Shown one piece after another: positions 1 through 64,000 of a stretch of 64,000 nucleotides of DNA. The position numbers and the translations under genes are program-made. The DNA lies in assembly GCF_022539665.2 (NCBI RefSeq), contig NC_081333.1, forward strand, positions 2,852,001 through 2,916,000, given 5' to 3'. The notes beneath the pieces were generated by a model. The model saw only the letters and a program-made list of their open reading frames with translations, had not been told where the DNA came from and did not search any database. Source of the DNA: Daphnia carinata (taxonomy: Eukaryota > Arthropoda > Branchiopoda > Diplostraca > Daphniidae). How positions within the stretch are numbered: position 1 is the stretch's first letter; each line of letters begins with the position of its first letter.

Positions 1-2334
<2,334 letters not shown>

Positions 2335-3153
2335 TGCTGGCGAACAGGGAAATCTTGCTCTCCTCCGAATCGAAACACGGATATTGAGATTACACTTCAG
2401 ACATCGAGGAAGATGAATGTCACATGTGGTTCAACTGTGCATTTAAGCAATCCAAAATAAAACAAGAACAAGAATCCTTTGTCAATTGTTTTGTAGTCCA
2501 AACGGGACTTAATACACTTTTTCAGGCAGCCATGTCAGCTAGATGAAAAAGTCCATGATTGTCCCTCTAGTGGATCAAGGAAACAACTAGTGTAAAGTAA
2601 ATAATAAGCAAACCTCGGAGGCAAAGCATAATAGAACCAAAACAAACTGCCTCTCCTGCTTCTTTATGCTTGATTATTTGTATTTTTTTCCAAACAAGAA
2701 ATATCTTTCAAATTCTTTCTATTTAGGAAACTATTTCTAAAAATAGTGAACGTGCAAAGGCCGAGAATGCGCAGGACTTTAACCGTATAATTCGTATTTA
2801 AGCCACTGTATTAGTGCTTATCAAAGATTGCGGCGGTTTGTTGTTGTTGTTGCTGTAATGGCGATGTGATTTTTCAAGGCTATTATTGCTTATCAATATG
2901 ATATATATTGGAATCATGAAATTCGTATTCAATTTTCCAAATTGAAACAACTTTGACAAGAACTGCAAAGAAGGGAAAGATTCTGTTTAGTCCTACCTTC
3001 TAAACCGGGCTTCCTTTACCTCTACAGTTTGTTATTAAAACAAAATAAGCAAGGGAATCTAGGGTGCTAGGGATACGTGTTTCGGCTTCCGCGTGTAAAT
3101 TATTTTTGTTAGAGCAAGTGTTGGACCACAAACTTGGTAAACAAATGGGTACC
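2335..3153. promoter_or_regulatory. Divergent intergenic region between Smurf and CPSF30
   Basis: About 0.8 kb separates the start codons of two divergently transcribed genes, so it must hold both promoters and 5'UTRs. I see no TATA box near either gene. No other coding signal was recognised. Confidence 0.5.
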
Positions 3154-4563
3154 ATGGATAGCGCAATTGCGCCTATTGCCAATATAAAGTTTGATATCGA
3201 AGTTGCTTTAGGTAGGAGAAATAATAAATACATTCATACCATTTCTATTTATGTATACTAAATTATGCATATAGAGCAACAGCTTGGAGCCCAAAATTTA
3301 CCATTTCCTGGGATGGACAGTAAGAATAAAATTAGTTGACAAATGCACATCAAAATGCCTTTGTTGTACTTCACCTTGATTCCAGATTTGCAATAATACA
3401 TTGATTAAATTCTGGCTCCTATTAGAATCAACTGCAATGGTGTGTACCCTTTTCACTAAAGGTCAATGCCAAAGAGGGAGTTTTTGTCCATACAGACACC
3501 TAAGAGCAGATAGGACAATTGTGTGCAAGCATTGGCTACGTGGTTTGTGCAAAAAGGGAGATCAATGTGAATTTCTCCATGAATTTGACATGGCTAAGAT
3601 GCCTGAATGCTATTTTTATGCAAGATTCAGTAAGCTTTAAAGTAAAAGATAAAAGAGAGGCAGGAATTTGAAATGATAATTCTTTTCCAGGTGCTTGCCA
3701 TAACAAAGAATGCCCTTTTCTGCATATTGACCCAGAAACAAAGATCAAAGATTGCCCATGGTATGACAGAGGTTTCTGTCGCCATGGCCCAACGTGCCGC
3801 CACCGTCACGTTCGACGTAATAGATTTTGCATCGTTTTCCAAAGACATTTTCCATTTATACACCTTTGTTTCTAGGTGTACTATGCATGAACTACACTGC
3901 GGGATTCTGTCCCGATGGCCCCGAGTGCAAATTTGTCCAGTAATAGCAGAAGATTAGCTTTTTAAAAATTTCTTTTTAAAACTAATTTTACAACTATTCT
4001 ATAGCCCGAGATTCGAATTACCTCCTTTACCCGACGACATTAAGGGTGACAAGAGGAAGATGCCTCTGGTTTGTCATTTCTGTGGAGAAGTGGGACACAA
4101 AGCTGGTAAACTTATACTCCTATATTTTACAAGGTCATAGTGTCAAGAACCGATCATCTATTTTTTTTTAAATTCTTCGTAGCACAATGTCCAAAAATTC
4201 CATCGGAATCCAAGGATATCTATCGTACTCCAGCAGATGCCTCTACGCACGCTAGTAATGCTTCTCAAGCCCAAAGAGATCGGACTAATTTAAGACCCTT
4301 GGATGAAGTCACTTGCTACAGAGTAAAAAAAGATATATACCTTTGTTTAGACGTGTCCTTTCTCACGAACCTAATTCGTTTTCTCCTTTCTTTAAAAGTG
4401 TGGGCTTCGCGGACACTACGCAAATAGGTAAAACTGAACTTTAACTAATAGCTGTTTCTGTATTTAAATATCATACCTTTCATGATTTAATGTTTATTCG
4501 AACAGATGTAACAAAGGACACTTGGCTTTCCTGAGTAATCAGCCAACAGAGGAAAGAAGTTAA
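3154..4563 (+). CDS. Cpsf30: Cleavage and polyadenylation specificity factor 30 kDa subunit (CPSF4/clipper)
   Basis: Exons: 3154-3211, 3275-3319, 3426-3629, 3691-3816, 3876-3939, 4005-4105, 4183-4322, 4399-4427, 4506-4563; 274 aa. Seen: an N-terminal segment (IKFDIEVALEQQLGAQNLPF), then five CCCH zinc fingers: CTLFTKGQCQRGSFCPYRH, CKHWLRGLCKKGDQCEFLH, CYFYARFSACHNKECPFLH, CPWYDRGFCRHGPTCRHRH and CMNYTAGFCPDGPECKFVH. Two CCHC zinc knuckles follow (CHFCGEVGHKAAQC and CYRCGLRGHYANRC); the human protein has fewer knuckles, and as I recall Drosophila clipper also has two. Family role: CPSF30 recognises the AAUAAA signal with WDR33 during nuclear mRNA 3' processing. The start at 3154 (MDSAIAP) is chosen because it matches the family N terminus; an in-frame ATG at 3145 would add three residues. 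Every phase agrees and there is no sign of damage. Confidence 0.96.
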
Positions 4564-4603
4564 CATAGGATTACAATTCATTTCCAACACTGTCTGTTCA
4601 TTC

Positions 4604-4609
4604 AATAAA
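4604..4609 (+). terminator. AATAAA poly(A) signal of CPSF30
   Basis: Canonical hexamer 41 nt after the CPSF30 stop codon, inside the short convergent gap to tamo. Confidence 0.6.
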
Positions 4610-4717
4610 TACAATTTCGAAATCTCTAAAAAGAAAAAAAAAGCAGAAAAAAAATTATAAGGGAAGTCACAACACTAATAAATGATTTTAGTAATAATGG
4701 TGGTTATGTGAAGAATC

Positions 4718-6441
4718 TTAGATATAGGTAGGGGCGTTCGTGAGGGAGGTAGAACAGGCAGCGCATTTCTCAGCCTCAGGTATGTTCACTAACGTGCAGT
4801 TGGAGCATTCACGCCCGCCGCGGAACAGAGGCTGACTTTCCGATCCCTTGTGCCTAGATTTGGAACACATGTCGCAGATTTCTCTGTCATCAGGATTTAG
4901 GAAAGTACAGAACAGACATTCCCACCCAGTTAACTGTGGAATGGAAAGAATATAGGTTTGTGATTGTTTTTTTTTTATAACTTTAAACAATCGAATTCAA
5001 TTCGTTTACGTTACCTTGGCCGAATTCAAATTTTGGTTAATGGGTCTTCCACTAAACGGTGTGGCTTCTTTGGGCTTAGCTCCAATCGGTGACGAGCCAG
5101 AATTTTGCCTGTTGGTTATTTTCGAAGATCCAACAACAACTTTTTCCGGGGTCCGATTGATGTTTCCTTCAGACAACTCTCTAATGGCCGAAGGGGAATT
5201 TTTCTCTTCTTTTTGTTTGTATCTTCTGTCCTCTTTTGGCCTCTCGATAGTAGTGCTGCTTGGGTTAATGTTATCGACTTCATCATAGCAAAGCTGTTCC
5301 AAGCGATCAATATCCAACAAGCTATCGAATTTCGGTATACTCTTCATCTCACGTGCAAAAGAGTTATTCCAGACTTCGAAGGTTTCATGCATTTTTTGTC
5401 CCTCCAGACTCCTTGGTTCCAGCGACCTAGCTGTATTGTTTGTTGAGTTTGATTGGGGTAGAGTCTTGGGTAGATATAGCTCTTTTTGTTCCGCTGAGAG
5501 AGAATAGTTGAACGCTGGTTTTGCGTATTGCTGGTACATCATGTGATAGGGGAAGGCACTTGGATACATTTCTTGAGGTCCCAAGTAAGAAGGAGCAGGT
5601 GCTGGTGGATTGAAATTGTAGTGACTTTCTTTCTGTGCACTTTGATACATCAGACCCCTTACACAGTGGTTTACTGATCCAACGTAACTGTCGCGGAAAT
5701 CAAATATGGATATCCATGAGCAGGGTCTTGTGCTAACACTCAGTGCAGCATGGATCTCACATAAAATCTGAAAATTTACACTGTTAGTTGTTAAATTGTA
5801 AATTCAAGAAATATATTAACAACCTGGGATTCTACTTCTGCAAGAAGGCAGTCCCTGTGACTGATAATGACTCTATCATAATCCAAGACCCCTTGAATTA
5901 TTAGACGGTTATACTCTAAATCTAGAGTATAACCCATTTCCATCAAAATTTCTTCTGCTCCAATCAGCTGTTGCTCAATTTGATATTTGAAGGCTCCACT
6001 ATATAACTACATAAAACAATTAAAAAATAGTAAACACAGAACTTTAGGTTGTTATTTACCCTGATTTCATTGAATTCTTTCCTCCATGGTTGACCAAGTA
6101 AATTTGCTGCATATGTTGCAAGCATTTCCCATGCATGCCTAAACCTGTTTGGACTGAAGTGCTCACTCCTCCTAAGTATAGAGGTGTAAAGTACTGCTTT
6201 GGTGGTGGTGGAGTAAAATCTTTGATTGGAGGTGACCAGGCATAAGTATTCCTTCATAAAACCTAATAATTTGGGTAAAGGGTAATCAGGCACCTGAAAT
6301 AGGTTAGTTCTTGATATTCTAGTCACCTTTAAGTTTTCTCTTTTGCTCTATCCTCTGTGGACTTTCTTCAGTTTGAAGACAGCTTAAATGTAACTTATCA
6401 ATCTGCATCCACAGATCATTTATTACTTCCAAGTTAACCAT
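4718..6441 (-). CDS. tamo: Tamozhennic/SPATA2-like PUB-domain protein with two RanBP2-type zinc fingers
   Basis: Minus-strand exons: 6441-6327, 6262-6060, 6006-5824, 5767-5015, 4933-4718; 489 aa. The N-terminal half resembles SPATA2 (Leu-rich helices, LLGQPWRKEFNEIR, MGYTLDLEYNRLIIQGVLDY), consistent with a PUB domain at about residues 40-170. The middle is low-complexity, rich in Ser, Pro, Tyr and Gln. The C terminus has two RanBP2-type zinc fingers of pattern C-x2-C-x10-C-x2-C: WECLFCTFLNPDDREICDMC, and ECSNCTLVNIPEAEKCAAC (which lacks the usual Trp). Family knowledge: SPATA2 bridges CYLD to the LUBAC ubiquitin ligase; Drosophila tamo affects nuclear import of Rel proteins. The start MVNLEVINDLW is the likeliest; an in-frame upstream ATG at 6540 adds 33 residues of unlikely composition. 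The gene converges on CPSF30. Confidence 0.82.
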
Positions 6442-7373
6442 AGCGAAAATGGTGAAAGATGAAAAGAAAAATATGCTGGAAAACACAGCACATCTGGGTC
6501 GTAAGCTGTCTGCTGCCTCCGGACGTTTTGGTTCCGGCAACAGAAGAGGTTTCAGCCCTTATTTGGTTGCGTCATTTCATTGGATAACATCGATAACACG
6601 CGCGAGGTAAAAAGAAAAACTGAATACGTATATGAAATTTCAAATAGTATGTTGCTCATAGATAGTAGGCTGTGTGATTCACTGTTTTAGTAACCTAGTC
6701 ACTACTCAGCCCCATATGGTGGAACACTAAAATCGAACGTTGGCCTTCCTGAGCTGCTAGTCTACCCAAATTTCGGTAATACCACCTAAAGTTTTTACTG
6801 TCAGTTTTGCTTTACTTAATTTTTCGGTTCTGCAATGCCAAATATTTTACATACCGCTATTTGTCTCTTTTCATTGTACATTTACATCATAGGGCCAAAC
6901 ATTCTAAGAAGACTACCAACATTTGATGGCACATCAATTTAATGAAAGCGAAAATTACAGAGAAAGGTACAGACGAAGAAATGCCATTCTACTAACGGAA
7001 ATATTGCTTTTGAGCTCGAGTATTTAAATAATATAATGAAGAAGGCGAATATCGAGTGAGTGGCCCACAAATTTTGAGGCTTAAAAATAAATCTTCGGGT
7101 TGTCTTCCAACCAATGAAAGCACGGATATGGTCACGTGATTGTGTTGGTACAAACAAACAGCCGAAACAAAACTCAAGTAGCTATGAATCACTTAAATTT
7201 CGCAATTAGGAATTAAAATCTACTGGTACACAGACGTCTTTGGCAAAACCGCGTGCTATCTCCTGCAATTGGTTAACCACTAAGCTGAAGAACAGTTTAT
7301 GCTTCGTAACATCTGAGCTTTTCAGTAAAAAAGTTCTTAATCTTCATAATAGTACTGTCAAGAAACATTCGCG
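6442..7373. promoter_or_regulatory. Divergent intergenic region between tamo and CHMP2B
   Basis: 0.93 kb between the start codons of two divergent genes; must contain both promoters. No TATA box, RNA gene or coding signal was recognised. Confidence 0.45.
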
Positions 7374-8298
7374 ATGGATTTCTTCGCAAAAAAACCAACC
7401 ATGAAAAGTATTCGTATTTGTGCTTTGTCGTTGCTATATCATTAGGTACCTTCTTCCAATACAGAATGTAAAATTCAGTATTTTTCTCTTTTTCTGACAG
7501 AACAAATGCATGATGTGGATAGGCAGCTGAGGAAAACTGGAAGAGAGGTTGATAGGGATAGACGAGAATTAGAGAAGGAGGAAAAGAAATTGGTAAATAA
7601 CATATTATTTCATTATGTCATATACTATATGATTAAAGGTTTAGGAGATGGAGATTAAAAATGCAGCAAAAACTGGAAATAAGCAAGCTTGCACAGTACT
7701 AGCCAAACAATTGGTACAACTTCGAAAACAAAAAGAGCGGACATATGCTGCCAATAGCAAGGTATATGAATTTCTGTCTAAAAATATTCTTTTTTCATTT
7801 CTGCTATTCATAGTGTCTGATTTTCTTTTGTCCAATTGTAGATTACCTCAATAAATTCCCAAACAAAAGTAATGGGTGCTAACATGAAACTAGCTGGAGC
7901 TATGACAACCGCTACTCAAAGTATGGTGGCAATGAACAAAACCCTGAAGCCAGAACAGTTGAGTCGAACTATGCAGGAGTTTGGCAAAGCTTCCACCCAA
8001 ATGGAAATGACTGAAGAGATGATGAGTGATGCCTTGGATGACATTTTGAATGAAAGTGGAGATGAGGAAGCAGGTGATTCTATTGTCCAGCAAGTTCTGG
8101 ATGAAATTGGCATTGACATATCCTCAAAGGCAAGTGATCTATAAAATTTGGTCTTACCTTCTGATATGACATTTGAACTTCCTTATTACACTCTAGGTTT
8201 CCAAAGCGCCATCTGCTCCATCCAGGCTGGGTGCGTCTTCTGCCACAGATAACGAATTTGCAGATTTGGAAAAACAATTGGCCAAACTGAAAAGTTAA
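7374..8298 (+). CDS. CHMP2B: Charged multivesicular body protein 2B (ESCRT-III)
   Basis: Exons: 7374-7407, 7501-7592, 7645-7761, 7842-8129, 8197-8298; 210 aa, close to the human 213. Seen: a basic helical N terminus (QLRKTGREVDRDRRELEKEE), the ESCRT-III core (KLAGAMTTATQSMVAMNK), the acidic C-terminal half (EMTEEMMSDALDDILNESGD, VQQVLDEIGIDISSK) and a final MIM-like helix (FADLEKQLAKLKS). It matches CHMP2B rather than CHMP2A throughout. Family role: ESCRT-III filament subunit acting with VPS4 in membrane scission at endosomes. The last intron starts with GC rather than GT (AAG|GCAAGT at 8130). If it is retained, the protein ends four residues further on (KASDL read-through) and loses the VPS4-binding helix. 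The start gives MDFFAKKPTMK, a slightly divergent version of the family N terminus. Confidence 0.95.
8130..8131 (+). other. GC 5' splice site of the last CHMP2B intron
   Basis: The exon end AAG is followed by GCAAGT, a perfect GC-AG donor context. The intron runs 8130-8196 (67 nt) and ends CTCTAG. Phase 0 on both sides yields an uninterrupted, conserved C terminus, and no nearby GT gives one. Confidence 0.85.
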
Positions 8299-9482
8299 TT
8301 ATCGAGGAATCGATCCTCCATGATTATTATTGCCTTGTGCGACTATCGCCGGTGCCCGAGTACTATTAACATTCTTATCTCTTCGTATTCAATTATGTCT
8401 ATATCGTTCGAAAAGGTATTGTTTTCAGAATAAATAAGGAAAATACCCTTCATTTCAACTTTCAACTTATATTTGTGATTGTACCATAACTTCGTCACTA
8501 GAAATGTTGATACTACCCATCAATGTTTTTTTTTTCGACTGTCAACAAATAGGTCTGCTCGTCTGCTGTACGCCGCATTTCCAAATAATTGCAAACTTTG
8601 ACAACAATTCAATTACAGCATCAGCATGGCCACATATATTCATATTACAGAACAGGAGCAATTATCAAAACATGACACAGCATGTGGGTAATTATTATTA
8701 TTTTTTTTTCATTTTGTTATGCTTTATTTGTTTTGGATTTGGTTTTGGCACTTTCACACTTGTGTGCAGAATGTACAAACGAGAGCTCGTCGCGTTGCAT
8801 CAAACAAAGACATATTGCACGTACACGATTGTCGACGAGTCAAAAACTTGAAATATTGTGGCGGTGGTTATTTCAACACTATTTCTCACTCACACTCATC
8901 CACTTGCACTAGCGTTTCCAGTTATTATGCCACCTCCGCCGACGGTGTAAAGATACGCCAAAGTTTCGAGACGACGATGTGAGCTGATCGACGTTCCACG
9001 TTAGCAAAACCAAAACCCCAAAGTTGAACCAACACTTTCACGCGCATACTCCTATTACACGTACGTTCATGCTGGGCACAGATTTTTTTCAAACTAGATG
9101 TGAAATTATTTGTTGAATCGAAAGAGACTGAAGTTACATTTGTTATATAGAGGAAGAAAGGGACAGAGCAAAAAGGATAAATAAAGTGAAAAAAAATTGG
9201 AAGAGATAGGGAAGCAGATGAGAGAAGACTATAGAAGGAGCACATACCACACTGGCTTGCTTGAAGCGTTGACAAATAGATATCGACCAGTGGCACGGCA
9301 GCGATGTCAAATTTTTTCTTTTCTTTTTCTTTTCTTAGAAACAAAACAAAATATTTCGAGCAAATTTTTTGTTTTAAGTTTGGCCATGCCATAAGGTGAA
9401 AAATTTGAGTCTATATATATATATCCCAATCCCCAGAGGGGACTGCCTTATTTTATAGCATTTTCAAAGGATAACGAGGTCG
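8299..9482. other. Convergent 3' flanks of CHMP2B and the CUB-domain gene
   Basis: About 1.2 kb between two stop codons. It holds a candidate CHMP2B poly(A) signal AATAAA at 8429-8434 and a short (TA)n run near 9412-9423. No coding gene recognised; the 3'UTR of the minus-strand CUB gene probably occupies the right part. Confidence 0.5.
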
Positions 9483-12400
9483 TCAAACATTATCGCCGAC
9501 ATCGATGGAGAGCGGAGGAAGGACTGTGTAGAGCGTGGCCGGCGGCGGGGGAGAAGGGATGTCGGACGGGAGCGACATCGACGGACGCGACGACGTGTCG
9601 AACGGAGGCGGCGGAGCGAACGGTCGTCGCTCGTGGTTGATGTTGGGCGGCCTCCGTCGCTGCCTCTTCCGGTGGCAGACGATGCACAAAGTCATGAGCA
9701 GAGTCAGGGCACAAGCGCCCAGCGTCAATATCAGCAGCACGGACGAGGATTCTTCACCTGTGACCGTAGCGGCACCTTTTTGGAACGAAACAGAGCATTA
9801 ATCAAATGACGCCATTTACCTAGCTGTTAAGAAATATCAATTGTTGTTGCAAAATAATGAAGTGGAAAGAACGAGAAAGAGGTTTGAAAAACAAAAAAAG
9901 AGAATCAAAGCAAAAGCGTAGAAGAAAGTAGTTATTAGTACATGGGAATTTCATTCCTTGTGTTTTTGGGGAGGCGGACACCGCGTCTGGAGGAGAACAC
10001 TGGCTGGGCCGGTAGCAAAATACAGACGAGCAACAGTCAGGGTTGGAAGAAAGATGTGGGGAAAGTGTGACGAGGAAATTTCAAAGTGAAAAATTAAAGT
10101 AATTGGTGCTGGTTTGTTTTCGGGGTTTTTGTGTCTTAAAAAAAAACAAGGAAAAAATGGTTTTAAGGTTAGAAAAAAAAAAAAAAAAAAAAAAAGGGAA
10201 ATGAAATGAATTGGTGAAATTGAGGAAGAATTTAGTGAAGCAACTGAACAAAAATAACAAAAAACAAGACCAGGGAATTAAGTGTGGATTGATATCGGAC
10301 GCCTCCACCTGAGAAATCTCGTCGGAGAAGGAGAAAGAAAAGAAGAGTGTAAGTGATCAATCAGCGAGAGACATCCAATAAAGATACAAGAAGAAAAGGC
10401 GACTTTTGGTTTTACATGCGCTTTTTCTTTTTAGTTTATAGTTTGTTTTGTTTTTGTTTAAAATTGTGGTAGAAAAGGTTAAAGAGAAATACAGTATACA
10501 ACGGTACGAATATATACACAATAGCTAACGGCAATGAGGCGCGATAGGAAAAGAACATACAGTGCGTCCCCTCGTCGGAATTATCGTTGAGTCCGCAATT
10601 CGGATTTCCGTCGCACTCCAGCTGTTTGGCTATGCAAAACGTGCTGTTTGCGCAACGGAAGTAGAGGCCGCCATCATCGCAATCGTAACCGCCGACCAGA
10701 GCTGGAATCTTAACCTCCGTCCAAATTGCCCGGAAGCCTTTACCGCCGGCCACTTTATCGGCAGTTGTGAATCTAATTTACGAGCAATCAAGAATCATTC
10801 CATTTGCAAAAATTGATTTGATGTGATGCCTCTCTGATTTCTTTCTTACGTGATTTTCATGGCGTTGCCTTCAGACATGAACGTCTCGTGTTCTTCTTTC
10901 AGTTTTTCGCCGCAGATTTCCACAGGCGGTTCGTCTAGCCTCTTCCAAACGCGCACGGCTGCCATTGCGCATCCCCGAGCTAACCGAAAAAAAAAATACG
11001 TCCATTCACAAATGAAAAGAAGGCCAGTCAATAACAAGAAAAAAGAAAAACAACCAGAACTGACTCTCCAATTCGCCTTCGATGGAGAACGACTCAAAGT
11101 GAAGAAGAATGCGATGATCCCTGGCCGACTGGATCTGCCAAGAGCAGCTGAGGAGGCCCGAGCTGCGATCATACTTCTCGGGCCACTTGGGGCTAGTGAA
11201 CACGCCGCTGGCGGCTCCCGGAACGCTCAGATTACTGCCGCAGTCTGCATTACGTGAAAAAAGAAAAGAAAAGGGACCCCGTAGCAGGAGCCGATCGAGC
11301 GTCGTATAAATTGATGGACGAGAAAGAAAAAAATTCTACGTAGTAGTAGTTCTAATGCGGTTTCTTGTTGCCACCGCTAGGGAATCAAAGAGAAAGAGTT
11401 CACTCACCTCTATTGATCGAGATGTTCTCGTCGAACATGTACCTGGCCTTGAAGCCGTTAAAGACGCCTTCTTCGTCCGTGCGCAAGACGACCTTATCGG
11501 CGAAATAACATTTAAAAAATCAATTAAACTGTTGTCCAAAAACGAGAAATACTTGAGGCATTTTACCCTCAATCCAATCGTTCCTGGATCGGATTCAACT
11601 GGTCCAGGGTATGAATCCCCACAATAGCGGCCTAGTAGAACTTCCTTGCCTCCATAAAAAACATTGTAGATTTCGACCCAATCTTCTTGGCAATAGGAGC
11701 CGTAAAAGACGGTCGTGTCGTTGGCTCTGACTTTGAACTGATCAAAGTAAAGCCTGGCGTTTTCGTCCGGTCCGGCCAGGACAAAGTTGTAGGTGCACGT
11801 CAGGTTGGACGGGTAGCGAGCCGGATGTCGAGGTGAGTTGAATTCGCCTCGCTTCCTGCTGACGCTCATGTAGGTGAAATTGCATCCGCCCAGCGGCGAC
11901 GGCGTCCCCGGTATCGAATACTCTATTTTTTTTTTTTTTTTTAAATTAAACCATTATTAATAATAATTAAAACAATAAAATCATTAATTTTTACCTGTGG
12001 CAAAGAGGAATCTGGCTTTGAAGCCGGAGCCCTGCGTCTGACCGCTGGAGAAGATCATGGACAACCGCTGGCCTTCCGACCAGTAAGGTGAGCTGACGTT
12101 GTTGCTGCACAGTTCGTGGTCGTGCTTCTCGTACAAATACGGCACGCTTATATCTTGACCTTTTAAATAAATCCTCAAAAAGCCATCCGAACATCTATTA
12201 CAAAAAGAAAAAACACGTGCTTATTCCAAGGCGAAGCAAACCTGAATGAAATGAATACGCACGTCGAATCAGCTGACGGGATGTCGAATTTTTCGAAATC
12301 GAGCCGAATGCGCTCGAAATGCTGCTCGTCCTGTAGGCCGTAGACGTTGTATTTGCAGACGATGCCGGGGATGTAGGGAAACGGGTAGTTGGGGCTGTAG

Positions 12401-15400
12401 ACGACGGCCGACGAGCCTTTACGGCTCAGAATCGTCTGGTCGCATTCGGACCCTCTGTCGTGCTTGCTATCCTCCCGACTAATGAAATCTACCGAGTTCC
12501 ACAGTTCATTAGTTAAGAGACGCTATTGACATTATTGTTAGTTGCGTGATTTTTCTTGGCTTCGTTACCGAGTTTGACGAAACTCTCGCTGAACTCGAAC
12601 TTGGCGAGAAAGCCGCGGTTCTGCGAGTCGGCCGTCCGCTTGAGCGTCGTGAACGTGACGAGCAAATGGTGCTCGGTCGAGTAGATGACCACGTTGCGTT
12701 GCTGGCCGCAATAGCGTCCAATCAGCGGAGCTTTGGCATCCAACCCGTCGTAGACGTCGACAGCGTCTAGCGGGCAACTGTATCAAATCATTTTATTTCG
12801 TTAGTTAAAAATGGAAATAAATAATAATTAATTTAAAAGGGAACGTACTGAGGGCCTCCGTAGAAAGTGTCAAAGTCCCTGAATTCGATCCGGATGCGCT
12901 GTCCTTTCTTGCCGGCAAACTTGTAGGCACACGTCAGGTCTTTGGGGTAGACGCCCGGGTAGGTGGGCGTCATGATGTCGCCTTGCCGCTTCACCAGTCC
13001 GTCGATCGAGAAGTTGCACGTCGTCCGCGGAACGGGCGTCCCCACTTGGAATTGATCTACAATTCAGAAAAAAAAAAAAATTCAATTATTCGTGATCTAT
13101 TTATTTCTTTTGTCCCGCAACCCCGAAAAAAAAAATGGCTGATCATCACAGATGGACCCAACATCTGATCACGTCATCGATGGCTTCCATTTTGATGTTG
13201 AGTCATCTGGTAGAACACAGATGAAACCCATCAATGACAGACCCAACGTCTGTTTAACATTATGATTGCCTCTTTTTTCTTGAATATTTGCATACGAAAC
13301 GACGGATCGCAAACAAACAGCGTCCGAACAAATGGCTTATACGAGAAACTAGGATCAACATGGTCCATCGTAAACGATGTGTTTACCGTCTTTGAAGAAG
13401 AGATAGGTGCCCTGGAAGAGGAGATCGTCGCCGATGCTCGAGTTCTTGTCGGTAAAAAAGGCCACAACGGCCGTTCTGTAAAGCGAGACCCGACGACGGG
13501 GCGGAATTTGACCGCAATAACGGCCACCAAATGGCGAATGGATCAGATCCATCGGCTCCGAGTCGGGAATCTCCGTATAAAGGTCGATGTATTCGTGACT
13601 GCACCTAATATCAGACAAAAACAACAGAAGACGATTAGCTGTGAATGTAGTGCGATTGAAGGTTATGTATTTTAATTTGTTTAAAGGGACTTTTTTTTTT
13701 AAAGGGGGAAAGGACCCAGAAGAAATAAAGGAGATGGTAAATCTATTGTTCTTTTTACTTTTTATGCGCATCGCAGACACGGACTATAAAATAGCGGCAT
13801 AAATGCAGCAGTTCAAATCAAAAAGAGGAGATCCCCTTCTTTTTTTTTTTTTAAACGTCAATATAAATTCGGTTTCGTACGGGTTCCCTCTTTACACCAT
13901 TTCTTTTAAGCCACTAGAGAAGAAGACGTGACAGGTTCTATCCTATCAGCTCCATCTTGTCTCTCAAAAAAAAAAAATAGACGGACGCGAAGGGACAAGA
14001 GCATCTCTATTTCTCTAGCTGCAAATGACAATTGATGTCTCTAGGTTTTACGATAACATAGCTAAAAGATAATGCTCTCACATTTTTTTTTTCTTCGACC
14101 ATCTTTCATACGAAAACTTGAGATTCCTCTTTGCTCTTAATTGTTGACTTGATTTCTCCAGCATTGCGAGCGACTCCAAATGAGCTTTTTTTTCAAATGT
14201 AACTAATAGATAAGAAAAACAAAGCCCAGTCGTTGTCTCGAGACTCTTTCAAGTGCCAATAAAGAGAGAAAACAAAAGAAAACAAAAGAACGGAGCTGCT
14301 GGCGATGGCTAGTAGCCAATAAACAAGGGCTATCCGGTCTCTGTATAGCGAACCCCAGTAAAAACAAAATGCGTTGCAACGCAACAGAGTATGAAGAAGA
14401 AAGAAAGGAAGACGCGTCAGATGTACTTTATACAACTGCATATTGTCCTGGATTGAAACGCGGAAACGGAAAGCTTGCCACCCTCCTCTCGACGTTACAT
14501 AGGGCGAAAGAAAAATAGGGGGGGGGGGGGGAGGGGGGCGCAATATCAAAGGTCGTTGGGGATTTTTTTTTCTTTTTTTTTCAAGACGTCAATTTGAGCA
14601 CGTCGCAAAATATAAAACATAGGAGGCAGTAGCGTCTCTTGCAGAGGGGCCGTTGTATATCTAATCCCTGTGCCACATACATACGCGCATAGACAGCACA
14701 AACAAACAATCAATACTCTTGATCTATCAGCATTCGTCCGGAACACGCGAGTGGCGGCTGCACGAACAAACCCACTTAAATACACAGACAAGACACTGCC
14801 AGCGGATAATAATAAAAAAAAAATAAAAGAAAGAAATGAACCTCGGAACCAAAGACGAGACAGAAAAAAAAATCGAGAAAAATAATAAAGAAGAAGAAAA
14901 AAGAAGAACGGAAATCACGCGACGTGTAGAGCCAATCTGACGCTAATGTGAACAGGATTTTCCGTTCGAGTGTAACAAACTAAAAGAGACAAAAATAGAG
15001 GAACCAGTCAACAATACCCCCCCCCCCCCCCCCCCAAAAAAAAAAGAAGAGAAAGTTAAAAGAATAAACAAGACAAACTAGAAAAAAGAAACAAAAAACA
15101 AAAACGTTTTCAAGACGACCTTATTCCAATTCCCTGAAAGCCTATCATTAAATGCCGCCATTTTGTTTTCGTCTGCTCGCCTTCGAGAGTAGTATTTGGC
15201 ATGCAGTCATTGCGTCAGGAATGCCGACCAATCGAGAAGCACATCAGTGACAGTCTATTACTTTTCGATTCCAATCGATTCTTTTGTCTAAGCAAATTTC
15301 AAGTTACATTTCAAAGCTCGAGTTTAAGTGGGGAAAGAATCTTGCAGTACAATGAAAAAAAAAAAAATAAATCAAAAAAGATCAAATAGCGAATGTAAAT

Positions 15401-18400
15401 AAGACGATTGACGAGTGTTGTAGAAAAGCAAAAAAAAAAGTAAAAAATAAATAAATAAAAAGGCGAAAGATCATCTTTCCGGAGGGGACGCATCTATCCA
15501 ACAGCAGCAAATTTAACGAGATGGAGGGGAAAAAAAACGAGTCGAGCGTAGTAAAGCATTTTCTTTTTTTTTTTAGTGTGGTATGTACAGACTTACGCCC
15601 AGTTACGTACGTTCTGTTCAACGCAAAAAATTGGAGGGAAAAAAAAAGAAGAGATTTTGACAGTTCAATTTGAGTCAGGGCTGCGTGATTTATGGATCGT
15701 GTTTCACCCAGAGAATTCGCCTTGCTCTTTTCGCTACATTACGACGACGGCGACGACAGACAGAAACTGAGACCATTGCACAATCAAGACACATGAAACG
15801 AAAAGAGAAAATGCGAAGTGATGGAAACCTTAAAAGAAATATCAGATGGGCACTATGCAAAATCTTTGAACAATAAAAAAGAAAAGAAAGAGGAGGGCTA
15901 CAACAAAAAGCCTACGCCATATAACTGCATTTATACGCACGTCAATCAAATAAGAACACGGCCATAAATTGTCGCGGGATGTCGAGCGTGAGACGACGAG
16001 ATATCCCGCCCCTACCCAATCCATTGTTACAATGCAAAGCGAGTCCCTCGACAGCTACTTGACAATTAATAATAGCTAACTATCTGTCGTTGATCGTAGC
16101 AATGAATTTGCAAATCATAACAAATTGGGGAAAAAAAACGGAATGATAATAATAAATTAATAAATTTGCAATTTTAATTAACCCCCTTTTTTAAAATAAA
16201 TAAAAATAAGAAACGCCACCACCCCCACGAACAAAAATCGGAAAACTTACATGGCTGTGTGTCCGGCGGTGGATCCACTGTGAGCGGGCAGCAAGCAGCA
16301 CACGCACGCAAAAAAAATCAAAAACAAACAACACAAATAAAATAATGAAAAAGAGAACCAACGACGCGAGAAAAAAAAAAAAAAACAAAAACATGATGCG
16401 TAAAATGAGAAATTCGAAAGAAAAATAAAAAACTGAATCAAATAAGAAATTCGACAGTTTAACTTTCTGTTGTTTTTAGGGATTATTCGTTGAGGTCTAT
16501 AATTATTGGTTGACTCGCTTTAATTAAACGTACATGTTTTAATCATGGTGTGGGTGCGCTCGCGAAATCATTTGGACTACTAAACACACAACGATAGTTT
16601 CTACCGCTGTGCCTGTCAATCTTTCAGCGCGTACATTGAAACTTTGAAAGTTTCAAAGAGACCAGCATTCAATCTAGCTTTAACGATAGGATGTTTAGCG
16701 AGTTGGGGAAAGGACAAAGGACAACAGAACCAACCAAACAAAAAAGAACAGAGCGGATAAATGAACAGCTTTGCATAACCTGTTCCCCCTTCCCATCGAT
16801 GGTTCGTTTGTTTCGAAAATTGCTATGGCCTCTATTTTGAAGTAAATGTCATCGAGAGCAAGACAAAAAAAAAAAATAAAATAAATGAGATTCTATTACG
16901 AAGGGAACACCAATTGTCGTCCTTTCCCCCATAAATCGCAATTTTCAAAATTTTTGCCCGATGGCCAACAGCATGGCCAAATGGCGGTACCCAACTTTTT
17001 CTTTAACGAAAGTAATAATAAGAAAACACACAGCTGTTTACTCTCTACCCTTAAGACGAAGGGGAAAGGGGTACCATAAACTTCTAACATAAAAAGGAAT
17101 TTTTATGTCATCGTTCTTCGTAAAAACAGAAAGACAAACTTATTCTGTCCGTCGTTAAGCCCAATCGAAAAAAAAAATGTTTCTTAGATTGCCATTATTT
17201 ACAATTCAAATTTGAGAACAGATCCGGAATGGGCTACGAATTTTCTACACGCGCATAGCAATCGCGTTGATATCCCTTTCAATATATTCAAATGCAAGGG
17301 AATTAAATCAAATTTTAATTCCTCGTCGATTCCCATTCATTCGAATTGTTTTAACGTAGTCCTCAGAAGTCAACTGTACGACATTAACGTGAATAAATTC
17401 GAAAGATGGTGGGAAAAAAACGTTAAAGAAGAAAAAAAAAACTAGATCAGGGTTTAAAATAAAAGAAATAATGATGTGAAAGAAAATGAAATTTAGGGGT
17501 AAAATTTTGAAAAGGAAATAAAAAAAGGGGGGGGTGAATGATAAATAAGACGGGTACGATACGGTTGGGAGATTGGTTGGGGTGTTGATTGTCTTACTCT
17601 GGGGGCGTGCCGCGTAGATTGAACACGTTGAAAGTCAGATGGACGCGCTCTCCCGGGGCGGCCACGAACGTGAACAGACACTGGCGCACGTGTCCTTCTG
17701 GGTTGTCCAATAGCGGCGACGTAAATGTGCCGTTGCGCGACCCTTCGTTCGTGCTCACAAATGTCCGATCGCATTCTGAATATTGCAAAAAAATAAAATA
17801 AAATAAAATAGAATAAAAATGTATCACCGTAAAACATCGAATCGTCATAACCAAAAGAAAAACAGACGCATATTCAAAACAAAATGTTCCATAAATTGTG
17901 AACCCACTGCGCGATACGAAATATTCCATACTGTCATACCGCAGACAAGACTTAATAAGGACCATAAGCCTCTTCCTAGCTAATAGCGAATCCATGAATT
18001 ATGCATAGAAAGGGGGGGGGGGCAAGAGGAGACACATGGTGGACCATCGAGAAAATGTCGTCATACAAAATCCTACCCTCCGCATGTGATGTTGTTAGGA
18101 TCAATTGAAACATCGGCGACTTAAAAAAAACTGCTCGTCGTTGGTTTGTATGCACATATTCAAGCAACATCGACGACGATGTAGCAATGAAAGAAAAGAA
18201 AAAATTTTCTTTTTATGTTGCTCTTTTTTATTTTTAGCTGTAAATCCATGTCGCCTTCTATGGCCCTTAATGCTCTCTCTCATGGTTTAACAGTTCAGCG
18301 GCCTCCTATAACCAGCTTTTATTTTTTTTTTTCTCTCTCTTCCGTCTTTAAAATAAAAATATTCCCCCCCCCTCTCCTCCATCCAGTATCCAACAGTTAA

Positions 18401-20733
18401 CATGTAAACGAGAAAAAAAAACCCGCCATTTTACTTCACGTCTGCACGACGAGAATAAATCGATAGTAGCGAAACATAATCGTGCGCAGTAGCAACAAAA
18501 CCGAAAATCCCCCACATATTATTTCGATGTTAAAGCGACAGTACGTATCGCTCCCTTAACAACAATTCAATTAAATGGCGAAAGGTTGTGCGCAAAAACA
18601 GAGATCTAATAAATAAGGCCTATTAATCAAACAAGTCTAATAATACACAAACACAAAAAAAGGGGGGGGGTGAGTGAAAATGTTTTTGATAAAACCTTTA
18701 GAGATGTGCGACGAGTCATTTTCTTTGATATATAAAAAAGAAAAGAAAAAAGCTTTAGATATTATTTATAGCAGAGGACTATAATGGCTTATATATCACA
18801 ATAGAACTGCTGGAACCCGAAAAGAGGGGGAGGGGGCCCAACATAAAATAAACTATAAAAAAAAGGACCCTCCTCTCCTGTGCCAATCAATCTTGCACAC
18901 TGTAGGGGCAGCATGGTAAAATAGAATTATTTGCTTTCACTTCTAACCTCGCCTATCCACTTTGAAGAGAGTTTGCACGCGATGCTTTCTTCTTTTATTT
19001 TCAAGTAGATTCCCTTTCGAGTTTCTTCTATCTCTGTGTGTGTGCGTGTGTGTTACTATACATTTTCTCCCAACAGACCCAATCTAGCCCTGGCCAAACT
19101 TCTTGGACTTGGGGTGTTGTGAACTGGTGCAAAGAGCTCCCAGTTGGGTCCAATTCTCCAGCTCCTTTAGATCTTTTTTTCTGCTCTCCGACGACGAACG
19201 ACGTAAGAACGAGACCCTAAAATCAATAGCTTCAAGAACTAGCGCCTTGTGTCTCCAACGTTTCTTACTGATGTTGCGACCAACAGAAAATAGATTTGGG
19301 TCTCTGAAGACATTTCTCTCTCTCTAAAAAAATAAAATAAAAATAAACAAAGAATAGGCCCAAGATATGTGCTGCAATAACGGCCATTACAATCATTGTA
19401 AATGGGCATTTTCCCAAAGAAATCAACACAAACTCCTACACTCTCAAAACATTTTGTCCTTGATTGTAGGCAAAAAATTGCAATCGATCGCACCGTCTCA
19501 ACTGTTCCAAACGTGAAAAGGATCGTGCTGGAACGTGATAGAGCTTTCGGGCCAATCGCGAGCCTCCAAAGACACACAGACAAAAAAAAAACCAAGAGAC
19601 ACCCATTCTTTTGATGATATTGGCACACTGTACTACTTGCGAAGAAAAAGAAATACTTGATTCATTATTCAAGAGGCGAAGTTTAGGAGCTTCAACGGCT
19701 AATCCCATTTGATCTATAGACGTACGCATTTTTTAAAAATCTAATCAATGCGCCAGTGCTGCCCGGATACAACGACCTATATCCATTATCACCAATCTTA
19801 ATTTTTTTTTTTTTTTTTTGTCACAACGATTTTTTGTTATAGCCCAATAAAAAAAAAAAAAGACGTTAGAGATCTACACGATATGAAATGTAATTCTATC
19901 AATATCCATATTTGAGTACGAATCGCATCAATACTAATGACATCATTAAACAGGGCGGCCCGTATGGCAGTCGCAATTAGTGAGAGACAAGTTAATAGGG
20001 TCATTAGTTTCGAATCAACAATGTGTTTTTGCTACCCTCCCACGAGTCGTTCCATCGCTCGAGATGACGAGAATTCAAATGAAAACGTCGCCAAGTTTTG
20101 AACGAAAATGTCACGCGTTCTCTTTTTAACTTTGCTAAGGGACACGAATCGATTTCGAGCGCTCAAAAGATGGAGGACAGCGAAAAAAAAAAAAAAAAAA
20201 AAAAAAAAATTCGGGCTGCTGCGCTAAGAAAAAAAAAATGGCGGAAAAGAGGAGCAGAAAGACGCGTGTAACAAACGGAAGTTGCGGTCAATGATGAACT
20301 GATCACCGTTGCCGAATGGAATGGAAAGTGTAGATGAAATCAAATTTAAGACCGCGAGGCATAGCACATTTGCTTTGAATTTCTGAACTAAAAAGGAAAA
20401 AGAAAATTTGGCTTACTTAGTCCGTCGTGATTAGTTGATACTGCTTTAATGTCGTCTAGGGACGTGCCTTCCTCCTCCAAGTCGATAAACACGTCGTAGC
20501 CTACACGCGAAACAAGGTCCATTTTTATTGAAATTCAAACATTGAATACAATCATTCTTTTCTTTTTTTTTTTTTGAAACGTTACCTTGAGCTGACAAGG
20601 AGCGAGGCAGTAACAGAATGAGCATTAGGGCTGTCATCAGCCGAGTAATACAAGTAAGAGTCGTTGTTGTGCGAGCCGGCCGGCAAGTTTTGAATCGGAC
20701 GCGGATTTTCGACAAGTACTCCGAGACCTTCAT
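9483..20733 (-). CDS. SOL-1-like transmembrane protein: five CUB domains, LDLa, TM, proline-rich tail
   Basis: Fourteen minus-strand coding exons: 20733-20586, 20500-20417, 17775-17598, 13604-13387, 13056-12849, 12777-12569, 12488-12263, 12194-11995, 11922-11567, 11492-11408, 11244-11065, 10979-10850, 10772-10561, 9775-9483; 908 aa. A hydrophobic signal-like stretch (ALMLILLLPRSLSA) lies near residue 40. An internal ATG at 20637 would start directly before it and may be the real start. Then come CUB1 (about 78-210), CUB2 (219-345), CUB3 (362-490), CUB4 (500-637), CUB5 (638-765), an LDLa module (CDDGGLYFRCANSTFC, DGNPNCGLNDNSDE), a TM helix (about 823-845) and a basic, proline-rich cytoplasmic tail ending GDNV. 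Architecture and pattern match proteins named suppressor of lurcher 1 in arthropods, auxiliary subunits of AMPA-type glutamate receptors. The specific assignment is inferred; NETO has two CUBs only. Introns of 2.6 and 4.0 kb separate the 5' exons. Confidence 0.85.
13149..13253. repeat. Cluster of three small inverted repeats in a CUB-gene intron
   Basis: Three short stems within 105 bp: CAGAT/ATCTG (13149-13167), CATCTG/CAGATG (13204-13223) and ACAGAC/GTCTGT (13237-13253). The first and third loops both contain CCCAAC. It may be a fragment of a small non-autonomous element; only the pairing is seen. Confidence 0.35.
13605..17597. other. 4.0 kb intron of the CUB gene, homopolymer-rich
   Basis: Lies between the two halves of CUB1. 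It contains many A/T runs of 8-14 nt, a G run at 14518-14531 and a C run of 19 at 15017-15035. I see no nested gene or transposon coding sequence. Confidence 0.6.
17776..20416. other. 2.6 kb intron of the CUB gene
   Basis: Separates the signal-peptide and linker exons from CUB1. Rich in A/T runs, including about 27 A at 20183-20209 just before the upstream exon region. No nested gene recognised. Confidence 0.6.
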
Positions 20734-21936
20734 GATGGCCGGTGCCCTTCCTGTTCATTGAAAAAAAAGAAGAAATAAATAAATCAATTCGGGATCATTT
20801 AGAATGAAACATTTCGAAATTGTACATAATGGCAACGTTGTGAGTAAATTGCGCGCGACATTCAAATTGTAAAATAAATTTTGTACCTCCCCACAAAAAA
20901 TAACTTAACGATATAGAACTTGGTTTTGCAAAAAAAAAAATAACAACATCTTTCGTTGGCAGATGAAATAAAAAAATAAAAGAAAAAGGACGAGGGGAAC
21001 ACGGCCGGCGGGGAAAAAGAACGTGCTGCAAGGCTCGTTTCAATTGGAGTCGCGTTCTAACCACAGACAAACAAAAGAATACGGAGACGAGAGCTAATGA
21101 CGTTGGCCCAATCTCCTTCCCCCCATTTTTTTTTGTTTTTTACCGTGTCCTCTAGACATTGCAACTAAACAAAAAACGAATGCGAAAAATACAAGTCCTT
21201 CCAGTTTTCTTAAATTCCTTTTCCCATTTGAGATTATTCGGACGTGGAAACAGCTGTGACTTTCACCATTATTCTTTTGTCCAATGGTTTATTTTCGTCC
21301 GAAAAGAACCAAAAAAATAAATAAATAAATAAATCACAACGAAATGGAGTAAGAAAAAAAAAACAGCAAGGGAATGCGATGGAGGCCGACGCCATTGCCG
21401 TGGATCGATACGCTGTCAACTCGTCGCTACACATCTCATATATCAATACACATCTATCGCCAAAAAGAAAACGGGCTCGTAATTTATACAGAACCACTCC
21501 CCCCGTTTGTTTCTTTTCTCTTTCCACGCTCTCAATAAAAAATAATAAAACGCTTGCGCGTGCTAAAGCTACACCGGAATTCCGGCAAAGGAAAGAAAAA
21601 GGGCGGCATTAACCGATTGATACTTTTAATCATCTTCCTCTCTCTTCTTCATACCGTTGCGAGCCAAATGTTACATTACTCTGATCACACTATCGTGATA
21701 AATATTTATGCCGAAGTAGGGGAATCTGTCATGCTACTGGTCATCCATCCATGCCCTACTTCAACCCTCATCGGATCGCTAATTTTCTTCTCTTGATTTC
21801 GTAATATCGGGAGTGATAACATAAAAAAAAAAGAAAAAGAAAATGTGGAAAGCAATCGATGCAGAGCCACATCAGCCGGAATATTCGTAGACGTCGCCAA
21901 CATTTGATGACGTCAACGATTATTGCACGTGATATG

Positions 21937-21969
21937 CACACACACACACACACACACACATACACACAC
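21937..21969. repeat. (CA)n microsatellite
   Basis: Near-perfect CA dinucleotide run with one TA interruption, in the 5' intron region of the CUB gene. Confidence 0.9.
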
Positions 21970-23444
21970 GTAAAAAGGCCAAAAACGCAAGAAAAAAAAA
22001 AGGAATGCGGAGCCAGTCCCGTGAAAAAACAGCGGCAACGCCGCATTCGTTACGGCCGGATAAATCCATATTGAACGCGTTGCTTTTTGCGGATTTTCGC
22101 TTGCCATCCGCGTCCAATTGTCAACGATAAAAAAAAAACGCGCATCTTCACACGGCGCCAAAATTCAAATCACGGACTCGTTTTAAAACGTGCGCAAGAA
22201 AGCGGAATCGTTTCAAATCGCGTTCCCCATTTTTTTTTTTTTTTTTTACTCTGGTCAAAGACACACAATGAAAAGGGTAGGGCGAGGCTATTAATAAGTA
22301 AATCACGAGACAAGTATATTGACGGACAGAAAAGCAAATGATAGAAGCGGATTCGAATGAAGACCAGCCTACATTCACAAGCTGTAACCCACTATTAATA
22401 TGTACCCTTTTTTTTTTTTTTTTCTTTTCTTCCTTGTAGATATATAAAGATAGAGTTTACGCCCTGTATTTGTATAGTCTCCATCTCTTTCTCATTCGGC
22501 TCGCTGACGTCATTGGCCAACCCGGGGCAACCTCCGTTAGTCAATAAAAACGACATTTTTCTCTCTCTCTCTCTCTCTTCTTTCTCTTTTGATATGGGAT
22601 ACACCTTCACTTGTACAAACGATGAGCTAGCAAGCAAGACAACCTCTTTCTGCTCGTTCCCGTCTCCCCCCCCCCCCCCTCTCTCTTTTTGTCGTCAATA
22701 ATTGGATTTGAGACGAGAGCCAGAGACACGCAACGGATGGTGGGATGTTGCCAAGGGACAGCACTTTCTTTTCGTGTACGTCTGTCTCGGTCTTAAACGT
22801 CAGCTGGCCACGCATCTCAAACCGCCTAAATAACACGCGAATTTAAAAGGGCCTCGTTCAATTCTGATTTCTTTTAATGTTGTTTTTTTTTCTGGATTAA
22901 AACTAGAGAGAGAGAAAAATAGAATTGAATTCGGATGGGTGTTATATCACAAGGCGATAGGCATAATGATTAAGCGATCGATACAACGACACAATAGCGC
23001 AAACCGCAAACATATCCCCCCCCCGACCTCGTGAGTAGAAAGTTTCCAAGCCGTTAGGCATTTGTTTTTTTTTTGTTTCTAATCCCTCATTTTTATTATT
23101 GTGTGGCCCCGCCTTCGTTTTTAATAGATACAACGTACCAGGGCGTTAAGTCTCAAATCCAGGCGCAATACCGGAGGTACATAAAAACGATCGATCCCAC
23201 CCGCGCGCAGATAATGTACATTAATCATAACGATAAGACTTTAGTCTTTAGATTAAAAAAAAAAAAATTTGGGGGCAAAAAATAAAGCTAGCCCCCCCCC
23301 CACTTCTGAAAAGAGTCATGTAAAAAAGAAATGCTGTTTCACGCTCTTTCTCCGGTCGTTCAGAGTTACCACCCTCCCCAACACACAGACACACTAAAAA
23401 AAAAAAAATACAGGAAGGGTGGAAGTAGGAGGACGGCGCCCAAG

Positions 23445-23448
<4 letters not shown>

Positions 23449-23475
<27 letters not shown>
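23449..23475. repeat. (GA)n microsatellite
   Basis: Uninterrupted GA run. Confidence 0.9.
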
Positions 23476-23675
23476 AAATCAATAGGACGGAGCATGGATG
23501 CTGTGTGTAAAAGAGAAAGAGTCTGCATGCTAGGATGTCTGTACTCTCACAACACACAGCTGATCTCTCTCAACCCCCCCGCTTTAAAAATAGAAAAACG
23601 TTCTACAGATAGAATGCACCTGGTTGAATATTTAATCTAAATTTTTAGTTTAATATGAAATGAAATTTGACTTAC

Positions 23676-23862
23676 CCGGGCAACATGCTGGACCGTAGGA
23701 TCCCTCACCGTCGACGGCCGACTCGTTCAAAGCGGTCGTCGCAGCCTGTGCCGAGACCAGCTGCTCTTGTTGTTGTTCCTCTTGTTCAACAAACGGATGC
23801 CAACGGTTCGCATCGATGACGTCCGACTTCAACACTTGCACAAACAGACACGCACTCGCCAA
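23676..23862 (-). other. Candidate 5' exon of the CUB gene
   Basis: On the minus strand this block stays open and ends in a good donor (CCGG|GTAAGT) at phase 1. It can join the acceptor just upstream of the ATG at 20733 with the frame kept open. It has no in-frame ATG and is preceded by TGA, so it is most simply a 5'UTR exon. It encodes a Gln/Glu-rich string if translated. The right edge is uncertain. Confidence 0.4.
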
Positions 23863-24406
23863 AAATCTTGTAACTCACGCGCAAACTATTTAAGAGTTCC
23901 ACTTAATTTTTTTTTTTTTTTAAAGCGTTTCACTCGGCAATTGTTTCCGTCATTGAAACGGCGCACTCCCACTTCATTTCAGGCACATCCGGCGAGTGAA
24001 ACTAACACACATACACACACGTAAAAAAAATGTGTGGAGATCGTCTCTTCGATGACGATGGAATGTTGCCCCTCAATCGACTGCTGGAAATAAATCAAAT
24101 AAACCAAATTAAGAAAATGAAAATACGTCAGATGTGGGAACGTCTAAAGAACAAAAAAAAAATGGGATTCACAGCTATGGAGCTCGGCCGGGAGTAGCTG
24201 GACTTTGACTGAGCGGCTAAACAAAATTCTATTCTGTTGAAAAGCGGACTTACACATAGAAGGGGTGGCAAGTCGAAGAGATGTCTGAGGTGGTAGTAGC
24301 GTGAGTCTTGTCCAGAATGAAATGGGGGTAGCGCGTAGAGAACTCGGCGCAGAAAGGAGGCGGAGTCGAATAAAAATGCCATATCGGGGTGGAGGATGTT
24401 TTTCGA

Positions 24407-24422
24407 TGTGTGTGTGTGTGTG
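24407..24422. repeat. (GT)n microsatellite
   Basis: Short GT run. Confidence 0.8.
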
Positions 24423-24612
24423 TACACATGTTGCACTGCGCCGGCGTTGCCGAAACTGGACAAACTGGCGAATGGGTTTTCGCTGATGAAACAATGAAAA
24501 AGAACAAAATATAATGGAACATGTTGTGTGAGATCTTTAACCTTTTCAACGATTACTCACCCCCGCCCCCGATAATATTAAGACAGACTTGACATGTTGA
24601 CCTGTTTCCATT

Positions 24613-24819
24613 TCAGGTTTGCATCGTCCGATCCATCGATAATTCAAACGGCTCTTCGATCATCTTACGTAACGTTCCATTCTTCTCAATCGTTCGTAAC
24701 GAGGCCGCGATCCTTTCACGTAATCTATGTAGGATAGAGTCAAGCGAACTGGAATCGGCTATTGATAATCCTCCTACTAACTTGATGTGTAACGCTGTAT
24801 CGGACACACCTGGAAACAT
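24613..24819 (-). CDS. Orphan open reading frame, 68 aa
   Basis: An ATG-initiated minus-strand frame (starts MFPGVSDTALHIKLVGG, later LDSILHRLRERIAASLRTI) in a stretch free of the homopolymers that fill its surroundings. The composition looks protein-like, with a predicted amphipathic helix in the middle. An acceptor-like TTTCCAG lies just inside the start, so it could instead be a terminal exon, or a decayed piece of a mobile element. I recognise no family and no neighbouring exon that joins it. Confidence 0.25.
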   Translation of the reverse strand: MFPGVSDTALHIKLVGGLSIADSSSLDSILHRLRERIAASLRTIEKNGTLRKMIEEPFELSMDRTMQT

Positions 24820-27658
24820 GGGGATATTTACTTAGCGCTTTTCTTATGGAAGAAGATCGATTAGCAATTGGTTCGAGAAATTGATACAGACGGTCCACCT
24901 AGTGAGGAATTCAAACAAAAAATAGAGAAAAAGATCAATGAATATACACAATTTAATCTGCTTTGCTAAGTGGAACAATAGTTTAAATTTCGCTGTCGAC
25001 GTTAAATCTATTTTTTTTTTTTTTTTTTTTAGGTTTTCTCCTCGTTAAGTTTGTTAATCAATTCGATGCGGTGGTTGCATTTCAACCACCTCTTCATCAA
25101 TTGATAAGAAGCCCGATATTGTACAGGATAGACATTACCCTCCCCCCACCCTTCTTTTCCTCCATTAGAAAACTAGGAGCTCAATGGTGTGGCCAGTAGT
25201 GCGAGAAGAACGAGATATAGGGCACCGATAAACAAAACAAGAAGGGCCTCTGACAAACACAAAGAGCGGGGATGGGGGTGAGATTGGTTTACGACGAGAT
25301 AACAAAGTTTGATTGCATTATTACCTATAGACTTGAGTGGTTGTGTATGTGATCTAATGATAATTCTTCCTTTAATTTCCATCTGCCCTTATCCGTGTCC
25401 GCCATTTTTCCGGAAAAAAGTACCAATGAAAGCTTCGCATATCCAGGCCGATAATAAAAAAACAAAACAAATGCCCCTAGAATTACACAGAACAAAAGAA
25501 AACAAAAAGATTAAAGTTTGTGTACATTGTGCGCACGATTTACATTAAAATGTCAAACAGAGCAGAAAAACAAATCTCAATTCGCATGTAAATGTGACGG
25601 GTCAACGTTGCGAATCAAAACATTTAAAAAAAATGAAAGAATAATCGCTTGCAATAAGTTATTCGATTAAATACGCGTACTTAAGTTGAGAAGGGGCCCC
25701 TAGTTTGCTAGATAGTCTCAAAGTATAGCGTGTATCGTCGAGAAAGAGACAAGGAAGTCGTTGGTATTCGATCAATAAGTTCTCCTACCCCCCCGACGTC
25801 AGTACACAACAGACTCCACCCCCCTCTCCTCTTGGGGTTGAAGGGCGGCTGCATCCGGCCAAAACGATAGTCGTTTTTCTTCTTTTGGGGCTCTTTCAAA
25901 TACAAAATAAGATAAAATTAGCCCTACACAACCTGACGTGTATCACTTTCGCCTTTAAGCTGCCCGTATCGGCCTAATGAAACCTTTAGTTGTTTTTTTT
26001 TTTTATTACACAAACAAATGTTAGGCAAGGAGCGTCTCTCCGTTGCATGAGTGAGACATGCGACAGTGCGAGACTATTGCCATCTAAAAGAATATACACA
26101 CACAAGTAGAAAAAACGTTGTGTAACATAGAATGCGGCCAGCAAAAGTAAACGAGAGGACTGACAAGACGTCAAAGACTTCTTCGCAATCAACTTTGAAG
26201 GGGGCTGCCTAGCGACACGAAATTCTGGGACGGGGCTACTGAAAACTTGGCGACGTAACACAAACACATCACGAGAAAAAAAAAATCATATTAATAAAAA
26301 TATATCAAATGGGAAATTCCTGAAAAGAATAAATGTTTTCCTTAGATTCAAGATCTCTTGAAAAAGAAGAGCGAAATGTTGTCTAAATATTGAATTCGAA
26401 TGCAGTCGCTGCGTTTTGAAAAAAAAAAAAATACGACAGTGCAGCACTTCAACTTTTTCGCGTCCCTTTAACGATATTCCAACTCGACGCGAGATTTGAT
26501 CAACTTTTATCGGGATCGTTGATTCAATATTACAAGTTCGTAACATTAGAGCGTTCGACGCTGTCGAAACAGTTGACAAGGCAAAGTAAACCGCCAACAA
26601 GGGTCCCAAAATCAACAGAAGAATAACAACAAAAAAGTTCTATTGTCCCTGTGTAAATCACTGGAGACAATCGCTAAAAAAAAAAAAAAGGAAAAAAGAA
26701 AAATGTACCTCTATTTTATCTCAGCAGAGTGAGAGCATCCATACGTAATTCCAACAGCCCATTTTCGAGGTTTTCCTTTTTTTTTTATGGACGTCCGATA
26801 CGCACGTCGGCTCACCGAGTGCCGTCGATGCAACCAGAGAATATGCGTTCGTGTTTGCAATATCGAGCTGTCACTTCCAGAAAAAAAGAAAAGTATAGAG
26901 TGGGAAGACGGCGGGGATATGAAATCTCGGCTCACTTCTTCTTCTGTTCGCATGGCCGTTCTTTTGATGACCCGCACACAAGACCCGATGATCAAAAGAG
27001 ATCTTTTTTTCTTTTCTCCACTGATGCAGCAGCCAGAATCGCCCGTCCCCCGTTGTGGCGTCGAATCACAAAGCAGCAGCTTGGGGGATACGCTTCACGG
27101 CTTCCATTAGAAATTCTTCGACGTTCCTTCCGTTTCTCACCTCACGACTCGTTCCCGTATTGACATCTTTGTGCCATCAGCGTGCCCATTATTTATTTAT
27201 TTTTTTATGCACGTCAAATGGCATGGGGATTTCCATTCCTAAAAAGAGAAAGACAAAAGCATAAATTAAAAAGAAAAACATGAGAAAGTTTTTTTGTTTT
27301 TTTTTTTAAGTTAACTTTCAAACAGGCGGACGGGACTTCTTCTTTAACAAGGCATTGCCTTCTCAACAGCTGCTCTTATCCGGCTTTTAAACAATCGAAC
27401 GGTTCCAAACCGCCGCCGAGACAGCAGCATTATTTATTTCTCTTTTCTCTTTTTCTTTTTTTTTTTGTTTAATTTTATTTCCAACAAAATCAGAAACAAG
27501 AACCGCCGTTGCGCCAAATCGCCACTGTGTTTTTGGGCGTACATTTTTATGTGGGGTCGTTCAGAAAAGAAAAAAAAATTATTTATAAATCGTCATAAAA
27601 AAGAAAAAAAAACAAAAGTTAAATGTAGGAAAAAAAAAAACATTTAAAAAAAAACTTT
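24820..27658. other. Intergenic 2.8 kb between the CUB-gene 5' region and the PUS7 array
   Basis: AT-rich with many homopolymer runs. No coding, RNA or mobile element signal I can support. It should include the promoter of the CUB gene toward its left side and the 3' flank of the first PUS7 gene on its right. Confidence 0.5.
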
Positions 27659-30600
27659 TCATGGGGACGTGACGCCCGACTCCTGTTTGATTTGCTTCAC
27701 GCCGGGATTCTCGGAAAACTCGCTGGCAGCTGGTGCGACAGAATGTTGGTTTGAATCCGGTTCCGTTTTAATTCGCTTCACTTCGCATTGGTTGGCGGCC
27801 ATTTCGCTAGTGGCGGCTGGCGCTGCAGATTCTTTATTATCTTCCAGTTTAATTCGTTTCACTTCAGGTTCGTTTTCGGCCGTTTCGCCACCAGCGACTG
27901 GCGCAGGCTGTTTACTACCGCCCGCTTCGTTGAGTGTCGTTTGAAATTCGGAACTCATGTCCATCTTGGTAATCTCTCTCAGGGCCATGGTGGCATACGC
28001 CGAGGCCGGCAGGTTGAATTCGAGTATCAATCCGAGGTAAGCGCCATCTAATTTTGATTTTTTTTTTTTTTTTAAATTCGTGTTTTTCCCCACCAGAAAA
28101 AAAAAAAAAAAGAATGGAGAAAATTGTCAGTCAGTTTCATGTTTCACGAGTGACATGCGAAAGCAAACACCATTAACAGTGCACAAAGGGCCGGAAGGGA
28201 AGATCAGCCATCGCAACCTTTACATCTCATCGATTCACCCGAACATTCTCGACGGAGAAACCCCCGGCCGTCTCTACCCTGGGTGTCTTTACGTCAATAA
28301 AGCGAGCGCAAAAGTGGATGCGTATGACGTTGACTACTCACGAGAAAATGAAGCATTTTACACACTAATGAAGGCCCCCAGACCAAAGAGGCCAAAAGTC
28401 AATGGGATTTGCTAGAATGAATGTCGACAATCTACTCTCTCTCTGCTTCTCTGTCGCCGTTGGACCCAAATTCTCCGTACGAGTCAACTTTCCATCTCTA
28501 CACCACGACATTCATAACGGACAAACTTCTCTTGTCGTCCATTCCAATATCCGACCGGCACCAGCCGTCAACAATCGGGCAAGCAGACAAGACATAATAT
28601 AGCGGCGGCTGCCGACAAAACTCACTACTACTCCCCCCCCCTCCCTCTCTTTCCATTCCTCATTGGCTGCCGACGTTGATTTCCTCTCTTTGCGCTCCAA
28701 CAGCAACGCAGACATTCACAAAGGGCGACGGTGGTAACAACAACAAACAGGGTAAGGCAGTACAGCACAACAAACGCCATTCATAATGCCTCGGCGCAAT
28801 CATCCACGTACACACACACATACACACAAAAGGATTCTTTTTCCCTTCAGCGAAGAAGTGGGTCGGCTCTAAAAAGCCACAGCCTCGCAAAAGTGAAGAG
28901 CAAAACATCGTATTGATTTTTCACGAGTGTCAAAAAAAAAAACGTTCAATTCGGGAGTCGATGGGAGCCCGAAAAAAAGATGGCGGGAGCAAAGTTTGTC
29001 TACCCATCAGGGTATAAGGAGTACATAAATATTGTCCAAAATGTAAGAACCACTTTGAATAGCAAAAGGATAAGGAGGAACCCCGGCGAACACTTGCGAT
29101 CAATTCATCCCCTCTCGCATCTTCTTTTGCATTTTTTATGACTTTCGGCTCCTGTTACTAACTACTAACTTTTTCTCTGTCTAAATCGGACTGATGCGTC
29201 TAACAAGAAAAAAGAAAATAATTTAACATGACGAACGTGGGGGCTCGCACTTTCCAAAAAAAAAAAGGGGGGGGGGCGGGGGCGTTAAGCTGGAGCTTCT
29301 TCAACCACAACGGGATTACTAACTCGGTAGGGAATCTATTCAACCCACTAAAAAAAAATTTCATGCAGACGCCTAAATCAGCTGAAGAAAGACGGGGACG
29401 GATAATAATAAAAAAGGGATTAAATAACCAGTGCAGAAGCTTGAAGATATAAAATGTACGCATCGAAAGAGCGCAGCGTGAAAAAAAAACTAATAAACAC
29501 TGAGCTCGGTCGATCCATCAACTTGACATAAAAAATCAACTTTGAACCAGCATAAGTCTTGAGTTTAAAAAAAAAAAAATTTTACGTTCCTCAAGATCGC
29601 AATATTCGATAACAATAGTTCCTAACCTTTCTTTTCGCGTTTCTTGTTTTCAAGAAAAAAAAAATTTCCAAGATTGATGGGGCCCGTCCCTACGTCGTAC
29701 GTCAAAATAAGAAGGAAAAGAAAAGGAATGCAGAAAAAATCCCGTTGAGCCACGGGGATGATACCTTCCACAACAGCAGGAGGGAGCTGGGTATTTTCTA
29801 GTCGATCCCAGTCAGAAGGGATCAGGTTCAACGTGGGATTATCGTAACGTACGAATTTCCATTTCACGTCCGACGGCTTTGACATCACCAGTCGATACGC
29901 TCCGCCAAGATTGTACGTTCTGTCGAAAAATGGAAGGGCGGAAAAAAAATGTTATGTTTAATATAAAAGAAAAAAATGCAACATGGGAAGAAGGGCATTA
30001 CTTTGTGCTCTGCTTGAAATCCATCTCAGACAAGCCATCCGCTTGAAGAAGTTCCGTATACCATTTGGCAACTTCATTGGCCGGGTAAGTTATGTCGAAA
30101 CCGGGAAGTGGAAGAAGAACATCGTTGATGGTGTAGTTGTGAATGTTGTTCTCGTCGATGAAAATGACTTTTCGCTGATTGCGCTGGGCTTTTTTATTCG
30201 ACTTTTCACCATCAACATCTTTTTCATTTGACTGATCAGTTTCGGCTTCCACTTGATCCTCGTTTTCCATTTCTATTTCTGGGTCGACATCGTCGTTGCT
30301 ACTGCCCGGTGCGTAGACTAGATCGCCTACAATTGGCTTTGGACCAAAGGTTGAAAGACGCTTGGAAACGACTGTATTCCAGAGGAAACTCTGATAGGCG
30401 TGAATGTAAGTAAGCCGCATGTTGCGAGGAATCTAATAAACAAAAAAAAAAAAAAAAAATTAATGGAGGGTACATGGTCTTCCATGTTGTATGGGGACTT
30501 ACGGTATTTAAGGCACCAAGGAGATCTTTGCCATGTTTCTTCAGATTTAACAAGAGTTGAGCCTCGATTGTATGGAGGCTCTTTTTTATCTTCCCGAAAG

Positions 30601-32057
30601 CTTTATGGGCATCTTTTGATGATTTGTATTCTACACGAGCAAGTGTAAGGTCGTAATCGCGCTGATACTTGCCATTAATCTCAGGAGGCTCTAAAATCAG
30701 ATTAATAGCCTACAAAACATTAATTAATAAACGTTCTTATAAAGCAGCTGAGACGTTCTAGTTACTTCTTGCCATCTCCCAAGAATCAACTGCTTTCCGA
30801 TGAAATGCGTCGGCACATGTCGCGTGCCGAAGCGCTGAGATCCATAATAATTGATGAAACCAACTTCTTTTAGCGATTCAAGATTTGCCAAAATTTGACT
30901 CTCGTCGCCAAGTACGTTTCTTAGTACAATGACGAAACGATTACCCTACAGAGATTTCGGAATTACGATGCGTCGTGGCTTAAATGTATTATATCTCACC
31001 TTCAAATTTCCCAATTGTAAAGGCTTCTCTGTGTAAGTAAAGTTTCCAACAGCAATCTTTGCATTGGACCTTACGCTATTGAGAAGCTTAAGAGGTTCCA
31101 CAGATTTTACAGTCACCAGTTGGCTTGTAATAGCTCTTTTGTCTTTAGTTCCTGCAGTCATGAAACATGCTGGCTTCATCCTTTCATTTTAAAAAATAGT
31201 TTCAAAAAATTTTAATATAAAAAAAGTTAAATAATGAAAGGAGGATGAATACTTAATTATTCTCGCAACTGTGTTCACTGCTTCCATTGTGCTCTGGTTT
31301 TCCTTGTATAACACAAACTGAGTATACATGCATCCCATACGTCGTTTATCGTTTTGACGCCTTTCCTGTCTTCCTTCCATTTTAAATATCTTCATCACTG
31401 TTCTTCCATCAACAGGTGCTGAATTGCTGGTGACATTTTCATCTTCATATTTAGTCCTCACTATTTTGTGAATATTTTGTCTTTCTTCTTTGCTTTTTTC
31501 TGTGACATCTATTTCAACTTGCTTTGGGTCTCCATTCTTCACCATGTCTTCAATGTTCTTCCATTGCTCTGGTGTTAAAACGTTTTGTTGCTCTGCCAAC
31601 GCAACAGTTGGGGGTGGTGCAACATATTCAACAATAGACTGATCAGTTAAATGAATAACTGTGCCATTCATGTCAATCTCATGTACCTTTTTGTCAGCAT
31701 AATGCAAAGTTTAATTTTTCAAATACACATTACATTATTTCATTTTTATCTTACCTGGAAATCTGAGTACCGTTGTTTGAGAATAGCTGAAAAGCCTGCA
31801 CCTTTCGAGACATACTCTGAGATGCCAACATCACTTTCCTTCCTCTCGATTTTAACATATTCTTGCTTGAAATTGGTGGGACGTTTCTCTGGAGTGCATT
31901 TTGGGCTATTCTGTTGCTTTGTGGCAGGTTTCATGCTTAGTTCTCTTTCTTGTTGCTTTTTCAAATTGTATTTGGCCATTGCTCCTAAAACATCAATCTT
32001 CTTTTTCAACGTCTGGCCCTTAGCTTCACTGACACTCTCGCAGTCATCGACTTCCAT
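27659..32057 (-). CDS. PUS7: Pseudouridylate synthase 7 homologue, copy A, with SUMO-site-repeat tail
   Basis: Minus-strand exons: 32057-31755, 31686-31253, 31180-31000, 30945-30766, 30709-30503, 30432-30002, 29919-29765, 28047-27659; 759 aa. It follows human PUS7 along its length: DVGISEYVSKGAGFSAIL, the TruD catalytic block GTKDKRA (Asp259 by my count), GNRFVIVLRNV, INYYGSQRFGT, YIHAYQSFLWN, LPLPGFDITYPA and the final EFNLPASAYATMALREITKM. Family role: TruD-type pseudouridine synthase acting on tRNA and mRNA, mainly nuclear. A Glu/Asp-rich insert lies in exon 6. Human PUS7 stops shortly after the conserved block, but here about 95 residues follow. They contain three related units bearing RIKLED, RIKTEP and QIKQES, each a psi-K-x-E sumoylation consensus. 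A 1.7 kb intron (28048-29764) separates the last exon. Nothing suggests inactivation. Confidence 0.94.
28048..29764. other. Last intron of PUS7 copy A (1.7 kb)
   Basis: Unusually long for this gene family here. Rich in homopolymers; no nested gene seen. Phase 1, as in the other two array members. Confidence 0.6.
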
Positions 32058-32973
32058 TTTCGGGAATAGTTTTTGGTTTCAGACTAATACTAAAGGGAAT
32101 ACCGGGTTTCACGTGGTTTCAGATCACCACGTGCTGGCAATTCGACATGCGATAAATTTTTCAGAGAATACAGATACTCTACTGTACATCAAAACTCTCT
32201 ATATGAAACTTGTTGTCCTCACAAAGTAACGTATGAAATTAAAGTTTGCTTAAGAAGAAATTTAGGAAATTTGAAACAAAACTCGTATATCTAATCCCGG
32301 CAAGACCATCGGCGGTCTACATGCAAAGTGGTCTGCCATCGTTGCCATATAAATATTATTCGCTCACGGAGATATAGAATAAGTGGATAATGGAATGTGG
32401 AAAGTTAGATTTTTTTTCTTTTTCTTGCAGATATTGCAAGAATGCAAAATACCCAATTTGCTTTAACGGCACAATCGATATCATTAATTTTTTAATAATA
32501 AAATAATAAGGTTTATGCAGTTCCTGGTTTATTGAACAAATTTTACAAAAAAAACACAGGGTCAAACAGAAGTGCTAGACTGGATGGCGGGGAAATTTCA
32601 ACATCCCACGTCCATCCGAAACGGAGTGTTTCTGAAAAATGTTTCCATATTTGATAAATGTAGAGCCACACTTTCATGACAGCACAAGATACTCCCAAAT
32701 AGTAAATCAAATGTTTTACGAACAAAAGTAAGTTCTCAAAATAAATTTAGCTAAACACAAATGAAACAACTTCAGTTGATTGGCTTTGCCAATTCATTGC
32801 CAGTCGAACGTTCTTACTTTGCTCCATTGGTTTTTGTGCTTCAAACAAAAAAAAAGGACTGGGGTTATCACAGAACTGGTAAGGGACGTAACGGTGCAGA
32901 ATGAACGAACTTCTGCTCGATTCATCGAAACAGAGTTTAAAAAAGAAATTAAAAAAATATTGGAAATATCATC
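32058..32973. other. Spacer between PUS7 copies A and B
   Basis: 0.9 kb holding the copy A promoter and copy B 3' end. No TATA box or separate gene recognised. Confidence 0.5.
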
Positions 32974-35900
32974 TTAATCCTCAAGATCGGAGGTGAGATC
33001 AACTACGATGATAGGCTCCTTTTTAGGTTCTTTGAATGGCGTCGTTGTAACGACTGAATGATCTTGGAATATAACTGGCTCGACCTTAATCCGCTTTTTC
33101 TGAGGTTCTTCAAGTGACTTGCCGAAATTTAATGTAGGCGTTTCACTAATGTTTTGCTCTTCTTTGATTTTCTTCGTATGGAAACGCTTCTGCCTATCAG
33201 TAGTTTCTTTTTCAGATGTTTGGCATTTGTTTTCCTCCGAGATTCGCATTGGCTGTGGTTCTTTACTGGCACCCCGCTCTCTTTTAATTATTTTCGTTTC
33301 AAATTTTTCGGAAAATACCGCTGCTACTGCTAGAAATCGCTCTGTGCCCAAGACTGGCTCTAACCAAATTTTACTCACATTAGGCTCTTCATATTTATAT
33401 TTGTCTCCTGATATAGGTTGTTTGCTGATGCCCGGTTCTTCCTTGACTGTAATCATTTGCGATCCTTCGACTGAAACAGCGGCTGCTGGTGTGAATTTCT
33501 CACACTTGCCTGGTTCAAATTTGATAGTTCTTGGTATTGGCTCTTCAGGCACCATTCTAGCAGATATGGCCGAATTTTGGCTTGAGGTCGACTGTACTCC
33601 ATTTACTTCAAACTCAGGTCCTTTGCAGGATTTTTTTGTTGCCAATGCATGTTGTTTGCTCACATCAGGCTCTTTGTTCATTTGCTTCATCTCAACGGGT
33701 GTTTTTGAACACTCTTGGCTTTTACATGATTCAAACTGGATTTGACTACTCTCACCTTCCCTCGACGGATGGCTCTCTTGGTTTTGATTATTTTCCCTGG
33801 TTCTTTTAAAGTTCGCATGAAATTCTGTAGTCATGTCCATCTTGGTGATCTCTCTGATGACCATGCTTGCAAATGCGAAGGCCGAGAGACTGAATTCGAA
33901 CACAAGTCCACGATATTTACTACCTGAACAAGAACGTTAAATAGGGAAATTTTAACAGCTATGATTTTTCTACCTTGTATGGCAGGGTGAAGCTGCTTCT
34001 TATTTTTCAATCGGTCCCTATCGGACGGAATGAGAGTAGCATTGGGATCATCGTAATGCAAGAATTTCCACTTCAGATCGAATGGTTTTGAAACCATGTA
34101 TCGATACATGCCACTAAGATTAAACATCCTATAAACAATGAAAACTATTATAAGATGAGATGATAAATATAATGAAGAAGTAAATACATAAAGCTTCGAC
34201 TGAAATCCGCGTCCGTCAACCCATCCGCCTGTAAAAGTTCTTGGTACCAAAAGGCAATTTGATTGGCCGGATAAACGGTGTGGTATCCAGGTAGCGGTAA
34301 AACAACATCATAGACTGTGTACTTATGAATGTTGTTTTCGTCAATGAACATAACTTTCCGGTGGTTGCCTTGCTCATTCGTTTCACAATCATCCCTATCG
34401 CCTACCATTTCAATCAATGGATTTTTCTCCAGTTCTAAGTTTTGGTTTTCTTGGTCGGTGTTTTTATTATTATTTGTTGCGTATACTAAATCGCCTATTA
34501 TTGGGTGCAAACCAAAGGTGGCAAGACGCTTAGAGGCGATGGTATTCCATATAAAACATTGATAAGCGCGCATATACGTAACTCGAATGTTACGAGATAT
34601 CTAACAAGATAAGAATAATCAAAAGAACGCAGATGGTTTTGAACATCGTAGGGAGACTTACAGTATTCAACGCAGCTACATCTTCCCCGCATTTCGTTAA
34701 GTTTAACAGGAGTTTTGCCTCAATTGTTTGGAAGTTCTGTGTTATTTTAGCAAAAGCTTTTTGGGCGTCATTTGACGATTTGTACTCGACAAGAGCCCTT
34801 GTAACGTCGGAAACATATCGCAAATTGCCATTTAAATCTCCAGGATCTAAAATCAAATTTATGGCCTAAACGAGATAACAAGTAAGAACAAATTGTTCGA
34901 GGTTTAACAATGCAATTGCGAATCAAGCTTTTGTCATTACCTCTTTCCATTTCCCTAAAAGCAGTTGCTTTCCAATGATATGCGTCGGTATATGTCGCGT
35001 TCCAAAGCGTTGAGGTTCGTAGTAATTGACGAAACCCATTTCTTTCAGTGAATTAAGGTTTGCAGAGATTTTACACTCATCACCAATGACGTTTCTTAAT
35101 GCAATGGTGAAACGGTTGCCCTGTAGAATAATATAACCAGTTATAATGCCTTTAAACTAAAATCTGTACTTTGTTTCACCCTCAGGCTTCCTGAACGAAG
35201 AGGATTTTCCGTGCAGGAAAAGTTGCCAACTGAAATGCTTGCATTATCTTTCATACTTTTGAACAGCAAATGCGGTTCCACGTTTTTTACGGTTACCAGC
35301 TGACTTGTAATAGCTTTTTTATCTTTGGTTCCAGCTGTCGTAAAACATCCGGATTCCATCCTTTTATTTCAAAGGAAAAATAAATAAACTTTAAAAAAAA
35401 TGAAATAGGGGTAGGTAAATAATTACTTCAGTTTTTGGGCAATTGTGTTCAGTGCCTCCATTGTAGTATGGTTTTCCTTATACATGACGAATTGAGTATA
35501 AGTTGATACCTTTCTTTGTTGTCGTCCTTGCCGATTATTTTTTCTTTTTTTGAAAATCTTCAGGATATTTTTGCCATCAACAGAGACTGTAGTGTTGACA
35601 ACATCATCATATTTCATCTTTAAAATTTTCTGCATCTTCTTTTTTTCTGCTTTACTCTTTCCAGTGACATCTATTTCAACGACCTCTGGTTTCCCACTTT
35701 CTACCATATCTTCAATAGTGTTCCACTTTTCAGCTTCAAAAACAGCAAGTTGCTCCTCCTCTGTTGGATAACGTTTGACAACAAAACTTGAACCAGGAGA
35801 GTGCTTGGTTGTTAAATGAACAATGGATCTATCCAAAGAGATTTCATGTATCTATATTAAGCAAAACTTCAATATCAACTATAAATTATAAACATATGAC

Positions 35901-36478
35901 ATTATTTAAAGCATTTTTTTTTACCTGGGTGTCAAAGAAACGGTGTCCCACAACAGCTGAAAAGCCTTGGCATTGTGAAACAAATTCAGTTATGCCAACT
36001 TCACAATCACGTTTCAAACAATTTCCGCTTTCTTGTGGTTTTCCTGCCAAATCCTTTAAATAAGAATAGTTTGCAATTGTAGTTTTTTTGTAGAAAACAT
36101 GTTAGTTCTTGCCTGTTGATTTTCTTTAAAATCAATTCTCTTAATATTGTCTGGTCCTTTAATTCCAATTGTCCTTTTTTCCCCTTGTTTAGTCGAACCA
36201 AACAGCACATTGTTTTTGGGAATGAACGGTCTGTTTACCATATTAAGCCTTTTGACTGCATGTTGAGATCTTGTTGCCTTGATGGATTCTTGCGATAATC
36301 TTCTCTCTAAATCTCTAATCTCTCGTTTCTTTTTCTCTTCTGATGTGTCCATCATTTTTTGTTTCTCTTCTTGTTCCTTTTTCAACTTGTATTTTGCCAA
36401 TGCTTCCAGAACATTTACTGGTTTTTTTTTTGGCACATCCTTCATTTCAGACAATTTCATTCTCTGCTTAGCTTCCAT
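32974..36478 (-). CDS. PUS7 paralogue, copy B, with long SUMO-motif/SIM tail
   Basis: Minus-strand exons: 36478-36113, 36053-35925, 35851-35427, 35360-35180, 35120-34941, 34865-34662, 34600-34188, 34128-33974, 33923-32974; 1000 aa. Intron positions match copy A from the VGI..FSA block onward. An additional intron, with a GC donor, lies upstream of that block. Conserved: EVGITEFVSQCQGFSAVV, catalytic GTKDKKA (Asp320), GNRFTIALRNV, VNYYEPQRFGT, LPLPGYHTVYPA and FEFSLSAFAFASMVIREITK. The N-terminal 120 residues are Lys/Glu-rich and probably coiled coil (VLEALAKYKLKKEQEEK). After about residue 715 there is a 285-residue tail with psi-K-x-E motifs (IKFEPG, VKEEPG, IKRERG, IKEEQN, IKVEPV) and a C-terminal EPIIVVDLTSDLED, a classic SUMO-interacting motif. 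The start at 36478 aligns with copy A's start. The enzyme looks intact, though some core residues differ (ASMVI for ATMAL). Confidence 0.88.
36111..36112 (-). other. GC 5' splice site in PUS7 copy B intron 1
   Basis: Minus-strand CAG|GCAAGA; the intron is 36112-36054 (59 nt), ending TTTAAAG. Phase 0 on both sides. The only nearby GT gives a frame that meets a stop. Confidence 0.6.
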
Positions 36479-37840
36479 TTGCAGCAATGAAATGATGTCA
36501 AGTAATTGGGACAACAATTTTAAATGGGTAGGCGTTACGCTTTTCCTCAGTATCTAAAGATTTAAGTTAACATTTAACACGTGCTAAGGAACTAGTTGAA
36601 AACCAGCAGACAAAAACATCCGCCGTTGCCAAATGCTACTCTACCCTTTTCAAAATCTAAGCGGAAGAAAGGGATACGGAAAGCCGGAACACGGAATCCG
36701 GAAGAGAGGGAAAATAGGAACTATCGAAGGCTTTTCAATTCAAACTTTAAAGTCATGGAAAACTCCTTTTCTGTGGTTTTTCATTGAGAGCTAAACAAAC
36801 GAAGGGATTTTCTTGATTGGAAGACGTGACAAAACTTGAGAATATTTATGGAAGTCACTTGTTTCCGAAAGGCAATGTCCCTGTTGGAACCAAAGAAGAA
36901 GGGTCAGAACGTCGCTTAGCGTTAAAGGTGCGATTTTTCCGTAAGGCATAAGTTACCAGTATTCTTTTAAGCTCTTCGCTAGATTATGTCATTCCTGTTT
37001 GTTTTGTTTTTTTCCCCTCGAGCCACATTTTACTAGGAATCTCGAACAAATTTTTCTTTTTCGTCCTTGGCCAATTTTTTCTTCGAGTCGCCCTTTTACA
37101 GCTTCACGTACTGTTTTCACAGACCTATAACAATGAAACTGGCAAAGGACTTAAAAATACAGCGATAAGTTCTTCAATACATAAAGAAAAATGTTGCAAG
37201 AATTAAGCTCATAACATCAATAACACATAGAAAAGCAGGTTTTCCAAAATCAAGCACATTAGGAAAACAATGAACAGAGATCCGAAGATATCTAGAATAC
37301 CTGTAAGTTTGTGTGTCACTAATTACTGAGCATGATTCGGAAGTTGGTCCAACAACCGTTTCATTTAGAAATCTAATTTTTCAGGATATGTGTTCCTTTT
37401 ATTGAACTTAGTTTTAAGATCGCTTGGTTTATTCAAGATATTTTTTTTTTTTGGGGGGGGGGAGGGTGGGAGGGAGAATTGTGTCAACAAGTAGGGATCA
37501 ACTAGATTATATAATAACGTACTTTTAAGTATTGACTCGTTTGGGCGCAATATAAATGAAGTTCCTATTAAACAGAAACTCTCTGAACAAGCTTAAAACT
37601 TTTGATTAGCTTTAAAGGTTAACCAACGAAAATTACAACACGTTCCGGATTTTAAAAAATTGCGGCGTTAAAAATAGGGGGAAGGAGTAGGAAAAAGAAA
37701 GATTTGCACCAGAAAAAAAAATGGAACAAACGAAGAGGACATAACTTACTTTTAAAGGACGACCGATCACGTTTTTGCTAACTTTTCTTGATTAATTTGA
37801 TTTCAAATTACTCAGCTGACTTGCTGACTCTTAGCGGGCG
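36479..37840. other. Spacer between PUS7 copy B and the PUS7-ET chimera
   Basis: 1.4 kb with a T/G homopolymer pair near 37441-37460. No gene seen. Confidence 0.5.
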
Positions 37841-39227
37841 CTATCTGGACGCGCTCAGCTTCAATCGCTTATTTTGGAATTTCAGTGGTGACTCATCGCC
37901 CGACGTGATTTCACTAACGATTTCTTCCAACTCGAAACCTTTCTTTGGGGGTTCCTCCGACGAACTTTTCCGTTGTGTTGGATGTTCGCAGATTTTAGTC
38001 CCACCATCAACCATGGTATTCACGTCCATTTTCACGATCTCTCGGTTGGCCACTATGATGCACGACGAAGGCGGTATGTTGAATTCGACAACAAGATCGA
38101 AATTACCATCTAAACGAAATTGCAATAAAAAAAAAAGACATTTCAACATGGAAAATTTGCCTTTAAACTGCGCAATGAGTTAAAGAAGGGCGAGAAGTAT
38201 AAAGGAAGAGCAAACGTTAGAAATTTCAGTAAATGACAAACCTGCTTTTGCATTTGACAGTGTTGAAGCAGTGGATGCAATGCCGATTCCAACGTCTGGG
38301 ACTTGTTTGCTAACTGCAAATAAAGAACACGTAAAATACCGACGCGTTTTTCTATTATTATGGAGCGGTTTTCCTTAGACTTCTACTGTCCCATGTAGAG
38401 ACGAATTCACCGATTTTATGGCGGGAAATGTTTACCTATGCTATGGACCGCATTAGTTGAATCTGCTGTTGGTACACTCAAAAAAGTATCTGCCAACTTT
38501 TGTTTGTTTTTTCCCTTGCCCAATCGCTTTGCTTCTGTAAAATTAGTCGAAATGTCATGATTTTGACCAAAACAAGAAATTAACTTTGCATGATACCGTA
38601 TGTTTTACAGAATCTTGTGGTTGGGATGGAATCCATATATAACTGAAGTGCTTTGAGCGTTGAGGGTTTTACTTTATCTAAATCCATTACCACTTCTTCT
38701 GGAACCGGTCCGTCTACTGGCTCCAGTGACCGAAAAATGTGGACAACCCGCGCAAGTTTGTCACCTAAAAATAGCCCATTCAGAATTTTATTATAAGGGC
38801 ACATCAGTAATAAATAGCGTATTCAGACTTGGAAGCAGTTGGATGTCAATACTAAGTTGCCTTTTTTCTACAGGTGACATTGGATTCGTGTCGTCCTCGT
38901 ATTTCATGTCGCAAACAACTGCAGGAAAACGAAGAGATTTTCTCTTGATCGCTATTGGAGACGGTGAAGGCGTCGATTTGAACGTCGAAGAGTTCTGCTT
39001 CTTTGGTTGACTAGTGGTACTAACATTCACCTAGTAAGAAAGAGGGGGATAAAAACAATGGCATAAAGTCAAATAATAAGCACTACCGGAGACAGTTTTA
39101 TGAAATAGAGAATATATCCACTATAACATTGTCTCTGTACCTGGCAATCTGAGTACAATCTCTTCAAAGCAGTTGAAAATCCATTTCCTTTTTGGGTATA
39201 TTCTTGTATCCCAACTTGAGGCTCCAT
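37841..39227 (-). CDS. Chimeric protein: PUS7 N-terminal segment + BET extra-terminal (ET) domain + PUS7 C-terminal segment
   Basis: Minus-strand exons: 39227-39141, 39030-38829, 38764-38597, 38534-38436, 38313-38242, 38109-37841; 298 aa. Residues 1-29 (MEPQVGIQEYTQKGNGFSTA) match the PUS7 block EVGITEF...FSA and end at the same phase-0 intron after YSD-x-Q. Residues 78-145 form an ET domain as in BRD2/3/4: NPMSPVEKRQLSIDIQLLPS, then DKLARVVHIFRSLEP, then KPSTLKALQLYMDSI. A Lys-rich linker follows. The last exon starts at the same phase-1 junction as PUS7 and encodes DGNFDLVVEFNIPPSS and ANREIVKMDVN, then a tail with EEIVSEITSGDESP. The catalytic TruD exons, including GTKDKRA, are absent. Family knowledge: ET domains bind short basic-hydrophobic peptides of chromatin regulators such as NSD3, JMJD6 and CHD4. 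Function is unknown; a chromatin-adaptor role is inferred. In-frame TAA directly precedes the ATG, supporting the start, though an upstream exon (39437-39325) cannot be excluded. Confidence 0.82.
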
Positions 39228-39845
39228 TTGTTAACACGTAATATGTTTCCTTGGTGCCCTTTTGATTGTACTTTTTAAAAAGAAAGTAGCAATAGTAAAA
39301 TAATATTCTTTCATTTGTAGCACGACCTTTAGGATATGCTGGCAACTATAATGGTGTTCTTCGACTAGCAGTGATGCTAAGGTTACTCCTGAAGTTTTCA
39401 ATCTACCATATTTAAGGCAATGATTCTGAGATTCCATACAAACGAAAAATATTCTGCTTTGATTAAAATACCTTTGGGAATCAATTCATCTGTCCAATGG
39501 GAGATTCGCCATGCTGCAGCCTTGTTCGAAGTTAATCTTTATCCCTTTAATGCTTTTATTGCTCTATCCAAAACATGCAACAGTTTGAAACGTGGGTGTG
39601 AAAAAAACAATATTTGAAATTTACTTTTGTAACTGAACTAGGGATAAATAACCACTTAATGAAAAAAGTAGCACATTTTAAGAGGGATTTCCTTTGAGAA
39701 TAGCCAAAAACCTTTCAAAACTTCCGACAATGAATGTAGATCGCCAGCAGCGTTGCCAGCTTATACTTTATTTTAGCAAAACACGTGTTGTAAAAGCAGA
39801 CGACGCAACACTAATTTTTTTTTCTCTTAAATTTCGTCTAGTACC
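39228..39845. promoter_or_regulatory. Divergent region between the PUS7-ET chimera and MIX23
   Basis: 0.6 kb between divergent start codons. On the minus strand, 39437-39325 is an ATG-initiated open frame (MESQNHCLKYGRLKTSGV) with a possible donor. It could be an alternative first exon of the chimera, though the acceptor it would need is weak. Confidence 0.4.
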
Positions 39846-40653
39846 ATGGCCGAGATGGAGAATAAATCAATTTGTTATGATATATTACAGTTTCAAGTAT
39901 GATATTGATAACGTTATGCTTTCCTACTAATTCATTAAAATGAGAAATTTTTCTGGTAACAAATTTCGGTATTTATTTCATTATATTCAGTCTGGCAAAA
40001 CCAACCAACAAAGCCAACTGAGCTGTTATGTCACATCTTACTAATCTTAAAATAAAAATAGCAGAATTTCATTGTTTGATCAAATTTTTTGATCAACTTG
40101 TTTGATCTGCAATACATTCTGTGAACTATTCTTTTTTAAACCAATACATTTTAAAAATCTGTCTTGTTTAATAATATTAAAATTTTGTCGCACAGGAAAC
40201 ATTGAGGAAGATGAGAACATTGGACGACAAGATTATTTACACTTTCAACACATCAATACCAACAGACTCATTTAAAGGACAAGTCAACGAATCTGCCACC
40301 TGCAAGCATTTATATGATGAGGTTAGCATAATGCAAAAATAATACATTTAAACGGATACATTATAAAGTTCTGCGTACTTATTGCCTTCTAGTTACAAAC
40401 CAACTACAGAAGCAGAGAGCACAGTATCAAGCAGTGCATTGATATTTTGGCGAATGAAGTTCGTTCGCTTAAACAGGAAAAGGACTCGCGGCCCGACAAC
40501 ATTCAATTGCTCAAGATTTTGCGAAGGGAGCAGACTTCCCTTCGCCTTCTTCAAACCGAGCTTGGAGTAGAGGAAGTAATCAAGGAAAGAACAATGAAAG
40601 TGTTCAACGAACATTGCCGCGACTACTATAAGCCTCCCGAAGCTTCACCCTAG
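39846..40653 (+). CDS. MIX23: MIX23/CCDC58 mitochondrial intermembrane-space protein
   Basis: Exons: 39846-39896, 40196-40321, 40393-40653; 145 aa, matching human CCDC58 (144 aa). Seen: SICYDILQFQETLRKMRTLD (human has a comparable Cys and FQELLKVMRTIDD), TCKHLYDELQTNYRS, a coiled-coil stretch and the conserved end VEEVIKERTMKVFNEHCRDY followed by KPP. Two cysteines flank a 20-residue helix (TCKHLY...IKQC). Family role: a small protein of the mitochondrial intermembrane space linked to import (Mix23 in yeast). The start at 39846 gives MAEMENKSICYD with good spacing. Poly(A) signal AATAAA at 40689-40694. Divergent from the PUS7-ET chimera. Confidence 0.93.
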
Positions 40654-41337
40654 CTTTAAAAAAAGCATGACATCCAAGTTAGTCCGAAAATAAATATGTT
40701 TCATATCAAAACAACACCATCGTGATTAAACCTTATCGCCTCCAAATGTCAGCTTTAGTAGACATTATACCAACTTTCATTTTCAATGCTGTTGGAGACT
40801 GGTTTGAAACCGTAAACGTTTGGGAACTCCAGCACCGCTGGCCTAGTTTATCAAAGGTTTTATTGGTAACAGCGCAAATGATTCGAGTTGCTCTGTTGAA
40901 TGTTTACGTTTTTTGTTCCGGCAAACAGAGCCCGTCTTTCACAATGACTGGTGAATTACCTACAATGATGCCGTAAAAGCTAATGCTTACTGGCGTTATA
41001 AAGCTTTTCCGGACCAGGATGTGTCGTCATTGTGAGAAAGTATATTGAATTAACACTTTTCTTTTTCAACTTTCATCTGTATTTAGAATACAACACATTT
41101 TTACGGACAGATTTCCACTGCATAAAAGTAGAGGGCCAATGCATGAGAAGACTCAATACTATTACAGATCACAACATCATAAAACGTTGAACTCCGGGCC
41201 AAAAGTTAAACCACAAGGGGAAGGGAGGACACTATCAAGGACGTAACAGTTGGTCCGTTTACATTTCACCTTTTTTTTTGACTTTTTTTTGTTTTTGCTA
41301 TAGACATAATATTATTAACAGTTGGACGACAAATTAC
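40654..41337. other. Convergent 3' flanks of MIX23 and FAM162 copy A
   Basis: 0.7 kb between stop codons, including the MIX23 poly(A) signal. No gene recognised. Confidence 0.5.
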
Positions 41338-41860
41338 TTAATCATGAATGGTGTCGAATTTGTGAGCTTCGTTGTATCTCCGGTGCCACTCTGCGTTGTA
41401 CTCGTTGATATTTTCTCCGCGGTGGGCGGCATTCTTTCCGCTGATAATCATTAGGAAAGAACCAAGGATGGCAATTCCGGCGATGGCCAGATTAACTTTG
41501 ATCCTGAAGTGACTACGAGCGTTTTCAATCATGGCGTTCCTGTTTGGTAAGTAAACAGTCGATTAAAGGTCTATAACCTTAACCTACTTTGAGCTTAATG
41601 CCCTTACGAGACGAGGGTAGGGACATCGGCGGTCTTCTTGAACTGGCCGCTCCATACGAGCAATCGCTGCTCAAAAGGGCTAACTTTGTGGGCAATTTGA
41701 CCTGTACAAAATCAAGCTAATGAGCATTTCCGCTCCAGTTCAACACCTCCATAAAATAAAACTTACCGAGTTCGGAGACGGGCGAGATGTATCTGCTAGA
41801 GCCAGCGGCTGATGACATGAGGCGCTTGGCAACAATGCTCTTTGTTAGATGAGATGCCAT
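41338..41860 (-). CDS. FAM162/UPF0389 family mitochondrial membrane protein, copy A
   Basis: Minus-strand exons: 41860-41767, 41701-41608, 41539-41338; 129 aa. Seen: a basic, Ser-rich N terminus typical of a mitochondrial targeting sequence (MASHLTKSIVAKRLMSSAAG), the family block SPFEQRLLVWSGQFKKTADVP, a single hydrophobic helix (VNLAIAGIAILGSFLMII) and the SGKNAAHRGENI...WHRRYNE tail. It matches FAM162A and Drosophila CG9231-type proteins. Human FAM162A is reported as a hypoxia-induced protein linked to mitochondrial apoptosis; whether that holds here is unknown. A close paralogue lies 5 kb upstream with identical intron phases. Confidence 0.9.
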
Positions 41861-42073
41861 TTTGAGTTGACCTACGTAAAAATCAAATGGAGGAAGTAAG
41901 TAGGTGATTTATCAATAGACAAACAAATGAATTAAATGAAAGTTGAAACTATACCTTTGTATTCTTTTTAGATGAAATTTAGGAAAAACTTCGTGAAGAC
42001 GCTTAGCACTGAATTGCTAGTTGCTGTCGGTTGGTTGAAGGATGGTTTGATTCGTCTGAGCAACGGGGCTGCC

Positions 42074-42081
42074 TTTTTATA
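42074..42081 (-). promoter_or_regulatory. TATA box of FAM162 copy A
   Basis: TATAAAAA on the minus strand, about 215 bp upstream of the start codon, with a GGCAGCC context shared with the copy B promoter. Confidence 0.65.
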
Positions 42082-45000
42082 CTCTGGACCGTGTTGAGAA
42101 TGGAGGTGGGACGGGGGAGGGCCACATGGACGGCGAAGAAGGAAGCAAAACAGAAAGTCCCAAACATGGGCGTTTCGATTCGAATGCGTCGTCAACAATA
42201 AGGGAGAGAGAGAGAGAGAAAAAGTTCAATGGTAAATACGAAAGAAGGGAGAAAAAAAAAAGAGGCGCCCGATTGTCACGTACGCCACTCGCTGCCATGT
42301 GCTTCAGACGAATAAAAACACATAAACATTATCTAACTTTTTTTTCTTTTGATATACGTAATAACAGCTCAAGTGCCTACGTGGGCCACGTTGAGTTGCA
42401 CGCGGAATCTTGCCGGAAGATAGACCAAAATACGAAGACGTTGTTGTGTCATCAAAAATGTAGGTTGCTCGAGATAAAGGAAATTTATATGGCCGAAAAG
42501 TTTGATGGAGGACGAATTTCAACCTCGGATATCCAGCTGTGCACTTCCCAGACTTAAATGACTCTTATTTAATTCCTTTGAATTTTCAAGGACTGTTATG
42601 TTTAAAAGATGGACATTTTCGTGCTTCCTAGGGTTCCCTGTTTTCCCGATCTACGAGGCCCATACGTGAACACGTCATGGGGGTAGACACGTGAGCTATC
42701 TCACCGTTGGACCCTAAAATAACAAAAAGGGGGAGGAAATTCAAATCGAGAAAATGAGACCTAGGTGCGCACCGAGGGATCGATAACCTTCTCTTGCCTG
42801 ACCTACATAACAGAAATTTTAAATTTTCATTGTTTTTTAGGGGTAGCCCTTTGTTCATCCCGTCAAAAATGAATTTACCACCCAAGAAAATAACCAGGTA
42901 GGCATAGATAGGCGTTATGGATCACCTTTATTCATGATTAAAATTCATTAACACAACCGAAAATGGCCGCATTTTATTTTCATGGTGGGCTATTAGAAAA
43001 TAACTTCGTAATTTTCTCCCCCTCTCCCTTTTTATGCAAATTAAAATGTGGCTTGCGCAAGATGTTTTTGTTGTTTGTTTCATTTTTTTTTTCGGGTCGT
43101 TGTTGTTGTTGTTTTCATGGCGCCACGCGAAAACCTGTTTCTGTTTACATCGCACAGTTCGCTGATTCCCGGAGACTCGCCCGCGGGAACGACACACGTG
43201 TTGCGTGCCGGATCCGATTTAAAAACTACGCAGTAACCGGCAACGAACCCATGGAACTCTTCGAGAAAAAAAAACAAAAACAAAATCAAACGACCCGGAG
43301 CACTTGGCAACAGCATTTTTTTATCAATTACCATTTATGGTTGGCTTGTTGTCAGGCGTGTTATAAAAGCGAAAAAAAAAAAAAAAAAAAGAATTTCGAT
43401 GGAATGAAGAAGAAGAAAAAAAAACAAATGGCTGATGAAGGACAAACGAAGAACGAACAAATTATGGCCTCGACCGCAGAAGAAAAGGAGACGATGGAGC
43501 CGCGTGAGAGAAGGGTTTGTTTGTATACATTAGACGTACGCACCGTTGCGTATGGCTGGACCTACTAGTATAGTACATTATAATGGGCTCCGAATAGGAA
43601 ACCGGTTATTTTATATTTTTTTCTCTGATGGTCTACGTGCTCGTACGAACGTTCGCTTAGTAACAAGGGAACTTCGGTAAAGCGCTGCGGTTTTTTTCTT
43701 TTCTCTTATTTCCCCATATGTTGCAGCTGCGGACCCTTATCGACCCATGCGAGAGCACAACATATACGCATTAGAATATATTGGCCTCCTTTTTGTGCCG
43801 GGTTTTATCACATTTTCCTTCTTCACATCACGTTTCTACACAGTGGAAACATGACAGCGAGGGGATGAAACAACAACAACAGTCATGCTCGTGTTTTCCC
43901 CCCTGAAACATTGTCACTTTCGTTCAACCGGCCTCGATAAGGGTCCTTTTTTCCGAAAAAAAAAAACACCTGGGGTTGTGGTGTGAACGGAAAAATACCC
44001 TAGGCCTCCAGCTGAGGGTATTTTTAAAGAAATGTGTAAGTCATTTCGAAACGACCCAGTTCTTTGTGGATGCTGAAATAAGCGACAAAAGAACATCAGA
44101 CGAGCCAAAAGGGAGAAAATAGAAGAACATTTGACCCGTAGGCTTTCTTGTGACTATGCATATTAAAATTGTAGGGTTACGTCCTACATTTTTCACGGCG
44201 GAGGGTTCTCCTGTCTTTTTTTTTTTTTGTATTTGTATTTGTATGCCAAGAAACGTCCAGGGTAAGAAAAATATTGAAATGGGGTAGCCTATATCTATGC
44301 CTGTCTGTATATGATGGCAACGGTCTTGGGTCCTTCAACCTGTCTGTTGACATGTCTCCGCGTGACACGTACCTCTTAGTAACAGCTGGAATACCAACGA
44401 CCCACCCATAGTTGGCATACAGTCTGGACACTGGCACATTTTTAAAAGAAAAGAAAATGTTTTTGGAAAAAATAAATAAATTGAAATCATTTATTTTTAT
44501 TATCAGTTGAAAGCCATCGGAAGATGCGAGCGTCAACAAACAATTTTGAATTTTGTTTTTCGTTTCTCTTTGAGTAGCCGTAGTTTTTATCTGTTCACGT
44601 GATCTTCTTTTAAAGCGGCATAGGGAAGTATTTCGTAGTTGTCATCTGGCACTTGAGTGCTATTGAGTGTTGTGGTGATTAAATAAGAAACTTTGAACTA
44701 TCCCACAGCCGACAAACATAACTGTGAGATTCATTACCAAACAGAAATGGCTTACTTTATAAGTATTTAAATCATACATATGTTGACAATAAAACCTCGT
44801 AAACACTTTCATAAAAAGGAATTAATGGCGAATCAGGTAAACAATAGGCTTTGTTGTTCAGTTTGTCTCCGACGTCATTCGTGGTCTCGGTTTTATTGCT
44901 TCAAGCTCTACCTGGAACGGTTTCACGTTCTCTCGTTAGACTTGGCTTGGTTTTGGATATCCAATCCTTCTAAACTCATCCCCAATTCTGCAATGTTAAT

Positions 45001-46622
45001 AATAATGCAACTTAATCTCGAGGCTTTAACGTTTGTCTTTAAGAAATAAATATCCGGTTTCGCGGGAACGAGTCATTGAGTATCAATGCTGCTGCGTTCA
45101 TGCAAATATATACTTTGCCCCGATTGCCAATTCTGAACGCAAACAAATATCAGGACTTGACTTTCAGACAGCAACAAATAAAAAAAAAAAGAGGGGGGGA
45201 AGACCTCGCAATTGCGCGTTTGAAAATCCTCATGTCGTTACATCACGCTAGGTATTAAATGTATGTTAACAACGCACAGTGAAAGCGCACGTCTTCCAAT
45301 AAAATGTCTACGTTGTTCTTCTCGCCGGGTGTAAACATTGGTGATGTAATCGAAGGAATAGCCTGCAGTCTAGAAGGGGGGAAAACAGCTCGCCGGTAAA
45401 TAGCAACTGCGCAACTTGTTGTTGTTGATGGTGGTGTACGTGACGGAACCGGCTCTCGTTTTTTTTCACGATGGCCTCCAAGTCTCTATGGTGTCGGTGA
45501 CTTTCTTCCAGGCAGACACGACTATATACCTGCAGGCGTTTGAATGCATGAAAAAAAAAACAAGATAATAAAGGCACCCCAAAAACGAGTTTTTCTAGAG
45601 TACGTGACCATAAATATAGAATTCTATCTAGGTCTTTTGCAAAAAAAAAAAAACAACTCCGAGGGTCGATGGCCCACGTCTGCCTCGATCGTTTTTCTAG
45701 AACATTATAAATCAATGACAATGTTTGTGTTGCATCGCCGGATAAAATGGCATGTCAAGGTAGTTAAGGACTAATAACAAAAAAACAATGAAATTCCCTT
45801 TTTGCTGTGGATGTTGTCATGGTACAAACTACCAGACATGGAGGGGTACCCCTCCTTGTGTGCCATAATCTTGTCAATCTCGGAATCAAAAAGCTGTGGG
45901 GGGTAGACAAACTTGTTTGCGTCGTTTCGTGCAAGTTGAACAATAAATATGTTTTCTCCGGTAGCTTCCCGCGTCTGTTTTTCACGCAGGAAAACAAAAA
46001 ACGTGATAAAACTGCCAGTTAGTTTATTATGCTGTATTTATCATTTTTGTATATCAGATGTGACAACACGGCAATTGTTCAGTTCGTAAAAAAAAAAGAA
46101 GAAAACCATTGGGTGAAAAATTATGTTTTGAAATGTGTGGATGGCACAACATTATGATATCGCTTATAAGCCTGACGCATTACACATTATGACTTTAGCG
46201 ACATCATAAAAATTCCATAGCCTTGAATGTGAGGGATGTGGCGTACACCACGTAGCCAATAACATTTGACACATATCGTTCTGAACTTTCAACTGTATTT
46301 TCTTTTGTATAACACAAAACAAGGAATGCCACAGTTGTTTTTGACAAGTCGAGTTGAAAAATAAAAGAAAATTACAAATTGAAAAAAGAGGACTCACAAG
46401 TCTACTAATACCGACGATCACGATCACGTTTCAAAGAAAAAAAAAAGGCAAGAAAGCAAAAGGAAAATTAATTTTTAAAGCTGAAATCTAAGTGAAAAGG
46501 GTCACATTATCACAAGCCACGACATCTAACAGTCAATTTGTTCACATCCTGACTTTTCCACGTTTCACTTGTTTCTTTCGTCTCTTTCTCATACGGACTG
46601 TCCAAATAATAAATCGAATCAC
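42082..46622. other. 4.5 kb spacer between the FAM162 paralogues
   Basis: No coding gene recognised. It has long A/T runs (for example 43370-43390) and a stretch at 42126-42557 that stays open on the plus strand but has low-complexity composition and no exon context. Confidence 0.5.
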
Positions 46623-47152
46623 TTAATGATCGTATTTGTAGGTTTCGTTGTATTTTCGATGCCATTCAGCGTTGTAGTCGTTGATGTTTTCGCCGCGATG
46701 AGCTGCGTTCTTTCCGCTGATTACCATGGCGAACGAGCCGAGAACCGCCAGACCGGCGATGACAAGATTAACACGGATCCGGTAATGATTGCGAGCCTTT
46801 TCCATTGTATCCCGCCTATCCAAAGCAAAATAATAATAATTTTTAAAAAATATTGTATCAGTCTGACAATGAATATTCAAATTCTAGTGCACTCACGAGA
46901 CGAGAGAGGGAACGTCGGTTATCTTTTTGAATTGACCGCTCCATACGAGCAATCGCTGTTCGAATGGGCTGACCTTATGACTAATTTGACCTAGTAAAAT
47001 ATATAATACTTTAGCACATTATGCAATAGCAGATTGTTGATGTAGAAGAACTTACTTAGGGCTGAGACCGGAGAAATGTATCTGGTAGTTTGGCCGGATG
47101 TCGACATCAAACGTTTAGCAATGACGTTCTTAACAATGTTGTTAGTTGCCAT
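46623..47152 (-). CDS. FAM162/UPF0389 family mitochondrial membrane protein, copy B
   Basis: Minus-strand exons: 47152-47056, 46990-46897, 46815-46623; 127 aa. Same layout as copy A: a presequence-like N terminus (MATNNIVKNVIAKRLMSTSG), SPFEQRLLVWSGQFKKITDV, a membrane helix (VNLVIAGLAVLGSFAMVI) and SGKNAAHRGENINDYNAEWH. Intron positions and phases are identical to copy A, so this is a tandem duplicate. The two differ mostly at the N terminus, around the helix and at the last few residues (YKYDH against HKFDTIHD). Both look intact. Confidence 0.9.
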
Positions 47153-47349
47153 TTTCCTGTTCGCAAATAGTCCAATAATTATTCATTAATTAGTGAACTT
47201 TTCTTTTTTTTTAAATGCGAAAATTTCTACCTCTAAAAATTTTTTTCCTGGATTGGAATGAATTTGATTTCACGAGATGCTTTGAACACAGAACTGCTTT
47301 AGTCTCTTGTTGAGAGTTTGTTTGATTCCATTGACGCAAAGCGGCTGCC

Positions 47350-47356
47350 TTTTATA
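47350..47356 (-). promoter_or_regulatory. TATA box of FAM162 copy B
   Basis: TATAAAA followed by GGCAGCCGC on the minus strand, about 200 bp upstream of the start codon, the same arrangement as copy A. Confidence 0.65.
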
Positions 47357-49086
47357 CGTCTGACCGGACACAACCTCGCCAAGATGAATATGGAAATGGT
47401 GAGAGGGGAGGAACGGTCGTTGTGTACGACAAATAACGCACAAATAATGTTTTGGAAACCTTGCGAATATACATGCCCGATAACGCTCTTTTTTTGGCAC
47501 ACTTGTGGCTCGCCTAGTAACCGGTCATAGACAGATACTCAGCACAAGGGAACGAGGTACAATAAAATGCTATTGCGTATCCATTTCGTTTACGTGCGTC
47601 ACTTGTGAAACGAAAACAAAAAAAACCCGCACATTTTCATCGCAGACAGCGACTGTCCATTTTGTTTTGTTTTTTGGAAATTTTATTATTGAAATCCGTC
47701 AACCGCCTGGTGACAATCTTGTAACGATGTCTGGATGTGATGCCCATACTCAATGGATCCGAAAATAAATCGTGATCCTTGGCCATTTTCGATGGAATAT
47801 GAGACCTGGTTGCTAGGAGCGTTTCAGGGCGCAGCGCGCAGTTTCAAATGCCCTAAGGCTATTTACTTATTATTGAGTTTAACCTACGAAAGTTTCTTGC
47901 AAAAAACGGCTGACCTAAGGAATTTCTGTAATATCAATGTCTGTAACCAACAATGATTGCAGTTATTACCGTGGAACTCACGCAAATAAAAATTGATATG
48001 AAGGTAGGCGGGTTTTTTGTGCGTTAAAGCGCTGACGTGCGGCTCGATTGTTCGGTGTAGATAAATAAAGGAAACAATAATTAAATATCAGTGCGATAGC
48101 AAACAACTATTGTTGTAATTCCGAGTGGAAGGGAGACAAGCTGAATTCAACTGAACAACAGCGAAAGCTTAAAAATGTCTTTATCGTGATGCTATATAGA
48201 TGCAATTGGAAGTAGGACAATTCTCAAAGAGTTGAACAACCCTCGTTTTTTTTACAATTAATAATTGGCTTTCTAAACTTGTTATCCCACTTTCTTCGCT
48301 ATAAGTTATGCCCCCTTTTTAAAGACTCTTTCGCGTGGATTCGTTTGAATGAAGTGCGAAATCGACGATCGTGAAAAATAATGCTAATGGGGTCACCTGC
48401 GGGTCTCACCTGAATTAAAATCGAATCAGTATTTCTTTTAGAATTACAAACAAAACAGCGAAAATCCTATTGCTATGAAAACGCGGAAGTTGAAATCGTA
48501 ATTCAAAACGAGAAAAGATAAAATTTGGACAGTCCTTGATATGCCAGCTGTGAGATCGACCTCAATCTTTTGTTACTTGCGTTAAATGCAAATTTAACGT
48601 CATTCAAGATGCACGTACACTCTTTTTTTCGGATCAAGGACTCGTCACAAGTACTTTGGAGTTCGTCTTCTATGTTTTATCTTCGGAGTTGTTATCTACC
48701 AATTTTGTTAACTTTCTGCTTCCCTGTTTTGCGAAATCTAATTCTATCTTAACAGATTGAGTTTTAATGCAAGGTCATGTAGCGTTTGAGCAATCTAAAA
48801 ATATTGCAGTTGGTGCGTCTGTGCGTATTGCACATCTGTGTGTATGGACGGCAGCGTTAATTCGTCCTACGTGAACAGCTGCGTGTCTCACGATATGTAA
48901 ATTCATTCGTCCCACCTGAGTCGTATTTGCTCCGTGGGTGATCGAACCAACTAGAACCAGATTGATATCCTGTATGACCAATGGCAAGTGTGACAGTCAA
49001 AGCAGACACGTTTACCGGATGAACTGCCGATCACTGTGTAATTAAAACAAATCGATACGAATAAAAGCACACGATATTTTAACGTG
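47357..49086. other. Intergenic 1.7 kb
   Basis: Divergent region between FAM162 copy B and the Lys-Pro repeat gene. No coding or RNA gene supported. Confidence 0.5.
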
Positions 49087-49093
49087 TATAAAA
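49087..49093 (+). promoter_or_regulatory. TATA box of the secreted repeat-protein gene
   Basis: TATAAAA 63-69 bp upstream of the start codon, leaving a short 5'UTR of about 40 nt if initiation is 25-30 bp downstream. Confidence 0.7.
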
Positions 49094-49155
49094 CGATGGC
49101 ATGTTTAACGTGAATAATTCACTGTTACAATTGTCTCCTTGACTAGCTGTTAAAA

Positions 49156-49579
49156 ATGAGGTTCTTCGCTGTTTTTGTCCTGATTTTCGTGTGCCTGGCT
49201 ATCGCTGCGGTAAGATTCACAATTCGATTAAAAATGTCAAAATTACTTAAAACGTGATCTTACATTAATCTATTTCCATAAATCTATGGTTAAACAGGAC
49301 GCGCAAACAACGAAGAAGCCAAGCCCGACTACTGCACCTAAGCCTACCGCTAAACCGAAGCCAACTGCTGCACCGAAACCGACAGCCAAACCGAAACCGA
49401 CTGCTGGACCCAAGCCGACAGCTAAGCCTAAGCCGACTGCTGGACCTAAGCCGACAGCTAAGCCCAAGCCGACAGCTAAGCCCAAGCCAACTGCTGGACC
49501 TAAGCCAACGGCCAAACCGAAGCCAACCGCACCACCTAAGCCAACAGCTAAGCCCAAGCCAACGACTCCTAAACCATAA
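49156..49579 (+). CDS. Small secreted Lys/Pro/Thr/Ala repeat protein
   Basis: Exons: 49156-49209 and 49298-49579; 111 aa. Exon 1 encodes a signal peptide ([18 protein letters not shown]) and exon 2 the mature chain. After [12 protein letters not shown] the rest is built of 12-residue units of the type A[11 protein letters not shown], where x is A, G or P. One unit has an extra AKPKPT, and the chain ends TTPKP. There is no cysteine or aromatic residue. The composition suggests an extended, strongly basic, possibly O-glycosylated secreted chain of mucin, cuticle, egg-shell or glue type; I recognise no family. TATA upstream; poly(A) signal AATAAA at 49793-49798. Confidence 0.85.
49320..49575. 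repeat. 36-bp coding minisatellite
   Basis: Tandem units of about 36 bp encoding the A[11 protein letters not shown] motif. Codon third positions vary between units (CCG/CCA/CCT, AAG/AAA), so the repeat is not freshly amplified. Confidence 0.85.
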
Positions 49580-50645
49580 GATGGTCGTTTGAAGGGATTT
49601 ACTGGTATAAAACTATACCTTAAATGAAAGTTATTTTAAATATTTACAGGTCTGTTTTTTATTTCTGTAAAAACTAGATATTTTCCATTGACGGCTAGGC
49701 TGGACGGTATGAGGAGGGACTGCATAATTTAAAAAGATGGATTTATTTTGTTGGTTTCGTTTTTAACCTCTCTTGGATTAAATGAGACCTCGAATAAAAT
49801 AATGTCCAAAAATATGGTGCAAATTATTAACGTAACGATTACTTTATAAGAGAATAGAGTTATGATATATTCAACTGAACGTTCTTTCAAAACGCACAGC
49901 GATACATACGTGCGGAATTAAAAGACATAAGAAATGGCAGGTAGGGCGAGAAAAATTTTAATAAATTTTAATGCCGTCCAAACTGTAGGCAACGGGGTGG
50001 GGAGACCAAATAGGAAAGGTTCGTGGTTTTCGAATGCAAGAAAGATTAAAGGGGGGAGGCAGGGTGAGGAAATTGGCAGGTAAAAACCAAATGCAGTTGG
50101 GGAATGTGAACATAATTCGACCATTTTTGTGCGTGCAGTTGCGGTGGATTGACGTCCATCGCGCCGATTGTTAGTTAATAGCTTGACGTAAGCAAATTTA
50201 CGCTGCCATCCCATTCAAGTGATTAACAAGTGGTTACGCATCGCTCGTACATGTTACAAATAGTATGTATTACTCTCATTTATTTTACAGGGTTATTAAT
50301 TTAACATCTGTTTGTTACAATTAAAGGAAGACGAGTCGTCGGAACCAGCCGATTTATCGTTTCCACATTTTGTTAAAAATATCGTAAAGAAAATCACAGT
50401 TCATTTGGCTACAACAAAACAAACAAGAGATTAGCAATAGCACATTTTAAAAAATCATTTGGTAGTTTATCAATAGGACAGTAATCGTTCAATTCCTTAG
50501 AATCAACGATGATGAAAGTGCGAGTGTTGATAATTTACAGAGACCCTCTCCGCATTTCAGTTTTTGAGTGTCCCTCCGTGGGAGTTTGTTTTAATACTCT
50601 AAAACGTGAATTCGAATAAAGTTGAGATTCGCGGCCTTTATTTTT
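49580..50645. other. Convergent 3' flanks of the repeat-protein gene and the RGS gene
   Basis: 1.1 kb with a poly(A) signal at 49793. No gene recognised. Confidence 0.5.
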
Positions 50646-51300
50646 TTATCGGGATGATGAGAAGCTTTCCGTGAGTTCGAGAAACAGGCCCGACTGGAGG
50701 AAACGCAAGTAAGAATCGCGTTCCATCATGTGCTGGATCCGCCTCTGGGCGCGGTCGAATGCGTGCGCGTCCAATTGACTTGATTGGACATTAGTTAATG
50801 TAATGAGCCTCGTTTCAGCATCCAGATTGACCTTTTTTAGCAAACAGAAAAATAGAAAAGAATTTATTAATGATGGACAATTGAGTCAATAAAATCTGCT
50901 GCGAATATGCACGCGAAATTAAATTTTAAGCATGATTTTTAAACGTACTTCTTTAGGTGCATGAACGGCCACAAAATCCTGGTAAATCTGCGCAGCTCTA
51001 GCTGCCATTTTCTTGGGTTTCATGTTCTTGTAATATTCGACGGCCAGCCAAAATTCCAGGTTCTCGTTGCTGAATTCACGTAGCAAAAATGCTCGATAAA
51101 GAGACGATCCATCTGTTTGTAAAAGGTAATCAGAAACAAATGAATTAATGAATCACTTTTATTTGTGAAGGCTGAGACTTACATTTGGATCTCAAGAGCG
51201 TTGCGAAACATTCCGACCATTTTTGGGCCTCTTCCGGCTGTGGACGAACCGACAGTGTTTCCGCTTTCTTCCTGTTCAAGAACGCAAGATGGACTCGCAT
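50646..51300 (-). CDS. Small single-domain RGS protein (regulator of G-protein signalling)
   Basis: Minus-strand exons: 51300-51183, 51112-50949, 50831-50646; 155 aa. Nearly the whole protein is one RGS box (about residues 30-145): WSECFATLLRSKYGSSLYRA, FLLREFSNENLEFWLAVEYY, IYQDFVAVHAPKEVNLDAET, FDRAQRRIQHMMERDSYLRF. It matches R4-type RGS proteins (RGS4/5/8 pattern with SEENIDFW and KEVNLD). Family role: GTPase activation of G-alpha i/q at the plasma membrane. The N terminus is short (MRVHLAFLNRKKAETLS), with a basic patch. The start is the first in-frame ATG of an exon whose acceptor lies 7 nt upstream; a separate 5'UTR exon probably lies at about 51400-51475. Confidence 0.92.
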
Positions 51301-51500
51301 TTCGAAACTGTAATAATCACACAAAATTATTGAAACAGACTGTCCCACATTCGAGCCCCAGAACTATTGATTCAAATTGATTTGGCAAATTGAACTAACC
51401 GTTTGATTTTCAATGTGCAAGTTGAGAGATTTGAAAAGACTAGATGGTTCTATACTGTGCTGGAGTGTGTGAGTGTGGAGTTAGTGGACAGTTACTCCCG

Positions 51501-51508
51501 TTTATATA
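51501..51508 (-). promoter_or_regulatory. TATA box of the RGS gene
   Basis: TATATAAA on the minus strand, just upstream of the probable 5'UTR exon that ends with a donor near 51400. Confidence 0.55.
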
Positions 51509-52591
51509 ACATGGGCTTTGCACCGGAGGAAACGGTAATCCTGCGACGCCATTGCGCGCGCACGTTTTCAAAAGAAAACTTTTTTTTTTTTTTAAATCTT
51601 GTTGTTTGCACGATACCACGCAGTGGGTTCAAGGAGGAAACGTGTCGCGTGAATCTCGTGTCCATGTTGAATGTGGGGACAAACGAGTGGGAACTAACCA
51701 ACAGTAGACAAAACTCAATAAAATGTAAGCTCCATCCTTTACGACTCACAACATCTTTCATACACAGCAGATCTACTTGAGTTGATTTGCAATGGATGAT
51801 GTGATTAAATAATACGATGTAGCGGTTCAATCTCTCGAGCCTTTTCCTCCTTGAATCATTCATTGAATTCGCAACGGAATCGCAAATCTTTTGCAGAGAA
51901 AAGAAGATCAAACTTTATCCAACATCGCATGTTATTACATCCTGACTGCAAGGCATTAAAAAGGAAGCGAATAAAAATTTCACGCATGATGACATTGTAT
52001 AAGCTTCTTTCAGTTGAGCGTATTAAAAGCTTCCTGTTCTGCTGGTCAGGTGATAAATACGAGATCACGCACGACATATACGTAGATGCGTCATGAAAGA
52101 ACGGACAGAGGAAATGAAATATTGAATCAAAAAGAAGCAACAGAGCTTTTTTGACTACTCTCATCTTATGTTGGCGGATGGATTGAGAGATGGAACACAT
52201 CCATCGATCAATAAAAGGGAACAGAAGTACCAGTAGAAGTGTCACGTTCGGGAGTGCCAGCGTGTCAACACCTGATTGAACATCCTCGCGTTATAGCTGC
52301 GCAATTCCCGTTTTTCCTCGTGTTCCTTTGGCACGTGTTAAAGCCAAGATTTAAAGAGATATTCAAGAGCACACAAGGATGTGAAACAGTAGAACGTGTG
52401 AACGAAATACGTCGGTAAACTTACAAATGCGCACGACACGACATTTTGTGGCCCGTCCAATATTTGAGGAAGCTTCCGATGGTTGGGTCGTGAATTGAAT
52501 AGAGTTATAGATATTAAATAGTATTGGTGAGGAGAAAAATATAAATCCTTAGAAATGTAAATTATGTAGTGCGTTAAATGGCGTGTTCCTG

Positions 52592-52605
52592 ATTACCATG
52601 GTAAC
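52592..52605. promoter_or_regulatory. X-box-like palindrome (RFX site)
   Basis: ATTACCATGGTAAC contains a 12-bp perfect palindrome (52593-52604) and resembles the RFX X-box GTTRCCATGGYAAC. X-boxes lie close upstream of ciliary genes; the only candidate start nearby is the short frame at 52725. Confidence 0.35.
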
Positions 52606-52724
52606 CATGCCTTCACGTGATTCTGAATCTCGTGTCGTGACTGTCCGTTGTCGAGTTTTGCGCTTTTTCAACGTCTACCTGAACTTCAGTTTATTTTTAT
52701 TAGTTAGTGGCGTAGTTAGGCACA

Positions 52725-52835
52725 ATGCAGCAATCTTGGGGCAATAAAGCGGAAAACAGGCTACAACAGCCGGATGTCCTGAAAGGAACGGAAAAAGAAG
52801 CATCACGTGCAAGTGCGCCCAATCCCGGGCAATGA
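52725..52835 (+). CDS. Candidate short ORF (36 aa) upstream of a strong splice donor
   Basis: ATG frame beginning MQQSWGNKAENRLQQ and ending GQ-stop. A consensus donor CAACAG|GTAAGT follows at 52848, and a second ATG overlaps the stop (ATGA at 52832). This looks like the first exon of a transcript whose later exons I cannot identify; the short frame may be a uORF or chance. Confidence 0.25.
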   Translation: MQQSWGNKAENRLQQPDVLKGTEKEASRASAPNPGQ

Positions 52836-54730
52836 TCCTGGCAACAGGTAAGTGAAGAAAATTGCTTATTTTTTTGTTTTGTTTTATACCTTCCCTTGAC
52901 TGTGCCTCATGTTTATTTTTAGCTTTTAAAGTTCCAAATGTTGAAGTACTCTAACTTGTAAAATACAAGTGGGCGACAACAGCTGGAATTGATTAAACGA
53001 TCATGTTCTGCACGTGTACCATTTGACTGTCGAATAGAGGTCGATGACAACTTAACTTTTAAGGTAATTTGCATCGTATCACGAAATAATTTTGTTGTTT
53101 CATTTTTGGTTGGAAAAATAGAAGTTCAGTTAAAACTTAGGGTTGTAGACCAACTTTATTTAGTATAGATCGTACGGCTTCCACTGCACGCTGAATGTGT
53201 CGCGATCCGTGGGCGGATGGGAGATCGGATTCGGATGGATTTGGCACGAGACAGGGACGAGAAAGACTTTCACGTGTCAAATAGCTAACGTCCCTTATCG
53301 ATCGATGTTTTCTGCACGTAGTTCATGATCTGGACGCGTTCAATATGCAATAAAAAAAAAGAAACAGAAATAGCCTAAGTCCGGCCTTCTTTTCTATGCC
53401 ATGCACATCGTAAAAACGTTCCAGATGCTCGACGCTCTTCCATCCGGAAAGCTTTTAACGATTTTCACGTGATCAAACGAGTTGTGTTATTGATTTAACG
53501 ATGGCAAATCGGATGAAAAAAAATCTAAAACGAATATTCTGAAAAAGGGATGGTATGGAAAAGAAAGTTCCGTCATCCAGCTGTTGAACAGACTCTAATG
53601 GATTTCCATTGTATCGTGAGTGTCAGTCAATTACAGTTCTACTCACTCACACCTGATTTGTCCAGCCTTCCATATCAGTGTATTTGTTAGGTATTTTTTA
53701 TGTGTGTAGTGATTTACGGCTAAACCATAGTAGAGATACATTTTCTTCGCTGGACGTTTAACTTAGCATTTACGATCAAATTACATGAGACTGAGTTGGA
53801 GGACTCTTACAGGTGTGCCACAGGCATTGTACATAAAATAATTACACGTGCCGGTAGAAATCCTAAGATGAAGCTATTTACGAAAATAATGATCTTTATA
53901 TATTTTTAATATTGCTGTTTCGGCAGTTCTGGGAAGCAGCACATTTCTGTACGTGGGAGAACAGGGAAGGGGGGATCAAAAAATCTAAGATGGCCGCCCA
54001 TCCTTTGTTTCTATTTATTTCTTTTTTACCTCCCAGAGGGTTTGAACGCTAAAAAAACAAAAAAAAGATAAAATTGTTGACCCACACCACGATTTTGAAG
54101 AACATTAAGACTTACACGTTTTCTTTTGCAGCCCTATCCTTTCCCTTTTTAAACAAAAGAAAAACGAGGGGCAGGGTACGAATCAGGAAAGATCTCGAGT
54201 CCAAAATGTTCGAGAAATTGGTCATTTCTGTTGCCACGTGAGCTGTGGTACAATTGATTGCAGACAGTGCATGGCTTTGAGATGGGACATCACATTTCTT
54301 GGATTCGGGCTATTTGTTGAGTAACATAATTAACAATTTTCAAGTAAACCGTGTGCTTCATTTACTACAAAGTAATGGTGTCATCATAGCCACTTCAGTT
54401 TGCTAGAAAGAGAACACTTTGCTGCTATTACTCAGACAACTGGATCGAGCCTGGTGATCGACATTCGCTGAGAAATTTGCTTGGCGTAAGTACATGAATT
54501 AATGTATTAATCAGAAAGGGCTGCAAAGTATGTTATTTAATATCAAAGAACAAGACATGGGACACGATTATAGGTTTCGTCGACACGAATACCTTTCGTC
54601 GTCATTAAAGTTATTTGGTAACGGTCAATCCAAAGGTGCAAGTAATTTGAACTATTTCTGTTGACAGACATGCGTACGTAGCAATCCTTAGTGCTTTTTT
54701 CTAGATTTACCCTTGTACTTGTTTACCAAA

Positions 54731-55759
54731 TCAATTTTCAATGTTTTCTGCTTCTTGATATACTTCAGTTAAACGAGGCTTTAGCTTTAATTTGACTGCG
54801 TCAAGACCTAAACGTTTAAGTGGGTCAGCAGCAATCATTCCCTCAACGATGTGTTGGAAAAGTGGATCTGTGATCCCTACGAATAAAAATAAATCCGTAT
54901 ATAGCTTTAAAACAAAATCGAATGTATTATCTTACCCTTAACGTTGTACTTTCCTTCCATAACGTTCACCGGAATATGAAAAAATCCCCTAAAATCCTCG
55001 AACGGATGTTTTCCTTTATTCAAATAGCTGAAAAAGACACAACCCAGAGCAAAGATGTCGGACGATCTGTTGCTCTTTTGATGAGGTTTTATACCGTCAT
55101 TCTCTTGCTCTAATTCTAACATGAGAAGCTCAGGTGATAGGTAGAGTCGTGTACCTTTGACGCCACTTTTCATTGAGTAGCTGCCACTGGCCGTCGTTGG
55201 CTTCGAAAAGCCAAAGTCAGAAATCTTGAGCCACGTTTCTCCTTCAGTAGGCGATTTGTATATCAAAATGTTGTCGTCTTTAATGTCTCGATGCACCAGG
55301 CCCTTTGAGTGAATGTAAGCCAATCCAGCGGCCATTTGATACAGGGAATCAGCTTCAGGTGGTGGCATAGGACCAGTGTAATTTCTTCTGATGTAATCTC
55401 CAATCGTGCCTTCGCACAGCTCGAGATAAAAATACCTTATCCATGATAATATTATTCTGTTTTCTGTAGTTTATTAAATGAAGTTCAAATTACTTGAAAT
55501 GCTTATCGATTTCGACGTGAAGAAGTGTGAGAACGTTGGAATGGTCCAAATTTTTCATGTTGTCTTCCTCCCTTTGTCGTTGTGCGTTGGTTGGATCGGC
55601 AGCTGAACTGTTTGAATCGGAGAATTCTATCTTGTCAATCCGCTTGATGGCCACTTTCTTTCCATTCCATGTTCCTTCGTAAACAATACCGTAAGCTCCT
55701 TTACCCAAAAATTTCGCATCTTGTGGAACGGACGTTTCGGACTCGCTTGCCACGGACAT
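54731..55759 (-). CDS. IRE1-like Ser/Thr protein kinase, kinase-only, copy 1
   Basis: Minus-strand exons: 55759-55494, 55435-54936, 54876-54731; 303 aa. Seen: glycine loop LGKGAYGIVYEG, VAIKRI (Lys39), catalytic loop HRDIKDDNIL, DFGFSKP and an activation segment ending GTRLYLSPE. The C-lobe (SDIFALGCVFFSYLNKGKHP) and end (AADPLKRLGLDAVKLKL) match the IRE1 kinase group best by eye. There is no signal peptide, membrane helix or KEN RNase domain, so the protein is a soluble kinase domain with a short tail. All catalytic motifs are intact. The tandem neighbour at 56365-57392 shares both intron positions and phases. Substrate and pathway are unknown. Confidence 0.82.
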
Positions 55760-56364
55760 TGTTGTAGTATGAAATAAAATGCACCGTTTGCTTAACAATG
55801 GCTGAACTATCTTGGATTGAGTTGAGCTATTGATAGTTCTAACACCTGATAGAATTCGAGTTTACCCTACATGTTGTTCCACGATTTCATGCAGCCAGTA
55901 GCGTCTTATCTTACCATGTAAAAATATGGAATGATCTCATTGTTGGGTAATTTGATTAGATGCAATGGATTTGTATACCAACTGCGATAAAAGATTGTGC
56001 AACAGAAAATTGTAATAGAGAACGTTTAATTGGTGTGCGATATCACATTCACCTAGTGACGTGAAAGCTTCTTTATCTATTTGTCTCCAAGCACAAATGA
56101 ATTAACTTAACTGCTTGGTATTTTGATTTCCAATATTTAAGCGAGTATTTCCCGAGCAAGATTTTAACACAACTTTGATTTGACTGTACTTTGTTGAAAG
56201 CAAGAACGCCTTATAGCCCACACACACGTAATCATATAAACTGCAATATAAACAACATTTAAATGTACTGTCATTTCGTGTATTGCGATGCGGATGTCCT
56301 GTTGGCTTCCAGTCTTCTAGCTCTTCTAGCAATCCGCATTTTAAAAATGTGTTTATCATTGAAT
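55760..56364. other. Spacer between the tandem kinases
   Basis: 0.6 kb; must hold the promoter of copy 1 and the 3' end of copy 2. No further gene. Confidence 0.5.
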
Positions 56365-57392
56365 TTATGCTGTTCTTTTAACGTCATATAGAGTGTTTAG
56401 AACTCGGTCTAATTTCCAACGATTATCCGGAACTTTTTCAGTCATCCCGTCAATAAAGACGTATGCATAATGATTCTCAGGTAAACCTAAAAAGAAAAAT
56501 TTCATTCAACTGCACTGTTTTTATTTGTTATTTTTTCACAATTCTTTCAGGTTTGATTACCTTTCTCGCCATTGAGGATCTTTTCGCCTTTATGAATATT
56601 AGCAGGAGTGAGATCTTCATTGGGAATCCCACCATCGGCAAACGGATGACCGCCTTTTGTAAGGTAATTGAAATAGAGACATCCCAGTGAAAAAACATCG
56701 ATCGAGACGTTAACGCGGATTTGCTCTTTTTGTTCTTTGGTTTTCTCTTCGAACGAAAGGAATTCAGGGGAGTAATAGGCTCGTGTACCTTTGGGCCCGC
56801 TGGACATAGAAAAAGTTCCGGAAGTTGCTGTAACTGCCCGGCTGAATCCAAAATCCGAAATTTTCAGAACTAACGAACTAGAAATCAATACGTTGGCTGG
56901 TTTGATATCTCGATGGACAAAATGCTTGGAATGAATGTATTTCAATCCGCTAGCCATTTGTATCATTCCGTCGATCTCGGAAGGCATTCCGCCATTATAG
57001 GTTCCATTGACGTAATCGTGCAGTGTACCGACGCACAATTCCAAAATCAGATACCTTAAACGAACAGGAACAAATAAGTCAAAACTGCGTTAAATGATTT
57101 TAATGAGCAATCGGTACTTGAAATCGACGTCATCGTGAACGTCGAAGAGTTGAAGAACGTTAGGATGATCCAGCTTTTTCATGGTTTCCTCTTCCTTTTT
57201 CCGATCAGCTTCGTTCAAATTGCTACCCCCAGTTTTCATAATTCTCTTAACAGCAACTTTTTTTCCATTATAAGTGCCTGCGAAAACTTGAGCAGAAGCG
57301 CCAGCTCCCAAAACTTCATTCCTGTTATAATCGACTTTCATAGGAAAGAACCAATTACGTATTAACTCCATCCACGAGCCGTTTGCAAGCAT
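56365..57392 (-). CDS. IRE1-like Ser/Thr protein kinase, kinase-only, copy 2
   Basis: Minus-strand exons: 57392-57118, 57054-56561, 56486-56365; 296 aa. Seen: glycine loop LGAGASAQVFAG, VAVKRI (Lys49), HRDIKPANVL, DFGFSRA, GTRAYYSPE and IDVFSLGCLYFNYLTKGGHP. The third glycine of the GxGxxG loop is replaced by Ala (GAGASA); the catalytic residues are otherwise present. Introns fall at the same places and phases as in copy 1 (phase 2 in DFK|Y, phase 1 before the last exon), proving a duplicate. The first ATG at 57392 is used; a second in-frame ATG lies seven codons on. No RNase domain follows. Confidence 0.82.
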
Positions 57393-59209
57393 AATAACTA
57401 TTCAGAACCAATATTTTTACACAGAATGTCGTTTCTTTTTAGCTATACACTTTGGTAAAAGAATTCACATTACAACCGTTACGCACAACCAAGCAAGGCA
57501 CGGTAAAACAGATATCGTAAGATCCCTTACGAATTTCCACGGCTGTTCTGTTCAAAGCTTAGCACAATCTTATCTCTTCATTTAGCAACCGTTAGAGACC
57601 AATCTGAAATCCTCCAACTATTTGCCTATCTTATCTTTTTTTTTTTTTTTCAAATGACAATCATTGATAACTTTATATGCTTGAAAAACGCTAACATGTT
57701 ATATTCAATTGTGAACTTTTTTTGTTGTTTTTTTTTTTTACATCCCACTCATCCCCAAAAATGCTCACGCGTTTTATACATTCAACTATGCCCTTGCCTA
57801 TTTTCTGCAACTGTATAATTTTAGAGTCGTGGAACAGAGAATGCGAAATCTTTCTTAAACTACAATTTAAATTAACAACTTTTATTCTGTTTCTCACGAA
57901 CTAAGTTACATAGATCCCATGACATTCACTGGAATATGTTCAACTGAAGCTGACGAAAATGAAACTTAATTGACGTTCCTTGGAAGACGATTCCACGTTC
58001 AAATGTCCGTGCAGAAACAGACACCTAGATGGAACTCTTGGGTTCACTTGGAAGCGCTGCAGGAATTCCCAAATTGAAGTAAATCGATACCCTAAGAAGG
58101 GGGAGGCAACTCTGCGCCCTGTTGTGTAAACATGAAGGTAAACAACTCGATTTTTGTTTGTACAGTTCTAAAACTAAGGAAGTATAAAGTGATGCCGTCT
58201 ATTGTGTTCGATCGCAGCATACGCTTTCATGGGGGTTTCCTATCACGTCTACCAGTTGCGTCACCCGACCTTTAACAAATACTATTGCTGCTATAAGTTA
58301 ACAACCAGCGACTAAACACGGTCACTTTGTTGTCACAATGCCAGCAGCAATCTAAATCAAAATTACACAGTAAGTACGTTTTTTTGCCTCTCATCCTAAC
58401 ATACCAATGTACTCCTCCGGCTCGCTGGATGTTTGGTATGGTAATGTGGTGCTATTAGTTAATTATTTTATTTAACTGTAGAATTTTTTCTATTTTTATC
58501 CGTCGACTGTAAACAAGGGGTTCTTCCAGTTCCGGTTGCTTCCGGTATTTGTTTGAAGGTGAAACCTAATATTGTAAACTTTACAGTTCATTTTCATTTT
58601 ACTTCCTATATTTTAGGTTTGGCAATTCCCATTTGCTTAAACCTGTTTCATCTGTCCGAATATATCCTTTACGGTTATTTAAAAACTTGCCTTTTTAAAC
58701 ACGTCGTTAAACTCAAGGATAATTTGTCTTTCACTTCCCAATAAGGATTGAATTGATGCGGATACCATGTTAATTCAGTACGCCCTTCAGCACTTTTCGA
58801 CGACCTAATTTACTTTACGTACTACAATTTCTACAGCAGCCTTGTCATTGGAAGAAAACGCATACCAACTTATCTCTTTAAAAAGTTAGGTTGATTTGTT
58901 GCCATCGTGAAACGAACTTGAGGAAAGTTTAAGAGGTATATATTGATTTTTAACAAATATTACGATACATAAGGTGAAATAGCTCAAAATTCATACAGTA
59001 TACGTATAATAGTAAATTTTTGGGGAGGGTGATTACATGGAAGCGAAAAGTTTGAGCTTAATTCAATTTAAAGCGATTAACCTTTTTTTTTCTCAGATGT
59101 TCATGGAGGTATAAAAAGAGTATTCCGTCAGGAATCGAGGCAATTTTTCATCATTGGTAAATGTTCACGCTCTATATCAACACTTTTAACTTTCGTTCGG
59201 GACTGGTGT
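57393..59209. other. 1.8 kb intergenic region
   Basis: Between kinase copy 2 and the aminopeptidase 3' end. A donor-like ACA|GTAAGTA lies near 58370 on the plus strand, but no exon can be attached to it. Otherwise nothing recognised. Confidence 0.5.
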
Positions 59210-62200
59210 TTACATTTTGCTGAAAGTTTGCATACGAGACCAAGAATCCAGCAATTTTGTAACAGTTTGAAAGCGCCGTTTCTTCCATTCCAGATTTATA
59301 CGGGTTCTCTCAAGTGCTTGCTGGACAGCCCGCGTTGAAGTACCTAAATCGCCTTTGCCTCCTTCGCTTAACGTCACCAACTGCAACAAAACACATTGTT
59401 TGGGTAATTACCTTAATTTAATACAATATAATCAATCACACTTACGTTCTCCAGATGCGTCTCGGTGTCCAGTGTTTGCGATATCGTGTCTACTAGACGT
59501 CCGAGAACGGCCAGACTAGGAAACCTGTTGAATTACAACCCACGGAATGAAAGACCTCAAATGTGAAAAAGAATATTGGTAACTTACTCTTTAACCATTT
59601 TATCCCAATGAAATAGCACAAAATCAAAAACCATTGAAGATCCGATTGGATTTGCAGATACGGAGGCAAAAACAGTTGGTGAGTCTTGGCGACGGATACC
59701 CGAATTGGCATCCAAGGCCCATTCAAGTAACCTGATAACAAAACAAATGACCACTCCATTAAGGTAAGTTCAAAACATGTCACAAGAATTTTTTTAAGAA
59801 AGTATGTGTACGTGTTTAACGCTTCCGGGCTGCTGGAACAGCTTAACGCGTAAAGCAGCATTTCTTTTTCGCTGGACAAATCTGTCGATAGATAGCGCTC
59901 CAAGGCGAAATCCCATTCTTCGTCACCGCTGTTGGCGATTGCAGCGCAGGCAACGACTCGTTTATAATTCGGCTTGACCCAGCTGAGTACAAGAGATCGA
60001 CGGTTATAAAAGGATAAAACATCCTACAAGATAAGCTGAATCGTATAACTTGTTATTGTCAGGTTGCGCCATCCAAGACTTGTAAAGAGCTGTGGCGTTA
60101 TTGACACATTCGGCAACACCCAATCGGCAAGCCCATGAAATCAATTGATTGCGATTCGATATCAGCAAATGGGAATCGCCTTTTCTTTCGTCGAAACCGA
60201 TTTGCTCGTACGCAGGAAGTAGTAGCCATTTGACGTATTCCTTTTTTTTGAAAACGAGGTTACGAGCTAGTTAAATGCGAAAATTATAGATCGAAAAAGG
60301 TCATACTCGTAATTTGTCCTTGCTGGGCGTTTGGTACAGCATTCTATCTAAGTAGTCGAAGCTTCTAAAAGCTGATGCCCATGGCGCATAATCTCTTTCT
60401 GATCGTAGATAGCGGCTCAATTCGAAAGCCACGTAATACGGAAGCGAACCCGCACGTGCGACATTCAAACTATCGTCGAGCAACTGCGAACGACTAAACG
60501 TAGAAATGGCACGGTGGTCTTTAAGTAATTGCTCGGTTATTAGTTTCCAGTTAATTTCATCGTAGTTGACACGATAATAACCTATATGGTAATTAGTAAT
60601 TAATTCGTGAGGTCTGTTGATTATTAAAGAAAGATGCTAACCGATTTGATCGATATTGAAAATGATCCAATCAGTGGGAGCAGAGGGCAGTTCAAGTTCA
60701 ATTCCATCTTCCGTGCCCAGTATCCAGGCCTGGTAAGTTGTATTGAAATCGGGGGTGTATGTCAGGGGGATCCACCATAGAGGGAACTCTGATGAATTTC
60801 GAGACGAAAGTAAATAGAATCTTTCCTGTTTAAATGAAGAAAAAAGAAAATTTTTAAATTGTTTGTTTTAAGGTTTTGAATTTTGCTAATCACCTGCGTC
60901 ACGATAGCCGTTTGCAAGTCGTAGTTTCTCCTAACCGTAACGATTGGATAACCGGTTTGAAGAGACCAGCTGGTCATTATCGTTTTAATATCTGCTGGAA
61001 GTTCAAGTGCATCGATGGACTGGTTGCTCATCGCCTTCCACAAGTCATCATCCACAGCGCTCTGATATTTCCTTTCATTTTCAACCGCAATTAAAGGTAA
61101 ATAAATATTAAAATAATTAAACATCTTCATATGTGTGTGTACTTATTATTCAGGTAGGAAGTGAGACCTTGTTGGAATTTCTTGTGACCCAGAAAACCAG
61201 CAAACATTCGAATGACAGCAGGACCTGGTACAGAACGGTACATTCAGATTTAACCAAAAGTATTTATTTATTTATTTTTTTTTAACTGTCACTTGTTTTT
61301 ACCTTTAGCATAGGGAATTGAATCAAAGAGTCCGTTGATTTCGTTTCTCTTTTTCACTGGCATTGACATGGCATGCGACGACAAGAGAGAGTCTACTGCA
61401 AAAACCTTTTGCGTTTCCTGGACGGTGAACTGTTGACCCATTTGCAAACTTGGTTCCACCTGAAAATGAACATTTTTATGTCAGCTCAGGTGAAATCTTC
61501 AACTGAGACATCACCTACCACGTCTAGTCCGACGTACATCAAATAGTTGGCAAAACCTTCTTTCAGCCAAAGATCGCTCCAAAATTCCATGGTAACGAGA
61601 TTGCCAAACCATTGGTGGACTATTTCGTGAGTTAGAACGGAAGATAATTTTTGTTTGTCGGCAGCGGAAGACCTTAACGGGTCGTGTAACAAAGCTGTTT
61701 CTCTATTTAAAAAAAAAATAATCTAATTATTATCAACTCTGAATATTTATTCAGAGTTGAAAAAAATCATTCTCATGTTTTCTTATTCAGGTAATTGTTT
61801 CTAGCTACGGAGTAGGAAAATTGCGTCAAGAAATTAATGCCTTTGCTGATTTGCATAGCGAGACGGGCATAAATAGAAATGAAAAATGCCTGGAACACGG
61901 ATCACAAAAGTGTGCCACGCTAAAATAGACACTCAAGGCTGACCACAAGAAAACTGGTTAAATATAAGACACTGACCTGTAGGTGATAAGACCCCAGTTC
62001 TCCATGGCACTAACAGCAAAATCAGGTATGGCGAACATATCAATTTTGGGTAACGGGAAACTTATGTTGAAGTAATTTTCGAAGTATCTCAATACTCTAG
62101 GGCCTAAGATTCGAGCGTATCTGCAACAGAGATTAAATACTTGAGGCTCAATAATCTCTTAATTAATCCCCAATAATCTATACTCGGTTTGTTTCCCAGC

Positions 62201-63162
62201 TGAAGGCCTAGTCCAAGTGCGAAACTTGGTGCGATCTTGGAGGTCGATTTCAGGCGAGTCAAGACCTTCAAATTCCGAAACGATGAAGGCCAAAATATAG
62301 GTGGACATGGGCAAAGTTGTTTCATACTCGTCCCACACATAATCCGGTAAATCCTCACTAAAATGTGGTATTTAAAAAAAAAAATTCATTTTCAGGTAAT
62401 TTTTCTATTTGTACTTTTGGTATGTTCGCTTCAAAGGCATGTTGGAGTGAGCTATCCGAAATTTTTGACGGCCAAGTGTTATTTGAAAAACAGCTTTCAT
62501 TCCCGGTTCGTCGAAACAAGGGAATGCTCTCCTAGCATCTGTCGGAGAAAATTGCGTGGTAGCAATATACCTGGTAATTGTAATGAAATTAATCATTTGT
62601 TATGGGATGACAGACGACTATAATTACTTATTGATCCCATTTTCAGTGTAGGACGCTCTGTAGAATCCGTTTAATTTGTCGTTCAATTGACTAACGAACC
62701 GAATCGAAAGTTTGTAATATTTCCCCACTTGGAGCGTTTCGTTTTTGGTTCCAATAACCAACAGTTGCCGAGTCTTGTCTTCGATGTAAGACTGGATAGG
62801 AACTCGTCTGGATTCGACCAGATCGTAAACCTGTTAAACGTTCGTAATCAACCGAAAATGTTTTTTATTGCAAAGCGAAATCACGAAATTACCTGAAGAC
62901 CTTCGTCCTTGGCGATTCGAATTTCGGCCATGTGAAGCACAATCATCGTCGTTGGTTCCATGCATTCTAAAAGGATGTCTACTTGTCCATCGATAGTGAA
63001 ATTACCTTCTTCGATAAATGGCAATAGCCGCAGTTTGTAATGTCGTGGTAGTACCCAACGAGGTAATCGCCAATCCGTGTACTTGGGTATCGATCGTGGC
63101 TGTTTCGCTGTTCCTTGGATCACCATGAGGGTGAATATCAACATCACTAAACGAAACAACAT
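59210..63162 (-). CDS. M1 family zinc aminopeptidase (aminopeptidase N-like), secreted
   Basis: Sixteen minus-strand exons: 63162-62893, 62830-62628, 62570-62415, 62357-62184, 62120-61977, 61702-61519, 61459-61303, 61224-61143, 61071-60894, 60825-60642, 60581-60307, 60240-60050, 59982-59812, 59731-59588, 59524-59446, 59380-59210; 920 aa. Seen: a signal peptide ([17 protein letters not shown]), the N-terminal beta domain ([27 protein letters not shown]), the exopeptidase motif as SAMEN (305-309) instead of GAMEN, the zinc site HEIVH (341-345) with third ligand Glu364 in WLKEGFA, the IPYAKGPAVIRM region with its conserved Tyr, and the helical ERAP1-like C domain. The family removes N-terminal residues from peptides. 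It ends MQTFSKM without a hydrophobic GPI signal, unlike many insect gut APNs, so it is probably secreted. Introns are mostly about 60 nt. The 60049-59983 intron was chosen as the only frame-preserving option. Confidence 0.95.
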
Positions 63163-63714
63163 GATGAACTACCCACGGCTGTTTTTGAAAAAAAAAAGGG
63201 GGGAAATCAGTGGGAACAGGACTATTTCACGGCTGATTCCTTCAAAACACGAGGACGTTGTGGCGCGAGACTTTCTCTGTCGGGTGTGAATGACAGACCC
63301 CACAATTGTTTATACGTACCTGACGGCATACTCTCTCTTTCTCTGGTTTTCTCTCACCTCTTTGGGGTCTCCTCATACCTTAGCTGGTGCCGTCTGGCCT
63401 AAGGCCATTTCCCCACCCACTTTCCCGTGCGCGGAACGTCACATAAGGAAGTGAAAGTGGACACGTTGCATCACGCAATTAAAACGAGGCAAACCATAGA
63501 AATATAATGCAACTTGTTTACTCGCTTACATAATTTGGTACATGTGCACGTAGAATACATAACGTGTGCAATCAGATTTCGGAGAATATCAACTTTGGAA
63601 TAGGTAAGCCAAAAAATGCAATTTTGCACTTTGCAGTGAGACAACAAGTAAAATGTAGAAAATACATCATAAAAATGTAAAATGGAAGAAAGCTTATTGG
63701 AATGTTTTCTCTAT
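63163..63714. other. Region between the aminopeptidase and the last gene
   Basis: Holds the aminopeptidase promoter and the 3' end of the next minus-strand gene. No other feature seen. Confidence 0.5.
63308..63314 (-). promoter_or_regulatory. TATA box of the aminopeptidase gene
   Basis: TATAAAC on the minus strand about 150 bp upstream of the start codon. Confidence 0.45.
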
Positions 63715-64000
63715 TTAGATGATTCCAGTGTATTTGCGAGGTTGGCAAACTTCGTCCATGGCGCGGATAATGACCTCCTTTGGAATCGATGACTGGCACA
63801 TATTCACCAACACGAACAGGTGGCGATATGCATACTCATTCTCAAGGATAAATAAGATGGAATATGTAAATTTTGTGGCTCACACGAGTCGCTGTGGTCG
63901 TTAAAATCAAGCATTCAAGTTACCTTGGGCAGGTGGAAACAACGCTGAGAGAATGCATGGACAAGCTCTTCGTAGCAGGAAAAGTTGGTTAGCTTCAGTC
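63715..64000 (-). CDS. 3' end of an unrecognised minus-strand gene
   Basis: Two minus-strand exons: 64000-63924 (open at the window edge) and 63840-63715, joined by an 83-nt intron at phase 0. They encode LTNFSCYEELVHAFSQRC and then NEYAYRHLFVLVNMCQSSIP and MDEVCQPRKYTGII before the stop. The donor (AAG|GTAACT) and acceptor (TTGAG) are reasonable. The sequence is Cys-containing, mixed alpha-helical and without low complexity. I do not recognise the family; more of the gene lies beyond 64000. Confidence 0.55.

What the first reader, a model, noticed from the sequence alone, without database searches (positions are those of the whole stretch)
37841..39227. PUS7-ET chimera: pseudouridine synthase exons replaced by a BET extra-terminal domain
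The third member of the PUS7 array keeps the PUS7 VGI..FSA segment up to the shared phase-0 intron and the PUS7 last exon from the shared phase-1 intron. The exons between, including the TruD catalytic block, are gone. In their place are exons encoding a convincing ET domain (PMSPVEKRQLSIDIQLLP, KLARVVHIFRSLEP, KPSTLKALQLYMDSI). I know of no described protein joining PUS7 pieces to an ET domain without a bromodomain. The frame is intact over six exons and 298 codons, which argues for a functional gene. The ET acidic strand reads EEVVMD where BRD4 has a more acidic EIEID-type strand, so partner choice may differ.
Basis: partly seen in the sequence, partly recalled or inferred. Interest (0 to 1): 0.93.

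Follow-up and report, generated by a model that had tools for sequence, protein, structure and literature searches.

The report
Gutted pseudouridine synthase carrying ET domain
In water fleas a copy of an RNA-modifying enzyme gene took up the protein-docking (ET) domain of a chromatin regulator, and in this species almost all of the enzyme has since been lost, leaving a small protein built around the docking domain.

Summary
Six minus-strand exons (39227-37841) give an intact 298-aa frame identical to a database protein, LOC130693297 of Daphnia carinata. It has a BRD-type ET domain (PF17035, E=4.7e-14, residues 79-141), no TruD and no bromodomain. It starts with PUS7 exon 1 and ends with the PUS7 last exon. 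The four middle exons correspond to BET-gene exons: two of three internal introns sit at identical alignment columns and all phases match.

Database proteins of D. pulicaria, D. galeata and D. magna carry TruD AND ET, with the ET just before the PUS7 last-exon sequence. ET exons were therefore inserted into a PUS7 copy. The catalytic Asp is Glu in the two models that still have that stretch. Enzyme exons were then lost; D. carinata and D. sinensis keep only the ET and the two PUS7 ends. Fusion ETs form one clade, and so do fusion TruDs.

All six fusion ETs keep the peptide groove but have Val for BRD4 E653. Best reading: a bromodomain-free ET adaptor or competitor with altered partner choice. 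Origin is well supported; function is inferred. No transcript or binding data were seen.

The parts
39141..39227 (-). Exon 1 of the chimera: MEPQVGIQEYTQKGNGFSTALKRLYSDCQ, PUS7 exon-1 piece, ends in the phase-0 intron shared with PUS7-A
   Evidence: model; 0 of 5000 shuffles score as high against PUS7-A 74-101
38829..39030 (-). Exon 2: BET-derived, starts at the same phase-0 acceptor as the BET gene exon at C1:91503; contains the first half of the ET domain
38597..38764 (-). Exon 3: BET-derived, second half of the ET domain (DKLARVVHIFRSLEP...EEVVMD...KPSTLKALQLYMDS)
   Evidence: (30 bits, over Pfam cut-off)
38436..38534 (-). Exon 4: BET-derived post-ET exon; its 5' junction lies in the same alignment column and phase as in the BET gene
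38242..38313 (-). Exon 5: probably derived from the Ser-rich BET exon; same phases, junction 7 alignment columns off, weak sequence similarity
37841..38109 (-). Exon 6: PUS7 last exon (DGNFDLVVEFNIPPSSCIIVANREIVKMD...) entered by the phase-1 intron shared with PUS7-A, plus a divergent C-tail and stop
   Evidence: weak PDB hit to PUS7, E=0.36
32974..36478 (-). PUS7-B, next member of the array: 9 exons in my model, TruD motif AGTKDKKA kept, long C-tail
27659..32057 (-). PUS7-A, intact PUS7, 8 exons in my model; agrees by eye with P0023, 'pseudouridylate synthase 7 homolog [Daphnia carinata]'

Best explanation
The locus is the D. carinata member of a PUS7-ET fusion family seen so far only in Daphnia. 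(1) A tandem PUS7 copy gained a run of four BET-gene exons, with their introns, just upstream of its phase-1 last exon, so the ET domain sat between the TruD body and its last strand. [Architecture and intron correspondence shown; insertion mechanism inferred.] (2) The copy lost its catalytic aspartate (Glu in D. pulicaria P0021 and D. galeata P0020) and became a probable pseudoenzyme. [Alignment shown; inactivity inferred.] (3) In the D. magna/carinata/sinensis branch enzyme exons were lost: the region of exons 2-3 in the D. magna model, all enzyme exons in D. carinata and D. sinensis. [Shown as sequence; order by parsimony.] (4) What remains is one confidently folded ET domain in an otherwise mostly disordered protein. 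It most likely docks onto short hydrophobic/basic motifs of transcription and chromatin factors without reading acetyl-lysine, acting as a free adaptor or a competitor of the Daphnia BET protein. The constant E653-to-Val and F656-to-Leu changes and the weakened basic tail predict altered partner choice and weaker DNA contact. [Inferred from published BRD4 and Bdf1 ET work.]
For: ET: PF17035 E=4.7e-14; best PDB sequence hits BRD2/BRD4/BRD3 ET; model matches 2n3k, 2ncz, Taf14 ET. BET exon origin: exon entry at the same phase-0 acceptor, 2 of 3 internal junctions at the same alignment column, all phases 1, exit phase 1 matching the PUS7 last intron. Intermediates: P0021 (D. pulicaria), P0003 and P0020 (D. 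galeata), P0022 (D. magna) carry PF01142 and PF17035. Single origin: fusion ETs one clade 99/98, fusion TruDs one clade 100/98. Catalytic Asp to Glu in 2 of 2 fusion models that hold the stretch. Model of P0021: ET (519-582) and much of the TruD region confident, with the last strand (659-668) after the ET. Conservation D. carinata/D. sinensis: ET core 56 of 64 identical, PUS7 last-exon core 17 of 29, C-tail 38 of 57. Neighbouring tags in D. sinensis: PUS7-A is GHT06_011967 and the chimera GHT06_011968. Groove mapping against published residues (PMC5701133 and PMC13021927, passages read). ET alone can act in yeast: passage of PMC13373324.
Against: No transcript, protein or binding data were available; P0001 is one database entry with one member sequence. 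ET dS against the BET gene is saturated, so dN/dS could not be estimated properly. The other Daphnia proteins are database gene models (D. magna is 'isoform X2'; both D. galeata models lack the PUS7 start), so the exact order of exon losses may be partly annotation. D. sinensis lacks 7 residues of exon 1, so the PUS7 ends need not be functional. The ET changes could also mean drift and loss of binding. The ET tree printed a long-branch warning.
Confidence: 0.62

Rival explanations
1. Direct replacement: PUS7 exons were swapped for BET exons in one recombination between phase-0 and phase-1 introns, and the longer fusions of other Daphnia arose separately.
For: Intron phases fit a one-step swap; no TruD match lies in the D. 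carinata chimera's span.
Against: D. magna has the same Ctenodaphnia-type ET next to a TruD half; fusion ETs form one clade (99/98) and fusion TruDs form one clade (100/98); E653V, I637F and F656L are shared by 6 of 6 fusions.
Confidence: 0.05
2. A decaying pseudogene: an expressed or silent relic that still happens to have an open frame.
For: Fast evolution outside the ET (C-tail 13 of 44 aligned residues identical to D. magna), changed groove residues, a weak donor at 38828, a 7-residue gap in D. sinensis exon 1.
Against: 298 codons open over six exons in D. carinata and open database models in D. sinensis and D. magna; ET core the best-kept of six segments between D. carinata and D. sinensis (56 of 64) and ahead of four of the five others against D. 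magna (50 of 64).
Confidence: 0.15
3. The fusion is mainly an RNA-bound pseudoenzyme: PUS7-like RNA binding tethers ET partners to RNA, and the D. carinata form is a derived, weakened version.
For: In D. pulicaria much of the TruD region is still predicted with confidence alongside the ET and the protein keeps both Pfam domains.
Against: D. carinata and D. sinensis lost the whole TruD domain yet kept the ET.
Confidence: 0.15
4. Two genes: the ET exons belong to a separate gene lying within or beside a PUS7 fragment.
For: No RNA evidence seen here.
Against: Phases join without a break; the D. carinata database model is identical to the joined exons and the D. sinensis model aligns end to end; four fusion models in three other Daphnia species join PUS7 sequence to the ET.
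Confidence: 0.03

Closest known systems
BET proteins (BRD2/3/4, Drosophila fs(1)h, yeast Bdf1), ET domain PF17035
   Same: ET fold, hydrophobic groove positions 622, 630, 633, 634 unchanged, four of five acidic wall positions still acidic; exon structure matches the D. carinata BET gene
   Different: No bromodomain; E653 to Val, I637 to Phe, I652 to Val/Ala, I654 to Met/Val/Leu, F656 to Leu in 6 of 6 fusions; C-terminal basic run reduced
PUS7 / TruD pseudouridine synthases (PF01142)
   Same: Exon 1 and last exon with their intron phases; array neighbour of PUS7-A and PUS7-B
   Different: No TruD domain, no catalytic motif in D. carinata
Unnamed Daphnia PUS7-ET fusions: LOC124312900 (D. pulicaria), LOC116931670 (D. 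magna), A0A8J2RS29 and A0A8J2S3E1 (D. galeata), GHT06_011968 (D. sinensis)
   Same: Same ET clade, same order ET - PUS7 last exon; D. sinensis has the same TruD-less form
   Different: The three non-sinensis species still carry TruD sequence, complete or partial
Taf14 (ET without bromodomain; YEATS plus ET, domain make-up recalled)
   Different: 21-22% identity in the structural alignment; no PUS7 sequence; its ET belongs to yeast chromatin complexes (recalled)
Human RPUSD3 and TRUB2, pseudouridine synthase relatives thought inactive
   Same: RPUSD3 has lost the catalytic Asp, as the fusions have (PMC12716993, passages read)
   Different: They belong to the RluA and TruB families, and no foreign domain is mentioned in the passages read

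Membership tests
ET domain (PF17035) | Pfam gathering score | tested here: met
   52.7 bits against 24.5, residues 79-141
ET domain (PF17035) | three-helix ET fold with the loop strand | tested here: met
ET domain (PF17035) | acidic residues D650, E651, E653, D655, E657 of BRD4 | tested here: inconclusive
   4 of 5 positions acidic in D. carinata (E, E, V, D, D); E653 is Val
ET domain (PF17035) | binding of hydrophobic/basic peptide motifs | not testable with these tools
   needs a binding assay
BET protein family | bromodomain(s) upstream of the ET | tested here: not met
   no PF00439 in the protein; 33 bromodomain matches listed in the genome scan, none inside the window at C3:2852001-2916000
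PUS7 / TruD enzymes | TruD domain PF01142 | tested here: not met
   absent from the protein; no match in the chimera's span in the genome scan
PUS7 / TruD enzymes | catalytic aspartate in the AGTKD motif | tested here: not met
   the stretch is absent from the D. carinata protein; Glu at this position in P0020 and P0021
Daphnia PUS7-ET fusion family (grouping made here) | ET falls in the fusion clade | tested here: met
   6 fusion rows form one side of a branch, 99/98, 100% of 200 bootstrap trees, 24-row tree; long-branch warning printed
Daphnia PUS7-ET fusion family (grouping made here) | PUS7 last exon after the ET block | tested here: met
Daphnia PUS7-ET fusion family (grouping made here) | TruD sequence upstream of the ET block | tested here: not met
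   present in 4 of 6 fusion proteins, absent in D. carinata and D. sinensis
Exon shuffling from the BET gene | intron positions and phases shared with the donor | tested here: met
   entry phase 0; junction columns 67 and 124 identical; third column 171 against 164; all phases 1. BET exon ends are my own reading of splice sites

The most novel reading that the evidence does not exclude
A bromodomain-free, ET-only regulator born in steps: an ET cassette inserted into a PUS7 copy, the enzyme turned pseudoenzyme, and the enzyme was then shed in one lineage while the ET was kept. It would act as a natural competitor or adaptor for BET partners, with a rewired peptide preference set by E653V and the changed groove.
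Probability: 0.4. Interest if true: 0.75.

Novelty: new variant of a known kind. Interest (0 to 1): 0.66.

Why it matters
Living species preserve stages of a domain-fusion gene: intact enzyme paralogues, enzyme plus ET with the catalytic residue replaced, part enzyme plus ET, and ET with only the enzyme's first and last exons. That makes the order of events in exon shuffling readable. It also offers a natural test of what an ET domain can do without bromodomains, a current question: a 2026 yeast study reports that the ET contributes more than the bromodomains to transcription and that the ET expressed alone partly rescues loss of the BET proteins (PMC13373324, passages read).

Tried and rejected
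dN/dS: the ET core of the chimera against the BET gene has saturated synonymous change (pS 0.75), so no ratio is given; coding DNA of the other Daphnia was not available. Two-gene and one-step-swap models were considered and set low (see rivals). A first ET tree included P0044, a PUS protein caught by my motif and not an ET; in that tree the fusions were not one group (2 changes), and it was dropped. Rows left out of the final ET tree: P0044, near-copies P0007, P0008, P0009, P0046, P0047, P0004 (retained intron), and P0014 and P0018 (motif not matched). The TruD tree used 17 rows; P0031, P0035-P0038 and P0044 were left out. In that tree the PUS7-B group was not one clade (2 changes; 23% of bootstrap trees), so orthology of D. 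carinata PUS7-B and the D. pulicaria/D. pulex proteins is unsure. The third genome ET hit (C2:5634619, 29 bits) lies in a long Lys/Ser-rich frame (554 aa of it in L003) that looks like an ENL/AF9-type end (recalled), not a BET. A possible origin of the D. magna and D. galeata pre-ET linkers from the end of the upstream BET exon was looked at by eye only and is unproven. A first PUS7-B model lacked one intron and had 50 stops; the model ends exon 7 six bases short of the GT donor seen, a slip without effect on frame. Paper searches whose listed rows show nothing on this fusion: 15 of 62 listed; 0 papers; 2; 0; 8 of 20 listed; 1. The Daphnia gene-family paper PMC12102780 has 0 occurrences of pseudouridine, bromodomain, chimeric or fusion in its main text. 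No structure search was run on the P0021 model.

Full report
WHAT IS THERE. The window lies at C3:2852001-2916000 of a 108-Mb assembly held as G000. The second hit of that search (2 proteins with E<=0.001 of 515 candidates) is D. sinensis GHT06_011968, 287 aa, 71% identical over 99% of the query.

DOMAINS. Pfam gives one family at E<=1: PF17035 (BET), residues 79-141, 52.7 bits, cut-off 24.5. Against the PDB, 9 distinct sequences match at E<=1: eight are BRD2, BRD3 or BRD4, and the ninth, not significant on its own (E=0.36), is PUS7 (5kkp) at residues 215-240, inside the PUS7-derived last exon. The AlphaFold2 model has one confident domain: ten-residue blocks 81-140 average pLDDT 79-95, while 185 of 298 residues are under 50. 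Its structural matches are BRD4 ET (one Foldseek match under E 0.001), then BRD2/BRD3 and Taf14 ET.

PUS7 ENDS. Exon 1 aligns to PUS7-A residues 74-101, and the last exon to residues 631-700; 0 of 5000 shuffles score as high for each. The intron after exon 1 is phase 0 and the intron before the last exon is phase 1, in the chimera and in my PUS7-A model. A whole-genome TruD scan (6 matches, 6 candidates) finds PUS7-A, PUS7-B and one further copy on contig C2; none lies in the chimera's span. A whole-genome bromodomain scan lists 33 matches (35 candidates), none in the window. By the tool's note such scans are lower bounds.

WHERE THE MIDDLE CAME FROM. A genome scan with the chimera protein finds, outside its own exons, the BET gene on C1 (E=2.2e-7, 45%, and 1.0e-4, 40%), and, weakly, the first and last exons of PUS7-A (E=0.04 and 0.12). 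Four BET exons (196, 171, 120, 153 bases, splice sites read by me) stand against four chimera exons (202, 168, 99, 72 bases). The entry is phase 0 in both and every later junction is phase 1. In the protein alignment two of three internal junctions fall in the same column (67 and 124) and the third is 7 columns off in a gapped region. Keeping introns in place points to DNA-level exon transfer, not a retrocopy (inference).

RELATIVES CHANGE THE STORY. A profile search (19 proteins with E<=10 of 5683 candidates) brought P0003 of D. galeata, with both PF17035 and PF01142. A third search, limited to the 7997 candidates sharing most words, returned 30 proteins. Among them the four with both domains are P0003 and P0020 (D. 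galeata), P0021 (D. pulicaria LOC124312900 isoform X1, 751 aa) and P0022 (D. magna LOC116931670 isoform X2, 585 aa). In each, TruD sequence is followed by the ET block and then by the PUS7 last-exon sequence. In the P0021 model the ET and much of the TruD region are confident, and the strand of the last exon (659-668; block 661-670 averages pLDDT 94) follows the ET. So the ET block was most likely inserted before the last exon of a PUS7 copy that still had its enzyme body.

STEPWISE LOSS. PUS7-A has AGTKDKRA; against PUS7 5kkp the D. pulicaria fusion has Glu at the Asp position, and D. galeata P0020 also has Glu there; P0003 and P0022 lack this stretch. A strictly conserved catalytic Asp is needed in pseudouridine synthases (PMC10631681, passages read), so inactivity is likely but untested here. 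The D. magna model joins exon 1 directly to the exon starting near GNRF, without the catalytic stretch; D. carinata and D. sinensis join exon 1 directly to the first BET exon. The corresponding introns in the D. carinata genes are phase 0, so the frame survives each loss. Whether D. magna lacks or only skips exons 2-3 is open, as P0022 is isoform X2.

SINGLE ORIGIN AND AGE. In a 24-row ET tree the six fusions are one side of a branch (99/98; 100% of 200 bootstrap trees). In a 17-row TruD tree the four TruD-bearing fusions are one clade (100/98). The ET tree printed a long-branch warning, and an earlier tree that wrongly held a non-ET row did not give one group. Inside the fusion clade D. magna, D. 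carinata and D. sinensis group against D. pulicaria and D. galeata, in line with the subgenera (Ctenodaphnia membership as listed in PMC12102780). The fusion therefore probably predates the split of Ctenodaphnia and Daphnia s. str., whose date is disputed: 35.8 million years estimated in PMC12102780, which itself used a 130-150 million year calibration for D. pulex - D. magna (passages read), and fossils of about 145 million years in PMC3123605 (abstract read).

CONSTRAINT. D. carinata against D. sinensis: ET core 56 of 64 identical, exon 1 19 of 22 (7 gapped), pre-ET 36 of 48, post-ET 44 of 67, last-exon core 17 of 29, C-tail 38 of 57. Against D. magna: exon 1 23 of 29, ET core 50 of 64, pre-ET 27 of 49, post-ET 47 of 67, last-exon core 22 of 29, C-tail 13 of 44. 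The ET is among the best kept parts, but a formal dN/dS could not be had.

HOW IT MAY WORK. Published BRD4 ET work names the groove I622, L630, V633, V634, I652, I654, F656 and the acidic wall D650, E651, E653, D655, E657 (PMC5701133 and PMC13021927, passages read). All six fusions keep I622, L630, V633, V634. All six have Phe for I637, Leu for F656, Val for E653 and Val/Ala for I652, and keep acid at the other four wall positions; the basic run 676-680 is reduced. E653K lowered ASXL1 binding in BRD4, and in yeast Bdf1 loss of three or more of four conserved acidic residues was lethal. The fusion ET should therefore still dock hydrophobic peptides but with altered choice. In yeast the ET alone with a nuclear signal partly rescued BET loss, which makes a bromodomain-free ET adaptor plausible. 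Adaptor and competitor cannot be told apart here.

VERDICT. It is one member of an older, unnamed Daphnia fusion family, and its TruD-less form most likely came from later loss, not from replacement. I found no paper on it in the searches named under Tried and rejected.

Noticed in passing
window 33923-32974 (- strand), last exon of PUS7-B: PUS7-B ends in a tail of nearly 300 residues rich in hydrophobic-K-x-E stretches (IKFE, VKEE, IKRE, IKEE, IKVE) and a final IIVVDLTSDLED that look like SUMO sites and a SUMO-interacting motif (patterns recalled). The D. pulicaria protein P0027 ends similarly (IIYIDIISDQED).
   Followed up: partly
L026 (C2:2639500-2647500, - strand): A fourth PUS7-like copy on another contig, with a short exon 1 like the chimera's (MNAQEVGIIQYVSHRKGFSA...), has AGDLPKRA where PUS7-A has AGTKDKRA: the catalytic Asp is gone though the modelled frame is open.
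   Followed up: partly
P0027 and P0028 (D. pulicaria, D. pulex): These PUS7-like proteins read AEHNIGRSKS / AEHKIGRS at the catalytic motif, so loss of the Asp seems repeated among Daphnia PUS7 copies.
   Followed up: no
window 36112-36054: The first intron of PUS7-B appears to be a GC-AG intron.
   Followed up: no
window 41338-41562 and 46623-46883 (- strand): Two similar short frames (NHYRIRVNLVIAGLAVLGSF.../SHFRIKVNLAIAGIAILGSF...) suggest a tandem-duplicated small gene, FAM162-like by recall.
   Followed up: no
P0003 and P0020 (D. galeata): Two closely similar fusion entries in D. galeata; they may be a recent duplicate or two haplotypes, and both models lack the PUS7 start.
   Followed up: no
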